A DNA stretch of 64,000 nucleotides, from NCBI RefSeq assembly GCF_002305875.1, contig NZ_CP022098.1:5704001-5768000 (forward strand). The letters run 5' to 3'. A model generated the notes under the pieces. It did no database searches. It saw only the letters and a program-made list of their open reading frames with translations, and was not told where the DNA came from. How positions within the stretch are numbered: position 1 is the first letter of the stretch; every line of letters begins with the position of its first letter. This document shows, one piece after another, positions 1-64,000 of this stretch. The position numbers were made by a program, and so were the translations under genes. This stretch comes from Cystobacter fuscus. GTDB taxonomy: Bacteria; Myxococcota; Myxococcia; Myxococcales; Myxococcaceae.

Positions 1-2210
1 ACTCCCTGCTCGAGCCCCTGCGGCAGCTCCTCCAGGGCATCTCCCTCACCCGCGAGTGCTCGGCGCCCTCTCGCGACAGGGTGCTCTCCTTCGGAGAGCT
101 GGTCTCCGCCACGCTCCTCGCGGAGCTGCTCACGGCCTCGGGCACCGAGGCCACCTTCCGCGACGCGCGGCAGTTGCTGGTGACGGATGACCGCTTCGGC
201 GCGGCGCGGGTGGATGTGGCGCTCACGCGCGAGCGGCTCCAGGCGGCCGTGGCGGGCTGGAGGAGTTCCGTGCCCGTCCTCCCCGGCTTCATCGCCGCGA
301 CGCCGGACGGGCGCACCACCACGCTGGGGCGCAATGGCTCCGACTACACCGCGGCGCTGGTGGCCCAGGGCATCGACGCGACCGAAGTCACGGTGTGGAC
401 GGACGTGCTGGGTCTGCACACCGCCGACCCGGACCTCGTGAGTGACGCCTACCCCGTCGCGCACCTCACCCACGGCGAGGGGCTGGAGCTGGCCGCCGTG
501 GGCGTGCGCATGCTGCACCCGCGCACGATGATTCCGCTCATCGAGGCGGGCATCTCCCTGCGCATCCGCAACACGATGCACCCGGACCACCCGGGCACGC
601 TCATCGACGCCATCGGCTCGCGCGACGGCCAGCGGCCCACGTGCATCGCCACCCGGGAGGAGCTCGCGCTGCTCGGCATCGAGGTGCGCAAGCTGTCGGA
701 CCAGTTCCAGCTCGGCGAGCGCGTGCTGGCCGCGCTGCGCGAGGCGAGCGTCACGGTGTGGCTGTCCACGCAGTCGGCCAATGGCCAGTCCATCGCCGTC
801 GTCGTCCCCCGGCCGGACCTGCTCCGCGCCCGGGGTGCCCTGGAGAGCGAGCTGGCCCAGGAGCTGGCCCGGCACGAGGTGGAGCCCCTCGCCCTGCGCG
901 AGCCGGTGACGCTGCTGACGCTGGTGGCCGAGGCCATGGGGCAGGGCGCCAACGTGGCGGGGCGCTTCTTCGGCGCGCTGGGCGCGGTGGGCGTCAACGT
1001 GCGTGCGAGCGCCCAGGGTGCCAGCTCGCGCTCCATCTCCTGTGTCGTGGACGCGGCGGACACCACCATCGCCGTGCGCACCACGCACGCGGCCTTCAAC
1101 CTGGCGCACCAGCAGGTGAGTCTCTTCCTCCTCGGCCGGGGCACCGTGGGCGGCCAGCTCCTGGCACAGGTGCGCGCGCAGCAGGCGCTGCTCCAGGACA
1201 AGCACGGCATCGCCCTGCGAGTCGTGGGTCTCGCCGATAGCCGGCGCGCCCTGTTCGACGCGGCGGGCCTGCCGCTGGAGGGACTGGAGGAGCGGTTGGC
1301 GCGCGAGGAGCCGGTGGGCCCGAAGACGCGCACGCTGGTGCCGCTGCTGGACGAGCTGCGTCGGCTGCCCGTGCCCATCCTCGTGGACTGTACCGCCGCG
1401 GGCGGCATCGAGGCGCTCTACACGGAGGCCTTTCGCCGGGGCATCCACGTGGTGGGGGCCAACAAGAAGCCGCTGGCGCTGCCGTGGGAGGAGCGGGAGA
1501 CGCTGCTCGCCGAGGCCCGGCGCCACCATGTGGCCTACCACTACGAGACGACGGTGGCGTCCAGCCTGCCCGTCATCGACACGCTGGCCAACCTCGTGCG
1601 CACGGGCGACACCGTGCGCCTCATCACCGCGTCGCTGTCCGGCAGCGTGGGCTTCATCTGCAACGAGCTGACGGCGGGCGTCCCCCTGTCCGTGGCCGTG
1701 CGCACCGCGAGGGAGCGCGGCTTCACCGAGCCGGACCCGCGCGAGGACCTGAGCGGCACGGACGTGGCGCGCAAGGCGCTCATCCTCGCCCGCGAACTGG
1801 GGTTGCCCCTCTCCCTGTCCGACGTGGCGCTGGAGCCCTTCGTCCCCGAGGACCCGCGGCCCGGCGCTTCCGTGGACGCGTTCCTCCACGGGCTCAAGGC
1901 CCTGGACGCGGCCTTCGCGGACCGTGTCGCGCGCTGCCGGAGTGCTGGCACGGTGCTGCGCTACCTGGCGCGCATCGATCCGTCGAAGGTGGGCACCGGC
2001 TCGCCCGTCATCCGCGTGGGCCCCGCCCCCGTGGAGGCCGGCCAGCCCGGGGCGGACCTGCGCGGCTCCGAGTCCTTCGTGTCCTTCACCACCACGCGCC
2101 ACAGCGACTTCCCGCTCGTCGTGCGCGGCGCGGGCGCGGGCGGCGCGGTGACGGCCTCGGGCGTGCTGGCCGACATCCTCCGCATCTCCCAGGCGCTGCG
2201 CGGCCGCTGA
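1..2210 (+). CDS. Bifunctional aspartate kinase / homoserine dehydrogenase, 5' end outside window
   Basis: Catalyses two steps of the aspartate pathway, aspartate phosphorylation and aspartate-semialdehyde reduction to homoserine, feeding Met and Thr synthesis. The open frame runs from base 3 with no upstream stop; the bases before the first internal GTG (81) encode family-like sequence (GISLTRECS, then DRVLSFGE), so roughly the first 80 residues, including the kinase KFGGT-type motif, lie outside the window. Order seen: rest of the kinase domain, a regulatory ACT-like region, then homoserine dehydrogenase with a nucleotide-binding glycine motif (FLLGRGTVGG), GANKKPLA, and the family signature EPDPREDLSGTDVARK. 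The next gene starts 39 bases downstream on the same strand, and both neighbours act on homoserine derivatives, so this is the upstream part of a methionine operon. ThrA-type and MetL-type paralogues cannot be told apart from this sequence. Confidence 0.93.
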   Translation, partial: SLLEPLRQLLQGISLTRECSAPSRDRVLSFGELVSATLLAELLTASGTEATFRDARQLLVTDDRFGAARVDVALTRERLQAAVAGWRSSVPVLPGFIAATPDGRTTTLGRNGSDYTAALVAQGIDATEVTVWTDVLGLHTADPDLVSDAYPVAHLTHGEGLELAAVGVRMLHPRTMIPLIEAGISLRIRNTMHPDHPGTLIDAIGSRDGQRPTCIATREELALLGIEVRKLSDQFQLGERVLAALREASVTVWLSTQSANGQSIAVVVPRPDLLRARGALESELAQELARHEVEPLALREPVTLLTLVAEAMGQGANVAGRFFGALGAVGVNVRASAQGASSRSISCVVDAADTTIAVRTTHAAFNLAHQQVSLFLLGRGTVGGQLLAQVRAQQALLQDKHGIALRVVGLADSRRALFDAAGLPLEGLEERLAREEPVGPKTRTLVPLLDELRRLPVPILVDCTAAGGIEALYTEAFRRGIHVVGANKKPLALPWEERETLLAEARRHHVAYHYETTVASSLPVIDTLANLVRTGDTVRLITASLSGSVGFICNELTAGVPLSVAVRTARERGFTEPDPREDLSGTDVARKALILARELGLPLSLSDVALEPFVPEDPRPGASVDAFLHGLKALDAAFADRVARCRSAGTVLRYLARIDPSKVGTGSPVIRVGPAPVEAGQPGADLRGSESFVSFTTTRHSDFPLVVRGAGAGGAVTASGVLADILRISQALRGR

Positions 2211-2249
2211 CCTCTTCCCCTGTCCTCGCCGAATGAAAGAGCCCCTTCC

Positions 2250-3377
2250 ATGAAACTCGCCACCGCGCTCGTCCACTCGGGCGTGCGCCGGGACCCCACC
2301 ACCGGTGCCGTCGCCGTCCCCATCTACCAGTCCGCCACCTACCAGCATCCCGCGCTCGGCCAGTCCACCGGCTACGACTACTCGCGCACCAAGAACCCCA
2401 CCCGCAGCGCGCTCGAGGACGCGCTGGCTCGGCTGGAAGGCGGCAGCCAGGGTCTCGCCTTCAGCTCCGGCATGGCCGCGCTGCACTGCGCGCTCCAGCT
2501 CTTCGGGCCGGAGGACCACGTCCTGCTCACCGAGGACCTCTACGGCGGGACGTACCGGCTGGTGGATCGCATCCTCCACGTGCCCTTCACCTTCGTGGAC
2601 ACCACGCGTCCGGAGGCGGTGCGGGCCGCGCTGCGTCCCAACACGCGGGCCATCCTCGTGGAGTCTCCCACGAACCCACTGATGAAGACGGCGGACATTC
2701 CGGCCATCGCCCACATCGCGCACGAGGCCGGGGCGCTGCTCATCGTCGACAACACCTTCTTCACGCCGTGGCTGCAGCGGCCGCTGGAGCTGGGCGCGGA
2801 CATCGTGGTGCACAGCGCGACGAAGTACCTCGCCGGGCACAACGACGTGGTGGCGGGCGCGCTGGTGGTGCGCGACGCGACGCTGGGCGAGCGCCTCGCG
2901 TACATCCAGAATGGCATTGGCGCGATCCTGGGGCCGCAGGACGCGTACCTCGTGATTCGCGGGCTGAAGACGCTGGCCCTGCGCATGGAGAAGCACCAGG
3001 CCAACGCGCGCGAGGTGGCCGCGTGGCTGGCCACGCACCCGCTGGTGGAGCGCGTCTTCTACCCGGGCGTGGGGGGCATGCTGTCCTTCAACGTCACCGA
3101 GGCGGCCCTGGTGCCTGGGGTGCTCGCCTCCGTCCAGGTGTGCCTCTTCGCCGAGTCGCTCGGCGGCGTCGAGACGCTCATTACCTATCCAACCACCCAG
3201 ACCCACGCCGACATCCCCGTCGCGCGCCGGGAGCAACTGGGCATCTCCGACCGACTGCTTCGCCTTTCCGTGGGAATCGAGGACTGTCATGACATCATCG
3301 CCGACCTGGCCCAAGCGCTCGAAGGAGCTCGCTGTGCGAACCCGCTTCGCGACGCGCCTGCTGCACACCGGGCATGA
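2250..3377 (+). CDS. PLP-dependent trans-sulfuration enzyme (cystathionine gamma-synthase/lyase family)
   Basis: Cytosolic Cys/Met-metabolism PLP enzyme of 375 residues. It shows the N-terminal PIYQSATYQHP and YDYSRTKNPTR motifs, the cofactor-stacking region SSGMAA, LIVDNTF, and the PLP-lysine motif HSATKYLAGH. Its position after aspartokinase-homoserine dehydrogenase and before a paralogue suggests cystathionine gamma-synthase (MetB) or O-acylhomoserine sulfhydrylase activity; sequence alone does not decide between them. Oddity: YPG is followed almost directly by GGMLSF, whereas classical family members carry about 15 more residues there (the segment with HPxHE and a G-rich turn). The paralogue has the same gap. 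The last 44 bases overlap the next gene, which implies translational coupling. Confidence 0.88.
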   Translation: MKLATALVHSGVRRDPTTGAVAVPIYQSATYQHPALGQSTGYDYSRTKNPTRSALEDALARLEGGSQGLAFSSGMAALHCALQLFGPEDHVLLTEDLYGGTYRLVDRILHVPFTFVDTTRPEAVRAALRPNTRAILVESPTNPLMKTADIPAIAHIAHEAGALLIVDNTFFTPWLQRPLELGADIVVHSATKYLAGHNDVVAGALVVRDATLGERLAYIQNGIGAILGPQDAYLVIRGLKTLALRMEKHQANAREVAAWLATHPLVERVFYPGVGGMLSFNVTEAALVPGVLASVQVCLFAESLGGVETLITYPTTQTHADIPVARREQLGISDRLLRLSVGIEDCHDIIADLAQALEGARCANPLRDAPAAHRA

Positions 3378-4446
3378 GACCGACCCCGCCACCGGCGCGG
3401 CGGCGGTGCCCATCTACCAGGTGTCCATGTTCGACCAGCCGGGGCTGGATCAGCCCGGCGAGTTCGACTACGCGCGCTCGGGCAACCCGACGCGCAAGGC
3501 GCTGGAGGGCGTGCTCGCCGAGCTGGACGAGGCCCACGCCGCCTTCGCCTTCGGCTCCGGCATGGCCGCCATCTCCACGGTGCTGATGTTGTTCAGCGCG
3601 GGGGACCACCTCGTCGTCACCGACGACTGTTATGGCGGCACCTACCGTGTGTTGACACGCGTGTTCAGCCGCTTCGGGCTCAAGGCCACCTTCGTGGACA
3701 CGAGCGACCCGGACGCGGTGCGCGCCGCCATCCGTCCCAATACCAAGGCACTGCTGGTGGAGAGCGTCAGCAACCCGTTCCTCAAGCGCACGGACATCCT
3801 CGCGATGTCCATCCTCGCGCGCACCTGTGGCGCGCTGCTCATCGTCGACAACACGTTCCTGTCGCCGTACGTCTCGCGGCCGATCACCGAGGGCGCGGAC
3901 ATCGTGGTGCACTCGGCCACGAAGTACCTTGGCGGGCACAGCGACATCGTCGCGGGGACGGTGGCGGTGAAGACCGCGGAGCTGGCGCGGGAGGTGTATT
4001 TCCTCCAGAACGCGGTGGGCGCGGTGCTGGGCCCGCAGGACTGCTTCCTGCTCCAGCGGGGCATCAAGACGCTGGGCGTGCGCATGGAGCGGCAGGTGAG
4101 GACGGCGGCGGGGCTGGCCCGCTGGCTGGCGGACAGGACCGAGGTGAAGGAGGTGTTCTACCCGGGAGCGGGCGCGGTGGTGTCCTTCCGGCTCGCGCGC
4201 GACGAGTGGGCGGCGCCCTTCGTGGAGGCGCTCCAGTTGCCCCTGCTCGGTGTGTCGCTGGGCGCGGTGGAGAGCATCGTCACCGTGCCGGCCCGTCACT
4301 CGCATGCGTCCGTCCCCGCGCCCGAGCGGCAGCGGCGCGGCATCACCGATGGGCTCATCCGCTACTCGGTGGGGCTGGAGGAGCTGGAGGACCTGCAGGA
4401 GGACCTCGCGCTCGCCTTGGGACAAGCGGTGCGCGTGGCGGCGTGA
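3334..4446 (+). CDS. PLP-dependent trans-sulfuration enzyme, second tandem copy (cystathionine lyase-like)
   Basis: Second Cys/Met PLP enzyme, with PIYQVSMFDQP, DYARSGNPTRKALE, GSGMAA, LIVDNTFLSPY and the PLP-lysine motif HSATKYLGGH. I place the start at GTG 3334, because AAGGAG lies 6 bases upstream and the protein then begins VRTRFATRLLHTG, which aligns with the start of the upstream paralogue; an in-frame ATG at 3289 would add 15 unconserved residues. The gene overlaps its neighbour by 44 bases. With that paralogue it probably performs the pair of trans-sulfuration steps (gamma-synthase plus beta- or gamma-lyase), but which enzyme does which is inference. It shares the missing segment after YPG (YPGAGAVVSF). 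Confidence 0.87.
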   Translation: MRTRFATRLLHTGHETDPATGAAAVPIYQVSMFDQPGLDQPGEFDYARSGNPTRKALEGVLAELDEAHAAFAFGSGMAAISTVLMLFSAGDHLVVTDDCYGGTYRVLTRVFSRFGLKATFVDTSDPDAVRAAIRPNTKALLVESVSNPFLKRTDILAMSILARTCGALLIVDNTFLSPYVSRPITEGADIVVHSATKYLGGHSDIVAGTVAVKTAELAREVYFLQNAVGAVLGPQDCFLLQRGIKTLGVRMERQVRTAAGLARWLADRTEVKEVFYPGAGAVVSFRLARDEWAAPFVEALQLPLLGVSLGAVESIVTVPARHSHASVPAPERQRRGITDGLIRYSVGLEELEDLQEDLALALGQAVRVAA

Positions 4447-4456
4447 GTGTTCCCCC

Positions 4457-4500
4457 AGGCCCTCGGTCCACGGGGGCAGGGGAGGGCCTTCTGGCGTTTT
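4457..4500 (+). terminator. Probable terminator of the methionine operon
   Basis: Eleven bases after the stop codon, AGGCCCTC (4457-4464) pairs perfectly with GAGGGCCT (4482-4489) across a 17-base loop, followed by TTTT at 4497-4500. It lies between two convergent genes, so it may act for both. Confidence 0.5.
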
Positions 4501-4525
4501 CACTCACCTCGAGACGAGTCCTTCG

Positions 4526-4858
4526 TCACCTTCCCGGCGAGAATCCGTACTCCCGCTCCACCAGGCTGATGCGGGTCCGGTACGCGCGGTACCACCGTTC
4601 ACGGCCAAGCCGCTGGGCCGTGCGGTGCTCAGCCACGGCCTTCCACGCGCGCACCGACTCCATGTCCCGCCAGTACGAGACGGTGATGCCCAGCCCATCG
4701 GTGCCACGGGCGCTCTCCATGCCCAGGAAGCCTGGCTGCGCGGCGGCCATGGAGACCATCTCCTCGGAAGTCACCGCGTAGCCCTCGTCGACCGGAGTGC
4801 GCACGGAGGTGAAGATGACCGCCACGTAGGGCGGCTCAGGTGTGTTGGCAATGCTCAT
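4526..4858 (-). CDS. Antibiotic-biosynthesis-monooxygenase (ABM) domain protein
   Basis: Small cytosolic ferredoxin-fold protein of 110 residues. The sequence PYVAVIFTSVRTP, MVSMAAAQPGFLGMESAR, GITVSYWRDMESVRAWK and the H-x-xAQ/W-Y ending match the ABM/YdhR-like family, often heme- or quinone-linked monooxygenases or simple stress proteins. I start at ATG 4858 (MSIANTPEPPY); a longer frame to 4993 would read antisense into relic toxin-locus DNA and is not family-like. Convergent with the methionine operon. Substrate unknown. Confidence 0.75.
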   Translation of the reverse strand: MSIANTPEPPYVAVIFTSVRTPVDEGYAVTSEEMVSMAAAQPGFLGMESARGTDGLGITVSYWRDMESVRAWKAVAEHRTAQRLGRERWYRAYRTRISLVEREYGFSPGR

Positions 4859-4906
4859 GGCCCTGGACACTGGCACATAGACGACTCGGAGGGGATGTGG
4901 CGCCGA

Positions 4907-5180
4907 GAGGAGCGCGGACTGTTCCGGTTGATGGTCCACCCGTCTGCGATGCGGAAGGCGTGAGCCGAGGTCCGGGGCACTTCGAACATCCACCTCTCAC
5001 CAGCCAGCGGAGGGTCCTTTGGACAACGCCCCAGAAAGCCGTGAACGCATGCGCCTGATGCGAGTGTGGGTGTGGACGTGCGTGACTGGGGGGCGTCCAT
5101 GCGAGAGGACGGTGCTGACGGTGGGCACGGCCGGTGCTGGAGCGACGAAGGCGAGCCGTCCTGGTTGCGGCATCTGCTAG
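4907..5180 (+). pseudogene. Collapsed relic of an immunity gene 3' end plus lipoprotein-toxin gene
   Basis: Bases 4907-5084 align without gaps to 11607-11784 with four mismatches in 178 positions. In the intact locus that stretch is the end of the Imm52-like gene (…VHPSAMRKA, stop), the spacer and the start of a lipoprotein. Here the lipoprotein start at ATG 5049 reads MRLMRVWVWTCV and then, in the same frame, runs into TVLTVGTAGAGATKA, which matches the toxin interior at 10270-10317, before a TAG at 5178-5180. So this is a toxin-immunity unit reduced by an in-frame deletion to a 43-codon remnant. Its 3' part overlaps the 5' region of the following DUF2381 gene. Confidence 0.75.
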
Positions 5181-6088
5181 GTTCGCGACTTCGGAGGTGC
5201 CCAGCCCTGACCCGACTTTTCCCGTGGTTGTCGCTCACGCTTCTTCTGACTGGAGCCACAGCAGCAGCTCAGCCCCATCCCCCCGCCCGCGAGCGCCAGG
5301 AGCGGCGTGTGACCCTCTCCGGCAACCCGGAGGAGGCCGGGCCGGAGGTGAGTGTGGCCGCCGGTACCGCCACCTACATCCGCTTCGACGCTCCCATCGA
5401 CAAGGCCTCGGTGGAGGTGGAGGGTCGGTCGATGCGCTTCCGCTGGGTGGATGTCGGGGAGCGTCTGGTCGCCGTGGAGCCCTCCGTCGACCTGGGCGTC
5501 GAGGAGAAGCTGGTGGTGCGGGTGCGCTACAAGGACGGAGCCTCCCCGGTGGGTGTCACGCTCGTGCTCGCCTCCCACCCCACGCGGGTGGACAAGGAGG
5601 TAGAGGTGGTGCGCCGCCCTCGCACCGTCGAATCGTTGGAGGCGGCGCTGGCGGAGAAAGAGGCGGAGCTCGCGACACTTCGGGCCTCGAGCGGGCTGGC
5701 CGGGCTCGTGTTTTCCGGGCGGCTGGGCCCGGACGGGGTACAGGCCCGACGCATCATGAGAGCACCCGAGGGCGCGTGGGGTGGGCTGAAGGTGGCGGGC
5801 GGAGAGGGGTATCGCGCCAGTTCCTGGGCGCTCGCCGTCGTCCGTGTGCGCAACCTTCCGGGGCAAAGCCCCTGGAGGCCAGGCGTGGCGCGGCTCATCC
5901 GTGCGGACGGCACCGCCCTGAAGGTCCTCTCCGTGGACATGAACAAGGCACAGCTCGCGCCGGGTGAAGAGGGCATCGTCACGGTGGAGCCAGAGGCCCC
6001 CTCCTGGAAGATGGGCGATGTCTTCCGCCTCGAGCTGCTGGACGAGAGCGGCGTCCGGCCCCTCCCCACCCTCGACGTGGCTCTCTAG
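5165..6088 (+). CDS. DUF2381 family protein (myxobacterial paralogous family), exported
   Basis: The frame carries an N-terminal hydrophobic export signal (LFPWLSLTLLLTGATAAAQ) followed by RERQERRVTLSG, an Ig-like beta-rich middle with EVSVAAGTATYIRFD, a short coiled segment (VESLEAALAEKEAELATLRA), and a C-terminal beta domain ending in LELLDESG. This is the layout of DUF2381 proteins, known almost only from myxobacteria and usually next to a Ser/Thr kinase, as here (16 bases to the kinase start). The start is uncertain: GTG 5066 and ATG 5099 are in frame but lie within relic toxin DNA, and no strong site exists nearer the signal sequence; TTG 5165 is my compromise. Function unknown; a periplasmic partner of the kinase is inference. 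Confidence 0.8.
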   Translation: MRHLLGSRLRRCPALTRLFPWLSLTLLLTGATAAAQPHPPARERQERRVTLSGNPEEAGPEVSVAAGTATYIRFDAPIDKASVEVEGRSMRFRWVDVGERLVAVEPSVDLGVEEKLVVRVRYKDGASPVGVTLVLASHPTRVDKEVEVVRRPRTVESLEAALAEKEAELATLRASSGLAGLVFSGRLGPDGVQARRIMRAPEGAWGGLKVAGGEGYRASSWALAVVRVRNLPGQSPWRPGVARLIRADGTALKVLSVDMNKAQLAPGEEGIVTVEPEAPSWKMGDVFRLELLDESGVRPLPTLDVAL

Positions 6089-6104
6089 AAAGGAGGCAGG
6101 CCCC

Positions 6105-7904
6105 ATGACAATGGAATCCCTGCACCCGGACCACCTCCAACCCGGCCATGTGGTGGGCCCCTGGCTGATCGTCCAGGTGCTGGGCCGTGGAGGCTCCTCC
6201 CGCGTCTTCAAGGTGGAGCGCGACGGCCGCCCGTACTCCATGAAGATGGCGCTGCGCCCCATCACCCAATTCAAGGAGGGCTTCTCCGAGGAGAAGTACG
6301 TCGAGGAGAAGAGCGCCTACCGGCAGCTGGCGCGCGAGGCGGCAGCGCTCTTCACCTACTCGTCGCACCCCAACCTGCTGCGCGTGTACGGGGTGGACTT
6401 CTGGCCCAATCCCGCCCAGGGCTATCCCTTCCTCATCACCGACTACGTGGAGGGGGACACGTGGCACGAGTGGCGCTGGCGCACGCCTCCGCACGCCATG
6501 GGGCTGGTGGACACCTTCAGCGACGTGGTGCGCACCGTGGGCGTACTCCACGCGCGCGGCGTCTACCACCGGGACTTGAAGGCGGAGAACATCCTCATCC
6601 GCCGTGCGGACGGCCGCCCCTTCCTCATCGACTTCGGCACCGCGCGGCTGCCGGGAGCGCTCACGAAGACGCTGGGCCTGCCCGAGGGCGCCCTGCACCT
6701 GGTTCCGCCCGAGCTCCTGGCCTACACCCGCACCGAGGCGTGGAAGCGAGGCGAAGCCTTCCAAGGGGGCGTGGCCGCGGATTTGTACGCCCTGGGGGTG
6801 TTGCTCTACCAGGGCCTCACGGACTTGCACCCCTTCAATCCGGAGTTGCCGGACGAGGAGCTGGTGGCCGCCATCGCCACCCGTCCTCCAAAGGCCCCGC
6901 ACCTGCTCAATCCCCTGGCGCCGCGCTCCCTGAGCGACATCGCCATGAAGCTGCTGGAGAAACGGCCCGAGGACCGGTACCCGGACACCCAGGCGCTGCT
7001 CGAGGCGCTGGAGAAAGCCGCCGAGAAGGAGAGGCAGTCCCCCGCCTGGAGGCGGCCGCTCTTCGCTGTCGAGGGCAGTCCAGCCGCGGAGCCAATGCTC
7101 CAGGAGGTAGCGGAACAGCCCGCCCAGCCGCCGGAGACGGCGTCCGCGGAGCCAGAGGAGGCTCAGCCGCCTGAGAAGGAAGCGTCCCAGGCGGCTCCTC
7201 AGGAGCCCCCCGCTGCACCTGCCCGCCCGAGGCGCACAACGTGGCCCAGGGTCCTACTCGCGGGTCTGATCGTGCTCGGCCTTGCCTTGTGGCTGGTGCG
7301 CTCCACACTCGCGCCCCCACCCGAGGCGCTGCTGCCTGGGTCTGGCCCCGAGAAAGGAAGCCCACCTGTGCCCACTCCTTCGCGCTCTGCCCCTTCGAGT
7401 TTCCTCGCCGCCTGGCTGTGTGCTGTCGTCGGCGCGGGCTGCCCCGCCGCCCAGGTGAAGCCCCCGGAGCCCGCTGACTGCCCCAGGGAGGCAACCGAGG
7501 CCATGTTCAAGGAGTTGAAGATTCTGACGGGCAGCTTCCTTACGGCTGTCGTGGATGTGAACCAGCCGAGCGGCCTGGGCGTGCCGGGGGTCTACCAGGA
7601 TGGACCCGTCGTCAGCCAAATCGTGGAGGGCGATGGCAATATGCCCGCGGGGACGCTGCTCCACGGCCGTCTCTGGACAGGCCCCGGTATCTACGACACG
7701 TATTCCGAGATGGATGTGCAAAAGAAGCGCCCGGCTGTCATGGGCCGCTACACCCTGGCCGTGCTCCCTGATGGTCGACAGTACCCCGTGTGCATCATCC
7801 TGGGCGACCATGTCGGGCGCGTGCCCAAGCTTGAAGGCTCCAAGGAAGGGGCCGCCGTGCTGAGTCGGGAGCTGCCGGTGAGTGCTGTCTGGAGTTGGCC
7901 GTGA
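6105..7904 (+). CDS. Transmembrane Ser/Thr protein kinase with C-terminal extracytoplasmic domain
   Basis: Hanks-type kinase of 599 residues. AAGGAGG sits 8 bases before ATG 6105. Visible elements: glycine loop GRGGSSRVFKVERD (27-40), ATP lysine in YSMKMAL (K47), catalytic HRDLKAEN (H155, D157), DFG (D176), PPEL and DLYALGVLLYQGL. A Pro/Glu/Ala-rich linker leads to a membrane segment (about 383-400, VLLAGLIVLGLALWL). A further hydrophobic stretch (about 432-449, ending in Gly-Cys) precedes a 150-residue beta-rich C-terminal domain with two later cysteines. The kinase faces the cytosol and the tail the envelope, so it is probably a sensor. It follows the DUF2381 gene closely and is probably co-transcribed with it. 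Confidence 0.93.
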   Translation: MTMESLHPDHLQPGHVVGPWLIVQVLGRGGSSRVFKVERDGRPYSMKMALRPITQFKEGFSEEKYVEEKSAYRQLAREAAALFTYSSHPNLLRVYGVDFWPNPAQGYPFLITDYVEGDTWHEWRWRTPPHAMGLVDTFSDVVRTVGVLHARGVYHRDLKAENILIRRADGRPFLIDFGTARLPGALTKTLGLPEGALHLVPPELLAYTRTEAWKRGEAFQGGVAADLYALGVLLYQGLTDLHPFNPELPDEELVAAIATRPPKAPHLLNPLAPRSLSDIAMKLLEKRPEDRYPDTQALLEALEKAAEKERQSPAWRRPLFAVEGSPAAEPMLQEVAEQPAQPPETASAEPEEAQPPEKEASQAAPQEPPAAPARPRRTTWPRVLLAGLIVLGLALWLVRSTLAPPPEALLPGSGPEKGSPPVPTPSRSAPSSFLAAWLCAVVGAGCPAAQVKPPEPADCPREATEAMFKELKILTGSFLTAVVDVNQPSGLGVPGVYQDGPVVSQIVEGDGNMPAGTLLHGRLWTGPGIYDTYSEMDVQKKRPAVMGRYTLAVLPDGRQYPVCIILGDHVGRVPKLEGSKEGAAVLSRELPVSAVWSWP

Positions 7905-7915
7905 GGGGCCCATGG

Positions 7916-7946
7916 GCGCCGCCTGCGTTGTGCGCTGAGGCGGCGC
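7916..7946. terminator. Hairpin between convergent genes
   Basis: GCGCCGCCT (7916-7924) and AGGCGGCGC (7938-7946) form a perfect 9-bp stem with a 13-base loop. It lies between the kinase stop and the convergent 90-residue gene. No long T-run follows. Confidence 0.5.
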
Positions 7947-7970
7947 TCTGATTTGACGCTCCCAGACCGC

Positions 7971-8243
7971 TCATTTGTTCTGGCGGTGGAGTTCCGCGAT
8001 CTGCTCATCCGTCGGCGGACCGTCCAGCAGGAAGATTTCCCTCCTCGCCAGAGGGAGTTCCAACTCAATTGCCGTGCGAACCTGTGCTGCCAGAAAAGGG
8101 TCGTCGGGAAACCGAGCCGCAGCCTCGGCCACGAGTTCCGGGGATTGAGCGAGCGCCTCGAGTTTTTCTACGTCGTGTCCTGCCTCGGTCCGAATCGCCT
8201 TGATCTTCGCACAGAACCACAGCGCGCTTTCCTCCGTCTTCAT
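7971..8243 (-). CDS. Hypothetical 90-residue protein
   Basis: Not recognised. Reads MKTEESALWFCAKIKAIRTE, then a helical, acidic, Ala/Leu-rich body (EALAQSPELVAEAAARFP) and a polar tail (DEQIAELHRQNK). GGAAGG lies just upstream of the ATG on the minus strand. It diverges from the next gene across a 76-base spacer. Codon use is less GC-rich at third positions than that of neighbours such as the kinase, as in the adjacent gene, so both may have been acquired together. Confidence reflects the ribosome site, a clean frame and lack of an opposing gene. Confidence 0.6.
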   Translation of the reverse strand: MKTEESALWFCAKIKAIRTEAGHDVEKLEALAQSPELVAEAAARFPDDPFLAAQVRTAIELELPLARREIFLLDGPPTDEQIAELHRQNK

Positions 8244-8319
8244 TTCACACCTTCCGATCCTTCGTCATGCTCGCATTCTACGATACCGCATCCGAACTCC
8301 GCTCCCTGGCGGTGATGCC

Positions 8320-9108
8320 ATGACGAATCCGCTCATCCTTTCGGATGCACAGCAGACGATTGGAAGACGTTGGAACGACGGGCAGTCTCTAGATCAAGCG
8401 CGGATTCTCGGCCTCGCACGGGATGCCCTGGATTTCATCTCCGCCACGGGCCAATGGTATCCCTTCGATGATTCTCGAGTGGGTGGCTGGCATCACGGCT
8501 CTCCTCCTGCCGCCGATGAACGTTCCACGCAGTTGCACGAACAGTTGTGCAAGACAGAGGCCTTCTTCGAGCGGCTTCTCAATGATCCGACGGCCGCGGA
8601 TGAACAGCCGGCCATTCAGGTCATCCTCGACGCGCTTCGCTTCATCTCCTCGACCCGTCAGCACGAAGCCTTCGCTCATTTCCTCGAACATCTCGAGGCC
8701 AACGCACCGCCATATGTCATGGCCGCGTTCGACTCGCGGGAAGAGGCCGAGGCCTGGCTCCAGAAACATCCGAGCCCACCTCTCTTCGCCGAGGTGCTGA
8801 TCGGCAACAAACCCCATGATGTGGTGTATGTCCGCGAAACCAACTTCCGGCGCCTGCCATGGAATCGCCGTCTCCACCAGTATCTCTCCTGGCTCGAGGA
8901 ATTCGATCCGCCCGATGCCGAAGCCTCGTTTTCCACGCTCGAAGAAGCGGAAGCCTGGCTGATGAGACAGGCCCACCCAGCCAAACGAACATGGGTGAAG
9001 GTCGCGGGTGAGTTCTACCTCGCGGTGTACTACTCCAACATCAACCACCGCGCCCTCTTTCCCATGTCCATGGCCGTGCGTGGCTCGAAGGAACTCAAAA
9101 GTTCCTAA
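8320..9108 (+). CDS. Conserved-type hypothetical protein with an internal EEAEAWL duplication
   Basis: A 262-residue protein of unknown function starting at ATG 8320 (MTNPLILSD); upstream in-frame codons read through the divergent promoter. The N-terminal half is helical (ARDALDFISATGQWYPFDD, then LDALRFISSTRQHEAF). The C-terminal half holds two related modules: REEAEAWLQKHPSPP…VLIGNKPHDVVYVRE, and LEEAEAWLMRQAHPA…VAGEFYLAVYYS, each a helix followed by a strand pair. No signal peptide or membrane segment. GC is lower than the window average. I recall similar proteins only from myxobacteria and cannot assign a role. Confidence 0.7.
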   Translation: MTNPLILSDAQQTIGRRWNDGQSLDQARILGLARDALDFISATGQWYPFDDSRVGGWHHGSPPAADERSTQLHEQLCKTEAFFERLLNDPTAADEQPAIQVILDALRFISSTRQHEAFAHFLEHLEANAPPYVMAAFDSREEAEAWLQKHPSPPLFAEVLIGNKPHDVVYVRETNFRRLPWNRRLHQYLSWLEEFDPPDAEASFSTLEEAEAWLMRQAHPAKRTWVKVAGEFYLAVYYSNINHRALFPMSMAVRGSKELKSS

Positions 9109-9114
9109 CTCTTT

Positions 9115-9291
9115 CCGCGCGCCGGATGGACGCCACCGCTTCTTCGCGCTGGACCTCGCCTTCGAATCCACCCGCCGAGACGGCTGGCCGCTGCTGCTCG
9201 ATCGCGTGGGCGAACTTCACTGCCGGATCGGCCTCGAGCTTCTCGATGAGCCGCTGCAGGTTCGGGAATGCACGGCGGTCGACCGCGTCGG
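9115..9291 (-). pseudogene. Glutathione S-transferase 3' fragment (duplicate of the 16.6-kb gene)
   Basis: Bases 9115-9291 align without gaps to 16636-16812, the C-terminal coding end of the intact GST gene, with about ten differences in 177 positions by hand alignment. The rest of the gene is absent. The order of this piece and the adjacent leader repeat (9368-9494) matches that at 16.6-18.8 kb. Confidence 0.8.
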
Positions 9292-9367
9292 CTTCCTACT
9301 CCGGACGTCGGGCCACTGTACAGGCCTGAGTGGTTATGACGGAGACGAGTCCAGCGCGCAGTACATA

Positions 9368-9494
9368 CGAGTCGTCTGACACCCATCTCGGGTTGGGTGG
9401 CCCGTATCCTATCCTTCAGGAGAGTTTCATCTGGGGGAAAGGCCAGCGCCATGGCGAATGAATACCGAAGTCCTGGGGCGGGGGAGGGCGGCGG
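9368..9494 (+). repeat. Leader repeat, copy 1 (related to 18753-18842)
   Basis: Two blocks, 9368-9419 and 9469-9494, match 18753-18842. Copy 1 has about 49 extra bases (9420-9468), including the ATG at 9451 of the toxin gene. Copy 2 lacks these and carries a small tandem duplication of ACACCC-CTCGG. Confidence 0.75.
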
Positions 9495-10917
9495 TACGCA
9501 GCTCGAGGATCGGCGGAGCCCGCGGGGCAGGCCGTGGTGGGCTTCGCATGGGGTGGTGCTGGTGCTCCTCGGTCTGCAGACGGCGTGCGCGATGGGCTAT
9601 CCCATGGGCGGGATGATCGCTGGCCCGACGCGCCACTGGGGGCGCGTCCAGCGCCAGAGGACGGTACACGAGGAGCGCGCCGGTGATGCCCGGGCGGTGG
9701 TCTCGGTCACTCAGGACGCTCCCAGCGAAAACCTCGAGGCCGATGCAGCTGAGGCGGCTGAGGCGGCTGGTCCGGTGGAGGTCAGCGCGGCCGAGGAGGG
9801 TGCACGGCCTCGGCGCGCGAGGGAGCTAGACGACGAGGAGAACCTGGAGGGGAAGGGCCTCGGATGGCCGGATGGAGTGGGCGACGGGCGGCCGTTCACG
9901 GTGCCCATGAGCCTCAACTACTTCCAGGGGTTCCTCGTGCAGGCCGGAGTGCCCAGCGCGGCACTCCCCAAGGATGGGCGCACGCTGTCGCCCCAGCAGG
10001 CCTTGGCGCTGTTGCCGCACCTGCTCTCCACGCCGGTGACGCTGGGCAACTTCGGGATGCGCCGTATGGCAGCGCACATGCTCATGGAGGTGGATACGGT
10101 GGAGGGCCTCTATCGGCTCGTGTTCCACACGGGCGAGACGCTCGAGGGGCTCGCCCAGCTCCCAGGTGCGGTGAGGCAGCTCTACGAGAACTCTCCGCGG
10201 CTGTGGGAGGAGTTCCGCCACAAGCCCTATGCGGAGAAGGTGCGAACCATCTCGCGGCTGGCGACGGGTGCGGTGCTGACGGTGGGCACGGCCGGTGCTG
10301 GAGCTGCGAAGGCAGCCGCCTGGGGCGGCAAGCTGGGGAGTCTCACCGTACCCCTGCTGTCGCTCTCGGGTGACGGTCTCCTGGCAGTGCGCTTGGCGGC
10401 CGTACCCGTGGGGAGTGTCGCCACCGCGGCGGCGTCGGCGCTGAGCTCCACCTACGTCCTGCACATGGCCAACACGAGCGTCCAGGGGGCGGGAGGCGGT
10501 GGTGGGTGGCCTCCGGTTGGAGGGCCCGGGCAATGGGTGGAGGACACCACGAGCATGTCCGAGCAGGCGCGGGACTATCAGGCCCAGGTGACGGGGGCTC
10601 CCAGGCGATGGGCCTACAGGGTTTGTCGAGACGGGGAGTGCGTGAATTACGACGGCTACGATCCGAAGACGGGCACCCTGCTTGAAGCGAAGGCGCGTGA
10701 GTACCAGAAGTGGTTCAATGAGGAACTGAACCCTAGATTCAAGTACGAGGGCCTGGAGGGCATGATTGATCAAGCAGGACGCCAGCTCAGGCTTGCAGGT
10801 GGGCTGCCGGTGCGCTGGCACGTCGCGGAGCCGCGGATGGTGGCTGTGCTTCGGAAGCACTTCGATGCTCGAGGTCTCCACGCCATTGAGGTCGTGTACA
10901 CAAAACCGGAGCCATGA
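9451..10917 (+). CDS. Lipoprotein toxin with C-terminal Tox-REase-5 nuclease-like domain
   Basis: 488 residues from ATG 9451 (GTG 9397 is an alternative start). The N-terminus is basic, then VVLVLLGLQTAC looks like a lipoprotein signal. The middle holds an Ala/Glu-rich stretch, SLNYFQGFLVQAGVPS, and a small-residue hydrophobic segment (VLTVGTAGAGAAKAAAWGGK) typical of a myxobacterial lipoprotein toxin family. The C-terminus, after a Gly-rich linker, reads ARDYQAQVTGAP, then VNYDGYDPKTGTLLEAKA: the D…E-x-K pattern of the restriction-fold toxin Tox-REase-5. Established: such domains are polymorphic nuclease toxins. Inference: export and killing of competitors. The stop overlaps the immunity gene start (ATGA), so the two are translationally coupled. 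Confidence 0.85.
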   Translation: MANEYRSPGAGEGGGTQLEDRRSPRGRPWWASHGVVLVLLGLQTACAMGYPMGGMIAGPTRHWGRVQRQRTVHEERAGDARAVVSVTQDAPSENLEADAAEAAEAAGPVEVSAAEEGARPRRARELDDEENLEGKGLGWPDGVGDGRPFTVPMSLNYFQGFLVQAGVPSAALPKDGRTLSPQQALALLPHLLSTPVTLGNFGMRRMAAHMLMEVDTVEGLYRLVFHTGETLEGLAQLPGAVRQLYENSPRLWEEFRHKPYAEKVRTISRLATGAVLTVGTAGAGAAKAAAWGGKLGSLTVPLLSLSGDGLLAVRLAAVPVGSVATAAASALSSTYVLHMANTSVQGAGGGGGWPPVGGPGQWVEDTTSMSEQARDYQAQVTGAPRRWAYRVCRDGECVNYDGYDPKTGTLLEAKAREYQKWFNEELNPRFKYEGLEGMIDQAGRQLRLAGGLPVRWHVAEPRMVAVLRKHFDARGLHAIEVVYTKPEP

Positions 10918-11663
10918 GGCCAGCACGCATGAGCGAGTCGTACGCAATCAAAGGGTATTGGGGACGGCGGCCGGAGTCGGCCGAGGAGTGCGCTCGGCGC
11001 GCGGAGACATTCTTCCGCCTCCTCGCGGAGTGTCATCCGGGCTATGCCAGATGGTATCGACAGAACACCGCCGTCGCGAATCTGGCTGAACTCCAGTTCG
11101 AGCCTTCGCGCGCGACCTTCGAGGAGTTTTTCGGACGAAAGAGGTACCAGAGCGGGAAGGACGGCTTTCACTTCGGCGCCTGGACGGGACACGAGAACCA
11201 GGACCAGGGGGGGATGGTCATGTTCGGCTGTGGGTCCAAGGCAGAGGTGGCACCGAACTTCTTATGGCTCTTCTTTCCGCAAGAGGCGCTGGGTAGCGGA
11301 AACCTGCTCAGTGCGACAGTCGTCGCGGGCGTCATGCGCGCCCTGGCTGTAGCTTGGGAACCGGAGTGGGCGGTCGCGACGGAGGACGGACTCTGGGATC
11401 AGCTCTCCGGTGGCAGTCGGCTCGGCTGCTTCGTGGGGTGGATGACGTACTTCTCGCGAGAGCGGGGGGAGGTGCCAGCGCTGCCAGCGCCCGTGCTCGT
11501 GGAGCCCGTAGGTGACAAGGGCACACTCGTCACCCTGACTTCCGAGCGGCTCACCCCAAGCAATCCCGAGCACGTCGAGTTCGCCTGGCGCGTGCAAAAA
11601 CTGCTGGAGGAGCGCGGACTGTTCCGGTTGATGGTCCACCCGTCTGCGATGAGGAAGGCGTGA
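10914..11663 (+). CDS. Imm52-type immunity protein
   Basis: 249-residue cytosolic protein directly after the toxin, overlapping it by four bases; ATG 10929 is an alternative start that would remove the overlap. It reads YAIKGYWGRRPESAEECARR, then FFRLLAECHPGYARWY, and later GCFVGWMTYFSRERG, the pattern of Imm52, a family known to accompany Tox-REase-5 nucleases. No signal peptide, as expected for a protein neutralising a nuclease in the cytosol. Its last 19 codons (from base 11607) are part of a 178-bp sequence found again at 4907-5084. Confidence 0.85.
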   Translation: MRPARMSESYAIKGYWGRRPESAEECARRAETFFRLLAECHPGYARWYRQNTAVANLAELQFEPSRATFEEFFGRKRYQSGKDGFHFGAWTGHENQDQGGMVMFGCGSKAEVAPNFLWLFFPQEALGSGNLLSATVVAGVMRALAVAWEPEWAVATEDGLWDQLSGGSRLGCFVGWMTYFSRERGEVPALPAPVLVEPVGDKGTLVTLTSERLTPSNPEHVEFAWRVQKLLEERGLFRLMVHPSAMRKA

Positions 11664-11784
11664 GCCGAGGTCCGGGTCACTTCGAACATCCACCTCTCAC
11701 CAGCCAGCGGAGGGTCTTTTGGACAACGCCCCAGAAAGCCGTGAACGCATGAGCCTGATGCGAGTGTGGGTGTGGACGTGCGTG
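11607..11784 (+). repeat. 178-bp direct repeat, copy 2
   Basis: Gap-free match to 4907-5084, offset exactly 6700 bases, four mismatches. It spans the end of the immunity gene, an 85-base spacer and the first 12 codons of the next lipoprotein. Confidence 0.9.
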
Positions 11785-11940
11785 CTGGGGCTGCTGGGCT
11801 CTGGCTGCACCGCGGCCCGCGAGGCCGCCACCCCGGTCCCCGTGGCGGCTCCTGCGCCTTTCTCCCAAGACCTGACGTGCGTCATGAGCAAGTTGTTCCA
11901 GTATAAACAGGAAATCATGTATAGCTGGCCGACACTGTGA
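11749..11940 (+). pseudogene. Truncated lipoprotein (5' remnant of a second toxin-type lipoprotein)
   Basis: ATG 11749 opens MSLMRVWVWTCV, then LGLLGSGC, a good lipobox, then TAAREAATPVPVAAPAP. After about residue 42 the frame leaves lipoprotein-like sequence and ends at 11940, 20 bases before the polysaccharide lyase start. The 5.0-kb relic shows that the same start can lead in frame into toxin-type sequence, so this is probably the beginning of another toxin gene, cut when the lyase segment arrived. It could still be expressed as a 63-residue lipopeptide. Confidence 0.65.
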
Positions 11941-11960
11941 CGCACCTCAGAGGAATGCAC

Positions 11961-13817
11961 ATGGCACGTCGGCAACTTGTGATTGGCTCGAGCTTGCTCC
12001 TGGGTCTGACTCCTTTCCCGGGATTCGCGGCGGATGAGCGGTTCTCCATTCCGCCCACCTCCGTCACCGCGAGCACGGATGATGGCAACGTCCCCGCCAA
12101 TACCGTCGACGGAGACCTGACCACCCGCTGGTCCGCGGAGGGAGATGGACAGTGGCTCCAACTCGACCTGGGTAGCCCCAAGAAGGTGGCCTTCGTGAAG
12201 ATCGCCTTCCTCAACGGCGCCTCGCGGACCTCCACCTTCGACATCCAGACCTCCCCGGACGGCACCACGTTTTCCACCGTGCGCTCGAAAGCGACGAGCA
12301 GCCTGACGAGCGGCCTCCAGACGTTCGACTTCCCGGATGTCGGGTCCGCGCGGTACGTGAGGCTCGTGGGGTATGGCAATTCCGCCAATGCCTGGAACAG
12401 CTACCTGGAGGTGGAGGTTCACGGGAGCGCCGCGGAAGCGCCCTCGGGCAACATCGTGAACGTCTCCACCGCCGCTCAACTCACCACGGCCCTCGCCAGC
12501 GCGACCGCGGGCACGACCATCGTCCTGGCGGACGGCACCTATACGAACAGCGGCGCCTTCGTCCTCAAGGGCAAGAACGCCACCTCCTCCAGTCCCATCA
12601 CCCTCAAGGCCGCGAACCGGGGCAAGGCCATCATCTCCGGCGGCGCCTCCCTCCAGGTGACCAGCTCCTCCCACGTGGTCATCTCGGGCCTGAAGTTCAC
12701 CAACACCGGCAACAGCGCCCTCGTGCTCGATGGCTCCAACAACATCCGGGTCACCCGGAACACCTTCGCGCTGATCGAGGACGGCACCCAGATCAAATGG
12801 CTGCTCATCAAGGGAGCCGGGAGCCACCACAACCGGATCGACCACAACGACTTCGGCGGAAAGAGCAACATCGATCCGGTCATCGCCCTGGATGGCAATT
12901 ACTCCTCGCAGATGACCCAGTATGACGTGATTGAGTACAACTACTTCCACGACGTCGGGCCGCGCCTCGCCAACGGGTTGGAGACCATCCGCCTCGGCCT
13001 GTCCGCCCTGTCCCTGCTCGATGCCCACGCCACCGTGCAGTACAACCTGTTCGAGAACTGCGACGGGGACCCGGAGTTCATCTCCATCAAGAGCGGCCAC
13101 AACACGATCCGCTACAACACGATCATCACGTCGCAGGGACAGCTCACCGCGCGGCACGGAAACAACAACAGCATCTACGGCAACTTCATCCTGGGTGATG
13201 GCAGCAAGTCCGGCGTGGGCGGCATCCGGCTCTACGGGACCGACCACAAGGTCTACAACAACTACCTGGCGAAGCTGACCGATGACGCGCTCCTCATCGA
13301 CGGGGGCGATTTCGACGGAGGGCCGACCTCCAGCACCTATACCGCGAGCGATCTGAGCAAACACTGGAGGGTCTACCGGGCCGAGGTCGTGAACAACACG
13401 GTCGTCGACAGCACGGCGGGCCTCCTCATCGGGAAGAAATATACGTACGCACCGGTGGACTCGAAGGTCGCCAACAACCTCATCCGGAACACGACGGGCA
13501 CCCTCTACAACGAGCTCAAGACGAGCAACACCCTGTTCCAGGGCAACATCGGGTACGGCTCGGCCCTGAGCAACAAGTCGCGGACGTCCAGTGAGATCCG
13601 CAACGTGAATCCGTCCCTGACCGCGGTCAACGGTCTGCAGAAGCTGAGTTCCACGAGTCAGGCCATCAACGCGGCGACGGGCGCGTACACCTACGTCGCG
13701 GAAGACATGGATGGGCAGTTGCGCGCCGCCAACGACGTCGGCGCGGATGAGTACTCCACCGACCCCATCGACCACGCGCCGTTGTCGTCGGCCGATGTCG
13801 GCCCGAATGCCCCTTGA
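11961..13817 (+). CDS. Secreted PL6-type polysaccharide lyase (alginate-lyase-like) with N-terminal discoidin domain
   Basis: 618 residues from ATG 11961, with AGAGGA 8 bases upstream. Signal peptide MARRQLVIGSSLLLGL…GFAA. Residues about 25-155 form an F5/8-type-C (CBM32-like) sugar-binding domain (NTVDGDLTTRWSAEGDGQW, ARYVRLVGYG). Residues 160-600 form a right-handed beta-helix with many Asn-ladder turns. The PL6 catalytic pair is visible: Lys377 in FISIKSGHN and Arg398 in LTARHGNNN, 21 residues apart, the same spacing I recall between Lys250 and Arg271 of chondroitinase B. Expected to cleave uronic-acid polymers such as alginate by beta-elimination; substrate not proven. It is flanked by a truncated lipoprotein and a 25-base stray match to the 4.3-kb gene, which suggests insertion into older DNA. 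Confidence 0.88.
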   Translation: MARRQLVIGSSLLLGLTPFPGFAADERFSIPPTSVTASTDDGNVPANTVDGDLTTRWSAEGDGQWLQLDLGSPKKVAFVKIAFLNGASRTSTFDIQTSPDGTTFSTVRSKATSSLTSGLQTFDFPDVGSARYVRLVGYGNSANAWNSYLEVEVHGSAAEAPSGNIVNVSTAAQLTTALASATAGTTIVLADGTYTNSGAFVLKGKNATSSSPITLKAANRGKAIISGGASLQVTSSSHVVISGLKFTNTGNSALVLDGSNNIRVTRNTFALIEDGTQIKWLLIKGAGSHHNRIDHNDFGGKSNIDPVIALDGNYSSQMTQYDVIEYNYFHDVGPRLANGLETIRLGLSALSLLDAHATVQYNLFENCDGDPEFISIKSGHNTIRYNTIITSQGQLTARHGNNNSIYGNFILGDGSKSGVGGIRLYGTDHKVYNNYLAKLTDDALLIDGGDFDGGPTSSTYTASDLSKHWRVYRAEVVNNTVVDSTAGLLIGKKYTYAPVDSKVANNLIRNTTGTLYNELKTSNTLFQGNIGYGSALSNKSRTSSEIRNVNPSLTAVNGLQKLSSTSQAINAATGAYTYVAEDMDGQLRAANDVGADEYSTDPIDHAPLSSADVGPNAP

Positions 13818-13888
13818 GAGAGCATCGTCACCGTGCCGGCCCCACGTCCGGTTCCTCCCGGTGGGGGCGGACTTCCCTCTTCTCAAGA

Positions 13889-13907
13889 ATTGGCAAAAGT
13901 CTTGCAG
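13889..13907 (+). promoter_or_regulatory. Sigma-54 (-24/-12) promoter
   Basis: ATTGGCA-AAAGTC-TTGCA at 13889-13906: TGGCA (13891-13895) and TTGC (13902-13905) have the exact spacing of the consensus TGGCACG-N4-TTGC; only the CG of the -24 element differs. Transcription would start near 13917, about 100 bases before the repeat-protein ATG. No upstream activator site could be recognised. Confidence 0.6.
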
Positions 13908-14018
13908 AAACGATCCGCAACTTCGCGAGGCCGGACGCGATAATGGGTAGTTCCCCGCGATCAGGACAGCGTGGCTCCTGGTTGTTGTCGAAATCGCTCC
14001 CGCCTCCAGGGTTTCTCC

Positions 14019-15359
14019 ATGTCCGGTTCCATTCGTTCCCAGCTCCCTGGCCTCTTCAAGTCCGCCCAGCAGTCCCTGGCGCAAGTGTCCAACCCCACCC
14101 CGAAGCTCATGGGGGGGCTGACTTCTGGCAACGCCAGCGTGAAGCAGGCTCTCTCGCAGCTCGGGCAGATGGATGGCTTCGCGAGCGTGGCCAGCGGCAA
14201 ACAGAGCCTCGCGCTGGCCGCCAACAACGCCCTGGGCTTCGCCCACAACGCGGCCGGTCTGGCCCAGGGCCGTACGGGTATTGGCCAGAAGCTGATGAGC
14301 GGGGTGCTTCAGTCCGGGACCGTTCCGGGTGGCATCCTGCATGCCCTCGCGATGGCGCGGACGCCGCACCAGGCCACCACGAAGCCAACGGGCCACTCGG
14401 GGTTGACGGGACCCTTGGCCCAGGGCATCGCGGGCGCGGTCAGCTCGCTGGCCCATGGCGCCGCGAGTGGACACGGGCCCCTGGCCCAGGCCATCGCGAG
14501 CGCGTTGAGTTCGCTGGCCCATGGCGCCACGAGCGGGCCGAATGGGTTGCACCATGGGGCCGCGAGCGCGGTGGGCTCGCTGGCCCATGGCGTCGCGAGT
14601 GGACACGGAGGCCTGGCCCAGGGCCTCGCGGGCGCGGTGAGCTCGCTGGCCCACGGCGCCACGGGCGGACCGAATGGGCTGATGCATGGGGCCGCGGGCG
14701 CGGTGGGCTCGCTGGCCCATGGCGCCGCGAGTGGACACGGGCCCATGACCCAGGCCATCGCGAGTGCGGTGAGTTCGCTGGCCCACGGCGCCACGGGCGG
14801 ACCGAATGGGCTGATGCATGGGGCCGCGGGCGCGGTGGGCTCGCTGGCCCATGGCGCCGCGAGTGGACACGGGGGCCTGGCCCAGGGCCTCGCGGGCGCG
14901 GTGAGCTCGCTGGCCCATGGCGCCACGGGCGGGCCGAATGGGCTGATGTATGGGACCGCGAGCGCGGTGGGCTCGCTGGCCCATGGCGCCGCGAGTGGAC
15001 ACGGGCCCCTGACCCAGGCCATCGCGAGCGCGGTGAGCTCGCTGGCCCATGGCGCCACGGGCGGGCCGCATGGGCTGATGCACGGGGCCGCGAGCGCGGT
15101 GGGCTCGCTGGCCTACGGCGCCGCGAGTGGACACGGGGGCCTGGCCCAGGGCCTCGCGAGTGCGGTGAGCTCGCTGGCCCACGGCGCCACGGGTGGACCG
15201 ACTGGGCTGATGCACGGGGCCGCGAGCGCGGTGGGCTCGATGGCTCATGGCGCCGCGAGTGGACACGGGCCCATGGCCCAGGGCTTCGCGGGCGCGGCGG
15301 GTGCGCTGGCTCAGGGCCTGGCGGGCGCCATGGCCAAGAACTCCGCGAGTGGGCATTGA
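14019..15359 (+). CDS. Protein built of nested 22-residue Ala/Gly/His repeats
   Basis: 446 residues from ATG 14019 (MSGSIRSQLPGLFKSAQQ); upstream in-frame ATG 13971 is less likely. Residues 1-140 are non-repetitive, polar and helical (SVKQALSQLGQMDGFASVA). From residue 143 there are 13 units of exactly 22 residues (14445-15302) and an 18-residue cap ending in AKNSASGH. Odd units read SLAHGAASGHGPLAQAIASA or the GGLAQGLAG variant; even units read SLAHGATGGPNGLMHGAA. No signal peptide or membrane segment. Nothing I know matches. Long open frames also exist in two other phases because the unit is a multiple of three; I choose this one because it gives a regular repeat, a sensible N-terminus and a sigma-54 promoter upstream. 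Confidence 0.75.
   Translation: MSGSIRSQLPGLFKSAQQSLAQVSNPTPKLMGGLTSGNASVKQALSQLGQMDGFASVASGKQSLALAANNALGFAHNAAGLAQGRTGIGQKLMSGVLQSGTVPGGILHALAMARTPHQATTKPTGHSGLTGPLAQGIAGAVSSLAHGAASGHGPLAQAIASALSSLAHGATSGPNGLHHGAASAVGSLAHGVASGHGGLAQGLAGAVSSLAHGATGGPNGLMHGAAGAVGSLAHGAASGHGPMTQAIASAVSSLAHGATGGPNGLMHGAAGAVGSLAHGAASGHGGLAQGLAGAVSSLAHGATGGPNGLMYGTASAVGSLAHGAASGHGPLTQAIASAVSSLAHGATGGPHGLMHGAASAVGSLAYGAASGHGGLAQGLASAVSSLAHGATGGPTGLMHGAASAVGSMAHGAASGHGPMAQGFAGAAGALAQGLAGAMAKNSASGH
14445..15302 (+). repeat. Thirteen 66-bp tandem repeats with 132- and 264-bp higher-order periods
   Basis: Thirteen in-frame units of 66 bases. Units alternate between an SGHG type and a GPNG type (132-bp period). The SGHG units themselves alternate between PLAQAIAS-like and GLAQGLAG-like forms (264-bp period), which points to stepwise doubling. 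Confidence 0.9.
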
Positions 15360-15516
15360 AGCACTGCCCGTGCTCCTGGCTCGAATGGGCCGAGGGGCGG
15401 GCTGGGCCTGTCCGGCCACTTCACGCCAGTCCTCACCCTGACGGGCGCGGACTCGCCTGAGCCTCCTGCGGATCTCCGGCGGCTCGGGTAGGGTCCTTGT
15501 CTGGAAGGATGACTTC

Positions 15517-16593
15517 ATGGACTCGAACCAGAAATCCTCGCCCCCCGCCAAGAAGCGAGCCGGTATTCCGATGTACACCTCGCCGGCCCGCAGGGCCGCG
15601 CAAGGCGGTGAGGTCCAGATGCCCCCAGTGATCGCGCCGTCACTGGAAGGCCTCTCCGTCATCGTCCCCGCCCCGGAGCCCATCACCGCGCGGAGGGTCC
15701 AGGAACGCTTCCAGGAGCTGGCGCGCGCCCATGCCTCCGAGCGCATGCGTCCGCGCACGGAGGGCCTCGCCTGGGGTGACGAGGTGCTGGTCGATATCGC
15801 GGGTTATTCGAATGGGCGCCTCATCCCCTTCAGCGTGCGCACCGACGTCTGGCTCCCGCTGGCGCCCGACCCCCTCCTGCCGGGCCTGTACGAGCAGTGG
15901 GTGGGTCACCTGCCGGGAGAGAGCGTGCTCGTGGACATCGTCCTGGGCGAGAACTACCCCCTCGAGGCGCTACGGGGTCAGCCCGCGCGCTTCGCCCTCC
16001 TCATCCAGGCCGCGCGCGAGGTGAAGTACCCCGACCCGACGAATCCGGAGTTCCTCGAGGCCCTTGGCCGCGGGGCGACACTGGATGAAGTGATGCGCGG
16101 TGTGGCGAAGGAGCTGCAACAGGAGGCCGCGCGAGCACGGTTCCTCGAGGGCCAGCAGCGGGTGCTCGAGGAGGTGGCCGCACGCACACAGGTGGACATC
16201 CCCGAGGAGCTGGTCAACGAGGAGATCCGCCTGCGCTGGGGCGCGAGCGAGGGTCGCTCCGTGACCAAGCTCAAGTTCAGCAACAAGCATCAGGAGGAGT
16301 CGCTCCAGACGTGGCTGGCGGACGAGAGGACCCGGGCCGAGGCCAGGCAGCGGTTGCGCATCAGCCTGGCTCTGGGCGCCATCTGCAAGCGTGACGGGCT
16401 CATCCTCACCCCGGCCAAGGTGCTAGAGGTCATCCAGGCCGAGTCCACGGCCGCCGGTGTGCCGCTGGAACAGGCCACCGCCGTCTTTGCTTCCGAGCCA
16501 CAACAACACGCCCGCATCACTCAAGCCGCGTGGCATCTGTTGGCGGTGGACCACGTCATGAGCAAGGCCCAGGTGCACGGCGCGGGCACCTGA
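15517..16593 (+). CDS. Trigger-factor-like protein lacking the ribosome-binding domain
   Basis: 358 residues. After a basic, Pro-rich N-terminus (about 50 residues) it reads VQERFQELARAHASER, WGDEVLVDIAGYSNGRLIPF, PDPLLPGLYEQWVGHLPGE, ENYPLEALRGQPARF: the FKBP-like peptidyl-prolyl isomerase core of trigger factor. It continues as the helical chaperone arm (FLEALGRGATLDEVMRGVAKEL, then VDIPEELVNEEIRLRWG). The N-terminal ribosome-docking domain with its GFRKGK-type motif is absent, so it is unlikely to be the housekeeping trigger factor. It starts 158 bases after the repeat-protein gene on the same strand; a chaperone role for that protein is inference. No signal peptide. Confidence 0.75.
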   Translation: MDSNQKSSPPAKKRAGIPMYTSPARRAAQGGEVQMPPVIAPSLEGLSVIVPAPEPITARRVQERFQELARAHASERMRPRTEGLAWGDEVLVDIAGYSNGRLIPFSVRTDVWLPLAPDPLLPGLYEQWVGHLPGESVLVDIVLGENYPLEALRGQPARFALLIQAAREVKYPDPTNPEFLEALGRGATLDEVMRGVAKELQQEAARARFLEGQQRVLEEVAARTQVDIPEELVNEEIRLRWGASEGRSVTKLKFSNKHQEESLQTWLADERTRAEARQRLRISLALGAICKRDGLILTPAKVLEVIQAESTAAGVPLEQATAVFASEPQQHARITQAAWHLLAVDHVMSKAQVHGAGT

Positions 16594-16608
16594 CACGCGG
16601 TTCGCGTG
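16594..16608. terminator. Hairpin after the trigger-factor-like gene
   Basis: CACGCG-GTT-CGCGTG directly after the stop codon, between convergent genes. Compact 6-bp stem, no T-run. Confidence 0.4.
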
Positions 16609-16627
16609 AGCTCGGCCCTGCTTCGTC

Positions 16628-17338
16628 CTAGGCAGCCGCGCGCCGGATGGACTCCACCGCGTCTTCGAGACGGACCTCGCCTTCGAAGCCACCCGCCGAG
16701 ACGGCTGGCCGCTGCTGCTCGATCGCGTGGGCGAACTTCACCGCTGGATCGGCCTCGAGCTTCTCGATGAGCCGCCGCACGTTCGGGAATGCACGGCGGT
16801 CGACCGCGTCGTGGTACCTGGTCCAGCGGGCGATGCCGATGAAGTAGGCGTCCACCCAGGTGCGGTGCTCGCCGAGCAGCCAGGGGCGGTCACCGAGCAG
16901 GGCCTCGAGCCTGGCGTGGGCCTTCTCGACCTTGGCTCGGCCGTAATCGGTCAGCGCCCGCTTCGCCTCTGGCTCCAACGCGTGCTCGTAGGCGTACCAG
17001 AGCGGGCTGAACGAGCCGAAGAAGGTCGTGTTGAGGAAGGCCAACATCTGGTTCCAGCGGTCGAAGTCGTGGGTGCCTTGGGGGAAGGCGAGCCGCCGGT
17101 CGATACCGAGCGGACCGAGGTGATTCAGGAGGGCGATGGTTTCGCTGATGACCCTGCCGTCGGCCGTCATCAGGGAGGGCGTCTCCGCGAGGGGGTTGAT
17201 GCGCTTGTACGTGTCGCTCGTGACGACGCTCGGCATCTCGATGCGGCAAAGCCGATAGGGCCGCGCGAGCCACTCGAGCGCGACGATGGAGCCGAACGAG
17301 CAGCCCGACGGGACGCCGTAGAAGAGGATGGGGGACAC
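16628..17338 (-). CDS. Glutathione S-transferase family protein
   Basis: 236 residues. N-terminal thioredoxin-like fold (ILFYGVPSGCSFGSIVALEWL) with the cis-Pro and glutathione-binding ETPSL and DGRVISETIALLNHL; all-helical C-terminal domain with LLGDRPWLLGEHRTWVDAYF. The Ser/Cys pair in GCSFGS is the likely catalytic region. It is transcribed away from a LysR regulator across a 121-base spacer with a palindrome, a layout in which the regulator normally controls the enzyme. Its C-terminal coding end is duplicated at 9115-9291. Confidence 0.88.
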   Translation of the reverse strand: MSPILFYGVPSGCSFGSIVALEWLARPYRLCRIEMPSVVTSDTYKRINPLAETPSLMTADGRVISETIALLNHLGPLGIDRRLAFPQGTHDFDRWNQMLAFLNTTFFGSFSPLWYAYEHALEPEAKRALTDYGRAKVEKAHARLEALLGDRPWLLGEHRTWVDAYFIGIARWTRYHDAVDRRAFPNVRRLIEKLEADPAVKFAHAIEQQRPAVSAGGFEGEVRLEDAVESIRRAAA

Positions 17339-17403
17339 GAGATTCTCCGTGGTTGAAAGCCCGTTGATTCGGGTCCCATCACTCTGTCGTCGTGGACTTT
17401 GAC

Positions 17404-17440
17404 CGGGTAGAGGCTAGAACGGTGACGCAACGTCTACCCG
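17404..17440. promoter_or_regulatory. Candidate LysR operator in the GST-LysR divergent promoter
   Basis: CGGGTAGA (17404-17411) and TCTACCCG (17433-17440) form a perfect 8-bp inverted repeat with a 21-base spacer, upstream of both divergent starts. Direct repeats of TGGACTTT lie at its edges. Confidence 0.5.
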
Positions 17441-17459
17441 TATGGACTTTGGGGGCTCG

Positions 17460-18368
17460 ATGCTCAACCTCAACGACCTGGCTCTCTTCGTGGCCGCGAT
17501 CGAACACGGTGGCTTCGCGGCGGCGGCGCGTCGTCTCGGCGTGCCGAAGGCGACCATCAGCAAGCGGGTGGCGGAGCTCGAGGCGAGCCTGGATGCCCGG
17601 CTCGTCCATCGTACCTCGCGCAGCTTCACACTCACCGAGGTCGGGCGTGACTTCCACGAGCGTGCGCGTGCGGTGCTGATCGAGGCGGAGGCCGCCGAGC
17701 AGGTGGTGCGCGGGCGCATCGCCGAGCCCAGTGGCACGGTTCGGCTGACCGCCAGCGTACCGACGGCACAGCTCTACCTGGCCGAGCACCTGCCGAAGCT
17801 CGCGCGCGCCTACCCCAAGCTGCGGGTGCAACTGGACGTGACCGACCGTTTCGTGGATGTCGTGCAGGAGGGCTACGACATCGCGGTGCGCTCCCACTTC
17901 ACACCGCTTCCGGCTTCGGGTCTGGTCCAGCGGCAGCTCGTGAGCGAGCCCATCATCCTCGTGGCCGCCCCCGACTACCTGGCGACACGGGAACCGCTGG
18001 AGCGGCCCGAGCAGCTCGGGCGCCATGACGGCCTCGTGGCCGCGCTGAACCCGATGGGCTGGCGCCTGCTCGGCCCCGCGGGCGAGCGCGTCGAGGTCAG
18101 TCCGATCACCGTCATGGCGGCCAACGAATCGACCGTGTTGCTGGGCGCCGCCAAGGCCGGTCTCGGCGTGGCCTGCCTGCCCGAGAGCATGTGTCGTGGG
18201 GCCCTGCGATCGGGCGAGTTGGTCCGGGTGCTGCCCGAGTGGGTGGCGGGGACCGTGACCACGACCCTCCTCATGCCCCACCGGCGCGGTCAGTTGCCCG
18301 GGGTCCGGGCGACGGTGGAGTTCCTGATCGAGTGTCTCGCCCAGAAGGTGCGAGCCAGCACTCATTGA
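17460..18368 (+). CDS. LysR-family transcriptional regulator
   Basis: 302 residues from ATG 17460 (ATG 17442 adds six). N-terminal winged helix: LNDLALFVAAIEHGGFAAAA, RLGVPKATISKRVAELE, RLVHRTSRSFTLTEVG. C-terminal substrate domain of the CrgA/AaeR-like subgroup: GTVRLTASVPTAQLYL, GYDIAVRS, LVAAPDYLA, and GLGVACLPESMC. Divergent from the GST gene; the last seven bases overlap the convergent DUF3565 gene. Confidence 0.9.
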   Translation: MLNLNDLALFVAAIEHGGFAAAARRLGVPKATISKRVAELEASLDARLVHRTSRSFTLTEVGRDFHERARAVLIEAEAAEQVVRGRIAEPSGTVRLTASVPTAQLYLAEHLPKLARAYPKLRVQLDVTDRFVDVVQEGYDIAVRSHFTPLPASGLVQRQLVSEPIILVAAPDYLATREPLERPEQLGRHDGLVAALNPMGWRLLGPAGERVEVSPITVMAANESTVLLGAAKAGLGVACLPESMCRGALRSGELVRVLPEWVAGTVTTTLLMPHRRGQLPGVRATVEFLIECLAQKVRASTH

Positions 18369-18724
18369 GGGCGTGTCAGCGCACGGTGGATCGCCGAGGT
18401 GAGCCCGGTGGCGCGGATGGCATCCAACGCGAGCTCCCAGCGGCCCTCGGCACAAAGGCCGCTCAGGCCCGCCTCCTCATAGGCTTGCCGGGCAGCGGCT
18501 GCCAAGGCTTCGCGCACCGCCTCGGCGACCGCGTGGCCGACCTCGTCACAACGTCTGCAGTCGAGCTCGATGCCCAGACGGCTGCGCCGCCCTTCTTCCG
18601 TGAGGACCCAGGGGCGCTCCATCCACGGTGGCTCATGGCGCACGTGCTGCCGGTGGCCGCACTCGAGCTCGGCGACCCAGTGGTTCTCACCATCGAGGTG
18701 GAATCCCGTCATCTTCTGCTTCAT
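18362..18724 (-). CDS. DUF3565 family protein
   Basis: 120 residues from ATG 18724 (MKQKMTGFHLDGENHWVAEL). The first 60 residues match DUF3565: ECGHRQHVRHEPPWMERPWV, then LDCRRC, a probable metal site from the CGHxQHxRH and CxxC residues. The remainder is helical and Ala-rich (VREALAAAARQAYEEAG) and is an unusual extension, since DUF3565 proteins are normally short. Function unknown. Its 5' flank carries a leader repeat shared with the toxin gene. Confidence 0.75.
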   Translation of the reverse strand: MKQKMTGFHLDGENHWVAELECGHRQHVRHEPPWMERPWVLTEEGRRSRLGIELDCRRCDEVGHAVAEAVREALAAAARQAYEEAGLSGLCAEGRWELALDAIRATGLTSAIHRALTRPQ

Positions 18725-18752
18725 CGGACGTGCATCCTCATTCTGCGAGCAG

Positions 18753-18842
18753 AGTCGCCTGACACCCAGCTCGGACACCCATCTCGGGTCAGGTAGCCCG
18801 CATCCTATCCTTCAGAGTCCTGGGGCGGGGGAGGGCGGCGGA
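18753..18842 (+). repeat. Leader repeat, copy 2
   Basis: Matches 9368-9419 plus 9469-9494 with the intervening segment deleted and a short tandem duplication added. It no longer precedes a toxin gene. Confidence 0.75.
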
Positions 18843-18934
18843 AGGCTGGGGGGTGGTCCTCGACATGAAGCGCTCGACTCCAAAACCAACGGTGTGCGAT
18901 TCCACCGCCAGCCTTCACCACAAAGGAGTCCGAC

Positions 18935-21139
18935 GTGCTTCGACATGCATCACGCTGGGTCACGACGCTGGTAGTGGGTTTCACCTGGGTCCAGGCAGGC
19001 TGTGCTCCCGCGGAGCCCACAGCCCCGGAGACACCGCGCACCGAAGAGGCCGCGCAGCCGCTGCTGCCGGGTGAGCGCTCCCTCTTCGACGCCTCCGCCG
19101 TGCCGGCCGTGGCGGCCGCGGACGACAGCGCCGCGGTGGAACTGGGCGTGCGCTTCCGCAGCGACGCGCCCGGACGCATCATGGGCGTGCGCTTCTACAA
19201 GGGCGCGGGCAACACGGGCACGCACACCGGCAGCCTGTGGTCGGCTTCGGGAGCCTTGCTGGCCACCGCCACCTTCCAGGGCGAGACGGCCTCGGGCTGG
19301 CAGGAGGTGCGCTTCGCGACACCCGTGGCCATCGCGGCGGATACGAACTACGTCGCGTCGTACCACGCGCCCGCGGGGCACTACGCGGCGACGAGCAATG
19401 GCTTCGCCTCCGCGCTGGATGTGCCGCCCCTGCACGCGCCCGCGAGCGGGACGGAGGGCGGCAACGGCCTCTACCACTACGGCACGAGCGGCTTTCCCAC
19501 GGACAGCTACCAGGCCAGCAACTACTGGGTGGACGTGGCCTTCCAGCCCAACGACACCACGCCTCCGCGTGCGCCCACCAACGTGGTGGCGACGCCCAAC
19601 TCGTCCACCGCCATCGACCTGACCTGGTACGTCTCCGTGGACGGCTCGGGCGAGACGCAGGGCAACGCGCGCGCGCACCTGGTGTACCGGGGCAGCCAGC
19701 TCATCGCGGAGCTGTCCGGCACCACCACGAGCTACCGCGACACCGGCCTGATGCCCGCCACCACGTACGAGTACACCGTGCGCGGTCGTGACGCCGCCGG
19801 CAACCTGAGCCCCGCGTCCGCCACCGTCACCGCCACCACCCTCGCCAGCAGCGTCTGCAATCCCTGCAGCCTGTGGAACGTGGTGACGGGCGACCCCCAG
19901 TTCGTGAATGCCGACGCCACCCCCACCGAGGTGGGACTGAAGTTCCGCACGGACGTGGCGGGCACGGTGACGAAGGTGCGCTACTACAAGAGCAGCGTAG
20001 ACACCGGGCCGCACGTGGGCCACCTGTGGAGCGCCACCGGCGAGCTGCTGGGCACCACGGTGCAGGCGCCTGGGGAGAGCAGCTTCGGCTGGCGCGAGCT
20101 GACGTTCCCGACGCCGGTGAGCCTCGCGGCGAACACGACCTATGTCGTGTCGTACTTCGCGACCGTGGGCTACTATGCCATCACGCCCAACTACTTCAGC
20201 AGCGCGGGCGTGGACGTGCCGCCCCTGCATGCACCGTCCGCCGTCGCGGCGGGCGGCAATGGGGTGCGCCACCTCAATGGCAGCGGCTTCCCCTCGGATG
20301 CGTGGATGAACACCAACTTCTGGGTGGACGTCGCCTTCGTGCCGGCCACGGGGGACGCATCCCCGGTCGACGTGTCCGTGGAGCATGCCTTCCCCGCCGG
20401 GACGGGGGTCCGGGGCGACGCGCTTGACTATGACATCACGGTGACGAACCACGGCACGAGGGCGGCCACCAACCTCACGCTCGACGTTCCCGTTCCCACC
20501 GGGCTCGCGCCCTTCGTCTTCACTCCGAAGGCGTCGGTGGGCACGTGCGGCTACTACACCACTGACAACATGCACTGCGACATCACGAGCCTGTCCGCCG
20601 GGGAGAGCGCCGTCGTTCGCATGACGCTGGTGCCCTCGATCTCCGGGACGTTCCAGTTCCAGGCGACCGTCGCGGCGTCCGAGACGGACAGCGTTCCGGG
20701 CAACAACACCAGCACCCTGACGATCCCCGTGGGTCCTTCGTCGAACCTGGTCACCTTCGATACCTTCGACGGTGCGGACGAGGCCATCACCGGCATCCAC
20801 GGCCCCTTCTACTTCGTGTTCAACAAGTGGTACCTCGCGTCGCCCTGGGGCGGGTTCACCACGAAGAGCATCTCCTTCAACGGCGGGGGGGTGAACCAGG
20901 GAGAGCTCAGCATCTACGGGGAGCGGACGGTCGTCGGCCTCGACGCCTTCACCTGGGACACGGGCGCGACGCTCACCCTGAGTTGCTTCAACCAGCCCAC
21001 GCGCACCTTCACCTTGACGCCGGGGCAGGTGACCCACGTCGTGACGAACTGGCAGGGCACCTGCTCGTCCGTCACCCTGGCGACGTCGAACGGCTGGGAC
21101 ACGAACTTCGACAACATCGAGCTATCGCCGCTGCCCTGA
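18935..21139 (+). CDS. Secreted lipoprotein with two DUF4082 domains, fibronectin III and DUF11/CARDB-like modules
   Basis: 734 residues. Lipoprotein signal ending VGFTWVQAGC. Order: DUF4082 (about 60-205; ELGVRFRSDAPGRIMGVRFY, SGWQEVRFATPV), fibronectin III (208-305; PPRAPTNVVATPNSSTAIDL), second DUF4082 (310-475; VGLKFRTDVAGTVTKVRYY), a DUF11/CARDB-like domain (480-590; DYDITVTNHGTRAATNLTL), then a C-terminal beta domain with SFNGGGVNQGELSIYGER. A cell-surface or secreted sugar-binding or adhesive role is inference. It stands alone, 159 bases before the next gene. Confidence 0.85.
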   Translation: MLRHASRWVTTLVVGFTWVQAGCAPAEPTAPETPRTEEAAQPLLPGERSLFDASAVPAVAAADDSAAVELGVRFRSDAPGRIMGVRFYKGAGNTGTHTGSLWSASGALLATATFQGETASGWQEVRFATPVAIAADTNYVASYHAPAGHYAATSNGFASALDVPPLHAPASGTEGGNGLYHYGTSGFPTDSYQASNYWVDVAFQPNDTTPPRAPTNVVATPNSSTAIDLTWYVSVDGSGETQGNARAHLVYRGSQLIAELSGTTTSYRDTGLMPATTYEYTVRGRDAAGNLSPASATVTATTLASSVCNPCSLWNVVTGDPQFVNADATPTEVGLKFRTDVAGTVTKVRYYKSSVDTGPHVGHLWSATGELLGTTVQAPGESSFGWRELTFPTPVSLAANTTYVVSYFATVGYYAITPNYFSSAGVDVPPLHAPSAVAAGGNGVRHLNGSGFPSDAWMNTNFWVDVAFVPATGDASPVDVSVEHAFPAGTGVRGDALDYDITVTNHGTRAATNLTLDVPVPTGLAPFVFTPKASVGTCGYYTTDNMHCDITSLSAGESAVVRMTLVPSISGTFQFQATVAASETDSVPGNNTSTLTIPVGPSSNLVTFDTFDGADEAITGIHGPFYFVFNKWYLASPWGGFTTKSISFNGGGVNQGELSIYGERTVVGLDAFTWDTGATLTLSCFNQPTRTFTLTPGQVTHVVTNWQGTCSSVTLATSNGWDTNFDNIELSPLP

Positions 21140-21298
21140 GCCGTTGACGGACGGTGAGGCCAACCCCGTCCCCTGCGCCTGCCTCCGCACCGGGGGCAAG
21201 CACTGATCCAGGGTGACAGTTCCCAGGGGATGCGGTGTTCTAGTGACAGGACTCGCGAATCAGCGCGGTCGGCTGGCGTCATTTTCAGGAGAGGGAAC

Positions 21299-22129
21299 AT
21301 GCGGAAGAGCCTGGGTTGGAGTGTGGCGGCACTGATGTTTATGCCCGCCTGCGGTTGGTTCGGAGAGCAGGGCAATGGCCACAAGGTCACTCAGCCGCGC
21401 GAGCTCACCGGCTTCACCCGGGTAGAGAATCACTCCTCCCTGGATGTGGTGGTGCGCGAGGCCTCCGCCGGATCCGTCACCCTCACGCTCGACGAGAACC
21501 TGCTCCCGTTCGTCACCACCCGCGTCTCCGGGGAGACGCTCTTCATCGAGAACACCGAGAACCTGTCGTACTCGGGTGAAGGCCGCGTGGTGGCGACGCT
21601 GCCGCGCTTCCTCGGCGCGGAGAATGATGGCTCCGGCGACTTCCTCGTCGAGGGCGTGACCCAGTCGAACGCGCTCAGCTTCGAGCTCGAGGGCTCTGGA
21701 GACATGGACTACTGCGGGCCGGCCTCCAGCCTCACCGTGAATCTCTCTGGCTCTGGCAACATGACGCTGTGCACTCCACGGGAGCAGGTGCTGGACGGGG
21801 TGCGCCTGGGGCTGTCTGGCTCCGGCTCGCTCACCTATGACGGCGCCACGAAGAGCCTGGAGGCCGTCCTCGAGGGTTCGGGCGACATGAGCCTCACCGG
21901 CTCGGCGCCGCGCCTGGTGGCCCGGGTGAACAACAGCGGGAACCTCGAGGCCCGGGGGCTCACCAGCTCGGAGGCGGAGCTGTACATGGCGGGTTCCGGC
22001 AACGTGAGCGCCACCGTCGCTACCACCGTGACGGTGCACATCGATGGCTCTGGCAATGTGGATCTCTGGGGAGACGCCTCGTTGCGCGACGTGCGCCTCG
22101 AGGGGAGCGGGAGCCTGCGGCGTCACTGA
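21299..22129 (+). CDS. DUF2807 lipoprotein
   Basis: 276 residues from ATG 21299 with a GGAGAGGGAAC ribosome site. Lipoprotein signal MRKSLGWSVAALMFMPAC. The mature part is a DUF2807-type beta-helix with recurrent G-S-G-(D/N) turns about every 20-25 residues (ELEGSGDMDY, LSGSGNMTLC, EGSGDMSLTG, IDGSGNVDLW). It begins, as family members do, with FTRVENHSSLDVVVRE. Outer envelope location likely; function unknown. Confidence 0.85.
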   Translation: MRKSLGWSVAALMFMPACGWFGEQGNGHKVTQPRELTGFTRVENHSSLDVVVREASAGSVTLTLDENLLPFVTTRVSGETLFIENTENLSYSGEGRVVATLPRFLGAENDGSGDFLVEGVTQSNALSFELEGSGDMDYCGPASSLTVNLSGSGNMTLCTPREQVLDGVRLGLSGSGSLTYDGATKSLEAVLEGSGDMSLTGSAPRLVARVNNSGNLEARGLTSSEAELYMAGSGNVSATVATTVTVHIDGSGNVDLWGDASLRDVRLEGSGSLRRH

Positions 22130-22221
22130 GTGGAGAGCCCATGGATGATGAGCGTGGCCAGGGTCGAGGCGGCCTTGGCCTCCTCGACGCGGCCTCGAAT
22201 CATCTGAATGAGGTGACGCAT
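22123..22221 (-). pseudogene. Short 3' remnant of a helical protein, possibly TetR-type
   Basis: A 32-codon frame, MRHLIQMIRGRVEEAKAAST then LATLIIHGLSTQ, resembles the last helix of TetR-family regulators. No start region or DNA-binding domain is present upstream. It overlaps the end of the DUF2807 gene by seven bases. Confidence 0.3.
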
Positions 22222-22259
22222 CGGTGAGTTTCCCCTCGAGGCGTTAGGATACACGCGAC

Positions 22260-22544
22260 ATGAGAGCGACATTACGAGGCAGGGTGATCGCGGAGAGCGC
22301 CGACACCGTCGAGGTCGGCGGCTACCACTACTTTCCGCGTGCGTCGGTTCAGATGGAGCTGCTTCGGCTCGCGCCGAAGACGGACAGCGACCGGGCGTGT
22401 CCGCATGGCGTCCAGTTCTACGATGTCTCGGACGGAAATGGCCGGAGCGAGCGCGCGGCCTGGTCCTACGAGGCGCCCCAGGCGTCGATGAAGCGGGTTG
22501 ACCACTGGATTGGCTTCTGGGGAGACGTCGAGCTCGCTCCCTGA
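22260..22544 (+). CDS. DUF427 domain protein
   Basis: 94 residues. RVIAESADTVEVGGYHYFPR, then CPHGVQFYDV, AAWSYEAP and the closing VDHWIGFWGDVEL match DUF427, a small beta-rich cytosolic family of unknown function found singly or in nucleotide-modification contexts. Convergent with the next gene. Confidence 0.88.
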   Translation: MRATLRGRVIAESADTVEVGGYHYFPRASVQMELLRLAPKTDSDRACPHGVQFYDVSDGNGRSERAAWSYEAPQASMKRVDHWIGFWGDVELAP

Positions 22545-22559
22545 GCGGCCGCCACCTCT

Positions 22560-23291
22560 TCAGGGGCCTCGCCCGCTCTTGCGGACCGCCTCCCACTGGC
22601 GGACCTGCTTGACGCTCCCCCAGTCGAGGAACTTCAGGATGCCCTTTTGACGGCGATCGTATTCCTCGAAGCCCGGCTCGCCTTTGACTTCACGGGTGAG
22701 CTTCATGGCTCCGGAGTCCACCGAGAACTCGCGATACACGATGTCCTCTGACCCACAATCCTGCTCCCGGCGCGACAGCTTCGAGAGTGAGCCCGAGGAC
22801 CATCCGTGGGTCTCATGGAAGAAGCACATTCCGGCGCAACCGCAGTTCCACATGCCGCCCTCCAGTTGCTTCGCGTCTGGATCGATCTCCAGATTCTGGA
22901 TGCTCGACAGCTCGGAGTGCCGCTCGTAGTGCTTCAGCTGGGGCTTGTACAACCAGACGTCCGAGCAGCGGACACGTCCCTGGCCGTCGGTGACGCCCGT
23001 CACCCACAGATCGGCATGGCCATCGAAGTCGAAGTCGACGAGCAGCACGCTCAGTCCGGAAGGGCCCCCGCTCCGACAAGGCCCGTCCCGCCACTTGCCG
23101 GAGTTCTTCACGGCATAGCCCTGCTCGCCATCGGCGGAGCGCTGTATCCGCAGCTCCACGGCGCGCTCGACACGCCCGGTGGTTGCCTCGTCGAGCCGGA
23201 CGAAGGCCCGGGCAGGGCTCTCGGCGTTCGCGGCGCTGCTCGTGCACAAGAGGAAACCGGCCAGCAGTCCTGTCGGTAGATACCTGTTCAT
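22560..23291 (-). CDS. Exported protein with FG-GAP-like calcium motif (XAC2610-like)
   Basis: 243 residues from ATG 23291. Signal peptide MNRYLPTGLLAGFLLCTSSA with ANA cleavage. The mature part contains LLVDFDFDGHADLWVTG, an Asp-rich loop of the FG-GAP/calcium type, then WLYKPQLKHYERHSELSSIQ and a Cys cluster WNCGCAGMCFFHE. This layout resembles XAC2610-related proteins of unknown function. The start lies 16 bases downstream of the SDR stop on the same strand, so co-transcription is likely. Confidence 0.75.
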   Translation of the reverse strand: MNRYLPTGLLAGFLLCTSSAANAESPARAFVRLDEATTGRVERAVELRIQRSADGEQGYAVKNSGKWRDGPCRSGGPSGLSVLLVDFDFDGHADLWVTGVTDGQGRVRCSDVWLYKPQLKHYERHSELSSIQNLEIDPDAKQLEGGMWNCGCAGMCFFHETHGWSSGSLSKLSRREQDCGSEDIVYREFSVDSGAMKLTREVKGEPGFEEYDRRQKGILKFLDWGSVKQVRQWEAVRKSGRGP

Positions 23292-23307
23292 CGTGCTCCC
23301 CAGAGCC

Positions 23308-24090
23308 CTACATCTGCGCCAGCGCGTCCGGCGATTCGGGGAGGACCTGACCTCCATCCACGATGAGCGTCTGGCCGGTGATGTAGCCGGCCTCGCGGCT
23401 GGCGAAGAACAGGGCGGCATGGCCGATATCCTCGACCTCACCCAGCTTGCCGAGCGGCACCGCCGCCGCCATGCCCTTCATGTAGTCCGGGCCCAGTTTC
23501 TCGAGTCCCTCGGTCACGATGTTGCCGGGCAGCACGGCATTGACCGTGATGCCGTATTTCGCGAGCTCCATGCAGGCGGTGCGCATGAAGCCCAGTTGCC
23601 CGGCCTTGCTGGCGCCGTAGTGGGTCCAGCCGGGAAAGCCGGTCGTCGGGCCGGTGATCGACGAGGTGATGACGATGCGCCCCTGGCTGGACTTCTTCAG
23701 ATAGGGGATGCAGGCCTTGACCGAGAGGAAGGTGCCCTTGAGGTTGGTCGCCATCACCTCGTCCCAGGTCTCCGGCGACATGTCTTCCATCTTCACTTGT
23801 GGAAAAACGCCGGCATTGGCGCACAGCACGTCGATTCCGCCATGGAGCTCGGCCGCGACCCTGGCCATCTTCTCCATGTCCTCGAGCCGGGTCACGTCGG
23901 CGGAGAAGCCGCTGGCCGTGCCACCGGCCGAGACGAATTCCCGCGCCACCGCCTCGGCCGCCTGGAGATCTCGCCCGACCACCAGCACCTTGGCGCCGTG
24001 CCGCGCGAAGACCCGGGCGATTCCCTTGCCGATGCCCTTGCTGGCGCCGGTGACGATGACCGATTTCCCCTTGAGCGATTCCGCCAACAT
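23308..24090 (-). CDS. Short-chain dehydrogenase/reductase (FabG-like)
   Basis: 260 residues from ATG 24090 with GGAGG seven bases upstream. Classical SDR: cofactor motif VTGASKGIGKG (arginine follows in GRD, favouring NADP), NAGVF, catalytic serine in VITSSITG, and YGASKAG (Tyr and Lys of the triad). Ends SREAGYITGQTLIVDGGQ. Substrate unknown; 3-oxoacyl-ACP reductase-like enzymes and many secondary-metabolite ketoreductases share this layout. Confidence 0.9.
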   Translation of the reverse strand: MLAESLKGKSVIVTGASKGIGKGIARVFARHGAKVLVVGRDLQAAEAVAREFVSAGGTASGFSADVTRLEDMEKMARVAAELHGGIDVLCANAGVFPQVKMEDMSPETWDEVMATNLKGTFLSVKACIPYLKKSSQGRIVITSSITGPTTGFPGWTHYGASKAGQLGFMRTACMELAKYGITVNAVLPGNIVTEGLEKLGPDYMKGMAAAVPLGKLGEVEDIGHAALFFASREAGYITGQTLIVDGGQVLPESPDALAQM

Positions 24091-24282
24091 GATGTGCCTC
24101 CTCCGATGCTTGGCTCCCTCGCGGGAGTCGCTGGTGGTGCGACCTTGCCCCATGGGCCGCGCGTCATCTACCCCGGAGGGGATGTTCAACAGCGCCCAGG
24201 TCAAGAAAGCCTGACGGAGGGCATCTCCATCAGCAGCCGCCCGGCCAGCTTCGCGGCGCGGGCGGTGCAAGAGTATCTCTCA

Positions 24283-25047
24283 TCACTGATCGGGGTCGGC
24301 GTCGGCGAAGGTCGTGCCCGCGCCAATCTCGTCGAACCAGATGCTGCGCGTCCCCTGGCTGCCCTGCATGTACCCGCTGTCGTGCCAGCCGTTCGCGTAG
24401 AGGCCGACGCGGAACTGGAAGTACCGGTCGTCGGACACGGTGGTGCTCAGGTTGTACTGCTCGAGGACCTTCTGGCCATCGAACCAGAGCTTGTAGAAAC
24501 CCGTGCCGTCGCTCGCCCACTTCGCCTGGATGACGATCTTGTGCCACACCCCGGCGGTGACGGTGGCGAGATTGCCGAACGTGACGGTCTTCTGAGAGCA
24601 GACCGAGCCCTGCTTGACGCGCGTGAAGAGTTGATTGCCCGAGAGCCAGATCATGCTGGACGGCATGTAGTCATCGCAGCCGGTATTGGAGAAATCCGCG
24701 ATGAACTGGGCGATGTTGTACGACTGGGGTTGGAACTGCCAGTCCTGCTGCAGGCGGAACGCGAAACCGTAGAAGCCGGTATCGCCGCGACGATACACGT
24801 TGTTCTTCACGACCTCCGAATGGTAGCGGCCGCTGTACGCGGAATCGTAGATCTGCGTCACCTTGATGGCGGTCGGGCCCGAATGGGTGACATTCGTCAC
24901 CTCGGTGACAGACCCCTTGTGCTCCTTGTTGATGGAGTTCCAACCAGAGACGGTGCCGGTGTTGTTGAAGGCTTCTCCGGCCTGCGCCACCAGGGAATGC
25001 GAGAGGAGGGCGATGCCGACAGTCATTCCAATATTTTTGATCTTCAT
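24283..25047 (-). CDS. Secreted polysaccharide-lyase-like protein (heparin-lyase-I / PL20 fold)
   Basis: 254 residues. Signal peptide MKIKNIGMTVGIALLSHSLV then AQA. The body is a beta jelly roll: SGPTAIKVTQIYDSAYSGRY, HSEVVKNNVYRRGDTGFYGF, QSYNIAQFIADF, GVWHKIVIQAKWASDG, YFQFRVGLYANGWHDS, ending IWFDEIGAGTTF. This matches heparin lyase I/glucuronan-lyase-like enzymes as I know them; a close family is not certain. Codon use is less GC-rich than neighbouring genes (start region AAAAATATT), a hint of transfer. Stands alone with 192 bases of unrecognised DNA before the SDR gene. Confidence 0.65.
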   Translation of the reverse strand: MKIKNIGMTVGIALLSHSLVAQAGEAFNNTGTVSGWNSINKEHKGSVTEVTNVTHSGPTAIKVTQIYDSAYSGRYHSEVVKNNVYRRGDTGFYGFAFRLQQDWQFQPQSYNIAQFIADFSNTGCDDYMPSSMIWLSGNQLFTRVKQGSVCSQKTVTFGNLATVTAGVWHKIVIQAKWASDGTGFYKLWFDGQKVLEQYNLSTTVSDDRYFQFRVGLYANGWHDSGYMQGSQGTRSIWFDEIGAGTTFADADPDQ

Positions 25048-25283
25048 TGAACTCGGGGGATGTGAGGGGGACCAGATGGCCGGGTTCCTGTCGCGGTCGG
25101 GACATGCCCCGCGTCACCACCAGGAACTCGGACCAAGCTAGCGGATAAGCGATCGTCCTGATATCCCCATTTCGAGGGAGTTCCTTTGATGTCTCGTGTC
25201 ACCTGTTTGTCTGCCAGGCAACTGGAGCCACGCCGTGGACCGGGTCGGGCGAAGCGCAGGGGTGCCCGTTAGGCAGGAGGATC

Positions 25284-25922
25284 GTGCGGGACTCCGACGC
25301 CACACCCGTCCGCCTCACCCTGGTCGCCGAGGACCCGCTCGCTCGGGGTGCGCTCTCCCGAGCCCTCTCGGAGCAGGGGAGTGACGTCGTGGTCACGGCG
25401 TCCGGTACCCTGGCGGAGGTGGAGAGCTCGAGTCCCGAGGCCGCTCCCGACGTCGTGCTGTGGGACGTGGGCCTGCACCCGACCGGATCCGCGGGGCAAC
25501 TCGATGCCCCGGACCTGGGGGCGCCCGTGCTCGCGCTCGTGCCCGATGAGGCCGCGGGAGAAGGCGCGCTCTCCGCGGGGGCCCGGGGGTTGCTCTTCCG
25601 GGACGTGGCTCCCGCTCCGCTGCTCGCCGCGCTGCGCGCCGTGGCGCGAGGACTCACCGTGTTCGACCCGGCCCTCGCCGCGGTGCGCGCCACACCGCGC
25701 GTCTCGGCGCCCACCTCGACGCCCGAGGGCCTGACACCCCGGGAGCGAGAGGTGCTCACGCTGCTCGCCGAGGGCCTGTCCAACAAGGCCATCGCCGAGC
25801 GGCTCGACATCAGCGAGCACACCGCGAAGTTCCATGTGAACGCGGTGCTCGCCAAGCTGGGCGTGCAGCGGCGAACGGAGGCCGTCGTCCGGGCGGCGCG
25901 CCTGGGGCTCGTGACGATCTGA
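25284..25922 (+). CDS. NarL/LuxR-type response regulator with degenerate receiver
   Basis: 212 residues from GTG 25284; GCAGGAGG ends three bases upstream, which is close. The receiver domain keeps the acidic pair (ED, 16-17) and the phospho-acceptor position (D61 in VVLWDVGL), but the conserved lysine is replaced by arginine in GLLFRDV. The HTH domain is canonical: LTPREREVLTLLAEGLSNKA, then HTAKFHVNAVLAKL. No kinase is adjacent. Divergent from the lyase-like gene. Confidence 0.87.
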   Translation: MRDSDATPVRLTLVAEDPLARGALSRALSEQGSDVVVTASGTLAEVESSSPEAAPDVVLWDVGLHPTGSAGQLDAPDLGAPVLALVPDEAAGEGALSAGARGLLFRDVAPAPLLAALRAVARGLTVFDPALAAVRATPRVSAPTSTPEGLTPREREVLTLLAEGLSNKAIAERLDISEHTAKFHVNAVLAKLGVQRRTEAVVRAARLGLVTI

Positions 25923-25937
25923 CCGGATGGACAGGGG

Positions 25938-25958
25938 GACTACCCATTCGGGTAGGTC
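25938..25958 (+). terminator. Hairpin after the LuxR-type gene
   Basis: CTACCC-ATTC-GGGTAG (25940-25955) follows the stop by 17 bases; flanking GA/TC extend it with a bulge. No T-run. Confidence 0.4.
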
Positions 25959-26040
25959 GAGGCCCATCCGTCTCGCCGATGTGCCGCGCGGGCGAGGCCT
26001 TTAGCTTTCGAGTGAAAGAAATCGCTCAAGGAATCCCTCC

Positions 26041-26937
26041 ATGTCCGCCGATCTCAGCGCCTTCTCCGAGTCCCTCGCCTCCATCGTCGAGCGCATCGCT
26101 CCCGGCCTCGTCCGGGTCGAGGCCCGTCGCCGCCACGGTGCCACCGGCATCGTCTGGGACGCGGAGGGACACATCCTCACCACCCACCATGCCATCGAGC
26201 AGGAGGGCTCCATCACCGTGGGCCTCGCCGATGGCCGCACCGTCCCGGCCGAGCTCGTCGGGAGGGATCCGTCCACGGATCTCGCCCTGCTCAAGGCGGA
26301 CGCCTCCGGACTCACGCCGCTGGTGCCCGCGCCGCTCGAGGGACTCAAGGTGGGTCACCTGGTGCTCGCCCTGGGCCGTCCCGGCCGCACCGCGCGCGCG
26401 ACGCTGGGCATCGTCAGCACGTTGGGCGAGAGCTGGCGCACCTACGCGGGAGGCCGCATCGACCGCTACCTGGAGACGGACGCGGATCTGCCTCCCGGCT
26501 TCTCCGGGGGGGCGGTGGTGGACACCCGGGGGCGCGTCCTCGGCATGCCGACGGCGGCCCTGTCGCGCACGGCGGCGGTCGTCATCCCCGGGGAGACGCT
26601 CGGCCGGGTCGCCCAGGCGTTGAGGCAGCACGGAGGCATCCGCCGGGGCTACCTCGGCGTGGGCGCGTACCCCGTGCGACTGCCCCAGGGGCTCTGGGAG
26701 CGCGCGGGCGGAGAGAACGGGCTCATCTTCCTCACCATCGAGCCCGGGGGCCCCGCCGACAAGGCCGGGCTGATGATGGGGGACGTGCTGGTGAGCCTCG
26801 GAGGCCAGCCGTTGCGCAGCATCGAGGAGCTGCTCGGCTACCTCGGCGACGAGAAGGTGGGCACCCAGGTCCAGGCGAGGGTCCTGCGTGCGGGCGAGGT
26901 GCGCGAGGTGCCCGTCTCGATTGGCAAGCGTTCGTGA
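26041..26937 (+). CDS. S1C (HtrA/DegP-like) serine protease with PDZ domain, variant active site
   Basis: 298 residues. Trypsin-fold with His50 (LTTHHAI), Asp80 (DPSTDLALLK) and Ser155 (GFSGGAVV, where the family usually has GNSGGP); C-terminal PDZ domain (RRGYLGVGA, GPADKAGLMMGDVLVSLGG). No signal peptide or membrane anchor, unlike classical periplasmic HtrA, so the product is probably cytosolic. It is 15 bases from a second S1C gene, and the two align along their length with catalytic serines at the same residue number. Likely a heteromeric protease or protease-adaptor pair (inference). Confidence 0.85.
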   Translation: MSADLSAFSESLASIVERIAPGLVRVEARRRHGATGIVWDAEGHILTTHHAIEQEGSITVGLADGRTVPAELVGRDPSTDLALLKADASGLTPLVPAPLEGLKVGHLVLALGRPGRTARATLGIVSTLGESWRTYAGGRIDRYLETDADLPPGFSGGAVVDTRGRVLGMPTAALSRTAAVVIPGETLGRVAQALRQHGGIRRGYLGVGAYPVRLPQGLWERAGGENGLIFLTIEPGGPADKAGLMMGDVLVSLGGQPLRSIEELLGYLGDEKVGTQVQARVLRAGEVREVPVSIGKRS

Positions 26938-26952
26938 AGGGAGAGTGACGCC

Positions 26953-27867
26953 ATGAAGTTCCTCCAACAGTTCTCCGACGAGCTCGAGTCGCTCGTCGCC
27001 AAGGCGATGCCCGCGGTGGTGGCGGTGCAGCACGCGCAGGGCCACGGCACGGGCCTCTTCCTGACACCGGACGGCTACGTCCTCACCAACCGACACGTGG
27101 TGCGCAGCCAGGGCCGGCTCATGCTGGAGCTGCACGACGGCAGCGAGGTGCGCGCCGAGCTCGTGGGCGCGGATGCCCCCACGGATCTGGCGGTGGTGCG
27201 CGCCGAGCAAGGCGCGAAGTTCCCCACGCTGCCGCTGGCGGATCCCCACGACGTGCGCGTGGGGCAGTTGGTGCTGGCCATCGGCAACCCCTTCCGCCTG
27301 GAGCAGTCGGTGTCGATGGGCGTGGTGAGCGCCATCAACCGCACGCTGCCCCTGCCGGACGGAGTGATACTCGAGGGCCTGTTGCAGACGGACGCGGCCA
27401 TCAACCCGGGCAACTCGGGAGGGCCGTTGCTCAACGTGCACGGACAGGTGGTGGGCCTCAACACGCTGGTGCTGCCGTACGCGCAGGGCATCGGCTTCGC
27501 GGTGAGCGCCACCACGGCGGCCTGGGTGGCCAGCCTGCTCATCCAACGCGGCAAGGTGGAACGGCGCTTCCTCGGCATCGCCGCCACGGCCATCACCCTG
27601 CCGGCCCAGCGTGCCCAGGAGGCGGGGCAGCTTCGCGCGGTGCGCGTCATGAAGGTGGGCCAGGGCACGCCCGCGGCCGAGGCGGGGCTCGAGGCGGACG
27701 ACTTGTTGTTGGGCATCAACGAGTGGCCCCTCACGACCGTGGACGACGTCCAGCGCCTGCTGGCGCTCGCCACCGGGCCGGAGGTCCGCCTGGAGGTGTT
27801 GCGCCAGGGACGGCGCCGCACCTTGCGAGCCCGCACCACTCCGCGCGAGCACAGCAAGGCGGCGTGA
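26953..27867 (+). CDS. S1C (HtrA/DegP-like) serine protease with PDZ domain
   Basis: 304 residues, start ATG 26953 preceded by GGGAG. Full triad: His48 (LTNRHVV), Asp78 (PTDLAVV), Ser155 (NPGNSGGPLL). The fold continues to GIGFAVSATTA, then a PDZ domain (RRFLGIAAT, GTPAAEAGLEADDLLLGINE). No signal peptide. Same operon as the preceding paralogue, whose active-site motif is less canonical; this copy is the more conventional protease. Confidence 0.9.
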   Translation: MKFLQQFSDELESLVAKAMPAVVAVQHAQGHGTGLFLTPDGYVLTNRHVVRSQGRLMLELHDGSEVRAELVGADAPTDLAVVRAEQGAKFPTLPLADPHDVRVGQLVLAIGNPFRLEQSVSMGVVSAINRTLPLPDGVILEGLLQTDAAINPGNSGGPLLNVHGQVVGLNTLVLPYAQGIGFAVSATTAAWVASLLIQRGKVERRFLGIAATAITLPAQRAQEAGQLRAVRVMKVGQGTPAAEAGLEADDLLLGINEWPLTTVDDVQRLLALATGPEVRLEVLRQGRRRTLRARTTPREHSKAA

Positions 27868-27927
27868 GCGCCCGCGAGCGCGGGTCGCACTGGGATGCGG
27901 AGTCACCAGGCTCTATGCTCCGCGCCC

Positions 27928-28860
27928 ATGCGATTCGCCATCGTGGGTTCCGGGGCCGTCGGCGGTTATTTCGGCGCGAAGCTGGTCCAGGCGGGCCATG
28001 AGATCACCTTCCTCGCGAGGGGTGAGCACCTGGAGGCGCTGAGACAGAGGGGGCTGGAGATCCGCGGCCCGGCCGGAGACGTGCGCGTCCCGGTGCGCGC
28101 GGAGTCGGACCCGGCGCGGGTGGGCCCGGTGGACGTGGTGATGTTGGCGGTGAAGACCTACGACATCGCCGGGGCCCTCCCCACGGTGAAGACGCTGCTG
28201 GCGGGCGGGGACAAGGCGGTGGTGCTCACCCTGCAGAACGGCGTGGACAGTCCCGACGAGGTGGCCTCCGCCGTGGGTCGGGAGGCGGTGCTCGGCGGCT
28301 CGGCCTACATCTCCGTGGCCATCACCGCGCCCGGAGTCCTCACCCAGACCGGGATGCACCATCGCATCACGTTCGGTGAGTTCTTCGGGGACACCCCGCG
28401 CATCTCCCCGCGCGTGAGCGCCCTGCGCGACACGCTCGCCGGTGCTGGCATCCACACGGACGCGGTGCCGGACGCGCGCGTGTCGCTCTGGGACAAGCTC
28501 GTCTTCCTGGCGCCCTTCGCCGGACTCACCGGCGCCACCCGCCTGCCCATCGGCCTGCTGCGGACGTGTCCGCCCGCGCTCGACACCTATACGGCGGCGG
28601 CGTCGGAGATCATCCGGGTTGCCGCCTCCGAGGGGGTGACCGTTGCCCGGAATCCCGAGTCACTCGTCCAGGAGTTGCAGGGCCTGCCTCCGCAGATGCG
28701 CGCTTCGCTGCTGGTGGACCTGGAGCAGGGCAAGCGGTTGGAGGTCGAGGCCCTGATGGGCTCGGTGGTGCGCCGGGGCCGGGCGGCCGGAGTGCCCACG
28801 CCGGTGATGGCCACCCTGTACGGACTGCTCGCGCCCCAAGCGAGTGGACGTCCACGATAG
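27928..28860 (+). CDS. Ketopantoate reductase family protein (PanE/ApbA)
   Basis: 310 residues from ATG 27928. N-terminal Rossmann fold MRFAIVGSGAVGGYFGAKL, LAVKTYD, VLTLQNGVD; C-terminal domain with SLWDKLVFLAPFAGLTGATR and LPPQMRASLLVDLEQGK, containing the Lys and the Ser/Asp residues expected of the family. Either pantothenate biosynthesis (NADPH reduction of 2-dehydropantoate) or a paralogue of unknown substrate. Sixty bases separate it from the protease pair. Confidence 0.85.
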   Translation: MRFAIVGSGAVGGYFGAKLVQAGHEITFLARGEHLEALRQRGLEIRGPAGDVRVPVRAESDPARVGPVDVVMLAVKTYDIAGALPTVKTLLAGGDKAVVLTLQNGVDSPDEVASAVGREAVLGGSAYISVAITAPGVLTQTGMHHRITFGEFFGDTPRISPRVSALRDTLAGAGIHTDAVPDARVSLWDKLVFLAPFAGLTGATRLPIGLLRTCPPALDTYTAAASEIIRVAASEGVTVARNPESLVQELQGLPPQMRASLLVDLEQGKRLEVEALMGSVVRRGRAAGVPTPVMATLYGLLAPQASGRPR

Positions 28861-29009
28861 GAGGGAAGGGGGGCCGATTTTTCGGGTCAGACGGATGGGC
28901 TAGAGCCTTGGGAGGCGGCGTTTCTGGCGCCGCATCTGCCGTATCCTCCCTCCGCGGAGCTGTACCCGGTGGGCATGGCCAATCAGGGAGCCCTCGCGAG
29001 GAGGCGTGC

Positions 29010-29399
29010 TCAGCAGGTCCAGTTGCAGGTGGTCCCGCCGTTGACCGCGTTGCAGCGGTCGGCGGAGATCGCGTACGGGTTGCAGTAGTTCCAGCTCACC
29101 GTGCTGCCGCTCTTGGGCTGGCAGCACGTCACCGGACAGTTGGTGTTGTTCCACTGGCACGCCCCGCCGCCCCACACCTGGTTGCAGCGCCCCGGCGAGT
29201 ACGCCACCGAGTCGCAGAACGCCTCCGTGTACCCGGAGTTCGGAATGGCGGAACAACACTCGGGGTACGTGGTCAGCGCGGCCGTGTCCGTCCCCAGCGG
29301 CGACTCCTCGCCCGGGTCCGCCGTCCCGCCCTCCACCGGTCCACAGCCCACTGCCAGCACCAGCGTCAGCATTCCCGCCATCAGCGTCAGCTTCTTCAT
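29010..29399 (-). CDS. Small Cys-rich secreted lipoprotein
   Basis: 129 residues. Signal MKKLTLMAGMLTLVLAVGC with a clear lipobox. The mature protein is short and holds about ten further cysteines in repeated Cys-Cys and NxC contexts (YPECCSAIPNSGYTEAFC, CQWNNTNCPVTCCQP, CNAVNGGTTCNWTC), so it is probably disulfide-stabilised at the surface. Family not recognised. Stands alone in the 28.9-29.5 kb stretch. Confidence 0.78.
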   Translation of the reverse strand: MKKLTLMAGMLTLVLAVGCGPVEGGTADPGEESPLGTDTAALTTYPECCSAIPNSGYTEAFCDSVAYSPGRCNQVWGGGACQWNNTNCPVTCCQPKSGSTVSWNYCNPYAISADRCNAVNGGTTCNWTC

Positions 29400-29486
29400 C
29401 CCGACTCTCCTTGCAATGGGTTTAACCAGAGAGCCTGGAATGGCCGGTGGGGCAGGTCAAGCGGAGTTTACTGAGGGTGTGGGTGT

Positions 29487-29507
29487 GTCTCCCCCTGGAA
29501 GGGAGAC
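29487..29507. terminator. Hairpin downstream of the VIT/VWA gene
   Basis: GTCTCCC (29487-29493) and GGGAGAC (29501-29507) form a perfect 7-bp stem with a 7-base loop, 36 bases past the stop codon of the large minus-strand gene. Confidence 0.45.
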
Positions 29508-29542
29508 GGATGGGCCGTGCTCGATGTCCACGAGCGCCGCCC

Positions 29543-32500
29543 TCATTCTCCGGCTCCGGCCTTCGCCGCCCGCTTTCCCGGCACCACCTCCTCGCCGCGC
29601 AGGAGCAGCGCGGCTTCGGCCTTCGGCAGGATGCGCAGCTGGAACTGCCGCTGGTACCCGTCATCGCGGGAGAAGACGCCCCGGTCCGTCACCAGCAGGA
29701 GCGCCGTGGGGACCACGTAGCGAGCCGAGTTGTTGCCGAAGTAATGCACCGCCACCAGGTACGAGCCGCGTGCGGCCTTGCGCGCGTGGTACAGCTCGGG
29801 CCCCAGGCCATCCGTGGTGTCCCAGTGCAGCTCTCCACCCAACCGCGTTCGCATCCGCCGGTAGGAGCACCGCTCGCCGCTCGGCTCCACCACCCACAGG
29901 TCGATGTCCGTCGAGTCCGAGTTCCAGTGCAGGGTGAGCTGGTAGTCGATGGGCGCCGGCCCCACGAGCTTCGCCAGCTCGCGCCGTCGGGACTCCAGTG
30001 TCTCCACCTCCGCCCCCGAGAGCCGGGCCTGCTTCGCCAGCGCCATCAGCATCCGGGCATAGTGGTACGCCGCCACCGTCCGGGTCTCCTCCTCATGCCG
30101 GGCCCAGTCTCGAGCCAGGATGATCTCCCAGTCGCGTGCCGCCTCCGCGGGCCGTCCCGCCGCGTCCAGGGCCAGGGCCTCTTCCAGGTAGGCTTGCGGC
30201 TCGAAGGGGCGGTTGAGCCGCACGAGCTCGAAGAGCTCCGTGGCGGCCGTGTACTGGCCGAGCGCCAGCAGCCCATAACCCACCATCCGCAGGGCCTCGG
30301 GGTCCTTCGGCCGCAATTCCACGGGTGACGAGAGGGCCCGCACCGCGCCCCACGTGTCTCCGGCGAAGGCCCGCTCGCGAGCCACCTCTTCGTACACCAG
30401 CACATCGTCCTTGTTCGCCCGCCGCGCCCGCCGGTACTCGAGCTCCGCCTGGAGCCGCTCCTCGCCTCCCGCGTAGGGCTCGTCCCGCAGGGGTTGGGCC
30501 TTCAGCCGCGAGCCGAGCTCCGCCTGCTTCGCGCCCAGCACCCGCAGCACCTCGCGGCCCGAGTCCGGCACTCCGTCCAGCGCCAGCCCCTCCAACCGTT
30601 CGCGCTCCTGATCCTGCTCGCGCCGCCGCAGCGCCTCCAGCCCGGACAGGTCCACCTGCTCGTCACGTACCGCGTAGCGCACGTAGTCTTCCTCCGACTC
30701 CAGCACCAGCATGGAGGCGCGCGCATTGGCCAGCCGGTAGTGCTGACTGAGCGCCACCACCATCCGGTCCACTCGCGGATCCTCCAGCGCCACCAGCCGG
30801 GCCACCCATCCCTCCGCCCAGGCCCGCGGAGCGAAGGCACTGTCCCGGTCTCGTGGCAGTGGCACCCGCATCGTCCGCTCCTGGCCGTCCGAGCGTACCG
30901 TCACCGCCAGCTCCGCGAGGCCCTCGTCCACCAGCCGTCCGGCCACCAGCAACTCCTGTCCCGGGAAGACGAGGTGGGGACGACCCGCCACCACCAGGTC
31001 CATCACCTTCGCGCCACGCACCTCCACCCGTGCCAGCACCGCCGAGGGCGCCCGGTGCGCACGAGCCGCCGCCGGCACCTCCGAGCCGGAGAGCACGCTC
31101 ACCACCCGGCCTCCGCCTGCCCGGGCCAGCGCGTCGAAGAGCTCCGTGTTCACCGCCGACTCGCCAAAGCGGTAGCTCACCCACCGCAAGGTGTCCGAGG
31201 CGGGGTGGTGCGAGACGAGCGCGTCCACCTGTCCGCGTCCCCAGGTGACGTTGCCGTCCGAGAGCAGGAAGGCCGTCACCCGTCCGCCGCCCGCCGCCGG
31301 CTTCAGCCAGTCGCGGCTCGCCCGGTCCAGTTCGCCCAGCATCCCATCCACATGCGAAGCGCCCTCGAGGAAGACCCGCTCCAGCTCGCCCAGGGTCTCC
31401 CGGCGCGCCTCGGGCGTATTGCGCCGGAATCCAGGGCCATGCAGCCAGCGCGGCCGCACATCGAAGAGCAGCACCGCGTACTCGGTGAGGCTGTCGTCCC
31501 GCTCCAGCAGTGCGCGCAGCAGGGCGCCCTGCAGGGCCCACGCGTTGCCGTCCTCCGCCGAGAGCGAGGTGTCCACCACCAGCACCGCCCGCCCGGTGGG
31601 CGCCGCTCCCTCTCCCGCGATGAAGCTCGAGGGCATCCGCACCCGCGCGAAGAAGGCCTGCCCGGGCAACCCCGCGGGGTCCCTGCCCACCAGCACGTCC
31701 GCGTCCGGGCGCAAGGGCGCGAGGGCCACCTGCAGCGCCCCATCCCCCGTCAATCGCGGCCAATCCCATACCCGCCAGGGTCCCAGCTCCCGCGGGCTCC
31801 CCGCCGCGGGCAGGACCGTCATCGCGCGTGCGTGCCGCGGGTCCACGTGGATGCGCGCCGACACCTGGAGCGAGTGGCCCGCGTCGGGCGGCAGGGGCCA
31901 CGTGTAGCGCAGGTGCTGACCATCGAAGAGGAGCGTCTGCTCGTAGGCGAGCACCACGCGCTTGAGGGACTTCGGGGGCAGGGGGAAGACGCGAGCGCTG
32001 AAGGTGGAGGCTCCCGCCCACTCCAGGAGCGCCGGGTCCACGTTGTGCCGCACCACGTCCTCGTACACCTCGCGGGCGCGCTTGTGCTCGACGACCCGTG
32101 CTTCCTGCGGCTGGCCCCACGAGTGCTTCGCGTCCCCGGGGCTCGGCGGGGCCGCGGCCACCCACTCCTCCGCCCTGCCCGAGTCCCCCAGCGGGGGCAA
32201 CAGCTCCGCCGATTGGAAGAGCGAGGGCGAGTCCACCGCCACCGCACCCGAGTACAGCGCGAAGCCCGCCACCGTCGCCCCACCCGGCAGCGGGTAATAG
32301 AAGGTGCCCTCCAGGGAGCGGGAGGTGTCGTTCTCGAAGAGGTAGTCCACGACCGTGCGTGCGCGAGCGCCCTGGATGTACGTCACCACGCGCACCGCGC
32401 GGGCCTTCAGCGGCTGGTAGCGGCCCTGCTCGTCCTGCACCAGCACCTTGGCCAGACGGGGGGCGGACTCCACCTTGGGCAGCAACGGCCGGGGCGCCCG

Positions 32501-33073
32501 GGGCTCGTCGGGCTTCGCCTGTACGGAGGGCTCCTCCTCCTTCGCTGCTTCTTCGGCCGCCTCCCACTCGGAAGCAGGAGCGGGCATCAACGGTGCTTCC
32601 GCTGGCCTGGAGGCCTCTGCCACCACGCCTCCCAGCACGCCCCCCACCACTCCTCCGATGACGCCCCCCTCCACGCCGCCCTCGACACGACCCTCGCGCG
32701 TCCGATCCCGCTCCTCCCACCGTCGGACCAGCTCTTCGGGAATGGGCTTCGGGTCGGCGACGGCATCACGCAGCGCCGCGATGTCCACCTTCCCCGTGTC
32801 GGGGAGTCCCGGGGCGGTGGTGGGCGCGATGAGGCCCGCCTCGGCGAAGGACGCGGGGACATTCGCGGGCACCGGGAGCGGAGGGATGTCGGCGGGGAGG
32901 GGCTCGGGTTCTGGAACGGGGTGGGGTTCCGGGACGGGCCGAGGCGGCTGGGCCTGGGGAGCGATCGAGGCCGTGTCCTCGGGAGTGGGTGGAGTCGTGG
33001 CGCCACGCATGCAGCTCACGGACGCGAGTGCCACCAACAGGAGACCGGAGAGGACAGCGCGCGGAAGGGACAT
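29543..33073 (-). CDS. Large lipoprotein with VIT, VWA, TPR-like and DUF2135 domains
   Basis: 1176 residues. Lipoprotein signal [21 protein letters not shown]. Then a Pro/Glu-rich spacer, a Gly-Val tract ([20 protein letters not shown], about 130-150), a VIT domain (about 225-395; [36 protein letters not shown]), a VWA domain (about 460-620; [15 protein letters not shown], where the MIDAS DxSxS is preserved), beta domains, TPR-like helices (about 940-1010) and a C-terminal DUF2135 domain ([20 protein letters not shown]). Probably anchored to the envelope and holding protein partners through VIT/VWA. No obvious operon partner. Confidence 0.88.
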
Positions 33074-33349
33074 GGGAGCGGAAGCAAATCATTTTTATTT
33101 CCGCCTGGGTGTCATGGTTGAGTCATGCGGACTCCCTGTTCGCGTCACGGCTCTCCGCGCACCGTCCCGAGGATCGATAGGAGGGGGCTGGGCTGCTGCG
33201 CGGCAGCTTCACACTGGCTCATGGGCAAGGCGGAGTCAGCACGTCCCCGCGCGAGGTCCTCGCCTGCCTGGGTGGTCGAGACGTGTGAGAGGGAATGGGG
33301 GGGCGAAGGTCTGGCGCAGCAGCCCGGCCCCATTCAATCGCGCGGAGGC

Positions 33350-34252
33350 TCAGCGGCGAGGGAGGATGTCTCGCGCCATGTCGAGGAACGCGCGCAGCGG
33401 GCGGGAGGCGCGCGTCCGGTTGGGGAAGTACAGGAAGAGTCCCGGCACGGTGGGCGCCCACTCTTCCAGCACGGGCCTCAGCGCACCGGTGCGCAGCCAG
33501 GGGGCGGCCTGGCTCTCGGCCACGTAGGCGAGGCCCAGGCCCGCGGCGGCCATGCTCAGCAGCAGCGGCGCGTGATCCGAGGCGAGCGGCCCCTTCACTG
33601 GCACGCTGAGCTCCCGCCGACCCTGCTCGAATTCCCAGTGATACGGCAGCCCTGTCGAGGGCGAGCGGTAGCCGAGGCAGGCGTGGTCGGCCAGGTCCTT
33701 CGGCCGCCGCGGAGTCCCGTGCCGCTCGAGGTACGAAGGGGCCCCCACGACGAGGAACCGGAAGGCGGGCGTGAGGCGCACCTGGACCATGTCACGCTCC
33801 ACCGCTTCCGACAGACGGATACCCGCGTCGAAGCCTTCCTCGACGATGTTGACGAACCCGTCCTGCACGGACACGTCGACGTGGACGTGCGGATGGACCT
33901 CGAGGAATTTCGCCAACACGGGCTCGACCACGAGCGGCAGCGAGAACGCGGGCACCGACAGGCGAAGCGAGCCCGTGAGCTGCGTGGTGTCGGCGGACAG
34001 GTGCTCGAGCGCCGCCAGTGCGGACTGGAGACCCGGCGCGGCGTCTTCCATGAGCCGGCGTCCGGCCTCGGTGAGCGACACGCTGCGCGTGGTACGGGCG
34101 AGCAGCGCTTGTCCCAGTTTCTCCTCCAACTGGCGGACGGCCTGACTCACCGCGGAGGAGGAGACCCCGAGTTCCTTCGCGGCCTGGGTGAAGCTGCGAC
34201 GCCGGGCAACGGTGACGAACACGGCCAGGGCATTGAGGGGCGTGAGGGCCAT
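33350..34252 (-). CDS. LysR-family transcriptional regulator
   Basis: 300 residues. Winged helix LNALAVFVTVARRRSFTQAA, ELGVSSSAVSQAVRQLEEKL, RTTRSVSLTEAG, then a CrgA-like effector domain (GSLRLSVPAFSLPLVVEPVL, GFDAGIRLSEAVE, AAGLGLAYVAESQ). Transcribed away from an aldo/keto reductase gene across 91 bases, the standard layout for regulator and target. Two TTCTAA copies with a 10-base period (34253-34258, 34263-34268) lie right at its start and may be part of the control site. Confidence 0.9.
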   Translation of the reverse strand: MALTPLNALAVFVTVARRRSFTQAAKELGVSSSAVSQAVRQLEEKLGQALLARTTRSVSLTEAGRRLMEDAAPGLQSALAALEHLSADTTQLTGSLRLSVPAFSLPLVVEPVLAKFLEVHPHVHVDVSVQDGFVNIVEEGFDAGIRLSEAVERDMVQVRLTPAFRFLVVGAPSYLERHGTPRRPKDLADHACLGYRSPSTGLPYHWEFEQGRRELSVPVKGPLASDHAPLLLSMAAAGLGLAYVAESQAAPWLRTGALRPVLEEWAPTVPGLFLYFPNRTRASRPLRAFLDMARDILPRR

Positions 34253-34343
34253 TTCTAAGGGATTCTAAAGAGTGTGTGCGGGTTTCGCGTCTTCATTCCG
34301 CGGCCCCTGGAAGGCAGTTTGAAGCCATCCACAGGGGAGACAC

Positions 34344-35465
34344 ATGACGACGACCCATCGAATCGACTCGCTGGCGCAGTACCACCTGCTGGGCCGCAGC
34401 GGCCTGCGCGTGAGCCCGCTGTGCCTGGGCACCATGACCTTCGGCACCGAGTGGGGCTGGGGCAGCCCGAAGGAAACCGCCCACCGCATCCTGGCGCGCT
34501 ACCTGGAGGCGGGCGGTAACTTCCTGGACACGGCGGACGGCTACACGGGCGGGACCAGCGAGCAGCTCATCGGCGAGTACTTCGCGCAACAAGGCGGGCG
34601 GGACGGCGCGGTCATCGCGACGAAGTTCACCGTCAACACCTCGCCGGGGGACCCCAACGCGGGTGGCAATGGCCGCAAGAACATCTACCGCGCGCTGGAG
34701 GGCTCGCTGCGGCGGCTGAAGACGGACTACGTGGACCTCTACTGGCTGCATGCGTGGGACGGCCTCACGCCCGTGGAGGAGGTGCTGCACACGCTCACCG
34801 ACCTCGTGCGCGAGGGCAAGGTCCGCTACATCGGTCTGTCCGACGTGCCGGCCTGGTACTTCGCTCGCGCGCAGACGCTCGCGGAGCGCGAGGGCCTGGA
34901 GCGCATCGCGGCGCTGCAACTGGAGTATTCGCTCGTCGAGCGCAACATCGAGCGCGAGCACATCCCAGCGGCACTGGCGCTCGGAGCGGCCATCACTCCC
35001 TGGAGCCCCCTGGCGTCGGGGCTGCTGTCGGGCAAGTACACGCGCGAGGGCGTAGGGGCGAAGGGGGAGGGCCGGCTCCCCTCCATCTCCACTTCCGGCA
35101 ACCCGGGGTTCCTCAAGCTCTTCACCGAGCGCAACTGGGACATCGTCGACGCGCTCGGGGACGTGGCCCGCCAACTGGATCGGCCTCCGGCACAGGTGGC
35201 TCTCGCGTGGGTGACGCGCCGGCCCGGCGTGGCGTCCACCATCATTGGCGCGACGCGGCTGGAGCAGCTCGAGACCAACCTGCGCGCGCTCGACGTGGAG
35301 ATTCCGGCCCCGCTCGCCGAGCGCCTGGAGGCCGCCAGCCGCCCCGAGCTTGTCCACCCGTACCACTTCTTCGAGGAGGCCTTCTTCACCGGCGGCATGT
35401 TCACGGGAGGCACGACGGTCCGGTCCGAGCCCACGTGGTTCCGGCCGGGCCCGGGTCGCCGGTAG
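34344..35465 (+). CDS. Aldo/keto reductase
   Basis: 373 residues. NADPH-dependent (alpha/beta)8 oxidoreductase with the catalytic set Asp-Tyr-Lys-His visible: NFLDTADGYTGGTSE, VIATKFTV and YWLHAWDG; cofactor region ITPWSPLASGLLSGKY and STIIGATRLEQLETNL. Divergent from a LysR regulator that probably controls it. Substrate unknown. A nested hairpin follows the stop codon. Confidence 0.93.
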   Translation: MTTTHRIDSLAQYHLLGRSGLRVSPLCLGTMTFGTEWGWGSPKETAHRILARYLEAGGNFLDTADGYTGGTSEQLIGEYFAQQGGRDGAVIATKFTVNTSPGDPNAGGNGRKNIYRALEGSLRRLKTDYVDLYWLHAWDGLTPVEEVLHTLTDLVREGKVRYIGLSDVPAWYFARAQTLAEREGLERIAALQLEYSLVERNIEREHIPAALALGAAITPWSPLASGLLSGKYTREGVGAKGEGRLPSISTSGNPGFLKLFTERNWDIVDALGDVARQLDRPPAQVALAWVTRRPGVASTIIGATRLEQLETNLRALDVEIPAPLAERLEAASRPELVHPYHFFEEAFFTGGMFTGGTTVRSEPTWFRPGPGRR

Positions 35466-35478
35466 GGCGCGGGTGGAA

Positions 35479-35543
35479 CTCCCAGGCGGCGCGGCTTGCC
35501 GGCTGGCAAGCGCTGACCTGCCTGCCCGCTGCCCGCCTGGGAG
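35479..35543. terminator. Nested hairpin terminator between convergent genes
   Basis: CTCCCAGGCGG (35479-35489) pairs perfectly with CCGCCTGGGAG (35533-35543). Inside it CTTGCC-GGCT-GGCAAG (35495-35510) forms a second stem. It serves the aldo/keto reductase and the convergent DoxX-like gene. Confidence 0.6.
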
Positions 35544-35551
35544 CGGCCTGA

Positions 35552-35968
35552 TTACCTTGGCCGCAACGCCTTCCACGCACCGGTGGACCACAGCGCCCAA
35601 CCCATCAGCACGGGCTGGAAGAACAGCCGTAGAAACCGCTTGGTATCCGTATCGAGACCGAACGCGGAAATGCGCTTGGCGTACTGGTGCAGATTGCCGG
35701 GAAAAATCAGCGCGTAGAATGCCGCCAGGCCCAGTCCCATGGGGACCTTGTGCCGTGTACTGAGAATCAAGGACAGCCCGAGTCCGATCTCGACCACCCC
35801 CGAGAGCAGGACCACGGTGTCCTTGTCCATCGGCACCCAGTCGGGCACCTGCGCCTGAAAAGGCTCCCGCGAGAAGGTGAGGTGGCCCGTGCCGGCCCCT
35901 GTCATGAATGAGCCCAGAAGCCAGCGGCCCATGTTTTGAGAAGCTGTTGTCTTGGTTTCGTTCAGCAC
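35552..35968 (-). CDS. DoxX/COG4270-like integral membrane protein
   Basis: 138 residues from GTG 35968, chosen because AAGAGGAGGG lies five bases upstream; GTG 35995 is also in frame. Three to four membrane helices (TVVLLSGVVEIGLGLSLIL, MGLGLAAFYALIFPGN). The pattern G-x-GHLTF, VPDWVPM and PGNLHQY resembles the DoxX-like COG4270 membrane proteins. Role unknown; some relatives take part in redox or surfactant-like stress responses. Lower GC than its neighbours. Confidence 0.78.
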   Translation of the reverse strand: MLNETKTTASQNMGRWLLGSFMTGAGTGHLTFSREPFQAQVPDWVPMDKDTVVLLSGVVEIGLGLSLILSTRHKVPMGLGLAAFYALIFPGNLHQYAKRISAFGLDTDTKRFLRLFFQPVLMGWALWSTGAWKALRPR

Positions 35969-36028
35969 GGGGTCCCTCCTCTTGCAGTCCGTCACCGCTC
36001 AACGGAGCAACAGGCTGTCCCTCCTTCC

Positions 36029-39000
36029 TTATTCTCCGCCGGGCCTGGCGGCCTTGAGCCGTTTCATCCACCGGTGCAACAGACTGTAGGAACGGCCGGA
36101 TGAAGAGTCCGCGTAGGCGGATGCCGCGTGGAGCCGCACTTCCACCTCCGTGCCACCCTCCGGCGCACTGAATATCCGCAGTGCTCCACCCAGGCGCCTG
36201 GCGCGCTCGAACATGCCCTTGATGCCGTAGCGGCCCGGCTTGCCGTTGTGGTTGGCGTAGAGGGGGTCCAGGCCCATGCCGTCATCCTTCACGCACAGGC
36301 TCAAACGCTGCTCGTCATAGGTCAGGGACACGACGATGGAGCGGGCCTTCGCGTGGCGTACCACGTTGGCCACCGCCTCCCGGGCGAGCATGAGCAGCTC
36401 GTCGCGGGCGGCGGCGCGCAGCGGCCTTTCGTCGCCGGTGACGGAGACGTTGACGAGGAGCTTTCCGTCCGCCACTTCCCGCGCCGCACCATCGAGCGCC
36501 GTGCCGAGCGGCCCGTCGGTCGCGCGCAGATCGGAGACCCGGTCACGCGCGGCGGTGATCAGGCCCTCGGCCTTCACGATCGCGCCCTCCATCCTTTCGT
36601 TGAGCTCGGGGTCGACGATGCGCCTGGCCACGCTGTCGAACTGAAGCACCAGGCCCTGCACGCCCTGGAGCAGCGTGTCGTGCAGTTCCCGGGCAATCCG
36701 CTCCCGTTCGCGGTGGCGCTCTTCCAGTCGCAACTGGACCTGTTTTTCGATGGCGCGGGCCCGCATCCGGTACGCACCCCAGACAATGGCCAACAGCGCG
36801 ACCACACAGGCAATGGCGAAAGCCTTTGTCTGGACCAGGGTGGGCTCGATGGTGAAGTCCAGCGTGGCGCCGGTTTCGTCCCACACGTCGTCGCCGTTGG
36901 AGGAGACGACGCGGAAGCGATAGCGGCCATGGGTGAGATTGGCGTAGGTCGCCTCGCGCAGCGAGCCGCCGTCGTGCCACTCGCCGTCCACGCCCTCCAG
37001 CCGATAGCGGAAGCGTGCCCGATCCGCCGCCGCGAGCGTGACCGCGGTGTAGCGCAGCGTCACGCTGTGGGTCCCTTCCGGCAGATGCAGATCTTCTCCG
37101 GCGAGATAGGTCCGGTCGCCGGCCCGCACGCTTTGGATCTCGGTCCGGGGTGGGCGCTCGTTCCTGAGCAACCCGGTTGGCTCCAGCCACGCGACGCCGC
37201 GGTTGGTCGCGAACCACAACCGACCGCGCTGATCCCTCACCGCCGTGGGGACCGGGCCCGCCTGCATGGCGATGCCGGGCAGTCCGTCGCGCCAGTCGAG
37301 CAGGCGGTAGTTCAGCGCACCGCCGGGCCGCGAGAACATGCTTTCGATGTCGCCAGCCTTCACCTGGACCACGCCCCGCCCGCCGTTCATCCACAGATCC
37401 CCGTCCAGCGACTCGACGATGCCGGTGATGAAACCAAAGGCGGTGTCCCGGCTTTCCAGAATCGTCGCGAAGCGCTGGCCGTCGAAACGCGCGACCCCGC
37501 TTTCGCCGGCGACCAACAGGTTCTTGTCGGTCGCGTGGATCGTGGTGGCGCGGCCGATCGCCAGCCCATCGCCCGCACCGTATCGGGTCGAGTGGCCGCC
37601 GGACCACCGGACCACTTCGTCCTCGAACGCCAGCCAGACCTCGTTGCCGGGACCGAGCGCCATGGCGTTGGGGGCGGGGCTGTAGCCGAACCGCCTTTCG
37701 GGGTGGATGCCCTCGGGTGTGGCGACGAAGATCCCACGGCCGACGATGGACAGCCACATGCCGTCCTCGCCGTTCGGTATGGAGGCCACCACCTGCGAAT
37801 CAACGGTGCCGACGGGGAGTTCGAACTTCCGCAGCGTGTCGCCCGCGCGCCGAAACACCTCCCGTCCGGTGAACCACCACAGCGCGCCATCGGCGGCGTA
37901 GGTGGCCGTGCGGTTCGGTACTGGACCGCCGTAGGCGCGAGGTGGTGCGGGAGGGTCCAGGACCAGCGTGGTCTGCCGATTGCCCGCCACCACCCGGGAA
38001 TCCAGGACCGCGAGCATGAAGCCCCCTTGAGACATTGACGCCAGCTCGGGGATGTCCTGCAGGCGTTTCGTCTGGAAGCCCGCCAGTCCGGCGTTCGTGC
38101 CTACCCACACGGTGCCCTCGGTGTCCTCGAGCACCGGCACCACCACCGGAGAGGCCAGTCCATCGGGCTGCTCGAACTTCTCCAGCGGATCCGAGGGGCG
38201 CAGGCCGCGTCCGGTCGGAATACTGGCCGGGGAGGGCAGCCGCCAGATGCCGGCCCCCCAGACGGTGAGCCAGAGGCTGCCGTCGCGGGCGAACAGCATC
38301 TGCTTGGCCCGTGCGAAGGCAGGCGCGCCCGCCGTGGAAGATGACGAAGAGGCGTCGGATGTCGGCGGAGCCGCTGAAGACGCGGGGGCGGTGCCCGGCG
38401 GGACGGACCGGGCGTGATCCGGCAGAGGCCGTGTCCCCTGGAGATCCTCGCTCAGCCACAGCCGGCCATCGGGGTCCTCCGCGAGCACGGCATCTCGGGA
38501 GATCGTTTCTCCCGTGTCATGGAACCGCCGTTCCCCCGGACGGAGGAAGACCAGCCGGCGTGGCGTGCAGACCCAGAGCACGCCGCGCCGATCGACGTAG
38601 ACATATTCCGCGGCGCCGTCGTCGTAGCCCCATTCCCGGCCCACGGCACGCCATTGCCCCGCCTCGTACCTGGCCAATCCGCTCGCGGCGGCGGCCCAGA
38701 GCACACCGTCCGGGGTGCTGGCGAACCTCAGCACACGGCCTGGTGGCATCCCCTCGTGGGGGCCGAAGACGGTGGCGCGGCCATCACGCAGTCGCGCCGC
38801 GCCTCCGGCGAAGAAACCCAGCCAGATGTCGCCATTGGGCAGCACCTTCAGCGCGTTGATGTTGGAGGAGGGCAGTCGCTGCCCCTCCCGCAGCGGATAG
38901 CGGTCGAAGCGGACCCCATCGAATCGATAGAGGCCCATGCCGGTGCCGAGCCAGAGGTATCCCGTGGGGGCCTGCTCCAGCGTCCAGATGTCGGCGGGAG

Positions 39001-39124
39001 CGCCTTCGTTTACCAGGTGCTGGGTGTAGGCGTAGTGGTCGAGGGACGTGGCCGCGGCGTCGCAGGGGCGCAGCGAAGCGACCAGTGCGAGCAGGAGGGT
39101 GATGAAGGACGACCGGGGATGCAT
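36029..39124 (-). CDS. Beta-propeller sensor histidine kinase (ligand-binding propeller, Y_Y_Y, HisKA_3, HATPase)
   Basis: 1031 residues from ATG 39124. Signal/anchor MHPRSSFITLLLALVASL, then about 12 'two-component regulator propeller' repeats (IWTLEQAPTGYLWLGTGMGL, GDIWLGFFAGG, GTVWVGTNAGLAGF, GDLWMNGGRGV, GRLWFATNRGV), a Y_Y_Y domain (RFRYRLEGVDGEWHD, TYANLTHGRYRF), one membrane helix (FAIACVVALLAIVWGAY), a HisKA_3 domain with the phospho-His in ARELHDTLLQGVQGL, and a HATPase (EAVANVVRHAKA, DDGMGLD, GRYGIKGM). The propeller senses an extracytoplasmic ligand, often a polysaccharide. No NarL-type regulator is adjacent, so it is an orphan kinase here. Confidence 0.92.
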   Translation of the reverse strand: MHPRSSFITLLLALVASLRPCDAAATSLDHYAYTQHLVNEGAPADIWTLEQAPTGYLWLGTGMGLYRFDGVRFDRYPLREGQRLPSSNINALKVLPNGDIWLGFFAGGAARLRDGRATVFGPHEGMPPGRVLRFASTPDGVLWAAAASGLARYEAGQWRAVGREWGYDDGAAEYVYVDRRGVLWVCTPRRLVFLRPGERRFHDTGETISRDAVLAEDPDGRLWLSEDLQGTRPLPDHARSVPPGTAPASSAAPPTSDASSSSSTAGAPAFARAKQMLFARDGSLWLTVWGAGIWRLPSPASIPTGRGLRPSDPLEKFEQPDGLASPVVVPVLEDTEGTVWVGTNAGLAGFQTKRLQDIPELASMSQGGFMLAVLDSRVVAGNRQTTLVLDPPAPPRAYGGPVPNRTATYAADGALWWFTGREVFRRAGDTLRKFELPVGTVDSQVVASIPNGEDGMWLSIVGRGIFVATPEGIHPERRFGYSPAPNAMALGPGNEVWLAFEDEVVRWSGGHSTRYGAGDGLAIGRATTIHATDKNLLVAGESGVARFDGQRFATILESRDTAFGFITGIVESLDGDLWMNGGRGVVQVKAGDIESMFSRPGGALNYRLLDWRDGLPGIAMQAGPVPTAVRDQRGRLWFATNRGVAWLEPTGLLRNERPPRTEIQSVRAGDRTYLAGEDLHLPEGTHSVTLRYTAVTLAAADRARFRYRLEGVDGEWHDGGSLREATYANLTHGRYRFRVVSSNGDDVWDETGATLDFTIEPTLVQTKAFAIACVVALLAIVWGAYRMRARAIEKQVQLRLEERHRERERIARELHDTLLQGVQGLVLQFDSVARRIVDPELNERMEGAIVKAEGLITAARDRVSDLRATDGPLGTALDGAAREVADGKLLVNVSVTGDERPLRAAARDELLMLAREAVANVVRHAKARSIVVSLTYDEQRLSLCVKDDGMGLDPLYANHNGKPGRYGIKGMFERARRLGGALRIFSAPEGGTEVEVRLHAASAYADSSSGRSYSLLHRWMKRLKAARPGGE

Positions 39125-39221
39125 GGGGTTTGGGGCAGGCGGCGAAGTATGGCCCATCGCGCACGGTGCGTACACGACCACCATGGGCGGGGCCGTCGCG
39201 TCGTGCCCCCGCCGTGCCACG

Positions 39222-41840
39222 TCAGGTGCGACCCGCCACCGTCCGGGCGAGGATGTTGGCGATCATGCCGCCAGCACGCAGCAGGTCGGCCTCGGCCTTC
39301 GTCTCGATGAACGCTTGTGCCGTGCCGCGCTCGATGCGCCCGTCGGCGCGCCGCAGCGTCGTCGTGATCTCCAGGTGCGGTGCCCATGCTTCCGGTGCCC
39401 AGTCGACCTCCAGCACATCACCGGGGCGAAGGCCGAGCGCCTCTGGGCGCCAGCCCTCGGGCAGGCGGAGCGGCAGCACGCCCATGCCGATCAGGTTGGA
39501 CCGATGGATCCGCTCGAGGCTGTTGGCGAACAGCACCTTGGCGCCGAGCAGCTGCACGCCCTTGGCGGCCCAGTCGCGCGACGAGCCCGTGCCATAGCGT
39601 TCGCCGGCGACGATGCAGACCGGCTGGCCCAGCTCGTGGTAGTGCGCGGCGACCTGCCAGACGGGGAGCCGCTCGCCCGTGGCGGCGAAGACACTCGCGC
39701 CGGCTCGCAGTTCGTCGCCCAGGTGGTTGATGACGCTGCGATTGGTGAACAGCCCGCGCAGCATCACCTCCCAGTTGCCACGACGCGACGAATAGACGTT
39801 GAGGTCGGTCGGGTCCTCGCCTTGCTCGATCAGCCACCGCCCGGCGTCGCTGCTCGCCGGGATCGCGCCGGCGGGTGAGATATGGTCGGTGGTGATGTCG
39901 TCGCCGACCACCATGATCGGGTGCATCAAGAGGGCTCCGGCATCGCCGCGCGGCTCGGCGAAGGCGACGAACGGCGGCGGTCGCAGATAGGTGGAGGCCG
40001 GATCCCAGGGGAACAGTGGAGTCCCCGGTGCCGAAAGCTGCTGCCAGACACGCGACGCTTCCGCCGCGCCATACGCCTGGTCCATATCGCCCGGCGCCCA
40101 GGCTTCTCGGGTCAGTTGCTCGACCTCGGCGGCGCCAGGCCACAGCTCGTGCAGCGTCACCGGCCGGCCGCTCGCGTCGGTGGTGATTGGATCGTGCGCG
40201 ATGTCCATCGCGGCATGCCCCGCCAGCGCATAGGCGACCACCAGCGGCGGCGACGCGAGCAGCGCGTTGTCCACCTGTGTGTGGACACGGCCCGGGAAGT
40301 TGCGGTTGCCCGAAAGGACGGCGATCGGCTTCAGTCCCTGCTGCTCGATGGCCTCGACAACCGGCGCTGAAAGCGGTCCCGAATTGCCAATGCAGGTGGC
40401 GCAGCCATGGCCCACCACGCCGAAGCCGAGCGCCTCGAGCGCCTCGAGCAGGCCGACCCGTGCGAGCCGACGCGCGGTCGCGGGCGAGCCCGGCGTCATC
40501 GATGTCTTGACCCAATGCGGTGTCCGAAGGCCGAGTGCGCGGGCCTTGCGCGCGACCAGGCCCGCCGCGACAAGCAATCCGGGATCGGTCGTGTTGGTGC
40601 AGGAGGTGATCGCCGCGATCGCGAGCGCATCGGGCGGCAGTGGACCCTCGCGCACCCCCGCCAGCGCTGGCGCCAGCACGGCCGGCACCTCGGCGGTCGC
40701 GAGCAGGTCCTGCGGTCGCTTGGGCCCGGTGAGTGACGGCCGAAGCTGGCCGAGGTCGACCTCGAGCAGTCGGGTGTAGCGCGGCCGTGCCTCGGGCTCG
40801 AACCACAGCTCTTGCGCCCGGGTCTGCGCGGCGACCAAGGCGACCTGAGCATTGGAGCGGCCGGTCAGGCGCAGATAGTCGAGCGTGTGCTCGTCGACGG
40901 GGAAGAACCCCGTGGTCGCGCCATATTCGGGCGCCATGTTGGCGACGACCGACCGCTGGCCCACGGTCAGCGTCGACACGCCGGGGCCGAAGTATTCGAC
41001 GAACTCGCCCGCGACCTTCATCTCGCGAAGCCTGTGGGTGACATGGAGCGCGAGGTCGGTCGCGAACACGCCGTCGGGCAGACGGCCGGTCAGTCGTACG
41101 CCGATCACGTCGGGCAGGCGGATGGAGACGGGCACGCCGAACATCACGCCCTCGGCCTCGATGCCGCCCACGCCCCAGGCGAGCACGCCCATCGCGTTGA
41201 CCATCGGCGTATGACTGTCGGTGCCGACCAGTGCGTCGGGAAAGCAGGTGAGGCTTCCGTCGTGGCCGGGCGCGGTCTCCGTGACAGTGGCGAGCCGCTC
41301 CATGTTGATGGTGTGCATGATGCCGGAGCCCGGCGGAAAGACGCGAAAGCCGGTGACGGTTCGCGACGCCCATTTCATGAAGCGGTAGCGCTCGGCATTG
41401 CGCTCCATCTCGCGCGCCATGTTGCGCTCGAGCGCGTCCTCGCGGCCGAAGAAGTCCACCGCCACCGAGTGGTCGGTCGAGGTCGCGACCGGTAGCACCG
41501 GGTTGAGGCGAGCGGGATCAACGCCTTTGCTCGCCACCACGTCGCGCATCGCGGCGATGTCGGTCAGCGCGGGACCGCAGGTCGTGTCGTGCATCAGAAT
41601 GCGGTTTGGAAGAAAGCGGATCTCCTCGTCGCTGCGCCCATGCTCCTGCCAGGCCGCGAAGTGCGCGACCGCTGTCCTCGCGTCCTCTGGCGGTTGGGTG
41701 CGCACGATGTTCTCGAGCAAGATGCGATGCACGACGGGCATCTGGCGGAAGACAGCGCCGACCGCGGCCGCGACATCGATACAGGAGGGCCTGCCCGGCA
41801 CGTCGAGCACGAGGGTCGGAGAGACGGAATGCAAGGTCAT
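39222..41840 (-). CDS. acnA: Aconitate hydratase (AcnA/IRP-type)
   Basis: 872 residues, slightly shorter than typical AcnA. Interconverts citrate and isocitrate with a 4Fe-4S cluster. Cluster cysteines: SCTNTTDPG, then two in GCATCIGNSG. Other signatures: GTDSHTPMVNAMGVLAWGVG, SGNRNFPGR, VVGDDITTDHISPAGAI, YGTGSSRDWAAKG and RIHRSNLIGMGVLPL. AcnD-type methylisocitrate dehydratase is possible, but no propionate-pathway genes are near. Its C-terminal end lies 98 bases upstream of the sensor-kinase start on the same strand. Confidence 0.92.
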   Translation of the reverse strand: MTLHSVSPTLVLDVPGRPSCIDVAAAVGAVFRQMPVVHRILLENIVRTQPPEDARTAVAHFAAWQEHGRSDEEIRFLPNRILMHDTTCGPALTDIAAMRDVVASKGVDPARLNPVLPVATSTDHSVAVDFFGREDALERNMAREMERNAERYRFMKWASRTVTGFRVFPPGSGIMHTINMERLATVTETAPGHDGSLTCFPDALVGTDSHTPMVNAMGVLAWGVGGIEAEGVMFGVPVSIRLPDVIGVRLTGRLPDGVFATDLALHVTHRLREMKVAGEFVEYFGPGVSTLTVGQRSVVANMAPEYGATTGFFPVDEHTLDYLRLTGRSNAQVALVAAQTRAQELWFEPEARPRYTRLLEVDLGQLRPSLTGPKRPQDLLATAEVPAVLAPALAGVREGPLPPDALAIAAITSCTNTTDPGLLVAAGLVARKARALGLRTPHWVKTSMTPGSPATARRLARVGLLEALEALGFGVVGHGCATCIGNSGPLSAPVVEAIEQQGLKPIAVLSGNRNFPGRVHTQVDNALLASPPLVVAYALAGHAAMDIAHDPITTDASGRPVTLHELWPGAAEVEQLTREAWAPGDMDQAYGAAEASRVWQQLSAPGTPLFPWDPASTYLRPPPFVAFAEPRGDAGALLMHPIMVVGDDITTDHISPAGAIPASSDAGRWLIEQGEDPTDLNVYSSRRGNWEVMLRGLFTNRSVINHLGDELRAGASVFAATGERLPVWQVAAHYHELGQPVCIVAGERYGTGSSRDWAAKGVQLLGAKVLFANSLERIHRSNLIGMGVLPLRLPEGWRPEALGLRPGDVLEVDWAPEAWAPHLEITTTLRRADGRIERGTAQAFIETKAEADLLRAGGMIANILARTVAGRT

Positions 41841-42234
41841 CGAGGGTCCTCGAGCGTTGGCGGGTGGTCCGGCTCAGGCCGTCAGCAAGCTTACCCACGG
41901 CACCGGAGGCCCGAGGGCCGCCCCTTGCCCCAGCGGCGCCAGGCAGGTCATCGCGAACGAGATGAGGAGCATAAGACAGAGAGGGGCTGTATGGAGGGGG
42001 GGCAGGCGAAGAGGGGCCGAGGAGGGTCGGTGGAGAGGCCGTGCATCCCCGTTGGGTAGAGCAGGGCGCTTGGGTCATCCTCGAGACGCCGCAGCCTGGA
42101 AGCGGACGAGGCTCAGCACCTGGCAGCAAGGAGGCGGCCCGTGCCGCGCTTGCGGAAGGCTTGTGGGGAAGCGTGACTGCGCGTTGGCGCGTGAACTGCT
42201 CCACCGCGCCATCACCTGTCGCCAGCGCACGTGA
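41841..42234. other. Intergenic region with no supported gene
   Basis: About 390 bases between the aconitase start and the GNAT-like gene end. Several short frames exist but none has a family-like sequence or ribosome site. The aconitase promoter should lie at its low-coordinate end. The high-coordinate end abuts an 11-bp inverted repeat, so part of it could be a decayed mobile element, which I cannot confirm. Confidence 0.5.
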
Positions 42235-42281
42235 AAGGTGTCAAACGACTCGCGGCGCCGAAACGGGTTCTTTGACACCTT
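42235..42281. repeat. 11-bp perfect inverted repeat around the GNAT-like gene stop
   Basis: AAGGTGTCAAA (42235-42245) and TTTGACACCTT (42271-42281), 25-base spacer containing CGGCGCCG. The stop codon lies in the first arm. Could be a terminator or the end of a mobile element. The box GTGTCAAACGA (42239) recurs at 44936. Confidence 0.65.
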
Positions 42282-42867
42282 CCGCGCCGGTGCTGCTGGG
42301 GGCCCGTGGTGGAAAGGAGCGGCGCTCCTCGAGCACCTGGCGCTGGCGTTCCCGGCATTCCAGCGCCCAGGGCGAGGGCTCGGTGAGGGAGATGAGAACG
42401 AGCTCCTCCCCGGGCTCCGAGTACGCCACCTTGGGAAGCGGCTGACCACGGTGGAGCAGGGGCACATAGCCCATGCGCGCCCAGAAGCGCATCCCCCAGC
42501 TCCCCCCGTAGAGGAGGTGACGGCCCGAGCGGCGATGCTGGAGGATGAGTTCGGAAAGCGCCTCCACGTGCTCAGGGCTCCGGCCCCCGAAGATGCCCAG
42601 CGCGGGCAGCTCGAGCCCATGGGCATCGCACGTGGCGAGCGCGACCTGCTTGAAGGCCGCCACCGGCTCTCGCCCCGACTCCGTCTGTACATAGAAGAGA
42701 TGATGGCGGGCAACGAAGTCGCTCGTGTCGAAAGGCATGTAGCGGTCGCCGAAGTCCGCCCTATAAGCAGCGGCGCGGACTCGCTGCATGTCCATGAAGG
42801 ACTCCCGGGCCGCCGGGTTCTCCAGGTGAAGGAACGGGACCTCCAGGGTGACGAGCTCGACCTTCAA
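42241..42867 (-). CDS. Acyltransferase-like (GNAT-fold) protein
   Basis: 208 residues starting at TTG 42867; AGGAGG seven bases upstream supports this start. It reads SFMDMQRVRAAAYRADFGDR, SDFVARHHLFYVQ, PVAAFKQVALATCDAHGLEL, then GGSWGMRFWARMGYVPLL, a helix-turn typical of GNAT and N-acyl amino-acid synthase-like proteins. The tail (after about residue 170) is low-complexity and runs into an inverted repeat. Substrate unknown. The start overlaps the stop of a 27-codon ORF (TTGA), implying coupling. Confidence 0.65.
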   Translation of the reverse strand: MKVELVTLEVPFLHLENPAARESFMDMQRVRAAAYRADFGDRYMPFDTSDFVARHHLFYVQTESGREPVAAFKQVALATCDAHGLELPALGIFGGRSPEHVEALSELILQHRRSGRHLLYGGSWGMRFWARMGYVPLLHRGQPLPKVAYSEPGEELVLISLTEPSPWALECRERQRQVLEERRSFPPRAPSSTGAEGVKEPVSAPRVV

Positions 42868-42947
42868 GGAGACGCCTCCTCACGGACGGGCTTGCACCCC
42901 GTCACGACGAACTTGTTGTAGAGCCGGGACTCGAGGACGTAACGCAT
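42864..42947 (-). CDS. 27-residue ORF translationally coupled to the acyltransferase-like gene
   Basis: ATG 42947 encodes MRYVLESRLYNKFVVTGCKP followed by VREEASP and a TGA overlapping the TTG of the next gene. About 85% of its codons end in G or C, typical of coding DNA in this genome. Too short to place in a family. It may be a leader peptide, a true small protein, or the N-terminus of the downstream protein if a frameshift is involved. The ribosome site (GGGG, close to the ATG) is weak. Confidence 0.45.
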   Translation of the reverse strand: MRYVLESRLYNKFVVTGCKPVREEASP

Positions 42948-43017
42948 GGTACCCCAAGCAGGTGCGGAGGCGTCGTGATGACGCGGCGGCGTGGCTCAAC
43001 GGCAGGCGACCGGCCCA

Positions 43018-44223
43018 TCAGCCATGACTCTTCCGTTCCCAGGTCAGCCGCACCCGCGTGCCATGGGGCTCCAGGGTGTCGATGGCGATTGTCCACGAGA
43101 ACCGCCGGGCGAGCCGCTCCACCAGGGAGAGTCCGATGCCAAAGCCCTCCTGCCCCGGCTCGACCGAGCCGAAGCCGACGCCGGTGTCAGAGAGGGTCCA
43201 CGCCGTGGGCTCGATGCCGATGACGATGCGTCCCTCGCTCGTGTAGGCCAGGGCGTTCTTGAGGAGGTTGCCCAGCATCACCCGGGCCACGGGGGCTGGG
43301 AGGGGGGCCAGGACTTCTCCCGCGGACTCGATGGAGAGCTCGACGTGGTCGCTCTGGCGCAGGTGCTCGTACAGCGCGACCAGCTCACGTGAGACTCGGA
43401 GCAGCTCGCAGCGCTCCTCGGAGCGGCGCTCCCGCGCCAACCAGAGGATGCCCTCCGTCAGCAGGCCCATCTGGTTCACGGCCTGGCGAAGGCGGCGGAA
43501 TGTCTCCGCGTCCCGGGGTGGGTCGAGTTCGAGGATCTCCACCGCCCCCTGGGCCACGGCCAGGGGTGTGCGCAGCTCGTGGCTCGCGTCGCGGTTGAAC
43601 CGCCGCTCACGCTCCAGCAACTCCTGGATACGTGCGTCCCGCGTTCGCAGCGCCTCGAGCAGCGCGCGCACCTCGGCCACTCGGCCATCGTCCTCGGGGA
43701 GTGCTCCGTCCTCTTCCCGCAGCCGTTCCACCAGTTGCTCCAGCGGCCGACCGAGGCGGCGGGCCACGATGTGGCCGAGCAGCGCGGCGGCCAGCAGCGC
43801 CAGCAGCGCGCTGGTGAGGAGCAGGCCGGTCCTTCGCCGGAGCTGGGACGTCGTGCTCGTCAGTGCGGACACGTCGAGCGCGACATACCGGGGGGTCCCG
43901 TTCGCCGCGCCAGGGCGCACCGCGACGTGGAAGTGTCCGTGGCCCTCGGTGGGGATCTCGTATTCGCCCTGGGACGCCTTCTCCGCCAGTCGCTCTCTCA
44001 GCCAGGGAGGCAGCGAGGCTTGGCCGGAATACGTGGTGATGCCCGGCGGATGCCCCGGCTCGGGCCGGTCCGCCTCGGCGGCGACGAGCCGGTTGAAGAT
44101 GACGTCCTCGAGGTCATAGCTGAAGAGCGTGAAGAACGCGCCCATGAGCACCAGCGCGAACGCCGCGCAAAGCCACATGGAGCGCAGCAGGAGGTCACGG
44201 ACCGGTCTGGCACTTGCGCGCAT
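43018..44223 (-). CDS. OmpR-type system sensor histidine kinase
   Basis: 401 residues from ATG 44223. Two membrane helices (about 14-36 and 132-155) enclose a 95-residue extracytoplasmic domain with a His-rich patch (GHGHFHV). Then HAMP-like linker, phospho-acceptor H215 in RDASHELRTPLA, N box NLLKNALAYTSEG, and G boxes SDTGVGF and GFGIGLSLVERLA. The start overlaps the regulator gene by 29 bases. The His patch hints at metal or pH sensing but does not prove it. Confidence 0.93.
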   Translation of the reverse strand: MRASARPVRDLLLRSMWLCAAFALVLMGAFFTLFSYDLEDVIFNRLVAAEADRPEPGHPPGITTYSGQASLPPWLRERLAEKASQGEYEIPTEGHGHFHVAVRPGAANGTPRYVALDVSALTSTTSQLRRRTGLLLTSALLALLAAALLGHIVARRLGRPLEQLVERLREEDGALPEDDGRVAEVRALLEALRTRDARIQELLERERRFNRDASHELRTPLAVAQGAVEILELDPPRDAETFRRLRQAVNQMGLLTEGILWLARERRSEERCELLRVSRELVALYEHLRQSDHVELSIESAGEVLAPLPAPVARVMLGNLLKNALAYTSEGRIVIGIEPTAWTLSDTGVGFGSVEPGQEGFGIGLSLVERLARRFSWTIAIDTLEPHGTRVRLTWERKSHG

Positions 44224-44881
44224 CCAGGCTGTACCCCTCGTTTCGCCGGGTGGTGATGGCATGGTCGACTCCCAGCCCGGCGAGCGCCTTGCGCAGGGCG
44301 TAGACGTGGGTGCGTAGCGCGCTCGAATCCGGCGCGTCGTCCCCCCAGAGCCGCTCCGCCAGCGCCTCCGTGGAGACGGCGGCGGGCGCGGCCTCCATCA
44401 GGAGCCGCAGGATGAGGGCCTCGGTGCGATGGAGCCGGACGGTGCGCTCGCCCCAGCGCAGTTGTCCGCTCTCTGGCTCCAGGGTGAGTCCTCCCAGGAT
44501 CAGTCGCCGCCCGCTCGGGGGAACGGGCCGGCGTGCCAGCGCTTCCAGGCGCCAGCGCAGTTCCCGGAGCGAGAACGGCTTGACGAGGTAGTCATCCGCG
44601 CCTGCCTGGAAGCCCTCTTGCTTGTCCTCGAGCGTGTCCCGGGCCGTCAGCATGAGGATGGGAACGAGCCGGGGTGCGAGCTGCCGGTAACGCTCGCACA
44701 CCTGGATGCCGCTCATGCCGGGCAGCATCAGGTCGAGCACGATGACGTCGTAGGCGTTGGCCAGCGCGAGCGCGAGCCCCTGGGGGCCGGTGGCCGCGAA
44801 GTCCAGGAGGAAGTCCGGCTCCAGGAACCGGGCGATGTTGGCCTGGAGGTCACGATTGTCCTCGACGATGAGTACGCGCAT
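44195..44881 (-). CDS. OmpR-family response regulator
   Basis: 228 residues from ATG 44881. Receiver: MRVLIVEDNRDLQ, phospho-acceptor D50 in VIVLDLMLPGM, LTAR, YLVKPFSLREL. Winged-helix effector: ERTVRLHRTEALILRLLME, RTHVYALRKALAGLG, TTRRNEGYSL. First gene of the regulator-kinase operon. Immediately upstream, at 44937-44976, is a double pair of TGTCAA/TTGAC repeats with 11-base period, the geometry OmpR-family dimers bind; the divergent hydrolase gene may be its target. Confidence 0.94.
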   Translation of the reverse strand: MRVLIVEDNRDLQANIARFLEPDFLLDFAATGPQGLALALANAYDVIVLDLMLPGMSGIQVCERYRQLAPRLVPILMLTARDTLEDKQEGFQAGADDYLVKPFSLRELRWRLEALARRPVPPSGRRLILGGLTLEPESGQLRWGERTVRLHRTEALILRLLMEAAPAAVSTEALAERLWGDDAPDSSALRTHVYALRKALAGLGVDHAITTRRNEGYSLDARKCQTGP

Positions 44882-44936
44882 GGAGGGAGCGCCGGACTCC
44901 TGTTCCGGACGCAAGCGAGGAGGGTACCAGCGGCCG

Positions 44937-44976
44937 TGTCAAACGAGTGTCAACGCGTGATTGACGCGGGGTTGAC
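44937..44976. promoter_or_regulatory. Candidate OmpR-type operator array
   Basis: TGTCAA at 44937 and 44948 (11-base period), then TTGAC at 44961 and 44972 (11-base period). The second pair is the inverse of the first, giving a symmetric array of two direct-repeat pairs between the divergent regulator and hydrolase genes. Confidence 0.6.
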
Positions 44977-45023
44977 CCGTGCGTTGGCAGTGTGGGTGCC
45001 CTCTTTCGAGGAGGAGTACCGCG

Positions 45024-45797
45024 ATGACGCGCTTGCTTTTGCTGGGTCTCTGCTTCCTGTCCACCTCCGTGGCCCATGCCGCCCGCCCCGCCGTGCCGAT
45101 GGAGGTCCAGGCAGAGGATGGGGAACGGATTGCCGTACAGGTGCTGGAACCGGAAGGGGACGCCGCGAATCCGCCCGTGGCCGTCCTCCTGCACGGCCTC
45201 ACCCGGAACAAGGAGGACTGGCTGTCCGATGCCGCGCCCACGTATGGCGGGGCGCTGACGGAGTACCTGTTACGCTCCGGCTACCGGGTCTACCTCATGG
45301 ACGCGAGGCGGCACGGGGCACGGGCGACTCCCGACGCGCGGCCCGGCGAGCTCGCGAAGCGGGCGCACGGCGGGGACACCGCGCCCTATCAGGCGATGAT
45401 CGTGGACACCGTGCGCGATGCGCGGGCGCTCCTCGCGCGGGTGCTGGCCGGGGGCAAGCCACCGCGGGTGCTCGTCGCGGGTTACAGCATGGGCGCCCAG
45501 GTGGGGCTCCTGCTGGCCTCGCGCGAGCCACGCGTCACGCATCTGGTGACGATGGTACCACCGCACGTCGACCCCGTGCTGGGCGACGCCGCGCCCGTGA
45601 ACCGGATGGGCGGGATTCATCAGTCCTGGCTGCTGCTGACCGCGACGCGCGACCCGTTCTCCACGGCGGAGAACAGCCAGGCGCTGTTCGAGGCCGCGCC
45701 GTCCAAGAGCAAGGCGCGCAAGGCCTTCGACAGCGGGCACGCCTTGCCGCGCGAGTACCTCGACGAGGTGCGCCGCTGGTTGAGTGAGACGCGATAG
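45024..45797 (+). CDS. Exported alpha/beta hydrolase
   Basis: 257 residues from ATG 45024, with GAGGAGGAG upstream. Signal peptide MTRLLLLGLCFLSTSVAHA. Catalytic triad visible: oxyanion LLHGLTRNKEDW, nucleophile Ser in VAGYSMGAQ, Asp in LTATRDPFS, His in DSGHALP. Probably a periplasmic esterase or lipase-like enzyme. Divergent from the two-component operon and sharing its repeat-rich promoter, so likely regulated by it. Ends three bases from the convergent hemerythrin gene. Confidence 0.9.
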   Translation: MTRLLLLGLCFLSTSVAHAARPAVPMEVQAEDGERIAVQVLEPEGDAANPPVAVLLHGLTRNKEDWLSDAAPTYGGALTEYLLRSGYRVYLMDARRHGARATPDARPGELAKRAHGGDTAPYQAMIVDTVRDARALLARVLAGGKPPRVLVAGYSMGAQVGLLLASREPRVTHLVTMVPPHVDPVLGDAAPVNRMGGIHQSWLLLTATRDPFSTAENSQALFEAAPSKSKARKAFDSGHALPREYLDEVRRWLSETR

Positions 45798-45800
45798 TCC

Positions 45801-46292
45801 TCAGCTCAGCGGCGCCGCCTCGCCGATCTCACGGGGGACCTGCATGCGCGGCTGGGTCTGGATGAGCTCGGAGAACATGGCCTCGAGCTGCTCGCCCATG
45901 ACGCTCAGCTCCTCCTTGGTCAGCAGCTTCTTCACTTGCTTGAAGAGGTCCTTCTCCTCTTCCTCGACGTGATGCTCGACCAGATCCTGGAGCACCTTCA
46001 CCTTCGCCCTGAACTGCGCGTCGGAGGGCTCCATGTCGAGCAGATCCGCGATGACGCGCTTGGCCGACAGATGCTCCTCCACCGCCTCCTGGAGCTTGTC
46101 CGCCGTGGGCCCGACGTAGACGCTGGGGTAGAAGAGCTTCTCCTCGATGGTGGCGTGCGCCGCGAGGTTGTCCGCGATACGCACGAACAGCGCCCTCAGC
46201 AACTCCTCCTTGCCCTCGCCGGTCTTCTCGAACTTCTCGAACAGTTCCTCGACCTCGCGGTGCTGCTGCGTCAACAGTTCGATGGCGTCCAT
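45801..46292 (-). CDS. Hemerythrin-like HHE domain protein
   Basis: 163 residues from ATG 46292 (MDAIELLTQQHREVEELFEK). Four-helix bundle with the metal ligands H-xxx-E, HATIEEKLFYP, EHLSAKRVI and EHHVEEEEKDLF, the HHE pattern of a di-iron site. Such proteins bind oxygen or nitric oxide or help repair iron centres; which applies here is unknown. Longer upstream frames to 46469 lack family sequence. Confidence 0.9.
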   Translation of the reverse strand: MDAIELLTQQHREVEELFEKFEKTGEGKEELLRALFVRIADNLAAHATIEEKLFYPSVYVGPTADKLQEAVEEHLSAKRVIADLLDMEPSDAQFRAKVKVLQDLVEHHVEEEEKDLFKQVKKLLTKEELSVMGEQLEAMFSELIQTQPRMQVPREIGEAAPLS

Positions 46293-46565
46293 GGTCTCGT
46301 TCCCCTCGTATGTGAGTCGCGTGAGGCGTTCCTGGAGCCAACTTCGGCACGGCTCCCGGGGACGCCAACTGTCAGGCTCCTTCTCCGCCGTGCTGTCGGG
46401 GGGACTCGACTCCACGGGTTCGCCCCGCCCAGGGACTTCTCGCGTGGGGCGCGGGGATCCTGGAAGCATGCCTGCTCACCGGCATGGCGGAGGCTGCTAT
46501 GGCGTCCGGGAGGGACATGCGGGAGGGCATGGACGGGTGCCTCTGGCTGCGCTTCACTGTGGCCG

Positions 46566-46943
46566 ATGACTCCTCACCAAGCAGAGAAGGTCCTGGCGGA
46601 CGCGGAAGTGGTGCCGTGCGCGGAGATGCAGCTCGCGGATGCCCGGAAGCTGGTGGATGCCTGCCTGGCCGAGGACGTGCCGGCCTTCGTCCACCGCGAG
46701 GCGTGTGGCAAGCCGAGCTGTTCCCCGAAGTTCCAGGTGCTCGTGCGTCCCGAGGACGTCCCCCGGGTCGCCGGCCTGCTCCAACAGCGCTGGTTGGACA
46801 GCCTCCACCGAGAGGGGCTCCTCCCCGAGGACCAGGCCCCCCGGGAGATACCGGAGGACGGCGAGCTGCCGTGCCCCGCGTGCGGCACGGCCGCCCCGCT
46901 CGTCGCGGGCGCGTGCAGCGACTGCGGCCTTCAGCTCGAGTGA
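46566..46943 (+). CDS. DUF2007-like domain protein with C-terminal zinc ribbon
   Basis: 125 residues from ATG 46566 (MTPHQAEKVLADAEVVPCAE). The first 80 residues resemble the signal-transducing DUF2007 family (ADARKLVDACLAEDVPAFVH, FQVLVRPEDVPRVAGLLQQR). The C-terminus adds a zinc ribbon, CPACGTAAPLVAGACSDCG. Function unknown. MarR follows 23 bases later on the same strand. Confidence 0.72.
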   Translation: MTPHQAEKVLADAEVVPCAEMQLADARKLVDACLAEDVPAFVHREACGKPSCSPKFQVLVRPEDVPRVAGLLQQRWLDSLHREGLLPEDQAPREIPEDGELPCPACGTAAPLVAGACSDCGLQLE

Positions 46944-46966
46944 GTCGCCACCAGAGAGGAACCCAG

Positions 46967-47473
46967 ATGCCGTACTACAACGAGAAGAACTACAGCATCG
47001 AGCGAAGCGTGGGCTACCTGCTCAACGAGCTCGCGAAGCTCATCAACGAGGACCTGGACGCGCGTCTCAAGGATGCCCTCTCGGTGAGCTTCGCGCAGTG
47101 GCGTGTGCTCGTGGCCATTCTGCAGTGCGACACCGAGCCCGAGCCCGCGTCCGCGTCCATCCTCTGTTCCAAGATCGACTATGACTCCGGTGCGATGACG
47201 CGTCTGCTCGACAAGCTGGAGGCGCTCGGCTTCATCACGAGGGAGCGCGACGTGTGGGACCGCAGGGCCTACACGCTCAAGCTGACGAAGAAAGGGCGCC
47301 TCGTGGCGACCAAGGGCCTCGTGATCGCCCGCGACAACCTCAATCACTCGATGGCGGATCTGACGGATCAAGAGGCCGAGACGCTCCTCTCGCTTCTCCT
47401 CAAGGTGAAGCAGACGAACCTGTCATTGAAGGCGGCGCGGCAACCCGCCCAGAAAGCCCAGAAGCGGGCCTAG
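46967..47473 (+). CDS. MarR-family transcriptional regulator
   Basis: 168 residues from ATG 46967 with AGAGGA upstream ([19 protein letters not shown]). Winged helix: [54 protein letters not shown]. Cytosolic dimeric repressor sensing small ligands. It precedes the metal GTPase gene by 166 bases; the palindrome in that gap may be its operator or that of a zinc regulator. Confidence 0.9.
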
Positions 47474-47517
47474 CTCCCGCGGCTCCGCCCTTCCCGGGTT
47501 CTGTCCCTCATTACTAC

Positions 47518-47534
47518 ATGCAACCGGGTTGCAT
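47518..47534. promoter_or_regulatory. 17-bp perfect palindrome before the metal GTPase
   Basis: ATGCAACC-G-GGTTGCAT, eight-base arms around one base, followed by ATGCAT. Located between the MarR stop and the COG0523 GTPase start. The geometry suits a MarR dimer or a Fur/Zur-type repressor. Confidence 0.6.
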
Positions 47535-47639
47535 ATGCATGGGGGTGGCATTAAAAGTGCCCGCCATGCCCGGAAGCCATTGGACCAGGAAGAGGACGGA
47601 CGACCCGCTCGAGCAGGTGCTGTACCGGGAGGGCGAGCC

Positions 47640-48875
47640 ATGAGGGATGGACGCCTGCCCGTCACCGTGCTCTCGGGCTTCCTGGGGGCGGGGAAGACGA
47701 CGCTGCTCAACCACGTGCTCAACAACCGGGAGGGCCGCCGGGTCGCCGTCATCGTCAACGACATGAGCGAGGTGAACATCGACGCCCGGCTGGTGAAGGG
47801 TGGGGCCTCGCTGTCGCGTGTGGACGAGCGGCTGGTGGAGATGAGCAACGGCTGCATCTGCTGCACGCTGCGCGAGGATCTGCTGGTGGAGGTGGGCCGG
47901 CTCGCGCGCGAGGGCCGCTTCGATCACCTGCTCATCGAGTCCACCGGCATCTCCGAGCCCATGCCGGTGGCGGAGACGTTCACCTTCGCGGACGAGCAGG
48001 GCCGCTGCCTGGGGGACGTGGCCCGGCTGGACACCCTGGTGACGGTGGTGGACGCCTTCAACTTCCTGAAGGACTGGGAAGACACCGAGGAACTGCGGGC
48101 GCGGGGGCTCGCCGCGGGCGAGGAGGACGAGCGCACGGTGGTGGATCTGCTGGTGGAGCAGGTGGAGTTCGCCGACGTGCTGGTGCTCAACAAGACGGAC
48201 CTGGTGTCACCCGAGCAGGTGGGCGAGCTGGAGTCCATCCTCCGCCAGCTCAATCCGGGTGCACGGCTCGTGCGTGTCCAGCAGGGCCGGGTCGCGCTGT
48301 CCGACGTGCTGGAGACGGGGCTCTTCGAGCTGGAGAAGGCCCAGCGTGCTCCCGGCTGGTCGCGGACGCTGCGCGGCGAGGCCATTCCCGAGAGCGAGGC
48401 CTATGGAATCGAGAGCTTCGTCTTGCGCTCCCACCGTCCCTTCCACCCCGGGCGGCTGTGGGAGTTCATTCACGGGAGCTGGAAGGGCCTGCTGCGCTCC
48501 AAGGGGTTCTTCTGGCTGGCCACTCGCATGGAGGTGACGGGCGTGTGGGCCCAGGCGGGTGGGGCCTGCTCCTTCGAGCCCGCGGGGCTGTGGTGGGACG
48601 CCGTGCCCCGGGAGGAGTGGCCCGAGGAGCCCGAGGTCCGCGCCGAGCTCGAGCAGCACATGCGGGAGCCTTGGGGAGACAGGCGACAGGAACTCGTCTT
48701 CATCACCCGCCAGGTGGACCAGGCGCTGCTGCGCGGGGCGCTCGAGGAGTGCCTGCTCACCGACGAGGAGCTCGCCCTGGGCCCGACGGCCTGGAGCCAG
48801 CTCGAGGATCCCTTCCCGCCCTGGGTGATGGTGGGCGAGGGCGAGGATGAACCGTCCGCCGACGAGGCGGCTTGA
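47640..48875 (+). CDS. COG0523/CobW-type GTPase (ZigA-like metallochaperone)
   Basis: 411 residues from ATG 47640; GGGAGGG lies six bases upstream. P-loop [14 protein letters not shown] (K19), metal-binding Cys motif [11 protein letters not shown] (C72, C74, C75), switch [18 protein letters not shown], and the C-terminal CobW_C domain ([20 protein letters not shown]). The size and C-terminal form match the ZigA/YciC group, usually induced under zinc starvation and inserting zinc into client proteins. Zinc specificity is inference. Its promoter region holds a perfect 17-bp palindrome. Confidence 0.9.
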
Positions 48876-49018
48876 GCCGCTGAAACTGGCTTCGGCAGGG
48901 GACCGGGAGGGGAAACCGGGTTCATGAACGAAGCTCCGCGCAAGGCTTATCACACCCCATCCCTCATCACTCTCTCCTTATGAAGGGAGGGGAGTCTTAC
49001 TAGGAAGGAGAGCACGTC

Positions 49019-49135
49019 ATGTCGCATGGAAATCCGACGCAGGAGGCTCCGCCATGCTCCTGCGCACACACTCGAGGCCGTCCCCCGAGAGGCAAGAAGT
49101 GGTGCGTGGAGGCCTGTCCACCAACGCCCCAGTGA
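49019..49135 (+). CDS. Possible 38-residue metallothionein-like peptide
   Basis: ATG 49019 has AAGGAG eight bases upstream. The peptide reads PPCSCAHTRG…RGKKWCVEAC, with the spacing C-x-C … G-x-x-W-C-x-E-A-C seen in SmtA/BmtA-type metallothioneins (for example GLYYCSEAC). It lies 143 bases after the metal GTPase. Against it: only about 65% of codons end in G or C, lower than the overlapping 135-residue frame at 49054, and the full family is longer with more cysteines. Could be a shadow frame. Confidence 0.3.
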   Translation: MSHGNPTQEAPPCSCAHTRGRPPRGKKWCVEACPPTPQ

Positions 49136-49461
49136 TCGACCCGGCGCCCGCTGAACGGACGCCCCCGCCGTGGTCCGTCATGCCCACCGAGCTGCTCTCG
49201 AGGTACCAGATACAACTCACCCAGCGGGAGAGCGAGCAGGAATTGAAGCTCCGTCTGGAAGAGGCCCGCCGGGATGGCATGCAGCGGCGGTGGCAGGCGC
49301 GCACCGTCCTGCGGTTGCTCGCCGTCATGTTCATTATCCTGTTCCTGCTGGCCCTGGGCTTCGCGCTCCGCGGCGATGCCGAGCAGAAGCGGTGGGCGTT
49401 CGGCGCACTGTCGGCGATCCTGGGTTCCATCCCGGGCGTCCTGATAGGCCGGAAGGTCTGA
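49054..49461 (+). CDS. Hypothetical membrane protein
   Basis: 135 residues; AGGAGG seven bases before ATG 49054 (ATG 49180 would drop 42 residues). A polar N-terminal region with a charged helix (QRESEQELKLRLEEARRDG) precedes two membrane segments (LLAVMFIILFLLALGFAL and FGALSAILGSIPGVLIG). No family recognised. The predicted layout is cytosolic N-terminus with a two-helix anchor. Confidence 0.65.
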   Translation: MLLRTHSRPSPERQEVVRGGLSTNAPVIDPAPAERTPPPWSVMPTELLSRYQIQLTQRESEQELKLRLEEARRDGMQRRWQARTVLRLLAVMFIILFLLALGFALRGDAEQKRWAFGALSAILGSIPGVLIGRKV

Positions 49462-49495
49462 CGCGCGGGACACACCGCCGTGAGCGGCCGGCCCC

Positions 49496-49861
49496 TCAGC
49501 GGGCGGACAGCTCGGCCATCACGAGCGGGCCGGCCTCCTCGAAGGCCCGCTGCACCGCGTCCAGCAGGGCGCCCGCCTCGTCCAGCCGCTGCTCCCGGGC
49601 GTGCGTCTCCAACGCCAGACAGCAGTGCCGCAGCCGGGGCAGGGCGTACACGGCGCTGCTGCCCGCCAGCCCATGCGCCTCGCTCACCAGCACCTTCGTG
49701 TTGCCCGCGGCGAGCGCCTCGCGCATGCGCGTGAGTTGGGGCGGAATGCTCTCGAGGTAGCGTTGGAACATCCCCCGCAACATCTCACCCGCGTCTTCCT
49801 GTCCCAGCTCGCGCAAGCGCGAGATCTGCTCCACATCGAGCACCGAGGGAGTGTCGTCCAT
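49496..49861 (-). CDS. HPt (histidine phosphotransfer) domain protein
   Basis: 121 residues. Single HPt four-helix domain with phospho-His63 in SEAHGLAGSSAVYALPRL, followed by HCCLALETHAREQRLDE. Relays phosphate between hybrid kinases and regulators; no such partner is adjacent. It begins ten bases after the topoisomerase IB stop, so the two are probably co-transcribed. Confidence 0.87.
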   Translation of the reverse strand: MDDTPSVLDVEQISRLRELGQEDAGEMLRGMFQRYLESIPPQLTRMREALAAGNTKVLVSEAHGLAGSSAVYALPRLRHCCLALETHAREQRLDEAGALLDAVQRAFEEAGPLVMAELSAR

Positions 49862-49871
49862 GGGGCCCAGT

Positions 49872-50903
49872 CTACACGGCGGGCCGTTGGCAGCCCCCCA
49901 ACATCTCCAGGAGCGCTTTTTCCGCCCCGTGCAGCCCGGGCTTCTCCTGCTGGGCCAGCTCCTCCACCGACTCGAAGTAGCGCTCCACCACGTGCCCCTT
50001 CTCGAACATCGCCAGCACCGAGGGGTAGATGTACGAGGCGCGTGCCACCGCCGGGGTATTGCCCAGGTGCTCGGCGGCCTCCTTCACCGCCGCCACCATG
50101 GACTTCTTCACTCCCCGTGCGCCCGCCTCCCGGGCCACCCGCTCCTTGGCCCGTGCCAGCGCGCAGGCGCAGATGAGCGTGCCCGCCCAGGTGCGGAAGT
50201 CCTTCGCGCTGTAGCGCTCGCCCATGATCTCGCGGATGTACTCGTTGATGTGGCGCCGCCGCACGTCCACCACCAGGCCGTCATCCAGTACGAACTTGAA
50301 GAGATCCCTCCCCGGGACCTTCATGCACTCGCGCACCACCCGCGCCACCTGCCGATCCTTCAGCTCGCGGTGCTGGTGCTGGCCGCTCTTGCCCGGGAAG
50401 TCGAAGATGACCGTGTCACCCTTGAGCTTCACGTGCCGGGAGCGCAGCGTGGCCAGCCCGTAGCTGTGGTTCTCCTCGGCGTACTGCTGGCTGCCGGGGC
50501 GGATGAAGCACGTGCCCAGGATCCGCAACAGGCACGCCATCACCCGATCCCGCCCCAGCCCCCGCTTGCGCAGGTCTTGTGACACGCGCCGCCGCAGCTT
50601 CGGCAGGGCCCGGGCGAAGTCCACGATGCGCTCGAACTTGCGCGCCTCCTGCCGCCGGGTGAAGGACTCGTGGTAGCGGTACTGCCACCGGCCCGCGCTG
50701 TCCTTGCCCATGGCCTGCAGCCGCGACGTCCCCGCGGGGCTGATGAGCACGTCCTTCCACGCCGGAGGCAGCTTCAGCGCCTCGATGCGCTCGACTTCCT
50801 TCGCGGGCACGCGCTTGCCGTCCGCCGTCCGGTAGTGGAACCCCCGCTGGGGACTGCCCACCCGGTGGATACCCACCTGTTGCAATCGCTCGATGTGCGT
50901 CAT
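49872..50903 (-). CDS. DNA topoisomerase IB
   Basis: 343 residues, the size of bacterial/poxvirus-type TopIB. N-terminal clamp (RGFHYRTADGKRVPAKEVER, LPPAWKDVLISP), catalytic domain with RYHESFTRRQEARKFER, SYGLATLRSRHVKLKG and KDFRTWAGT, and the nucleophilic tyrosine in VARASYIYPSVL. Relaxes supercoils through a 3'-phosphotyrosine. First gene of a two-gene operon with the HPt protein and divergent from the YqiJ-like gene. Confidence 0.93.
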   Translation of the reverse strand: MTHIERLQQVGIHRVGSPQRGFHYRTADGKRVPAKEVERIEALKLPPAWKDVLISPAGTSRLQAMGKDSAGRWQYRYHESFTRRQEARKFERIVDFARALPKLRRRVSQDLRKRGLGRDRVMACLLRILGTCFIRPGSQQYAEENHSYGLATLRSRHVKLKGDTVIFDFPGKSGQHQHRELKDRQVARVVRECMKVPGRDLFKFVLDDGLVVDVRRRHINEYIREIMGERYSAKDFRTWAGTLICACALARAKERVAREAGARGVKKSMVAAVKEAAEHLGNTPAVARASYIYPSVLAMFEKGHVVERYFESVEELAQQEKPGLHGAEKALLEMLGGCQRPAV

Positions 50904-51095
50904 GTCCGCGTCACGGCTCCCCGGTCACGTGCCGTGCACGCGGCCTCCTTCATGGCTGTGCAGCCGGGAGCGTCGCGTCAATGCGTCCCTCCTTCACTCG
51001 GAGGGCAGGCGGGGAGGCGTGGAAATCGACCGGGGGTGGTTCGTGATCCACGGTTCCTGGAATAAGCTCCCGCCACCTCTTTCTCGCTGGGTGAG

Positions 51096-51836
51096 ATGAC
51101 CGACTTCCTGGCCGCCATCCTGGCCTTTCCCACCGTCCTGTTCACCATCCCCCTGGGTGTGGTGGTCGGCTACTGGCTGACCGTCATCGTGGGCGCCGTG
51201 GGCATCGACGTGCTGGACGGCGATGTGGGCGGTGCCCTCGAGGGAGGCGCCAAGGGAGCGGTCGAGGGCGGAGCCAAGGCGGCCCTGGAGGGGCACTCCC
51301 ATGGCTCCTTCCTGGATGTGCTCGGGTTCGGCGGGGTGCCGACCACGGTGTCGGTGAGCTTCGTCGTCTTCCTCTCCTGGCTGCTGTCGCTGGCCGTGGG
51401 CCGTCCGCTCCAGACGCTGCTCGGCGCGCTTCCGGGGGTGCTCGTCACGGGAGGACTGGCCGCGCTGTGCCTCGGGGTGGGGGCGGTGCTCGCGGGATTC
51501 GCCGTGCGGCCCCTGCGTCCACTCTTCGCCGTGCAGCAGGCCCCGCGCCGCGCGGAGCTGATGGGCCGGGTGTGTGTCGTCGCCAGTGGCCGGGTGGATG
51601 GGCGCTTCGGCCACGCCACCGTCGAGGATGGCGGGGCCGGCCTCATCCTCAACATCGTGTGTGACAAGGCCAATGAGCTCAAGCGCGGGGAGAAGGCGCT
51701 CATCCTCGCCTACGACGCCACCCGGGACGCCTACGAGGTGGAGCCCGTGGATTGGCTCCTGCCCCAGGAAATCGAGCACCTGAAGGATCCGCTCACCGCC
51801 GCGGCCATGGCCCGCGACAGGGTCCGCACCCGCTAG
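51096..51836 (+). CDS. YqiJ-like OB-fold membrane protein
   Basis: 246 residues. Membrane helices at both ends of the first half (AILAFPTVLFTIPLGVVVGY, VSFVVFLSWLLSLAV, VLVTGGLAALCLGVGAVLAG) with a Gly/Ala-rich loop (GDVGGALEGGAKGAVEGGAK) and a C-terminal OB-fold domain (LMGRVCVVASGRVDGRFGHA). YqiJ/NfeD-type proteins accompany flotillins, and the next gene is a YqiK-like flotillin (112 bases away). Divergent from topoisomerase IB. Probably a membrane partner of the flotillin. Confidence 0.85.
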   Translation: MTDFLAAILAFPTVLFTIPLGVVVGYWLTVIVGAVGIDVLDGDVGGALEGGAKGAVEGGAKAALEGHSHGSFLDVLGFGGVPTTVSVSFVVFLSWLLSLAVGRPLQTLLGALPGVLVTGGLAALCLGVGAVLAGFAVRPLRPLFAVQQAPRRAELMGRVCVVASGRVDGRFGHATVEDGGAGLILNIVCDKANELKRGEKALILAYDATRDAYEVEPVDWLLPQEIEHLKDPLTAAAMARDRVRTR

Positions 51837-51948
51837 CCCGCCCGTCTTCTTCTTCCTTTCTTCGTACCGCGCCGGAGTCGTTTCAGGGGGAACCGGCCGC
51901 GTCTTCACAGAAGCCCCCCGGTCTACTTCGTTCGGGAAAAGCACCGAC

Positions 51949-54153
51949 ATGGAACTGCCAATCGTCGCCTCCGGAATCGCGGGAGGACTCTTCTTCCTCT
52001 TCTGCTCCGCGTTCGTTGTCTCCAGGTTCTACCGGCAGGTGGACCAGGGCCGCGCGCTCATCATCAACCCCTTCAAGGGCGAGCCCGTCGTCACCTTCAC
52101 TGGTTCCATCGTGTGGCCCATCATCAACCGGGCCGAGGTGATGGACATCTCCTTGAAGACGGTGGAGATCGACCGCCGCGGCAAGGAGGGCCTCATCTGC
52201 AAGGACAACATCCGCGCGGACATCAAGGTCACCTTCTTCGTCCGGGTGAACAAGACGCGCGAGGACGTGCTCAAGGTGGCCCAGTCCATCGGCTGCGCGC
52301 GCGCCAGTGACGAGCAGACGCTCGAGCACCTCTTCGAGGCCAAGTTCTCCGAGGCCCTCAAGACGGTGGGCAAGAGCTTCGACTTCGAGGAGCTCTACAC
52401 GCACCGCGACGCCATCAAGGATCAGGTCGTCCAGGTCATCGGCAAGGATCTGAGCGGCTACATGCTCGAGGACTGCGCCATCGACTTCCTCGAGCAGACG
52501 CCCGTGGACATGCTCGACAAGCACAACATCCTCGACGCCCAGGGCATCCGGAAGATCACCGAGCTCACCAGCGTCCAGAACGTCCACACCAACGAGTTCC
52601 GCCAGAGCGAGCGCATGGCCATCACCAAGCGCAACGTGGAGGCCGACGAGGCCATCTTCGCCCTGGAGCGCCAGCGCACCGAGGCCGCCGCCAAGCAGAA
52701 GCGCGAGATCGAGTCCATCCAGGCGCGCGAGACGGCCGAGGCCGAGCGCGTGAAGAGCGAGGAGTACGCCAAGCAGCAGCTCGCGCGCATCAAGGCCGAG
52801 GAAGAAGTCCAGATCAACGATCAGAACAAGCAGCGCCAGGTGGAAGTGGCCCAGAAGAACCGCGAGCGCGTGGTGGGCGTGGAGTCCGAGCGCGTGGAGA
52901 AGGACCGCGCCCTGGAGGCCATCAACCGCGAGCGCGAGGTGGAGCTGTCGCGCATCGGCAAGGAGAAGCAGCTCGAGGCGGAGAAGAAAGCCATCGCCGA
53001 CGTGGTGCGCGCGCGCATCGCCGTGGAGAAGACGGTGGCCGAGGAGGAGGAGCGCATCAAGGACCTGCGCGTGAAGGCCGAGGCCTCGCGCAAGAAGGAC
53101 GCGCTGCTCATCACCGCCGAGGCCCAGGCCCAGGAGAAGCTCGTCAAGGACATCAAGGCCGCCGAGGCCAGCAACGAGGTGTCCAAGTTCACCGCCAAGG
53201 AGAAGCTCACCCTGGCCGAGGCCGAGCTGCAGGCCTCCGATTTGACGGCCAAGGCGAAGATCCGTCTGTCCGAGGGCATCCAGGCCGAGGAGGCCGCGCT
53301 GGGGCTCGCCGCCGCGCGCGTGAAGGAGGCGGATGCGCTCGCCCAGGAGAAGCAGGGTCTGGCCGCGGTGCGCGTGAAGGAAGCGGAGACCGCCGTCCTC
53401 GAGAAGCAGGGCCTGGTGCAGGCCTCCGTCATCGAGAAGCAGGGTCTGGCCGAGGCCGCCATCGCCCGCGAGAAGCTCGTCGCCGAGGCGGCGGGTGAGA
53501 AGGAGAAGGGGCTGGCGCGCGCGAGCATCGGCGAGGCCGAGGCCCACGCCATCCAGAAGCGCGGCGAGGCCGAGGCCATCGCCACCCGCGAGAAGCTGCT
53601 CGCCGAGGCGAAGGCCATCGAGGAGAAGCTGCTCGCCGAGGCGCGCGGCCTCGCCGAGAAGGCCGAGTCCATGAAGGCGCTCCAGGGCGCCACGCGCGAG
53701 CACGAGGAGTTCCGCCTGCGCCTGCAGAAGGAGCGCGACGTGGAGCTCGCCGCCATCAACGTGCGCAAGGACATCGCCGAGCACCAGGCCAAGGTGCTCG
53801 CCGAGACGATGGGCCATGCGAAGATCAACATCGTCGGAGGCGACGGTCAGTTCTTCGAGCGCTTCATCAAGGCCATCTCCGTGGGCCAGTCCGTGGACGG
53901 CGCGCTCGACCAGAGCGAGACGCTCAAGCAGGCCTTCGCCGGCTACCTCAATGGCCAGAAGGACCTGTCCGCCGACTTGAAGGACATCCTCTCCAAGCCG
54001 GGCCTCACCAGCGACGCGCAGAACCTGGCCATGGCCGCGCTGCTGCACCGCATGGCGCCCGCGCCCACCACCGCCGCCGCCTCCAACCTCAAGTCGCTCG
54101 TCGAGTCCGAGCCCGCCGTCCGGGCCTCCGCTCCCGAGCGGACCCAGGGCTGA
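51949..54153 (+). CDS. Flotillin-like (YqiK/SPFH) membrane protein
   Basis: 734 residues. N-terminal membrane segment (IVASGIAGGLFFLFCSAFVV), SPFH/band-7 domain (about 30-210; VDQGRALIINPFKGEPVVTF, LICKDNIRADIKVTFFVRV, GYMLEDCAIDFLEQTPVDML), then a long Ala/Glu/Lys-rich coiled coil (about 215-620) in which heptads with EKQGLA and KLLAEA recur, and a 110-residue C-terminal region (GGDGQFFERFIKAISVGQSV). The central coiled coil is longer than in many flotillins. It probably oligomerises into membrane scaffolds and, with the YqiJ-like protein, anchors the downstream AAA ATPase (inference). Confidence 0.92.
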   Translation: MELPIVASGIAGGLFFLFCSAFVVSRFYRQVDQGRALIINPFKGEPVVTFTGSIVWPIINRAEVMDISLKTVEIDRRGKEGLICKDNIRADIKVTFFVRVNKTREDVLKVAQSIGCARASDEQTLEHLFEAKFSEALKTVGKSFDFEELYTHRDAIKDQVVQVIGKDLSGYMLEDCAIDFLEQTPVDMLDKHNILDAQGIRKITELTSVQNVHTNEFRQSERMAITKRNVEADEAIFALERQRTEAAAKQKREIESIQARETAEAERVKSEEYAKQQLARIKAEEEVQINDQNKQRQVEVAQKNRERVVGVESERVEKDRALEAINREREVELSRIGKEKQLEAEKKAIADVVRARIAVEKTVAEEEERIKDLRVKAEASRKKDALLITAEAQAQEKLVKDIKAAEASNEVSKFTAKEKLTLAEAELQASDLTAKAKIRLSEGIQAEEAALGLAAARVKEADALAQEKQGLAAVRVKEAETAVLEKQGLVQASVIEKQGLAEAAIAREKLVAEAAGEKEKGLARASIGEAEAHAIQKRGEAEAIATREKLLAEAKAIEEKLLAEARGLAEKAESMKALQGATREHEEFRLRLQKERDVELAAINVRKDIAEHQAKVLAETMGHAKINIVGGDGQFFERFIKAISVGQSVDGALDQSETLKQAFAGYLNGQKDLSADLKDILSKPGLTSDAQNLAMAALLHRMAPAPTTAAASNLKSLVESEPAVRASAPERTQG

Positions 54154-54185
54154 GACGCGGCCCGCCTCCTCCGAGCATGACCTGG

Positions 54186-54217
54186 CGCCGCGCCCTCCGT
54201 GTTTCCGGGGCGCGGCG
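54186..54217 (+). terminator. Strong intercistronic hairpin between flotillin and ATPase genes
   Basis: CGCCGCGCCC (54186-54195) and GGGCGCGGCG (54208-54217), perfect 10-bp stem with a 12-base loop, 33 bases after the flotillin stop and 48 before the ATPase start. May attenuate or process the operon message. No T-run. Confidence 0.5.
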
Positions 54218-54264
54218 TCCGCGGTTCGACGCACCCACTCTCCGTTTCTTCCGGTGAACTGACG

Positions 54265-57200
54265 ATGGCAACACAAAGCCCCACCCCCGCTGGCGAGGCC
54301 ACGCTGGAGGGCGGCAGCTACGAGGTCATCCGCGCGCGCCTGCTCACCCAGGCGGAGGCGCTTGGCACCCAGGCCGCGGAACTCAACGAGCGGCGCAAGA
54401 AGCTCTTCGGTGGCACCGAGCTCACCGTCATCGGCAACGAGCGCGTGCGCACCGAGAACAACTGCGTGGCGCGCGACATCGTCGGCGTCGGCAAGTACCT
54501 GCTCTTCGGCTACAACGTCTTCATCGGCCTGAAGAAGGGCACGTCCGTGGCGGACGTCTTCTCGCTGCACAAGTTCGAGAAGACGGCCGAGGGCTTCGAC
54601 TTCTCCGAGGTGCCCCCCACCGAGGCCGGCGGCTTCCTGGTGGATCCGCGCTTCGTCAAGGACTTCGGGGAACTCTACAAGTACTACAAGGACGCGCGGC
54701 TCATCCAACTGCGCCGCAACGAGTCGCGGCTGCTGGCCATCTTCCAGACGGGCCAGTCCGAGCGCGACATCAAGGTCTTCCGCTTCTCGCTCGACGTGGA
54801 GGGCAACGCCACCTACCTGGACAACCAGGGCGATCGCGACCACGTCTTCCCCGCGGCCCATGACTTCGAATGGACGGTGGCCACGCGGGACAACTACGTG
54901 TTCGGCCAGCACCCCCACGTCAACATCCTGGATCAGGTGTTCGTGGAGACGGTGAAGGGCGACCTGACCATCAAGGTGGAGAACAACACCGCGGACGGGC
55001 AGGGCATCTACCGCGAGCCCGTGGACGATCCGGATCAGTCGCTGGACGACGCCGAGTTCGCCTACGCGAAGGTGGGGGGACTCATCCTCCTGCGCGTGCT
55101 GCCCTTCCGCGAGCAGAAGCACCGCTACCTCGTCTTCAACACCCGCACCCAGCACGTGGTGCGCATCGACGCCGTGGGCCAGGCGTGCGTGCGCCTCCCC
55201 GAGGACCAGGGCATCGTCTTCCCCGGCGGCTACTACCTCCAGACGGGCGACTACAAGGTCTTCGAGGGCATTGGCGAGGGACTGCGCTTCAAGCGCGCCA
55301 TCCGCTCGCCCAACGGCGAGGACGTGCTCTACGTCTTCTTCCGCGGCGACGACGGCTCCTACGTGCTCTTCCCGTACAACCTCGTGCGCAAGGAGGTGCA
55401 GAACCCGCTGCAGTGCCACGGCTTCAGCCTCTTCGCGGACGGGCGCATGGTCGTCTTCCGCACGACGTCCAACGAGCCCACGCGTGTGCACCCCATGCAG
55501 GTGTGGCAGACGCCCTTCGTCTCCGCCGAGCACGCCGCGAAGATGCCTCCCGCGCCCGGCTACCTCGGCAAGGTGGGCAACGCGGAGCTCGTGCGCGGCA
55601 TCTCCGACGCGCTGACGCTCGTGCGGCTGGCCCGCTCGGACAAGCCCTCGCGCCGCACCTACGAGGACCTGGCCGCCGCCGCCTCGCGCATGCTCGACGC
55701 CTTCTACTGGCTCGGCCACGAGGAGACGCGGCTCAAGGAGGGCATCGAGTCCCTGCGCCGCACCTCCGAGCTCATCATCGACGAGTTCGAGAAGGTGCTC
55801 GCCCTGCGCAAGCGCGCCGAGGACGCCATCGCCGAGGCCCTCGCGGCCCAGGAGCAGATGCTCCTGCGCGTGCGCCCCGAGGAGCTGCAGAACGCCGAGG
55901 GCTTCATGATGGCGTTGTCGGACCTGCGCAAGCAGCGCGGCCACCTCATCACCCTCAAGGAGGTGCGCTACATCGACGTGGCCCGGCTGGAGACGCTCGA
56001 GCAGCAGGTCATCTCCGAGACGGACCGGGTCAGCGCCGACGCCGTGGGCTTCCTCCAGGGCGACGAGGCGCTGCGGCCCCTCGCCACGCGCCTGGATGAT
56101 CTGCTGGCCCGGCTCGAGCCCGTGCGCACGACGCTGGAGCTGGCCCCGCTCGGCGAGGACATCGAGCAGGTGGGCAAGGGACTGGAGGTGCTCAGCGAGA
56201 CGGTGGGCGGACTCCAGGTGGGAGATCCACTCGCGCGCGCGCGCATCCTGGAGGGCATCTCCGAGCTGTTCAGCCGCCTCAACCGCGTGCGCGCGGGGCT
56301 CGGCGCCCGGCGCAAGGAGCTGGTGGGCCGCGAGAAGCGGGCCGAGTTCGGCGCCCAGTTCAAGCTGCTCGGCCAGGCGGTGGAGAGCGCGCTGAGCGTG
56401 GCGGACTCGCCGGAGAAGTGCGACGAGGGCCTCTCCCGCCTCACCGTGCAACTGGAGGAGATGGAGGGGCGCTTCGGCGAGTTCGACGAGTTCCTCGGCC
56501 AGCTCACCCAGAAGCGCGAGGAGTTGCTGGAGGCCTTCGGGCAGAAGAAGCAGGCCCTGGTGGACGAGCGCCAGCGCCGCGCGCAGAACCTCTTCGGTGC
56601 CGCCGAGCGCATCCTCACCGGAGTCAACCGCCGGGCGAAGTCCTTCAAGGCCGAGGACGAGCTCAACGCCTACTTCGCCTCGGACTCCATGGTGCTCAAG
56701 CTGCGGCAGCTCGCCCAGCAGCTCCTGGACTTGCAGGACAGCGTGCGCGCGGACGAGGTGCTCAGCCGCGTGAAGACGGCGCGCCAGGACGCCCTGCGCG
56801 CACTGCGCGATCGCAATGACTTGTACGAGGAGGGCTCGGGCGCTCCCGTCATCAAGTTCGGCAAGCACCGCTTCAACGTCAATACCCAGACGTTGGACCT
56901 GACGCTGGTGCCGCGCGACGGCGCGCTCTCCCTGCAACTGACGGGCACGGACTACGCCCAGAAGCTGGAGGACCCCGAGCTGGCGAAGTACCGCGAGCTG
57001 TGGGAGCAGCACCTCGTGTCCGAGACGCCCGAGGTGTACCGCGCCGAGTACCTCGCCGCGCAGGTGCTGCTGGACGCGGAGGAGGGCAGGGGAGGGGTGA
57101 ATCTCGCGGCGCTACGGCAGGCGGCGCTGGAGCCGGGCGGGCTGCTGGAGAAGGTGCGCGCGTACTCGGCGGACAAGTACGACGAGGGCTACGAGCGGGG

Positions 57201-59733
57201 CATCCACGACGCGGACGCGGTGGCCATCCTCGAGAAGCTGCTGCCCATGCACACGGGCGCGGGGCTGTTGCGCTTCGCCCCCACGCCGCGCGCCTGGGCC
57301 GCGCTGTACTGGGCCCTGGGTGGGGAGAACGAGGAGAAGGCGCTCCTGCATCGCCGGGCCCGCAGCCTGCACCGCCTGCGCGCGGCCTTCGGCGAGGGCG
57401 CGGAGCTGCTGGTGCTCGGCGACGAGGCCGGCGAGCGCATCGGCGCCTTCCTCACGGCGGTGGGCGTGACGCCCGGCCCCTCGGAGGCGCGGCTCGCCGG
57501 GCGCTACCTCGTGGAGGAGCTGGGCGGGGAGCGGCCCCGCTTCACCACCAGTGGCGAGGCGGTGGCCGTCAAGGACGCGCTGCTCTCGCACCTGGATCGC
57601 GCGGGCACGCGCTCGGCGTTCGAGGACGACTTGCGCGGGTTGGAGAAGAGCCTCCCCGAGCGCCTGCGCGTGGTGCGCGCCTGGGTGGACGCGTACCTGG
57701 CGCGGCGCGAGGGTGGACCGGGCGCGGCGGCCCACGTGGCGGTGGAGGCCGCGGTGCTGCTGCTCACCGAGCGCAAGCTGGACCGGGAGGTGGCCGGGGC
57801 CCTCACGTCCGCCGAGGTGACGGGACTGCTCGGCCAGCACCCGCGGGTGCACGAGCGCAAGCTGGCGCTGCGGCTGGATGAGTTCCTCTCCCGCCTGAGC
57901 GCCTTCCGCCAGGTGCGCGTGCCCGCGTACCACGCCTACCGGGGGCTGCTGCGAGATCTCCTGGAGCGCGAGCGCCGCCGTCTGCGTCTGGACGAGTTCA
58001 CCCCCAAGGTGCTCAGCTCCTTCGTGCGCAACCGGCTCATCGACGAGGTGTACCTGCCGCTCATCGGCGCCAACCTCGCCAAGCAGCTCGGCGCGGCGGG
58101 GGAGAACAAGCGCACGGATCGCATGGGCATGCTGCTGCTCATGTCGCCTCCGGGCTACGGCAAGACGACGCTGATGGAGTACGTGGCCAGCCGCCTCGGG
58201 CTCACCTTCGTGAAGGTGAATGGCCCGGCGCTCGGGCACTCGGTGAAGTCCCTGGATCCGGCCGAGGCCCCCAATGCCACGGCCCGCCAGGAGGTGGAGC
58301 GCATCAACCTGTCCTTCGAGATGGGCAACAACGTGATGCTCTACCTCGACGACATCCAGCACACGGATCCCGAGTTCCTCCAGAAGTTCATCTCCCTGTG
58401 CGACGGCCAGCGCCGCGTGGAGGGCGTGTGGAATGGCCAGACGCGCACCTATGACTTGCGCGGCAAGAAGTTCTGCGTGGTGATGGCGGGCAATCCCTAT
58501 ACGGAGACGGGCGATCGCTTCCGCATCCCAGACATGCTCGCCAACCGCGCGGACACCTACAACCTGGGTGACATCCTCGATGGCAAGCAGGACCTGTTCG
58601 CGCTGAGCTACATCGAGAACGCGCTCACCTCCAACGCGGCCCTGGCGCCGCTCGCCACGCGCGAGCCCGCGGACATCCACAAGCTCATCCGCATGGCCCG
58701 GGGCGAGGACGTTCCCACGGGCGAGCTGTCCTATGGCTATGCCGCCGCGGAGTTGCAGGAGATCGTCGCCATCTTCCAGCGGCTCTTCCGCGTCCAGGAC
58801 GTGATGCTCAAGGTGAACCTGCAGTACATCGCCTCGGCGGCGCAGGACGAGCGCTTCCGCACCGAGCCTCCCTTCAAGTTGCAGGGCTCCTACCGCAACA
58901 TGGGCAAGGTCACCGAGAAGGTGGTGGCCGCCATGACGGACGAGGAGCTGGAGCGGCTCATCGACGACCACTACCAGGGCGAGTCGCAGACGCTCACCAC
59001 CGCGGCGGAGCAGAACCTGCTCAAGCTGCGCGAGCTGCGCGGGCGGCTGTCGCCGGAGCAGGCGGCGCGCTGGGAGGAGATCAAGCAGGGCTTCGCGCGC
59101 GTCAAGCGCATGGGCGGCAAGGAGGATGATCCGGTGGCGCGCGTGACGGGTCAGCTCGGCGCCATCGAGGAGCAGCTCGGCTCGGTGCGCGACGCGGTGG
59201 TGCTCGCGGCCGAGGGCGCGCGGAGCTCCCCGGGAGCCAACCCCGTGGCGGAGATGGCGCCGCGGCTGGAAGCCCTGCGCGAGGCGATGCTGGAGCTGGC
59301 GCGCAAGGAGTCTCCCGCGCCCGTGGTGCAGGTGCCCCCGGGGACGGATCTCTCGCCCTACCTGCAACACCTGGCCAAGGTCCTCCGCGCGCTCGCCGAG
59401 CGCTCGGTGGCGCCCGCGCCGGCGGTGGACCTGGGTCCGGTCATGGAACAGCTCACACTGGCGGTGAAGACCATGGCGGATCGCCCGGTGCCCGCGGCGG
59501 TGGTCTCCCCACCGGCACAGGCCCTGCAACGCGCGGCCGTGACATCCGTGACATCTTTGTCACCGGACCTGGGGCGGCAGCTGACCCTGGTGGAGAATGC
59601 CCTGGCGCCCCTGGAACGCGTTGCCAAGCGGACACTGCAGAGTGGTGAGGAAAGCCTCAAGGCGATGCAGGTCTGGCAAGCCGTCACCGAGGCACTGGAA
59701 TTGCTTCAGTCCCTCCAGCGCCCCGTCAGCTGA
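54265..59733 (+). CDS. Giant AAA ATPase ('DNA repair ATPase' family)
   Basis: 1822 residues from ATG 54265. A large N-terminal region, predicted beta-rich (about 40-430, e.g. LFGYNVFIGLKKGTSVADVF, RYLVFNTRTQHVVRIDAVGQ), then long helical/coiled-coil segments (500-880), further domains, and a single AAA module: Walker A MSPPGYGKTTLMEY (K1300), Walker B VMLYLDDIQH (D1362, D1363), sensor region VVMAGNPYTETGDRFRIPDM. The tail is helical with Pro/Val-rich linkers. I recall this family as annotated 'DNA repair ATPase' without solid functional proof. Its place after YqiJ-like and flotillin-like genes suggests membrane recruitment, not free repair activity. Confidence 0.88.
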   Translation: MATQSPTPAGEATLEGGSYEVIRARLLTQAEALGTQAAELNERRKKLFGGTELTVIGNERVRTENNCVARDIVGVGKYLLFGYNVFIGLKKGTSVADVFSLHKFEKTAEGFDFSEVPPTEAGGFLVDPRFVKDFGELYKYYKDARLIQLRRNESRLLAIFQTGQSERDIKVFRFSLDVEGNATYLDNQGDRDHVFPAAHDFEWTVATRDNYVFGQHPHVNILDQVFVETVKGDLTIKVENNTADGQGIYREPVDDPDQSLDDAEFAYAKVGGLILLRVLPFREQKHRYLVFNTRTQHVVRIDAVGQACVRLPEDQGIVFPGGYYLQTGDYKVFEGIGEGLRFKRAIRSPNGEDVLYVFFRGDDGSYVLFPYNLVRKEVQNPLQCHGFSLFADGRMVVFRTTSNEPTRVHPMQVWQTPFVSAEHAAKMPPAPGYLGKVGNAELVRGISDALTLVRLARSDKPSRRTYEDLAAAASRMLDAFYWLGHEETRLKEGIESLRRTSELIIDEFEKVLALRKRAEDAIAEALAAQEQMLLRVRPEELQNAEGFMMALSDLRKQRGHLITLKEVRYIDVARLETLEQQVISETDRVSADAVGFLQGDEALRPLATRLDDLLARLEPVRTTLELAPLGEDIEQVGKGLEVLSETVGGLQVGDPLARARILEGISELFSRLNRVRAGLGARRKELVGREKRAEFGAQFKLLGQAVESALSVADSPEKCDEGLSRLTVQLEEMEGRFGEFDEFLGQLTQKREELLEAFGQKKQALVDERQRRAQNLFGAAERILTGVNRRAKSFKAEDELNAYFASDSMVLKLRQLAQQLLDLQDSVRADEVLSRVKTARQDALRALRDRNDLYEEGSGAPVIKFGKHRFNVNTQTLDLTLVPRDGALSLQLTGTDYAQKLEDPELAKYRELWEQHLVSETPEVYRAEYLAAQVLLDAEEGRGGVNLAALRQAALEPGGLLEKVRAYSADKYDEGYERGIHDADAVAILEKLLPMHTGAGLLRFAPTPRAWAALYWALGGENEEKALLHRRARSLHRLRAAFGEGAELLVLGDEAGERIGAFLTAVGVTPGPSEARLAGRYLVEELGGERPRFTTSGEAVAVKDALLSHLDRAGTRSAFEDDLRGLEKSLPERLRVVRAWVDAYLARREGGPGAAAHVAVEAAVLLLTERKLDREVAGALTSAEVTGLLGQHPRVHERKLALRLDEFLSRLSAFRQVRVPAYHAYRGLLRDLLERERRRLRLDEFTPKVLSSFVRNRLIDEVYLPLIGANLAKQLGAAGENKRTDRMGMLLLMSPPGYGKTTLMEYVASRLGLTFVKVNGPALGHSVKSLDPAEAPNATARQEVERINLSFEMGNNVMLYLDDIQHTDPEFLQKFISLCDGQRRVEGVWNGQTRTYDLRGKKFCVVMAGNPYTETGDRFRIPDMLANRADTYNLGDILDGKQDLFALSYIENALTSNAALAPLATREPADIHKLIRMARGEDVPTGELSYGYAAAELQEIVAIFQRLFRVQDVMLKVNLQYIASAAQDERFRTEPPFKLQGSYRNMGKVTEKVVAAMTDEELERLIDDHYQGESQTLTTAAEQNLLKLRELRGRLSPEQAARWEEIKQGFARVKRMGGKEDDPVARVTGQLGAIEEQLGSVRDAVVLAAEGARSSPGANPVAEMAPRLEALREAMLELARKESPAPVVQVPPGTDLSPYLQHLAKVLRALAERSVAPAPAVDLGPVMEQLTLAVKTMADRPVPAAVVSPPAQALQRAAVTSVTSLSPDLGRQLTLVENALAPLERVAKRTLQSGEESLKAMQVWQAVTEALELLQSLQRPVS

Positions 59734-59752
59734 CGCGTCCCCGTGAGCAAAC

Positions 59753-59775
59753 ACTCCCACGAGACTTGTGGGAGT
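59753..59775 (+). terminator. Terminator hairpin of the ATPase operon
   Basis: ACTCCCAC-GAGACTT-GTGGGAGT, perfect 8-bp stem 20 bases after the stop codon. Confidence 0.6.
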
Positions 59776-59822
59776 CTGGCGTACTCACGAAGAGTGGGTA
59801 ATATTAGAATTGTTCGGAAACC

Positions 59823-59851
59823 TTGAAAGTTAATTGAACTTATGGGAATAT
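59823..59851 (+). promoter_or_regulatory. AT-rich promoter candidate for the DUF1275 gene
   Basis: The only strongly AT-rich stretch nearby (59799-59851). TTGAAA (59823) lies 17 bases before GAATAT (59846), a partial -35/-10 match, 67 bases before the ATG. Confidence 0.35.
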
Positions 59852-59917
59852 TGACGCGCCCGGACATTGTTAGCCGGGCCGCCCACTGTTTCCATCCCTC
59901 AGGTTACCGCCCGTTCT

Positions 59918-60682
59918 ATGCCTTTCAGTGGAATCAAATCCCGTGGTCGTTTCGGTTATTTCACGCTGGCCTTGCTGCTGGCGGGGGTTGCCGGTGGAGT
60001 CAACGCCATCGGTTTCTTCGCCTTCGGGGTCCGCATCAGCCACATGACGGGTAACGTGTCCTGGTTCGGTGAGTCGTTCGCCGCTGGACGGTTGGACAAC
60101 GCCATCGGCGCCGGACAGCTCGTCATGGCCTTCATCCTGGGAGCCATCGCCTCGGAGGCGCTGCTGGAGTCGTCGCGCCATCGCGCCCGGGGGCAGTACA
60201 TCCCCGCGCTCGCCGTGGAGATCTTCACGCTGGGCTCCGTGGCCTTCTGGGGCCATCACCGCCCGGAGACCCACGAGGAGCTGCTCACGTACGGTCTGGC
60301 CTTCAGCATGGGGCTGCAGAACGCCCTCACCACGCGCGTGTCCGGCGCGGTGGTGCGTCCCACGCACCTGACCGGCGTGCTCACGGATCTGGGCATCCAG
60401 ATCGTGCGCATGGCGGTGTGGGTGCTCGACGGTGGCAGGCGGGAGGGGGCTCGCGGCTTCCTGCTCCGCCTGTTCGAGCTGCCCGTCGCCCCTCAATTCG
60501 AGCGGGCCCGGCTCCAGCTCGGCCTCGCCGTGGCCTTCATCCTGGGAAGCTTCATCGGCTCGTTCCTGTTCCTCACCTTCGGCACCATCGTCCTGCTCCT
60601 GCCGTGTGTGGGATTGTTGGCGGTGATCGCCATTGATCTCAGTATCATGGCGACCCAGTCGCCCCCCGTAGCCAGTACCTGA
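59918..60682 (+). CDS. DUF1275 (YoaK-like) membrane protein
   Basis: 254 residues from ATG 59918. About six membrane helices (FTLALLLAGVAGGVNAIGFF, AGQLVMAFILGAIASEALL, LQLGLAVAFILGSFIGSFLF, FGTIVLLLPCVGLLAVIAI) with the family motif SHMTGNVSWFGES and MGLQNALTTRVSGAVVRPTH. Function of the family is unknown. Separated from the ATPase operon by a hairpin and an AT-rich block, so it has its own promoter. Confidence 0.88.
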   Translation: MPFSGIKSRGRFGYFTLALLLAGVAGGVNAIGFFAFGVRISHMTGNVSWFGESFAAGRLDNAIGAGQLVMAFILGAIASEALLESSRHRARGQYIPALAVEIFTLGSVAFWGHHRPETHEELLTYGLAFSMGLQNALTTRVSGAVVRPTHLTGVLTDLGIQIVRMAVWVLDGGRREGARGFLLRLFELPVAPQFERARLQLGLAVAFILGSFIGSFLFLTFGTIVLLLPCVGLLAVIAIDLSIMATQSPPVAST

Positions 60683-60753
60683 GTCCCGCGTGGCCCGATG
60701 CTCTCGGACAGGGGCCCGCTCCATGCCCCCGTCCGAGTCCTCGAGGTTCGTGC

Positions 60754-61899
60754 ATGTCGTCCCCCGCCGCTTCCGGCTTCGATCCCTCGTCCGTGGACGT
60801 CGAGGCCTTCCTGCGTGACGTGCGCGCGCTGCGCGCGGAAATCGATGCCACCGTGGGCGAGGCGGATCTCACCCACCTGCGGCGCATCGAGCGCTGGGGT
60901 CGGACGGCCACGGCGGTGGGTCTGGCCACGTGCTGGCTGGCTCCCAATCCCCTGAGCGCGGTGGCGCTGAGTCTCGGCCGCTCCACGCGCTGGCTGCTCA
61001 TGCACCACGTGGGCCACCGCGGGTATGACCGGGTACCGGGCGCCCCCGTGGAGCGCACCAGCAAGGGCTTCGCCAAGGGCGCGCGTCGCTTCGTCGACTG
61101 GTTCGACTGGATGCTGCCCGAGGCCTGGGTCTTCGAGCACAACGTGCTCCACCACTCGCACACCGGTGAGGATGCGGATCCGGATCTGCTCGAGCGCAAC
61201 GCCGAGGGCTCCTTGCGCCGGGGCGATATTCCACTCGCGCTGCGCTACACGCAGCTCGCGCTGCTCGCCATCACCTGGCGGGCGAGCTACTACGCTCCGG
61301 AGACGCTCGCCTCGCTGCGGCGCAAGCGCCGGCCGGACGGTCCGCTCACGCGCGAGGAGTGGCGGGAGGTGCTGCGCTCGGGCTACGCGCCCTATGCCGC
61401 GTGGAACTTCGTCGTGCTGCCCGCGCTCTTCCTTCCCCTGGGGGCCTGGGCGGGACTGAGCGCCCTGGGCAACTCGCTCATGGCCGAGGTGCTCACCAAC
61501 CTGCACACCTTCCTCGTCGTGGGGCCCAACCACACCGGCGAGGATCTCTACCGCTTCGACTCGGCGCCGGAGGGGCGTGGGGAGCGCTACCTGCAGCAGG
61601 TGCTGGGCAGCGCCAACTACCGCACGGGGGGAGATCTCAACGACTACCTCCACCTGTGGCTCAACTACCAGATCGAGCACCACATCTTCCCGGATCTGTC
61701 GATGCTCCAGTACCAGCGGGTCCAGCCCAAGGTGCGCGCGCTGTGCGAGCGCCACGGCATCCCCTACGTGCAGGAGAGCGTCTGGACACGGGCGCGCAAG
61801 ATGGTGGACGTGGTGGTGGGCAAGAGCTCCATGCGGAGGCTGGCGAGCCTGGGCCGGAGCAAGGGTGGGGCGTCGGAACCGCTTCCCGACGTGGCGTGA
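60754..61899 (+). CDS. Fatty-acid desaturase family protein
   Basis: 381 residues. Three histidine boxes of a di-iron desaturase: MHHVGH (84-88), HNVLHHSHTG (129-138) and the third QIEHHIFP near the C-terminus. Only weakly hydrophobic elsewhere (AAWNFVVLPALFLPLGAWAG), as in acyl-lipid desaturases and related hydroxylases. Followed 14 bases later by a small Lrp-type ligand domain. Substrate unknown. Confidence 0.88.
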   Translation: MSSPAASGFDPSSVDVEAFLRDVRALRAEIDATVGEADLTHLRRIERWGRTATAVGLATCWLAPNPLSAVALSLGRSTRWLLMHHVGHRGYDRVPGAPVERTSKGFAKGARRFVDWFDWMLPEAWVFEHNVLHHSHTGEDADPDLLERNAEGSLRRGDIPLALRYTQLALLAITWRASYYAPETLASLRRKRRPDGPLTREEWREVLRSGYAPYAAWNFVVLPALFLPLGAWAGLSALGNSLMAEVLTNLHTFLVVGPNHTGEDLYRFDSAPEGRGERYLQQVLGSANYRTGGDLNDYLHLWLNYQIEHHIFPDLSMLQYQRVQPKVRALCERHGIPYVQESVWTRARKMVDVVVGKSSMRRLASLGRSKGGASEPLPDVA

Positions 61900-61913
61900 T
61901 AGGGTGGGAGGCC

Positions 61914-62153
61914 GTGCACACCATCTTCGTCATGATCAAGTGTGAGCTGGGGCAGACGTACAAGACGGCGGCGATGATCGCCGACCAGGTCGACGAGGCA
62001 GCGGAGGTGTACTCGACCTCGGGAGGGTACGATCTGCTGGCCAAGTTCCACCTCGACAAGGCCCAGGACATCGGTCGCTTCGTCACCGAGCGAATCCAGA
62101 CGATGCCCGGCATCAAGGACACCTACACCATCACCACCTTCAGCGCCTTCTAG
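61914..62153 (+). CDS. Stand-alone Lrp/AsnC ligand-binding (RAM) domain protein
   Basis: 79 residues from GTG 61914 with GGGAGG two bases upstream. Reads VHTIFVMIKCELGQTYKTAA, EAAEVYSTSGGYDLLAKFHL, PGIKDTYTITTFSAF, the ferredoxin-like ligand domain of Lrp/AsnC without the helix-turn-helix. It binds small metabolites and forms oligomers, but cannot bind DNA alone. Likely co-transcribed with the desaturase. Confidence 0.85.
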   Translation: MHTIFVMIKCELGQTYKTAAMIADQVDEAAEVYSTSGGYDLLAKFHLDKAQDIGRFVTERIQTMPGIKDTYTITTFSAF

Positions 62154-62194
62154 CGGGCGGGGGCGGTGTCCGTAATCGAGTACGTGAGGCTGCG

Positions 62195-62944
62195 ATGATG
62201 AAGGTGACTTCGGTTCAGGAGACGGCCCCGGTGGAGACCCCTTCTTCGACGACCCAGCAGAAGCCCCTCCTGCAGCTCGAGGGCATCACGAAGGTCTTCG
62301 AGACGGAGGAGGTGGAGACGCATGCGCTCTCCGACGTCCACTTCACGGTGCGGCCCGGTGAGTGGGTCTCCATCGTGGGGCCCTCGGGCTCGGGGAAGAC
62401 GACGCTGCTGGCGCTGCTGGGGCTGTTGGACACGGCCTCCAAGGGCTCCTACTTGCTGGATGGCCGGTCGGTGCTGGACCTGTCCCCAGCGGAACAGGCG
62501 CTGGTGCGCAACCAGCACATCGGCTTCATCTTCCAGAGCTTCAACCTCATCGGCGATCTCTCCGTCTATGAGAACGTGGAGCTGCCGCTCACCTATCGCG
62601 GCATGCCGGCGGACGAGCGCCGCCAGCGGGTGGAGCGGGCGCTGGAGCAGGTGGGAATGAGCCACCGGGCGCGGCATATGCCGGGGCAGCTCTCCGGCGG
62701 CCAGCAGCAGCGCGTGGCCGTGGCGCGTGCCGTGGCGGGGGCGCCGCTCATCCTCCTGGCCGACGAGCCCACCGGTAACCTCGACTCCAAGAACGGCGAG
62801 CAGGTGATGCAGCTGCTCTCCGAGCTCCACAAGGGCGGCGCCACCCTCATCATGGTGACGCACGATCCGAACCAGGCGCGGCTCGGTACGCGCATGGTGA
62901 GCCTCTTCGACGGCCGCGTCGTCCAGGACGAGCGCCTCCGCTGA
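62195..62944 (+). CDS. ABC transporter ATP-binding protein (LolD/MacB type)
   Basis: 249 residues. Walker A VGPSGSGKTTLLALLGLLD, Q-loop FIFQSFNLIGDLSVYENVEL, signature LSGGQQQRVAVARAV, Walker B LILLADEPTGNLDSKNG, H-loop MVTHDPNQA. The EPTGNLD form and size belong to the LolD/MacB/FtsE group that power lipoprotein release or efflux. No permease follows within the window; an NtrC-type regulator starts 17 bases later. Confidence 0.93.
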   Translation: MMKVTSVQETAPVETPSSTTQQKPLLQLEGITKVFETEEVETHALSDVHFTVRPGEWVSIVGPSGSGKTTLLALLGLLDTASKGSYLLDGRSVLDLSPAEQALVRNQHIGFIFQSFNLIGDLSVYENVELPLTYRGMPADERRQRVERALEQVGMSHRARHMPGQLSGGQQQRVAVARAVAGAPLILLADEPTGNLDSKNGEQVMQLLSELHKGGATLIMVTHDPNQARLGTRMVSLFDGRVVQDERLR

Positions 62945-62961
62945 CCTCTCCGAGAGCCGCC

Positions 62962-64000
62962 GTGTCCGAGTCCGCATCCGCCACCCCCGCCGGTGCGCCG
63001 CAGCCGCGCATCCTCATCGCCGACGACCAGGCCGACGTCCTGGAGGCGTTGCGCTTCCTGCTCAAGCGCGACGGGTACGTCATCCACTCCGCTCAGTCCC
63101 CGGCCGGCGTCCTGGCCACGCTGGAGTCCGAGGACGTGGATGTGCTGTTGATGGATCTCAACTACGCGCGGGACACCACCTCCGGGCGAGAGGGGTTGGA
63201 GCTGCTCGCGCGCGTGCGCCAGCTCGACTCCTTGTTGCCGGTGGTGGTGATGACGGCGTGGGGCAGCGTGGAGGGGGCGGTGGAGGCCATGCGTGGCGGA
63301 GCGCGCGACTACGTGCAGAAGCCGTGGGACAACACGCGGCTGCTGGCCACGCTGCGCACCCAGCTCGAGCTGAGCCGGGCGCTGCGCCGTTCCCGCAGGC
63401 TGGAGGAGGAGAACACCCACCTGCGCAAGGGCGGGGAGCGCCCGGCCTTCGTCGGCGAGTCCCGGGCGATGCAGCCCATTCGCCGCATGGTGGAGCGCGT
63501 GGCGCCCTCGGGGGCCAACGTCCTCATCACCGGAGAGCACGGCACGGGCAAGGAGGTGGTGGCGCGGTGGATCCACACGGCCTCGGGTCACCCCGAGCGG
63601 CCCTTCGTCGCCGTCAACTCGGGAGGACTGTCCGAGGGCCTCTTCGAGAGCGAGTTGTTCGGCCACGTGAAGGGGGCTTTCACCGACGCGAAGACGGATC
63701 GCATCGGCAGCTTCGAGCTGGCCGACGGGGGGACGCTCTTCCTGGACGAGATTGGCAACATGCCGCTCACGCAGCAGGCCAAGCTCCTGCGCGTGCTCCA
63801 GACGGGCGAACTGCACCCGGTGGGCTCCTCCAAGGTACGCCGGGTGTCGGTGCGCGTCGTCTCCGCGACGAACGTGGACCTGTCCAGGGCGGTGGCCGAG
63901 GGCTGTTTCCGCGAGGACCTGCTCTACCGGCTCAACACGGTGGAGGTGCACCTGCCGCCGTTGAGGGAGCGTCGCGAGGACATCGCCCCGCTGGCCGCGC
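62962..64000 (+). CDS. NtrC-family sigma-54-dependent response regulator, 3' end outside window
   Basis: 346 residues visible from GTG 62962, open to the window end. Receiver (PRILIADDQADVLEALRFLL, phospho-acceptor in LLMDLNYARD, VVVMTAWGSVEGA, YVQKPWDN), a coiled linker, then the AAA+ domain: Walker A ITGEHGTGKEVVAR, the sigma-54 contact motif ELFGHVKGAFTDA, Walker B GGTLFLDEIGNM, and RRVSVRVVSATNVDL. The C-terminal HTH lies outside. It may be activated by a kinase encoded downstream and regulate the ABC system beside it. Confidence 0.93.
   Translation, partial: MSESASATPAGAPQPRILIADDQADVLEALRFLLKRDGYVIHSAQSPAGVLATLESEDVDVLLMDLNYARDTTSGREGLELLARVRQLDSLLPVVVMTAWGSVEGAVEAMRGGARDYVQKPWDNTRLLATLRTQLELSRALRRSRRLEEENTHLRKGGERPAFVGESRAMQPIRRMVERVAPSGANVLITGEHGTGKEVVARWIHTASGHPERPFVAVNSGGLSEGLFESELFGHVKGAFTDAKTDRIGSFELADGGTLFLDEIGNMPLTQQAKLLRVLQTGELHPVGSSKVRRVSVRVVSATNVDLSRAVAEGCFREDLLYRLNTVEVHLPPLRERREDIAPLAA

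Follow-up and report, generated by a model that had tools for sequence, protein, structure and literature searches.

Nested 11-, 22-, 44- and 88-residue repeats in a protein encoded beside a truncated trigger-factor-like chaperone of Cystobacter fuscus

The window analysed here is a stretch of 64,000 nucleotides from the genome of Cystobacter fuscus (contig NZ_CP022098.1, positions 5,704,001 to 5,768,000), and coordinates are counted from its first letter. It contains a cassette in which the gene for an internally repeated protein is followed, after 158 bp, by the gene for a trigger-factor-like chaperone (Table 1). In five sister cassettes for which it was measured, the corresponding gap is only 30-32 bp long. 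The first gene is preceded by a putative promoter box and by a leader with an inverted repeat. The gene ahead of the cassette (11937-13817, plus strand) encodes a polysaccharide lyase resembling chondroitinase B (Pfam 2.2e-50), which also carries an F5/8 type C domain (5.8e-21). Elsewhere in the window, a 734-aa ORF (51949-54153, plus strand), which looks flotillin-like, carries 33-bp, 11-residue Glu/Ala/Lys-rich repeats near 53301-53655.

Table 1. Features of the repeat protein-chaperone cassette, in window coordinates.
Feature	Position	Strand	Basis or remark
Sigma-54-like promoter box (AATTGGCAAAAGTCTTGCA)	13888..13906	+	Pattern match
Possible 5' leader hairpin or inverted repeat (ATCAGGA ... 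TCCTGGT)	13960..13982	+	7 pairs kept in 7/7 aligned cassettes
Repeat protein gene	14019..15359	+	446 aa; no Cys, 1 acidic and 10 Lys/Arg residues
N-terminal motif ANNA.G.A.N..GLAQG ... GTVPGG...ALAMA	14196..14357	+	Alignment; shared with paralogue L043/L009
Capping unit, type Ap	14409..14474	+	Unit typing
88-aa super-unit 1 (Ap-B-Ag-B)	14475..14738	+	Unit typing
88-aa super-unit 2 (Ap-B-Ag-B)	14739..15002	+	Unit typing
88-aa super-unit 3 (Ap-B-Ag-B)	15003..15266	+	Unit typing; the relative has two super-units in all
Degenerate last unit	15267..15332	+	7-12/22 identities with other units
Trigger-factor-like chaperone gene, no ribosome-binding domain	15517..16593	+	358 aa; Pfam Trigger_C 2.5e-13

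The array, including its capping units, extends over 14409-15332 and comprises 14 units of 22 aa without insertions or deletions, 13 of them regular and one degenerate. One Ap unit is followed by three series of Ap, B, Ag and B and then by an Ap unit as closing cap, and the stretch 14445-15302 measures 858 bp, or 13 x 66 bp, in a single register. None of its 286 residues is charged; 26 are His, 10 are Thr and 24% are Gly. Self-comparison of the array protein gave identities of 0.36, 0.57, 0.36, 0.80 and 0.87 at lags of 11, 22, 33, 44 and 88 aa, respectively, and in 1000 shuffles of the array the identity never exceeded 0.26 at any lag from 5 to 99. The value at lag 11 compares with a mean of 0.12 and a maximum of 0.195 for lags up to 49 that are not divisible by 11. 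In the DNA, identity at lag 33 was 0.565, against a maximum of 0.418 for the other multiples of three up to 139. Since the lag-11 signal stands above the lags not divisible by 11, the 22-mer is a doubled 11-mer, and the nesting is 11/22/44/88 aa with a base unit of 11 residues.

A preliminary description of this DNA had reported thirteen exact 22-residue units of two alternating types, one of which alternates again, and three nested periods of 22, 44 and 88 residues. Both alternations are perfect from unit 1 onward (units numbered from 0), and the three periods were all recovered, but the 11-aa level beneath them had been missed. That description also did not mention the neighbouring chaperone gene, the promoter box or the wider family. 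The units are exact in length and not in sequence, as only units 4/6 and 3/7 are identical in protein. The successive doublings that had been read from this pattern are supported and extend down to the 11-residue level, and the array of a close relative is shorter by exactly one super-unit of 88 aa (264 bp). This single copy difference cannot prove the order of the doublings, nor whether a super-unit was gained or lost.

Three of the six frames, two forward and one reverse, are free of stops across 14406-15297, as had been described, and this count supports the earlier explanation of the extra open frames as a by-product of the 66-bp unit. The call of the coding frame leans mainly on the N-terminal 130 aa, which are shared in the same frame with the in-genome paralogue L043/L009 (BLASTP 9e-12). 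This match, and not the substitution patterns alone, rules out the other frames. Between the window and its relative, omega over the N-terminal 130 aa was 0.34 in the coding frame and 0.38 in one reverse frame; over the array it was 0.61 in the coding frame and 0.61 and 0.52 in two other frames, all from few substitutions. The frame is retained open in the relative, and substitutions in the array do not single out a frame. A reverse ORF of 1353 aa (11697-15758, minus strand), which spans the lyase gene, the array and the start of the chaperone gene, is probably a by-product of GC-rich DNA. A long reverse frame (828 aa) is likewise open across the array in the relative's stretch L005.

The hydrophobicity of the array has a period that peaks at 98 degrees, or 3 x 360/11, the value for an 11-residue three-turn helix. 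AlphaFold2, run on the single sequence, predicted for every one of the 14 units a helix 17-26 residues long, with a mean pLDDT of 50.6 and no residue at or above 70, and this model may be used as a hint only. The regular fold suggested previously agrees with the period and with the predicted helix per 22-mer, and the low pLDDT speaks against taking it as established. A self-assembling fibre, likewise suggested previously, is a possible form of the protein. A three-turn helical period of 11 residues is a feature of LEA group 3 proteins, synuclein and apolipoprotein. The array shares this period and is unlike these proteins in being uncharged and Gly/His-rich, with a helix that is probably broken every 22 residues; besides the lack of charge at all 286 positions, no Pfam LEA match was obtained at E <= 1. 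The type I antifreeze protein of flounder consists of Ala-rich 11-residue repeats, with Thr every 11 residues on an Ala helix. Ala-rich 11-residue repeats are common to both proteins, whereas the array contains much Gly and no Thr every 11 residues, its 10 Thr falling in at most six of the 26 11-mers at any position shown.

The chaperone encoded downstream contains a Trigger_C domain (50.9 bits against a cut-off of 22.7), its sole Pfam trigger-factor domain. Its alignment to TIGR00115 begins at position 102 and scores below the cut-off set there for true trigger factor, and that to trigger factor chain 1w26 begins at residue 113; by these three signs the N-terminal ribosome-binding domain is absent. 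A phmmer match (4.7e-7) to trigger factor chain 1l1p (106 aa), which we take to be the PPIase domain of trigger factor, supports a PPIase region, and the Pfam scan of the chaperone gave no FKBP match. Three N-terminally defective trigger factor homologues of Myxococcus xanthus, MXAN_6153, MXAN_1178 and MXAN_1713, likewise keep the PPIase and C-terminal regions of trigger factor and lack its ribosome-binding domain (PMC11559001). According to the same article, these chaperones do not bind ribosomes and can refold GAPDH, and their knockouts showed heat and stress effects, lowered sporulation in two cases and no significant difference in predation (PMC11559001). The substrates recovered in pull-downs are described there as mostly unique and varied (PMC11559001), which is counted against a dedicated-client reading. 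The terms 'operon', 'upstream gene' and 'hypothetical protein' do not occur in the main text of that article, while the linked gene family upstream is the focus here.

Such chaperones occur in several copies in many myxobacterial genomes. Homologues at E <= 1e-20 were found in at least 71 of 145 genomes of the order, with at least 144 matches, at most 14 candidates having been scored per genome. Sixty-five chaperone genes, chosen by hand, were compared from 60 stretches, the window and the relative's locus L010. For 59 of them, the end of an ORF lies no more than 600 bp upstream and encodes a C-terminal domain of about 75 aa, built around the two motifs RF.PG.N and ATNIP.VSQ.GA; the proteins encoded in this place are putative clients and are called clients hereafter. 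To train the domain profile, 39 of the 42 upstream ORFs read first were used, and among loci fetched after training 20 of 21 chaperone genes had a domain-bearing upstream ORF. The six genes without a domain partner are those of the window, the orthologue, L064, L066, L082 and the second gene of L099, and for the last three no partner gene could be named. The locus L064, from another genus, holds a second chaperone gene and an upstream ORF without the client domain.

The pairing is also seen from the side of the domain. A chaperone gene lies downstream at 57 of 59 judgeable domain loci, the exceptions being L158 and L163; these were drawn from 61 named domain loci, two of which were too short to judge. 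The named loci include Myxococcus xanthus, Corallococcus, Archangium, Hyalangium, Pyxidicoccus and Citreicoccus. With at most 29 candidates scored per genome, the domain was detected in at least 73 of 195 genomes of the phylum: 71 in the same family, one in the same order and one, as a weak match (5.5e-5), elsewhere. Distances between client domains correlate weakly with those between chaperones (Mantel r 0.285), against a maximum of 0.133 in 2000 permutations. A client model built from 42 sequences was all-helical at low confidence (mean pLDDT 50.8), and a Foldseek search with it gave no match in the PDB at E <= 0.001. A record titled Comamonas sp. (L147) contains a typical myxobacterial cassette and is possibly a mislabelled genome. 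At G099:C4:405145, G103:C1:6766329 and four similar places, short open frames (156-190 aa) match the client domain more weakly (E 3e-9 to 2e-11).

The genome to which the window belongs (12.35 Mb, single contig) contains three such chaperone genes and two client domains, both in the other cassettes. The paralogous clients L043 (G000:C1:1.31 Mb) and L044 (8.43 Mb) share the promoter box, the leader and the downstream chaperone with the window, and L043 also shares the N-terminal motif. Both keep the C-terminal domain and are devoid of the 22-mer array; L044 has Pro/Thr repeats instead. No frame of the window matched the client domain with filters off, and a search of the array and of the 158-bp gap revealed no vestige of it. 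One frame of L010 scored -2.3 bits, and shuffles of the window frame reach 5.2. In the chaperone tree, the window and its orthologue (100/100) are sister to six genus members (100/99), all of which have domain-bearing clients, and the clade of eight is supported at 100/100. The simplest history would be that the window lineage lost the client domain. Descent of the 22-mers from the middle region of the paralogues was set aside, the scores being suggestive only, with one of five lying above the best of 200 shuffles.

Internal repeats, accepted when their score lay over 2 matches in 33 above the highest of 60 shuffles, were found in 20 of 61 clients including the window and its orthologue (18 of the 59 others), and the remaining 41 had none. 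The units differ among clients: Pro/Thr in L044 and L102, KPAEGA in L045 and YADP in L065. In eight clients of other genera the best lag was 11, with lysine-rich 11-mers close to the C-terminus. Judged from this sample of sequences, repeats are a habit of the client family.

The promoter pattern AATTGGCAAANNCCTTGCA, with at most one mismatch, occurs at three places in 12.35 Mb, each ahead of a cassette, and the reversed control gave none. The pattern was derived from the cassette alignment, so the three cassette matches follow by construction; the absence elsewhere does not. The box, TGGCAAA-N3-CTTGCA, presumably has the spacing of sigma-54 promoters. Apart from the spacer it is invariant in seven aligned cassettes, and it is present in all eight cassettes of the window's clade with 0-2 mismatches in 15 fixed bases (2 in L102). 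L048 and L049 lack it (5 or more mismatches), leaving it in 8 of the 10 same-genus cassettes read. Changes in the leader hairpin are all one-sided (G-U) and none is two-sided. Covariation analysis of the 5' leader found two-sided changes in one of 32 predicted pairs, a pair that is itself broken in three of seven rows, and gave no support for an RNA structure; the inverted repeat could just as well serve as a DNA operator.

An orthologue of 358 aa was found in G074, one of three other genomes searched in the genus. The N-terminal 130 aa gave a strong match in 2 of 145 genomes of the order and the whole protein a match in 2 of 96 genomes of the family. Three further genomes gave weak N-terminal matches (L006-L008, E 0.0005-0.005), whose ORFs were inspected. 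A related-locus search with the window protein, from which the window's own genome was possibly excluded, gave no match. The orthologue array has 10 units, namely a cap, two series of Ap, B, Ag and B, and a cap. Since the upstream gene and the chaperone gene are 98.7% and 98.6% identical in DNA between the two species, the length of the array has changed over a short time. The dS values were 0.072 for the repeat gene, 0.020 for the upstream lyase, 0.026 for the chaperone and 0.044 for the next gene. Relative to L010, the repeat gene, its non-repeated N-terminal part included, has diverged at synonymous sites roughly three times as far as the two neighbours on its strand. The chaperone partners are 98% identical, with an omega of 0.39 from few substitutions. 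The same two species also differ in the L044/L102 clients (584 and 402 aa), and L043 and L047 are of equal length.

The reading we favour, with about as much confidence as doubt, is that the array protein is the client of a dedicated chaperone and functions as an assembling or surface-binding helical repeat protein. Transcription would start from the sigma-54-type promoter. The protein would form a short helix in every 22 aa, about 14 in all, uncharged and rich in Ala, Gly, Ser and His. Each helix would consist of two 11-residue three-turn segments, and GHG and GPN turns would alternate between successive helices. The cognate chaperone might act as a dedicated holdase, a role suggested by the M. 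xanthus chaperone data together with the gene order; it would keep the aggregation-prone chain after synthesis and hold it until the helices pack together or onto the surface of a membrane, lipid or polymer. The product could be a structural, assembling component for starvation or development. Repeat number would tune the length of the protein, changing through unequal exchange among near-identical super-units, and in the window lineage the array would have taken the place of the C-terminal domain, which almost every other client read has kept. If the lost domain was the docking site for the chaperone, the array protein may have ceased to be a client.

Other functions can be considered for the cassette. 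It might encode a secreted or contact-delivered effector with its dedicated chaperone, the C-terminal hydrophobic helices of the usual clients inserting in membranes or signalling export and the variable repeats serving as passenger or linker. The adjoining chaperone gene, the strong variation of clients among species and paralogues and their conserved C-terminal hydrophobic stretches (best 19-residue Kyte-Doolittle window 1.58 in M. xanthus protein L113) are in line with such a role. It is nevertheless unlikely. The window protein is devoid of the C-terminal domain and reaches a hydropathy of at most 1.06 over 19 residues; neither Pfam nor NCBIfam gave a match that passed the cut-off for the window protein, L009 or ten scanned clients; and no predation difference is reported for the chaperone knockouts (PMC11559001).

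It also seems improbable that the array is a decaying copy, in which the client domain was lost and the repeats then expanded neutrally in a functionless gene. The loss of the domain, the raised dS of the gene relative to its two same-strand neighbours, the array omega of 0.61 and the strong match in just two genomes of the order would be expected of decay; on the other hand, both species retain the open frame, the perfect alternation and the C-terminal end, the promoter box is kept, the N-terminal omega is 0.34 and the chaperone partner is conserved. A stress or spore protectant, in which Ala-rich 11-residue helices bind ice, water or lipid as in type I antifreeze, LEA or apolipoprotein-like proteins, is quite doubtful. 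The 11-residue period, the lysine/glutamate-bearing 11-mers in clients of other genera and the stress and sporulation phenotypes described for chaperone knockouts point towards such a function, and the array, with no charged residue, 10 Thr in 286 positions and no Pfam LEA family, points away from it. Its 24% Gly is also unlike type I antifreeze proteins.

The preferred reading of the array protein as an assembling client forms part of a broader proposal, on which belief and reservation are evenly balanced: myxobacteria would carry an undescribed, multiplying client-chaperone system, in which a repeat-prone, fast-changing client with a conserved C-terminal domain of about 75 aa is paired with its own off-ribosome trigger factor. 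The window would represent a radical version of it, with the domain gone, an 11/22/44/88 helical array in its place and a length differing by a whole 88-aa unit between close species. Truncated trigger factors are already known; the linked client family and the array would be the new part. Neither was found in the titles and opening parts of abstracts of the literature on these chaperones, their upstream genes, the pair, lipid bodies and 11-residue or myxobacterial repeats. If the proposal is true, the extra ribosome-free trigger factors of many myxobacteria would be kept because each has a client encoded next door. The array would provide a stepwise natural record of how a helical repeat protein is built, from 11 to 22, 44 and 88 residues and then to two or three copies. 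The pairing would also point to concrete candidate partners in M. xanthus, where chaperone knockouts affect heat tolerance, stress and sporulation.
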